Source: Candidatus Methanomethylophilaceae archaeon
GTDB lineage: Archaea; Thermoplasmatota; Thermoplasmata; Methanomassiliicoccales; Methanomethylophilaceae
DNA length: 10,923 nt
Assembly (NCBI GenBank): GCA_023230065.1
Contig: JALNYB010000039.1
Location: 1-10,923 of the forward strand
Reading direction: 5' to 3'
Shown piece by piece: positions 1 to 10,923 of this stretch. Numbering within the stretch: the stretch's first letter is position 1; each line of letters begins with the position of its first letter. A program made the position numbers and the translations under genes. A model generated the notes under the pieces. The model was not told the DNA's origin. It was given only the letters and a program-made list of their open reading frames with translations, and made no database searches.

Positions 1-3000
1 ATTTCACAAGGATCGGGCTGTCTGCGACATTGGCTCCAATCGAGGCTATCGCTGGCTATCTCGTGGGATGCAATTTAGATGGGACATCCAGAGATGTAAC
101 GCTTATTCAGTCGGATTCTAAGAAGATCCTGGACCTGAAAGTCATATGTCCTACAGAGGATATGACCACTTTATCGTCAGATATAGTCAATTCTATGATG
201 TATGACAAGCTGAAAGAGCTTGTAGATACACACGATACCACGTTGATATTCACAAATACGCGTTCCGGAGCGGAGAGTGTTGTTTACAAACTCAAGGAGA
301 GAGGACTTGAGAATATCGAAGTCCATCACAGCTCTCTGGGAAAAGAAGTAAGGTTGGACGTCGAGGAACGTCTCAAGAGAGGAGAGATCAAATGTGTTGT
401 ATCATCTACTTCTCTGGAATTAGGTATCGATATCGGTTCTGTGGACCTCGTGTGTCAGATAGGTTCCCCTAAGTCTGTTGCAAAAGGACTTCAGAGGATC
501 GGACGTAGCGGACACAGTTTTGGAAAAGTTGCAAAAGGTCGCCTCATGGTATTCGATCCTGACGATCTAGCAGAATGCGCAGTCATGTGCCGTGCGGCAC
601 ATCAGAGCAATATTGATCGTGTCGGTATTCCTGAGAATTGTCTAGATGTTCTCTCTCAGACTGTTGTGGGAATGAGTTTGGATAACAGATGGGGAGTTGA
701 CGAATCGTATGAGATGGTCAAAGGTTCGTATTGTTACCGTAATCTTTCGAAAGAGAGTTTCATCAACGTTCTGAGATACTTGGGAAGTAAGGATGAACAC
801 GAAGGTGTTTATTCCAAGATATGGTATGACGAGGAAGAGAATCAATTCGGAAGGAAGAAAGGTTCTAGAATGATCTATTTCATGAACCTGGGAACAATTC
901 CTGAAGAGGCCAATTATCGTGTTGTCACGAGTCATGGTTCAACAGCAGGGGAGCTTTCCGAGAAATTCGTCGAAAGACTTTCTCCAAGAGACGTCTTCGT
1001 TTTGGGGGGGAGATCCTATGAGTTCGTGCGTTCCAAAGGAATGATTGCACACGTCAAAGAAGCAAGCGGAAGGAAACCCACAGTACCATCATGGGCAGGG
1101 GAGATGCTTCCAAGAAGTTTCGATCTCTCTATGGATGTAGCACAGTTTAGAAAAGAGATGTCCGCGCATCTCGATGATGATGTAGATACAGAGGACCTTG
1201 TTCCTAAGATCAGCGAGGAGTTCGATATCGACGAAGGTTCTGCGAGAAGTATAATTTCTTATTTCAAGGAGCAGAAAGCTGTTACAGGATTCATCCCGGA
1301 TAGTGACAACTTGGCGATCGAAGAATATATCGATCCGTCTAACAATCAAAGGATCATTTTCCATTATCCGTTTGGAAGAAGGGTCAATGATGCGTTGTCC
1401 AGAGCATATGCGTACAGGATAACGAATCTTGTTGGTGCTAACGTCTCGGTCACAGTCACGGACGATAATTTCATGATCGGCACTTCCAGGAAGATCGATA
1501 TCACAGAGATCCCGGGAATGTTGAATGCTAAGGATTTGGATACTATTCTTAGGAAAGCCATTAAGGATTCAGAGATATTCAAACTCAGGTTCAGACACAC
1601 TGCCGCACGCAGTTTCATGATCCTTAGGAATTACATGGGGCGCCCCATATCGGTCAACAGACAGCAGGTCAGGTCCACCTATTTGCTTGAGACACTCGGT
1701 AACATGGAGAATGAACCGGTCATCGAAGAGACCTACAGAGAGGTTCTTGAAGATGATATGGATGTAAAGAATGCGAAAGTCGTTCTTGAAATGATCGAGA
1801 ATGGCAAGATGGGCGTTAAATTATTGCCATTTACAGGGACTCCGTCTCCATTTGCACATTCGGTCATTCTTTCAGGGTTCTCAGACATAGTTCTTATGGA
1901 GGATAGATCGGCGCTTCTCAAGGAACTTCATCGTAAAGTTCTATACCGTGCGTTAGGTGATGGGGTAAAGGATTTTGAGTTTGAAGAAGACCAAGTAATA
2001 CCGTATTTCAGACATAAGATCGGACGCATAACCTGCAAAGAGGATATTCCGAAGATGCTCATGCGCACAGGGCCTCTCCAGGCCATTAGAGAGCGCGGAC
2101 ATAATATCTATGCATACTGTGACGAAGACAAGAAGATAATCGATGATTGGGTAAGAGAGTTGATCAAGGACGGAACGTTGGGAACAGTGTTCCTGGATGA
2201 ACCGCATATAATGGTTGCAAGTGAGATTCCTATATACGCTGCAGCCACGGCAAAGGAACGTGAACTCACCGAGATCGATCATAAAGTGTACAATTGTATC
2301 GAGAAAAGGACAGCTATGAGTGAAATCACTACAAAGCTCGAGATCAGTGAGGACATGACATTCAGATCCATCAGGAAATTGGAGTCGATGTACATGATCA
2401 CAAGATCCGATATTGCTGCCAATAACAGGTGGTATTTCTCAAAGGCAGAATACCCGAAACTCGATAAAATGACTTGTTTGGATAAAGTGGTTTTCAGATA
2501 TCTCGGATGTTTCGCACCTGCCACGATACAGGAGATAGCATTTGTATTATCGATTCCAGATGATGATGTACGTTTGGCGTTGGATTCGCTCGTAAGGAGT
2601 GAAGAGGTCTCGAGAGGATTCTTCTTGATTTCAGAGAAAGATCAGTACATGATATCTCTCGATCGTATGAGGCTTCAGGCCGGTAGGGAGAACGTATTCG
2701 ATTATGATACGGTCGAAGATTTCAGATTGACAAAAGGAGAGTCTTTCGATACGATCGAGGACTTCTTCAGATTCTACAGGTCTGCAGGAAGCGAGATTGA
2801 TGTTTTCCACAGAGTGAAGAATTTCGACCTCCAAGAGTGGTATGCTATGAGGGAATCTGAGCGTATTCTTCTGGGAAGGTTCGTCAGAGGAAAAGTAAGG
2901 TACGTCCTTGCAGAAGACGGGGACCGTTTGGCCAGTTTAAGGCCAGACGAGTCAACGGATGAAGATAAGAAACTCTTGACGAGGATCGATGGTCTTGGAC

Positions 3001-4751
3001 AGGCGACAATGAGACAGCTTGTTGCAGAGACAGGCCGTGATAAGGATGAGATCAAGGAAATCATCCAAAGATTGGATCGTTCGTTGAAGATCGTACGTGC
3101 ATTCGATGAGAGGGAAGATTGGGGAACAGAAAACACATACAAGGTGTATCATCCTAATCCATTGGATTATAATCCCATGGAGCAACTCATAAAGGAAGCT
3201 ATAACATCCAACGGACCGATACCCGCTCAGGCGCTTCGTTTCTTGTTGGGAATAGATTCTGACGATGTTGAAAAATATGCAAAAGCCGTTGGCGCGGAGA
3301 CCATTCTAGTTGGAAGTGGACAGAATCAGATGTATGTGATGCCTGAGGAGATTCCGCTTCTGAATAAGCCAAAAGTAGAGGAGTGTAAGGTTAGGATCCT
3401 TTCCATGTTCGACCCAGATTTAGGTTCGAAATGGTCCGAATTATCTGCACGTTATGGTGACAGATGGGTCTATCCATTGACAAAAGGAAGTCGCGTCATT
3501 GGTGCGATGGAAATATGGGAAATGTCTGGATGCATCGAGATCAGAGGCATCGATGCCGATTCTACCGATTACATGGATGAGATTTTGGATGCTGTTGACG
3601 ATTTAATGGAATTCTACAAGATGAAAGGTGTGGATGTCGTCAGGATAAGAGAAGTAATGGGTGTTGACATTGAGAAGCTGGATGAGAATATCGTCGCATT
3701 ACATGAAGCTCACGGTTATTCTTTGGTCAATGGATTCTATGCTAAAGGAAGGTTCATCACACGGACCATGACTGAGAGTGAGATGTTAAGCTACGTGTTC
3801 AGTAAACAGAAGGTCTCCAAAGGTGCAAAGTATGGTACGGTGGATCGCGCTGTGGCGGCTAGAGGATATATAAGAAATGATCAGGAGATTCTCACAAGAG
3901 TGATAGAGAAGACATCCATCAAGAAACAGGTAGACCGCGGAAATCTCATAAGGATGACATTATCGCCTCCGTTCGTAGGTTACACTACGAGGGAGTTCGC
4001 ACCTCTTTATCGTGCGGCTAAAGAGGGAAGTCTTGACGAGGATATGAGGTCAGTGTTCTTGCTGATCAAGGACAGGCAGCCCGTGTCTAGAAAGGAGATC
4101 CTTGCGAATTCTGTATTATCTACAGAGAAGACGATGGAAACGTTGTCTGAGTTGTCAAAATTATCTGCTATTTACCAGGATGCGGATTCATATTACAGCT
4201 TAGTGCCAATCAGGGATGTCGATCCGAAGGATGCTTTGAAAGAGGTCATCAAGATGCATTTCAAAGACTTCGGGATATTCACTGCAGAAGGACTTTCCCA
4301 GTTCATGAGTATCAGGATGGGAATAACAAGGCGCATACTCGCGGAGTTAGAGGATGAAGGATACCTTGTCAAAGGTTTCTTGCTTGAGAATGATCCGACT
4401 CTTAGATGGATATTAGCAACAGATAAGGATATCAAACCTAAACCATTCATCGAGAGATTCTTACTAAATACGCAAGATAATCTGCATTATTATCTAAGGG
4501 ACCACATTAAGAAATTATGCGGAGCATCCGAATGTGTTATATTCGCAGGTACTGAGATCATAGGTTCATTCAAGGGAAAGGTTGCGATATCTGGTGCAAA
4601 GGTCGAGGATTTCAAGGGTTCTGATAAAGCTAACAGATACATCAAAGAGGTAGCAAAATCACTTGGTGTTAAGATAGACGAAGGCAAATCTTCTGAGGAT
4701 GAGGATTGGGATGTGTCAGAATTCTATCTTAAAACGAATCCTGGAGCATGA
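1..4751 (+). CDS. lhr: Lhr-family large ATP-dependent helicase with long C-terminal extension (5' partial)
   Basis: Superfamily 2 helicase of the Lhr group, which translocates on and unwinds nucleic acid and is linked to DNA repair. The frame is open from base 3 and begins inside motif III (RIGLSAT, bases 9-29), so the start, Walker A and DEAH-type box lie upstream. Visible are motif IV (LIFTNTRSGAE, about 243-275), motif V (SSTSLELGIDIG, 402-437) and motif VI (LQRIGRSGH, 486-512). Then come Lhr-core signatures GTIPEE (about 891), PSWAGEM (about 1086), FHYPFGRRVN (about 1359) and PSPFAH (about 1845). Archaeal Lhr proteins usually end soon after that last motif. Here about 930 more residues follow, including at least six winged-helix-like stretches (about 2262-2399, 2463-2654, 2961-3104, 3177-3344, 4032-4205, 4227-4415). 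The part in the window alone is about 1,580 residues. The TTG at base 30 is not the real start. It stops with TGA and precedes the HTH gene by 70 bases. Confidence 0.93.
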   Translation, partial: FTRIGLSATLAPIEAIAGYLVGCNLDGTSRDVTLIQSDSKKILDLKVICPTEDMTTLSSDIVNSMMYDKLKELVDTHDTTLIFTNTRSGAESVVYKLKERGLENIEVHHSSLGKEVRLDVEERLKRGEIKCVVSSTSLELGIDIGSVDLVCQIGSPKSVAKGLQRIGRSGHSFGKVAKGRLMVFDPDDLAECAVMCRAAHQSNIDRVGIPENCLDVLSQTVVGMSLDNRWGVDESYEMVKGSYCYRNLSKESFINVLRYLGSKDEHEGVYSKIWYDEEENQFGRKKGSRMIYFMNLGTIPEEANYRVVTSHGSTAGELSEKFVERLSPRDVFVLGGRSYEFVRSKGMIAHVKEASGRKPTVPSWAGEMLPRSFDLSMDVAQFRKEMSAHLDDDVDTEDLVPKISEEFDIDEGSARSIISYFKEQKAVTGFIPDSDNLAIEEYIDPSNNQRIIFHYPFGRRVNDALSRAYAYRITNLVGANVSVTVTDDNFMIGTSRKIDITEIPGMLNAKDLDTILRKAIKDSEIFKLRFRHTAARSFMILRNYMGRPISVNRQQVRSTYLLETLGNMENEPVIEETYREVLEDDMDVKNAKVVLEMIENGKMGVKLLPFTGTPSPFAHSVILSGFSDIVLMEDRSALLKELHRKVLYRALGDGVKDFEFEEDQVIPYFRHKIGRITCKEDIPKMLMRTGPLQAIRERGHNIYAYCDEDKKIIDDWVRELIKDGTLGTVFLDEPHIMVASEIPIYAAATAKERELTEIDHKVYNCIEKRTAMSEITTKLEISEDMTFRSIRKLESMYMITRSDIAANNRWYFSKAEYPKLDKMTCLDKVVFRYLGCFAPATIQEIAFVLSIPDDDVRLALDSLVRSEEVSRGFFLISEKDQYMISLDRMRLQAGRENVFDYDTVEDFRLTKGESFDTIEDFFRFYRSAGSEIDVFHRVKNFDLQEWYAMRESERILLGRFVRGKVRYVLAEDGDRLASLRPDESTDEDKKLLTRIDGLGQATMRQLVAETGRDKDEIKEIIQRLDRSLKIVRAFDEREDWGTENTYKVYHPNPLDYNPMEQLIKEAITSNGPIPAQALRFLLGIDSDDVEKYAKAVGAETILVGSGQNQMYVMPEEIPLLNKPKVEECKVRILSMFDPDLGSKWSELSARYGDRWVYPLTKGSRVIGAMEIWEMSGCIEIRGIDADSTDYMDEILDAVDDLMEFYKMKGVDVVRIREVMGVDIEKLDENIVALHEAHGYSLVNGFYAKGRFITRTMTESEMLSYVFSKQKVSKGAKYGTVDRAVAARGYIRNDQEILTRVIEKTSIKKQVDRGNLIRMTLSPPFVGYTTREFAPLYRAAKEGSLDEDMRSVFLLIKDRQPVSRKEILANSVLSTEKTMETLSELSKLSAIYQDADSYYSLVPIRDVDPKDALKEVIKMHFKDFGIFTAEGLSQFMSIRMGITRRILAELEDEGYLVKGFLLENDPTLRWILATDKDIKPKPFIERFLLNTQDNLHYYLRDHIKKLCGASECVIFAGTEIIGSFKGKVAISGAKVEDFKGSDKANRYIKEVAKSLGVKIDEGKSSEDEDWDVSEFYLKTNPGA

Positions 4752-4791
4752 AACCGGATAAATATGTTCTGTTTTGGACGTTCACATCAGG

Positions 4792-4799
4792 TTTTAATA
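4792..4799 (+). promoter_or_regulatory. TATA box of the HTH regulator gene (likely leaderless)
   Basis: TTTTAATA is centred about 26 bases upstream of the ATG at 4822. This is the spacing at which an archaeal TATA box places the transcript start at or next to the start codon. No Shine-Dalgarno sequence precedes the ATG, which agrees with a leaderless mRNA. A second AT-rich stretch (ATAAATAT, 4758-4765) directly after the lhr stop is a weaker alternative. The element suggests the HTH gene has its own promoter rather than depending on lhr. Confidence 0.5.
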
Positions 4800-4821
4800 G
4801 ACGTAATCTATTGTTAACTCT

Positions 4822-5217
4822 ATGAAGACCCCATGTGAGATCGTTGTTTGGTATGTGCTTCCTACGATCAGAAGGGAATTGGCAAGAGAATTAGTTGATT
4901 TCTATGGAATGAAACAGGCAAAAGTAGCAAAATTATTTGGTGTTACAGATGCGGCTATCTCGCAGTATCTTAAGAATAAGAGAGGAGATAGTAGCTTCAT
5001 AGAACAGAGTGAGCAATACTATGTGTTTGAGAAGGAGATCAAGGATTCTGCGAAATTTATTGCGGAAGGTACTTCTGATATCTCCGTAGAGATGTGCAGG
5101 ATATGTGGTATTGTAAAGGATATCGGTCTTTTGGCAGAGATATATTCAGATAATACGCATGTCCCAGCACCGGCATGTGCATGGGGAGATCACGGATTCG
5201 TAAAAGGTCCTATATGA
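4822..5217 (+). CDS. Archaeal XRE-like HTH transcriptional regulator (COG2522 type), cysteine-containing
   Basis: A 131-residue protein resembling the archaeal predicted regulators of COG2522, which start with the same kind of sequence (MKTPCEIVVWYVLP, residues 1-14). Residues 31-54 are a helix-turn-helix: KQAKVAKLFGVT, then a recognition helix AAISQYLKNKRG. The C-terminal half has a CRIC pair (Cys92, Cys95). With Cys5 and Cys119 this makes four cysteines that could bind a metal or Fe-S cluster or sense redox state; that is inference. The ATG at 4822 fits the conserved family start and lies one TATA spacing downstream of 4792-4799. The last nine codons overlap the 3' end of the convergent ogg gene by 28 bases. 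The DNA target is unknown; the flanking lhr and ogg genes are the obvious candidates. Confidence 0.85.
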   Translation: MKTPCEIVVWYVLPTIRRELARELVDFYGMKQAKVAKLFGVTDAAISQYLKNKRGDSSFIEQSEQYYVFEKEIKDSAKFIAEGTSDISVEMCRICGIVKDIGLLAEIYSDNTHVPAPACAWGDHGFVKGPI

Positions 5218-6002
5218 TCACTGTGGTAAAGGAATTCCTGAGCGTATCCAGCATATTTGCCGAATTTATCTCTTCCGAATTGTGACATTTTATGATATGT
5301 TCCGGTTACACCATAACACGATTCGAGGCAATTGGATATACGAGCATCGACGGGGAATGCTTCCAAATGATCGAATGCGAATAATGCAACACAGTCAGCT
5401 ACTTTTGGTCCGACCCCATTGATGGTCATGAGTTCTTTTGTGCATCTTTCATAGTCCATTTCTGATATGGTGTCAAGGTCAATTTCCCCGTTTTCAGTTC
5501 TTTCTGCGAGTTCTATGAACCTATTCTCTCTGAAACCGAGTTTACACATTTTTGTATTTTCTTTTTTGTCCAAGATCTGTTTTGGTGTTGGAAATTCACG
5601 TCTTTTTCCGAGATCAGTTCCGAAAGTGTCGCATACAGCTTCTGTCATCTTTGCAATGCGTTTTATATTGACGTTGGTAGCAAGGACATATGTTGCAAGG
5701 CATTCCCATCTGTTCTGCCTTAAAATCCGGAGTCCTGGACAGGCTTTAGACAAGTTTGCGACATAAGGGTCTGAATTTGATATATCTTTTATTATTTCGG
5801 CAAGATCATCTTCATTTCTAAAATATTTCAAGAGTTTGTTTTTGTCGGAGGACCCGCTGCAATCGAAGCCGTTCTCCGTTTGAGTAAGGGTCACAACCTC
5901 ATTACCTAGTACACCTTCCCAAGAATTGGCCGTTTTTCTCCAACGATGAGCTTGTCCACAGCCCAAAGTTGGATCTAAAGAGACATCGAGTTCGATATGC
6001 AT
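5190..6002 (-). CDS. ogg: 8-oxoguanine DNA glycosylase/AP lyase, OGG1 type
   Basis: A base-excision repair enzyme that removes 8-oxoguanine from DNA and cleaves the abasic site by beta-elimination. The 270 residues show the OGG1 plan. The N-terminal domain carries GQAHRW (16-21; GQSFRW in human OGG1). RQNRWECLATYVLA (95-108) and NIKRI (112-116) lie in the helical core, followed by a helix-hairpin-helix GVGPKVADC (196-204) and FPVDARI (216-222). Lys200 matches the catalytic Lys249 of OGG1, and Asp219 matches Asp268. The many cysteines (15, 48, 88, 101, 124, 153, 187, 204 and others) are unusual but unexplained. The ATG at 6002 has a strong TATA box 18-28 bases upstream and no Shine-Dalgarno, so the mRNA is probably leaderless. 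It stops with TGA, converges with and overlaps the HTH gene by 28 bases, and diverges from the endonuclease IV gene. Confidence 0.9.
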   Translation of the reverse strand: MHIELDVSLDPTLGCGQAHRWRKTANSWEGVLGNEVVTLTQTENGFDCSGSSDKNKLLKYFRNEDDLAEIIKDISNSDPYVANLSKACPGLRILRQNRWECLATYVLATNVNIKRIAKMTEAVCDTFGTDLGKRREFPTPKQILDKKENTKMCKLGFRENRFIELAERTENGEIDLDTISEMDYERCTKELMTINGVGPKVADCVALFAFDHLEAFPVDARISNCLESCYGVTGTYHKMSQFGRDKFGKYAGYAQEFLYHSDHIGPFTNP

Positions 6003-6019
6003 AGTCTTTGTATCTTAGC

Positions 6020-6030
6020 TTAAATATATA
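6020..6030 (-). promoter_or_regulatory. TATA box of ogg (leaderless)
   Basis: On the minus strand the sequence is TATATATTTAA, 18-28 bases upstream of the ogg ATG (6000-6002). This is a strong archaeal TATA box at leaderless spacing. It is the clearest element on the ogg side of the divergent region. Confidence 0.65.
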
Positions 6031-6091
6031 CAAAATTTGGAAAAAATGAATACAGAGTCGCTTCTGAATTCATCATATCTTTTATCAAATC

Positions 6092-6107
6092 AAAAATATA
6101 TAAAAAT
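6092..6107 (+). promoter_or_regulatory. Candidate TATA box for the endonuclease IV-like gene
   Basis: AAAAATATATAAAAAT is the strongest TATA-like stretch on the plus strand of the 190-base region between the divergent ogg and endonuclease IV genes. A start about 25 bases downstream, near 6125, would give a leader of roughly 68 bases that includes the 6150-6165 palindrome. An alternative leaderless promoter would use the weaker AATAATGAAAT (about 6161-6171). The rest of 6003-6192 shows nothing else that can be supported. Confidence 0.4.
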
Positions 6108-6149
6108 GTTATAGAATTTTGCATTAGAGAATTATTTTTCAATAACTGA

Positions 6150-6165
6150 ATTATTCGCGAATAAT
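6150..6165. promoter_or_regulatory. Perfect 16-bp palindrome upstream of the endonuclease IV-like gene (operator candidate)
   Basis: ATTATTCGCGAATAAT equals its own reverse complement over 16 bases and ends 27 bases before the ATG at 6193. It lies where a regulator could block or assist transcription of the gene downstream. In RNA it could fold as a 6-bp stem with a CGCG loop. Such symmetry is typical of dimeric HTH regulator sites. Which protein binds is unknown; the HTH protein encoded at 4822-5217 is one candidate by proximity only. Confidence 0.45.
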
Positions 6166-6192
6166 GAAATAGATTGATACGGATTAGTAGAT

Positions 6193-7002
6193 ATGAGATT
6201 TGGTCCCGCAGGATATCCGACTAAAGGAAAAACACCAGAAGGTTCGCTTTAGTATACGAAAGAGATTGGGTTGAATGCTTTAGAAGTAGAGTTTGTTCGC
6301 GGAGCAAGGATAACTTCAGAGAGGGCAAGGATTCTCGGCGCATGTGCAAAGAGTTTAGACATAAGACTTAGTTGTCATGCGCCGTATTTCATAAGTTTTA
6401 ATTCAGAGACCCAGGAAACTCGCGAGAAGAGTATCAATTGGGTCATGGATACGGTCCATGCAGCTCACGAAATGGGCGCTTATATAATTGTTATTCATGC
6501 AGCATCATACGGAAAATCTCCAGAGACAGCGTTACCTTCAGTTATTGACGGACTTACAAAATGCAAGAATATGATGGATGATGAGGGCATCGAAGATGTT
6601 ATTCTTGGTGTGGAGACGATGGGAAAGAAAGGTCAATTCGGCACTTTGAAAGAGATCGGTCAGGTTATGGAACATGTTGATGGAGTTTATCCGGTTCTCG
6701 ATGTTGCACATGTTCATGCAAGAGGTATCGGGTGTCTTAAAACAAAGAAGGATATGCAAGATTTGACTGACGAGTTTTTTCTGCTTTGTGGAAAAACTGC
6801 ACATTTTCACATAAGTTGTATAAAATATGGGGAAAAAGGAGAGATATCTCATCTTCCTTTGGATGTAAAGGAACCTGATATGCAAAATCTTGCAGATGTA
6901 CTGGCAGATTCAAAACGGGATTGTAATTTTATCTGTGAGTCACCTTTGATGGAAGAGGATGCAGTAGTGTTCAGGAATATGTTTCCTAAGTACCGCCAAT
7001 GA
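6193..7002 (+). CDS. nfo: Endonuclease IV-like AP endonuclease with in-frame TAG (probable pyrrolysine) at codon 20
   Basis: A TIM-barrel enzyme of the AP endonuclease 2/endonuclease IV family, which cuts DNA 5' of abasic sites using bound metal. Read from the ATG at 6193 with TAG (6250-6252) as a sense codon it has 269 residues. The N-terminus MRFGPAGYP, followed after the TAG by YTKEIGLNALEVEFVRG, fits the archaeal family without a gap. Metal-ligand candidates follow the family order: His62 (CHAPY), His102 (IHAAS), Glu141 (GVETMG), Asp170 and His173 (LDVAHVH), His206 (FHIS), His220 (ISHLPL), Glu249 (CESP). The equivalent of E. coli Asp229 is not obvious. A start at TTG 6271 would lose the first strand and helix of the barrel; the next in-frame ATG, about residue 85, would also lose His62. 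There is no clear Shine-Dalgarno. It stops with TGA, 41 bases before the tRNA gene. A pseudogene or sequencing error at TAG is the alternative. Confidence 0.82.
6250..6252 (+). other. In-frame amber codon, candidate pyrrolysine site
   Basis: TAG at codon 20 of the endonuclease IV-like gene, in the context CTT-TAG-TAT. The residues on both sides fit the protein family in one continuous frame, so no frameshift or indel is needed to explain it. In the predicted fold it lies at the start of the first barrel helix, away from the metal-binding residues, where family members vary. Whether it is decoded as pyrrolysine depends on pylT/pylS in the genome, which are not in this window. Confidence 0.65.
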
Positions 7003-7010
7003 AGTAAAGC

Positions 7011-7018
7011 TTTTTATT
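7011..7018 (+). promoter_or_regulatory. TATA box of the tRNA-Thr gene
   Basis: TTTTTATT lies 26-33 bases before the first base of the tRNA, the usual archaeal TATA-to-start distance. It begins only 9 bases after the stop codon of the endonuclease IV-like gene, so the tRNA has its own promoter packed into a 41-base gap. Confidence 0.55.
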
Positions 7019-7043
7019 CTCTGTATCAATCATCAGTCTACAA

Positions 7044-7118
7044 GCCACTGTGGCTCAGCGGTAGAGCGGCAGTTTCGTAAACTGTCGGTCGAGGGTTCAA
7101 TTCCCTCCAGTGGCTCCA
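7044..7118 (+). tRNA. tRNA-Thr, anticodon CGT, with encoded CCA end
   Basis: A full cloverleaf can be folded by eye. The acceptor is GCCACTG/CAGTGGC (7 pairs); the D arm is GCTC/GAGC with loop AGCGGTA. The anticodon stem is GCAGT/ACTGT (one G-T pair) with loop TTCGTAA. The variable region is CGGTC, and the T arm is GAGGG/CCCTC with loop TTCAATT. The anticodon CGT reads the threonine codon ACG. The discriminator base is T (7115) and the CCA tail is encoded (7116-7118), with no intron. The gene ends 5 bases before the end of the convergent thiC gene. Confidence 0.95.
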
Positions 7119-7123
7119 TAATT

Positions 7124-8434
7124 TCAACAGTCTTCTTTTTTCTTACTATCGGCGATATGGTCTTCTTTGATCAAGTATTGGTTGACTATCTTCACGGCAC
7201 ATACATCTCCACACATAGAGCATCCATCTTTTTCTTCTGTGCATCCGCGTTTTCTGTATCTTCTTGCTTTCTCGGGGTCTACACACACTTTATACATCGA
7301 TTCCCAGTCTAACTTCTTTCTTGCTTTGGCCATTGTGATATCCTGATCGAAGTTTTTACCTCTGCAGATGTCTCCAACATGGGCTGCGATTCTAGATGCG
7401 ATTACACCTTCTCTCACATCGTCTTCATCGGGCAATGACAGGTGTTCCGCTGGCGTAAGGTAGCAAAGGAAGTCTGCGCCATTCTGTGCTGCGATAGCTC
7501 CTCCTATGGCGCCCACAATGTGATCATAACCAGGCGCTATGTCTGTGACCAAGGGGCCAAGGACATAGAACGGGGCGTTATGACAAAGGCTTTTTTCCAG
7601 ATGCACATTCATAGGGACCTGGTTCAATGGAACATGTCCAGGGCCTTCTACCATGCTTTGAACGCCTGCTTCTCTTGCTCTCTTAACTAAATGACCCAGA
7701 GTCATCAATTCTGATAGTTGTGCCTGGTCTGAGGCATCTGCGCAACAACCAGGTCTGAATCCATCACCAAGTGACAATGTGAATTCATATTTTCTAGCAA
7801 GTTCAAGTAGATAATCGAAATTTTTGAATAAAGGATTCTCATCTTCGTTGTGAAGGATCCACGCGGTGAGGAATGATCCTCCCCTCGAGACAACATCCAT
7901 GAGTCTATCGCTCTTTTTCAGCCAATCGACGGTCTCTCTTGTGATGCCGCAGTGAACGGTCATGAAATCCATTCCGTCCTTGGCATGTTTTTCTATGCCT
8001 TTGAAAATGTCGTCCTCGGTCATTTCGACAACAGCATTCTTCCTTGCTGCGGTCAATCCGGTTTGATATATAGGGACCGATCCCATCATCACGGGACATT
8101 TATCCAGCAGTTTAGCCCTTATAGCATCAATATCTCCGCCTGTGCTGAGGTCCATTACTGCATCTGCACCATATTTTACGGCAATGTCAAGTTTACGGAG
8201 TTCGCTATCTACATCTACGATGTCTCTCGATGTTCCCAAGTTCACATTGATCTTGATTGACATCCCTTCTCCGATCGCGCCGAGTATAGGGTTGTGTTTT
8301 GGATTACAAGGAACGCAGATACGTCCCGCTGCAATCCCGTTCCTTACGAATTCTTCACTGACCTTCTCTTTTTCAGCGATCTTCTTGATCAGAGGGGTGA
8401 TGCCTCTGCGGGCCTCTTCCATAATGGTGCTCAT
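7124..8434 (-). CDS. thiC: Phosphomethylpyrimidine synthase ThiC (radical SAM; short archaeal type)
   Basis: ThiC rearranges aminoimidazole ribotide to hydroxymethylpyrimidine phosphate, the pyrimidine half of thiamine, using a 4Fe-4S cluster and S-adenosylmethionine. The 436 residues match the short archaeal form, without the bacterial N-terminal domain. Recognisable motifs are MDLSTGGD (94-101), GSVPIYQ (118-124), SRGGSF (183-188), SLGDGFRPGC (221-230), VEGPGHVP (262-269), TDIAPGYDHI (297-306) and YLTPAEHL (325-332). The cluster motif near the C-terminus is C405-SM-C408-GDV-C412, i.e. CX2CX3C, where bacterial ThiC has CX2CX4C. The paralogue 5-hydroxybenzimidazole synthase (BzaF) has the same size and fold and cannot be excluded by eye. 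No Shine-Dalgarno precedes the ATG at 8434; ATG at codon 5 is an alternative start. No TPP riboswitch motif is visible in the leader. It stops with TGA, is convergent with tRNA-Thr and divergent from gyrB. Confidence 0.9.
   Translation of the reverse strand: MSTIMEEARRGITPLIKKIAEKEKVSEEFVRNGIAAGRICVPCNPKHNPILGAIGEGMSIKINVNLGTSRDIVDVDSELRKLDIAVKYGADAVMDLSTGGDIDAIRAKLLDKCPVMMGSVPIYQTGLTAARKNAVVEMTEDDIFKGIEKHAKDGMDFMTVHCGITRETVDWLKKSDRLMDVVSRGGSFLTAWILHNEDENPLFKNFDYLLELARKYEFTLSLGDGFRPGCCADASDQAQLSELMTLGHLVKRAREAGVQSMVEGPGHVPLNQVPMNVHLEKSLCHNAPFYVLGPLVTDIAPGYDHIVGAIGGAIAAQNGADFLCYLTPAEHLSLPDEDDVREGVIASRIAAHVGDICRGKNFDQDITMAKARKKLDWESMYKVCVDPEKARRYRKRGCTEEKDGCSMCGDVCAVKIVNQYLIKEDHIADSKKKEDC
7131..7141 (+). 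terminator. Oligo-T terminator of tRNA-Thr, inside the thiC 3' end
   Basis: TCTTCTTTTTT follows the tRNA by 12 bases on the plus strand. T-rich runs on the non-template strand are the usual archaeal intrinsic terminators, without a needed hairpin. Read on the other strand the same bases encode the Lys-Lys-Glu-Asp part of the ThiC tail, so one stretch serves two genes. Confidence 0.5.
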
Positions 8435-8488
8435 TTGATATCAGGAGGGAATTGCCTGTACGCTATTTCAGACTTTGTTCTGCTTCTC

Positions 8489-8528
8489 GCGTGCGCGCAC
8501 ACGCATTAAATATTACGTGTGCGCACGC
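8489..8528. repeat. Paired alternating purine-pyrimidine palindromes between thiC and gyrB
   Basis: Two GC-rich elements flank an AT-rich core. The left tract (8488-8506) alternates purine and pyrimidine for 19 bases and contains the perfect palindrome GTGCGCGCAC (8491-8500). The right tract (8514-8528) alternates for 15 bases and contains GTGCGCAC (8519-8526). The two are also inverted repeats of each other: GCGTGCGC (8489-8496) pairs exactly with GCGCACGC (8521-8528), and CACACG with CGTGTG, apart from a 2-base bulge. The arms bracket the likely thiC TATA box and touch the gyrB TATA box. This suggests a shared operator or a Z-DNA-prone element. Confidence 0.7.
8505..8515 (-). promoter_or_regulatory. 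Candidate TATA box of thiC
   Basis: Minus-strand TAATATTTAAT sits in the AT-rich core between the two palindromes. A transcript start about 25 bases downstream, near 8484, would leave a leader of about 50 bases before the ATG at 8434. No better TATA-like sequence lies at leaderless spacing. The leader has an 8-bp palindrome, TGATATCA (8436-8443), just before the start codon, of unknown meaning. Confidence 0.4.
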
Positions 8529-8529
8529 T

Positions 8530-8540
8530 TTTATATATAT
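8530..8540 (+). promoter_or_regulatory. TATA box of the gyrB-gyrA operon
   Basis: TTTATATATAT begins one base after the right palindrome arm. It predicts a transcript start near 8560 and a leader of about 30 bases. The TFB-recognition position would fall inside the palindrome, so a protein or altered DNA structure there would compete directly with promoter recognition. Confidence 0.6.
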
Positions 8541-8564
8541 CACCAGGGCTTATGGAAAAATAAT

Positions 8565-8583
8565 GCATATTTCATATGCGGAG
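8565..8583 (+). promoter_or_regulatory. gyrB leader inverted repeat abutting the Shine-Dalgarno GGAG
   Basis: GCATAT (8565-8570) and ATATGC (8574-8579) are perfect inverted repeats around the loop TTC. The ribosome binding site GGAG (8580-8583) follows at once, with 9 bases to the gyrB ATG. This Shine-Dalgarno decides the gyrB start. The small, AT-rich stem could also be a DNA-level binding site. Confidence 0.45.
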
Positions 8584-8589
8584 TTGTAA

Positions 8590-10494
<1,905 letters not shown>

Positions 10495-10498
10495 TATC

Positions 10499-10923
10499 AT
10501 GGATGGAGCAAAAAAGACAATTCCACAGAGCATCGAGAATGAGATGCAGCGCTCGTACATCGATTATTCGATGAGTGTTATCGTAGGACGTGCGCTTCCT
10601 GATGTACGTGACGGTCTTAAGCCTGTACATAGGAAGATACTGTACGCAATGAATGAATTGGGATTGCAGTCTAATCGTCCTTACAGAAAATCAGCAACTG
10701 TCGTGGGAGAAGTATTAGGTAAGTACCATCCGCACGGAGATACAGCTGCATATGATTCCATGGTGAGGATGGCACAGCCTTTCTCTCTTAGATATCTACT
10801 GGTTGACGGTCAGGGTAACTTCGGTTCAGTCGATGGAGATTCTCCGGCAGCCATGCGTTATACTGAAGCGCGTCTTTCGAAGATGTCCAGCGATATGCTG
10901 GTAGATCTTGATAAGAATACTGT
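10499..10923 (+). CDS. gyrA: DNA gyrase subunit A (3' partial)
   Basis: The DNA-cleaving subunit of gyrase. The window contains the first 141 codons and runs off the end. The sequence shows [20 protein letters not shown] (residues 23-42), [20 protein letters not shown] (75-94), DGQGNFGS (103-110) and the active-site [10 protein letters not shown] with Tyr121, matching E. coli Tyr122. At the position of E. coli Ser83 it has Thr82, and the Asp87 equivalent is Asp86. The ATG at 10499 is 4 bases after the gyrB stop, and the residues right after it align with known GyrA N-termini. No strong ribosome binding site is seen, which suggests translational coupling to gyrB. Confidence 0.95.

Follow-up and report, generated by a model that had tools for sequence, protein, structure and literature searches.

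The stretch of DNA analysed here, a window of 10,923 nucleotides, contains a protein-coding frame in which a TAG codon lies close to the start, which raises the question whether this codon ends translation, reflects an error, or is read as pyrrolysine (Pyl). The frame, on the forward strand (6193..7002), runs from the ATG at 6193 to a TGA terminator at 7000..7002 and comprises 269 codons, corresponding to a product of 269 residues if the TAG is read. The TAG, a putative pyrrolysine codon, is codon 20 (6250..6252), and no other in-frame stop is present within 6193..7002, as had been described in the reading of the sequence alone that first drew attention to the gene (hereafter the sequence-only reading). 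Gene calling under table 11 places the start at a TTG downstream of the TAG (6271..6273, forward strand), giving a product of 243 amino acids; the shortened form encoded by the window is represented in a protein database by the entry P0002.

The product is probably an endonuclease IV-type DNA repair enzyme. It scores 99.7 bits against PF01261 (AP_endonuc_2), whose cut-off is 31.1, while its 49.5 bits against the NCBIfam model TIGR00587 (endonuclease IV, Nfo) are below the cut-off of 129.65; the protein, here called Nfo-like, stays under the cut-offs of the curated Nfo models. A structure predicted from 29 sequences is a TIM barrel (pLDDT 88.2), in which strand 1 corresponds to residues 2-6 and helix 1 to residues 15-24, with residue 20 inside the first barrel helix. 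Its variability among homologues places this residue presumably on the surface. When the model was searched with Foldseek, endonuclease IV ranked first (best match 4hno, E 2.1e-13, TM 0.80), while VIA-align 2 returned a tie between Nfo and an isomerase. The product resembles Nfo in being a TIM barrel, in its top Foldseek match and in the order of its likely ligands, and differs from it in its low identity to the Nfo structures listed (14-21%) and in its TIGR00587 score; the assignment to endonuclease IV made in the sequence-only reading is consequently kept as probable. Eight residues (H62, H102, E141, D170, H173, H206, H220 and E249), which we take, from what is known of E. coli Nfo, to be the metal ligands, show no variation across 29 aligned proteins and follow the order of the Nfo ligands. 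The earlier statement that the ligand motifs are present in order is supported by all eight, but only H62, H102, D170 and H173 are identical in the alignment to a solved Nfo.

A divergent ogg-like 8-oxoguanine glycosylase gene lies on the reverse strand (5190..6002), 190 bases from the Nfo-like gene, and such a neighbour would fit the repair role of the predicted AP endonuclease. In 20 relative loci, the two genes are separated by less than 0.7 kb in 16 and by 1.2-5.1 kb in 3; in the remaining one (G084) no ogg-like gene was found in the stretch searched. Downstream, a tRNA-Thr(CGT) gene (7044..7118, forward strand) is located between the Nfo-like gene and thiC, an arrangement also seen in genome G032. 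The window further encodes ThiC and GyrB, the beginning of GyrA and a large protein resembling helicases, the last two named from reading of the sequence, and a small protein with a weak match to Cro, under its cut-off. None of six window genes ends in TAG.

The best genome match to the window is UBA328 (G001), a Methanomassiliicoccaceae archaeon. In trees that place the window among up to 17 genomes, it groups with Methanomassiliicoccales relatives, as the sequence-only reading had assumed, the nearest being UBA328 and G032: it is sister to these two with a support of 0.869 for the Nfo-like protein, 0.989 for the helicase and 0.998 for four joined proteins (ThiC, Nfo-like, ogg and helicase). 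In the ThiC tree the window pairs with G032 alone, and in the gyrB tree it is set apart from both genomes. The window GyrB (8593-10494) is nearest to that of G057, followed by G059 and others (84%, 83%), with just 75-77% for UBA328 and G032. The latter two sit together on a long branch of the gyrB tree, which points to faster change there or to gene exchange. In-frame stops were also flagged in thiC of relatives, and many of them resemble alignments overrunning the terminator.

Homologues of the Nfo-like protein were compared on 120 listed of 600 found; P0002 is one of the 120, leaving 119 for comparison. All 119 share the same start methionine, in alignments that span codon 20, and the N-terminal motif MRFGPAGYP is invariant among them, barring one residue in one protein. 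Residue 20 is variable in the same listed set (E in 52, K in 30, R in 27, Q in 7, N in 2, S in 1). A near-full orthologue, with at least 62% identity, is listed for 83 of the 147 genomes of the order, and only two of the 83 were flagged for stops, neither at codon 20. For G030, the flagged TGA comes after 264 residues aligned stop-free; for G031, an internal TAG initially considered as a parallel case was rejected, as direct reading identified it as the gene's own terminator, and this genome has no PylS over the cut-off.

Codon 20 is AAG (Lys) in both UBA328 and G032, and a TAG is found at this position in none of the 57 ortholog loci examined (several loci per genome). Retention of the TAG in relatives, an alignment check proposed by the sequence-only reading, is therefore not seen, and neither is the conservation of UAG among orthologues expected of a functionally required pyrrolysine. 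Among the sequences examined the TAG appears private to the window. Since the two nearest genomes carry AAG, one A-to-T change is enough to produce it, and the simplest history would be a single AAG to TAG change on the window's branch.

The same observations could be read as an artefact of sequencing or assembly, or as a null allele of low frequency, in a gene truly encoding lysine (AAG): the codon is a single base away from that of both nearest genomes and the TAG is absent from every other sequence examined. The frame, however, is otherwise clean, and P0002 is the representative of a cluster of three member sequences on six contigs, which suggests that the shortened call arises in several assemblies, at least two, and counts against a one-off assembly error, with the caveat that the members may differ in length and that the window may itself be among the six contigs. 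On balance an error or null allele is considered unlikely.

That the TAG terminates, the product being either the 243-residue protein started at TTG 6271 or a fresh pseudogene, is what standard gene calling would imply. The structural model argues against it: as predicted by the sequence-only reading, a start at TTG 6271 would delete the first barrel strand, and with it helix 1 and the near-invariant MRFGPAGYP. Moreover, codons 1-19 are still constrained. Their dN/dS between the window and UBA328 is 0.06, inside the range of the other ortholog pairs; beyond this segment synonymous sites are saturated in most window-containing pairs. The window's gene differs from that of the more distant locus L003 at 57 amino-acid positions, and its two closest relatives differ from it at 55 and 59, indicating no acceleration of the window's gene. 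Taken together, these data suggest that the gene is apparently selected as a whole, with what appears to be ordinary purifying selection on both sides of the TAG, in agreement with the conserved character noted in the sequence-only reading. Homologous product is thus found on both sides of an in-frame UAG, as is asked of a pyrrolysine-containing protein, and termination at this codon is judged very improbable.

Reading of the TAG as pyrrolysine depends on the presence of the pyl machinery. No pyl genes lie within the 10,923 nucleotides of the window. PylS was detected over its cut-off in 91 of the 147 genomes of the order, both nearest genomes included. In G032 (one contig of 1,516,968 bases) a tRNA-like stretch with the anticodon CUA directly precedes pylS, followed by pylB, pylC and pylD, all three over their NCBIfam cut-offs; judged by eye against the known M. 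alvus tRNA, we take this stretch to be pylT, which completes the pylTSBCD set. ARAGORN reported no pylT either in seven pylS loci or in the whole G032 sequence, motif scripts gave no match, and no tRNA match is listed there by Rfam. A mtmB gene with one in-frame TAG is present in both UBA328 and G032 and serves as a positive control that TAG is decoded. By analogy with these relatives, we infer that pyl genes are present in the window's own genome.

Some further features of the G032 locus were recorded. Its pylB (L127:6865-7923) ends in TAG, with 24 further open codons beyond; that of L037 also ends in TAG, while most others end in TGA. A role of the TAG-ended pylB as a feedback signal was considered and rejected, as only two of 14 pylB matches are TAG-ended, one of the 14 reaching the end of its locus stop-free and two being the same UBA328 gene. 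Rfam PYLIS_3 (mttB) and PYLIS_2 (mtbB) are matched over their cut-offs in G032 at L127:15527-15626 and 16900-16999; PYLIS_1 matches in L127 and L047 remain under the cut-off.

TAG is sparingly used as a stop in the two nearest genomes. Among ORFs of at least 200 amino acids, TAG closes 13 of 970 in G032; in UBA328, of which 807,453 bases were read, it closes 13 of 514. These shares of about 1-3% stand against a TAG share of stop triplets of 20% and 17%, respectively; the TAG-ended ORFs of G032 include methyltransferase genes interrupted by their in-frame TAG. Other genomes bearing PylS, represented by 15 syntenic loci, have 10 TAG-ended ORFs among 104, about the same share as in 80 kb of two genomes lacking PylS (G111 and G118; 5 of 51), so that sparse TAG termination characterizes the two nearest genomes and is not general among relatives with PylS. 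As a comparison, the genomes without PylS are weak, because the sample is small, its GC content is higher and a similar share is found in PylS-bearing loci.

A constrained gene, with AAG, pyl machinery and sparse TAG stops in the nearest genomes, makes pyrrolysine at residue 20 the best reading, and the UAG at codon 20 of the predicted Nfo-like gene is very probably read in this way, as initially proposed. The codon would be decoded by the general tRNAPyl/PylS system of the cell, and the product would be mainly full-length, with 269 residues and Pyl in the first barrel helix, possibly along with some 19-residue termination product. Pyrrolysine, a lysine derivative, would then occupy a site that is lysine in both UBA328 and G032, and we infer its incorporation there from these data. 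The AAG to TAG change would have occurred, by one A-to-T substitution, in a lineage decoding UAG and rarely stopping on it, and may have been close to neutral.

Other in-frame TAG codons were searched for in G032, in comparison with 807,453 bases of UBA328 and other loci; a first scan, dominated by antisense matches, was replaced by a filtered one. In our judgement, convincing in-frame TAG codons occur in G032 only in methylamine methyltransferases, the other spans resembling upstream or antisense matches, so that G032, the nearest relative with a complete genome, may have few extra Pyl genes. Separately, in G084, a genome bearing PylS, a single in-frame TAG lies within the N-terminal part of gyrB (L065, about 8157-10034). 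This is the only stop-flagged gyrB among the matches listed, gyrB being matched in 142 of the 147 genomes, and may represent either a further instance of pyrrolysine or a faulty assembly.

The sequence-only reading had also linked repair capacity to pyrrolysine supply. In general form, this would mean that the amount of active AP endonuclease depends on the Pyl at residue 20 or on how efficiently the UAG is read, so that base-excision repair in this lineage tracks pyrrolysine (methylamine) supply, whether selected or not. This is improbable: the TAG is private, its site is variable and holds AAG in the nearest genomes, and no PYLIS-type element is recognizable, since the 100 nucleotides after the UAG fold no better than shuffled sequences (z -0.05, 88 of 200 shuffles equal or better). 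A selected control point, yielding the full-length repair enzyme only when pyrrolysine is plentiful, is extremely improbable, given that, although so early a UAG would make termination nearly cost-free, the TAG is not conserved, residue 20 varies and the downstream RNA has no unusual structure. A special role of pyrrolysine in repair, or a control by its supply, is unsupported beyond the presence of the codon.

The preferred reading, pyrrolysine at residue 20, can be set beside known systems. The UAG of the methylamine methyltransferases is a conserved codon for a catalytic Pyl. MtmB, MtbB and MttB resemble the present case in that genomes of a similar kind decode their UAG; unlike theirs, the UAG of the window appears private and falls at a variable helix position. 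A published UAG in another non-methyltransferase gene is similar in that neutral evolution has been offered for it, and differs in the enzyme concerned; that explanation was reportedly tested experimentally, whereas the Nfo-like case is known from sequence alone. A report of 2025 is said to describe archaea in which every TAG codon is read as pyrrolysine. In the open literature, outside which most subscription journals lie, no paper pairing pyrrolysine with endonuclease IV was found.

The closest parallels come from the same archaeal group, where TAG also occurs in genes outside methylamine use, such as cas1. For 'Candidatus Methanomethylophilus alvus', 16 additional Pyl candidates are reported, with TAG making up 1.6% of stops (PMC4153887), and for ISO4-H5 46 in-frame amber genes, including methyltransferases, hypothetical genes and insertion elements (PMC5011839); unlike the present case, an endonuclease IV-like entry appears neither among the Table 7 entries compared from the former nor among the named genes compared from the latter. 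Other in-frame UAG genes being already known in these archaea, the window is a further example of a known phenomenon and leaves the picture of the pyrrolysine code unchanged. It extends the catalogue of in-frame UAG genes other than methyltransferases in these organisms by a probable Nfo-like repair gene, with a clean step from Lys (AAG) to UAG between relatives, and a case where standard gene calling removes a core barrel strand. As for the lists of M. alvus and ISO4-H5, the TAG appears to reflect near-neutral drift under a genetic code tolerant of this codon.
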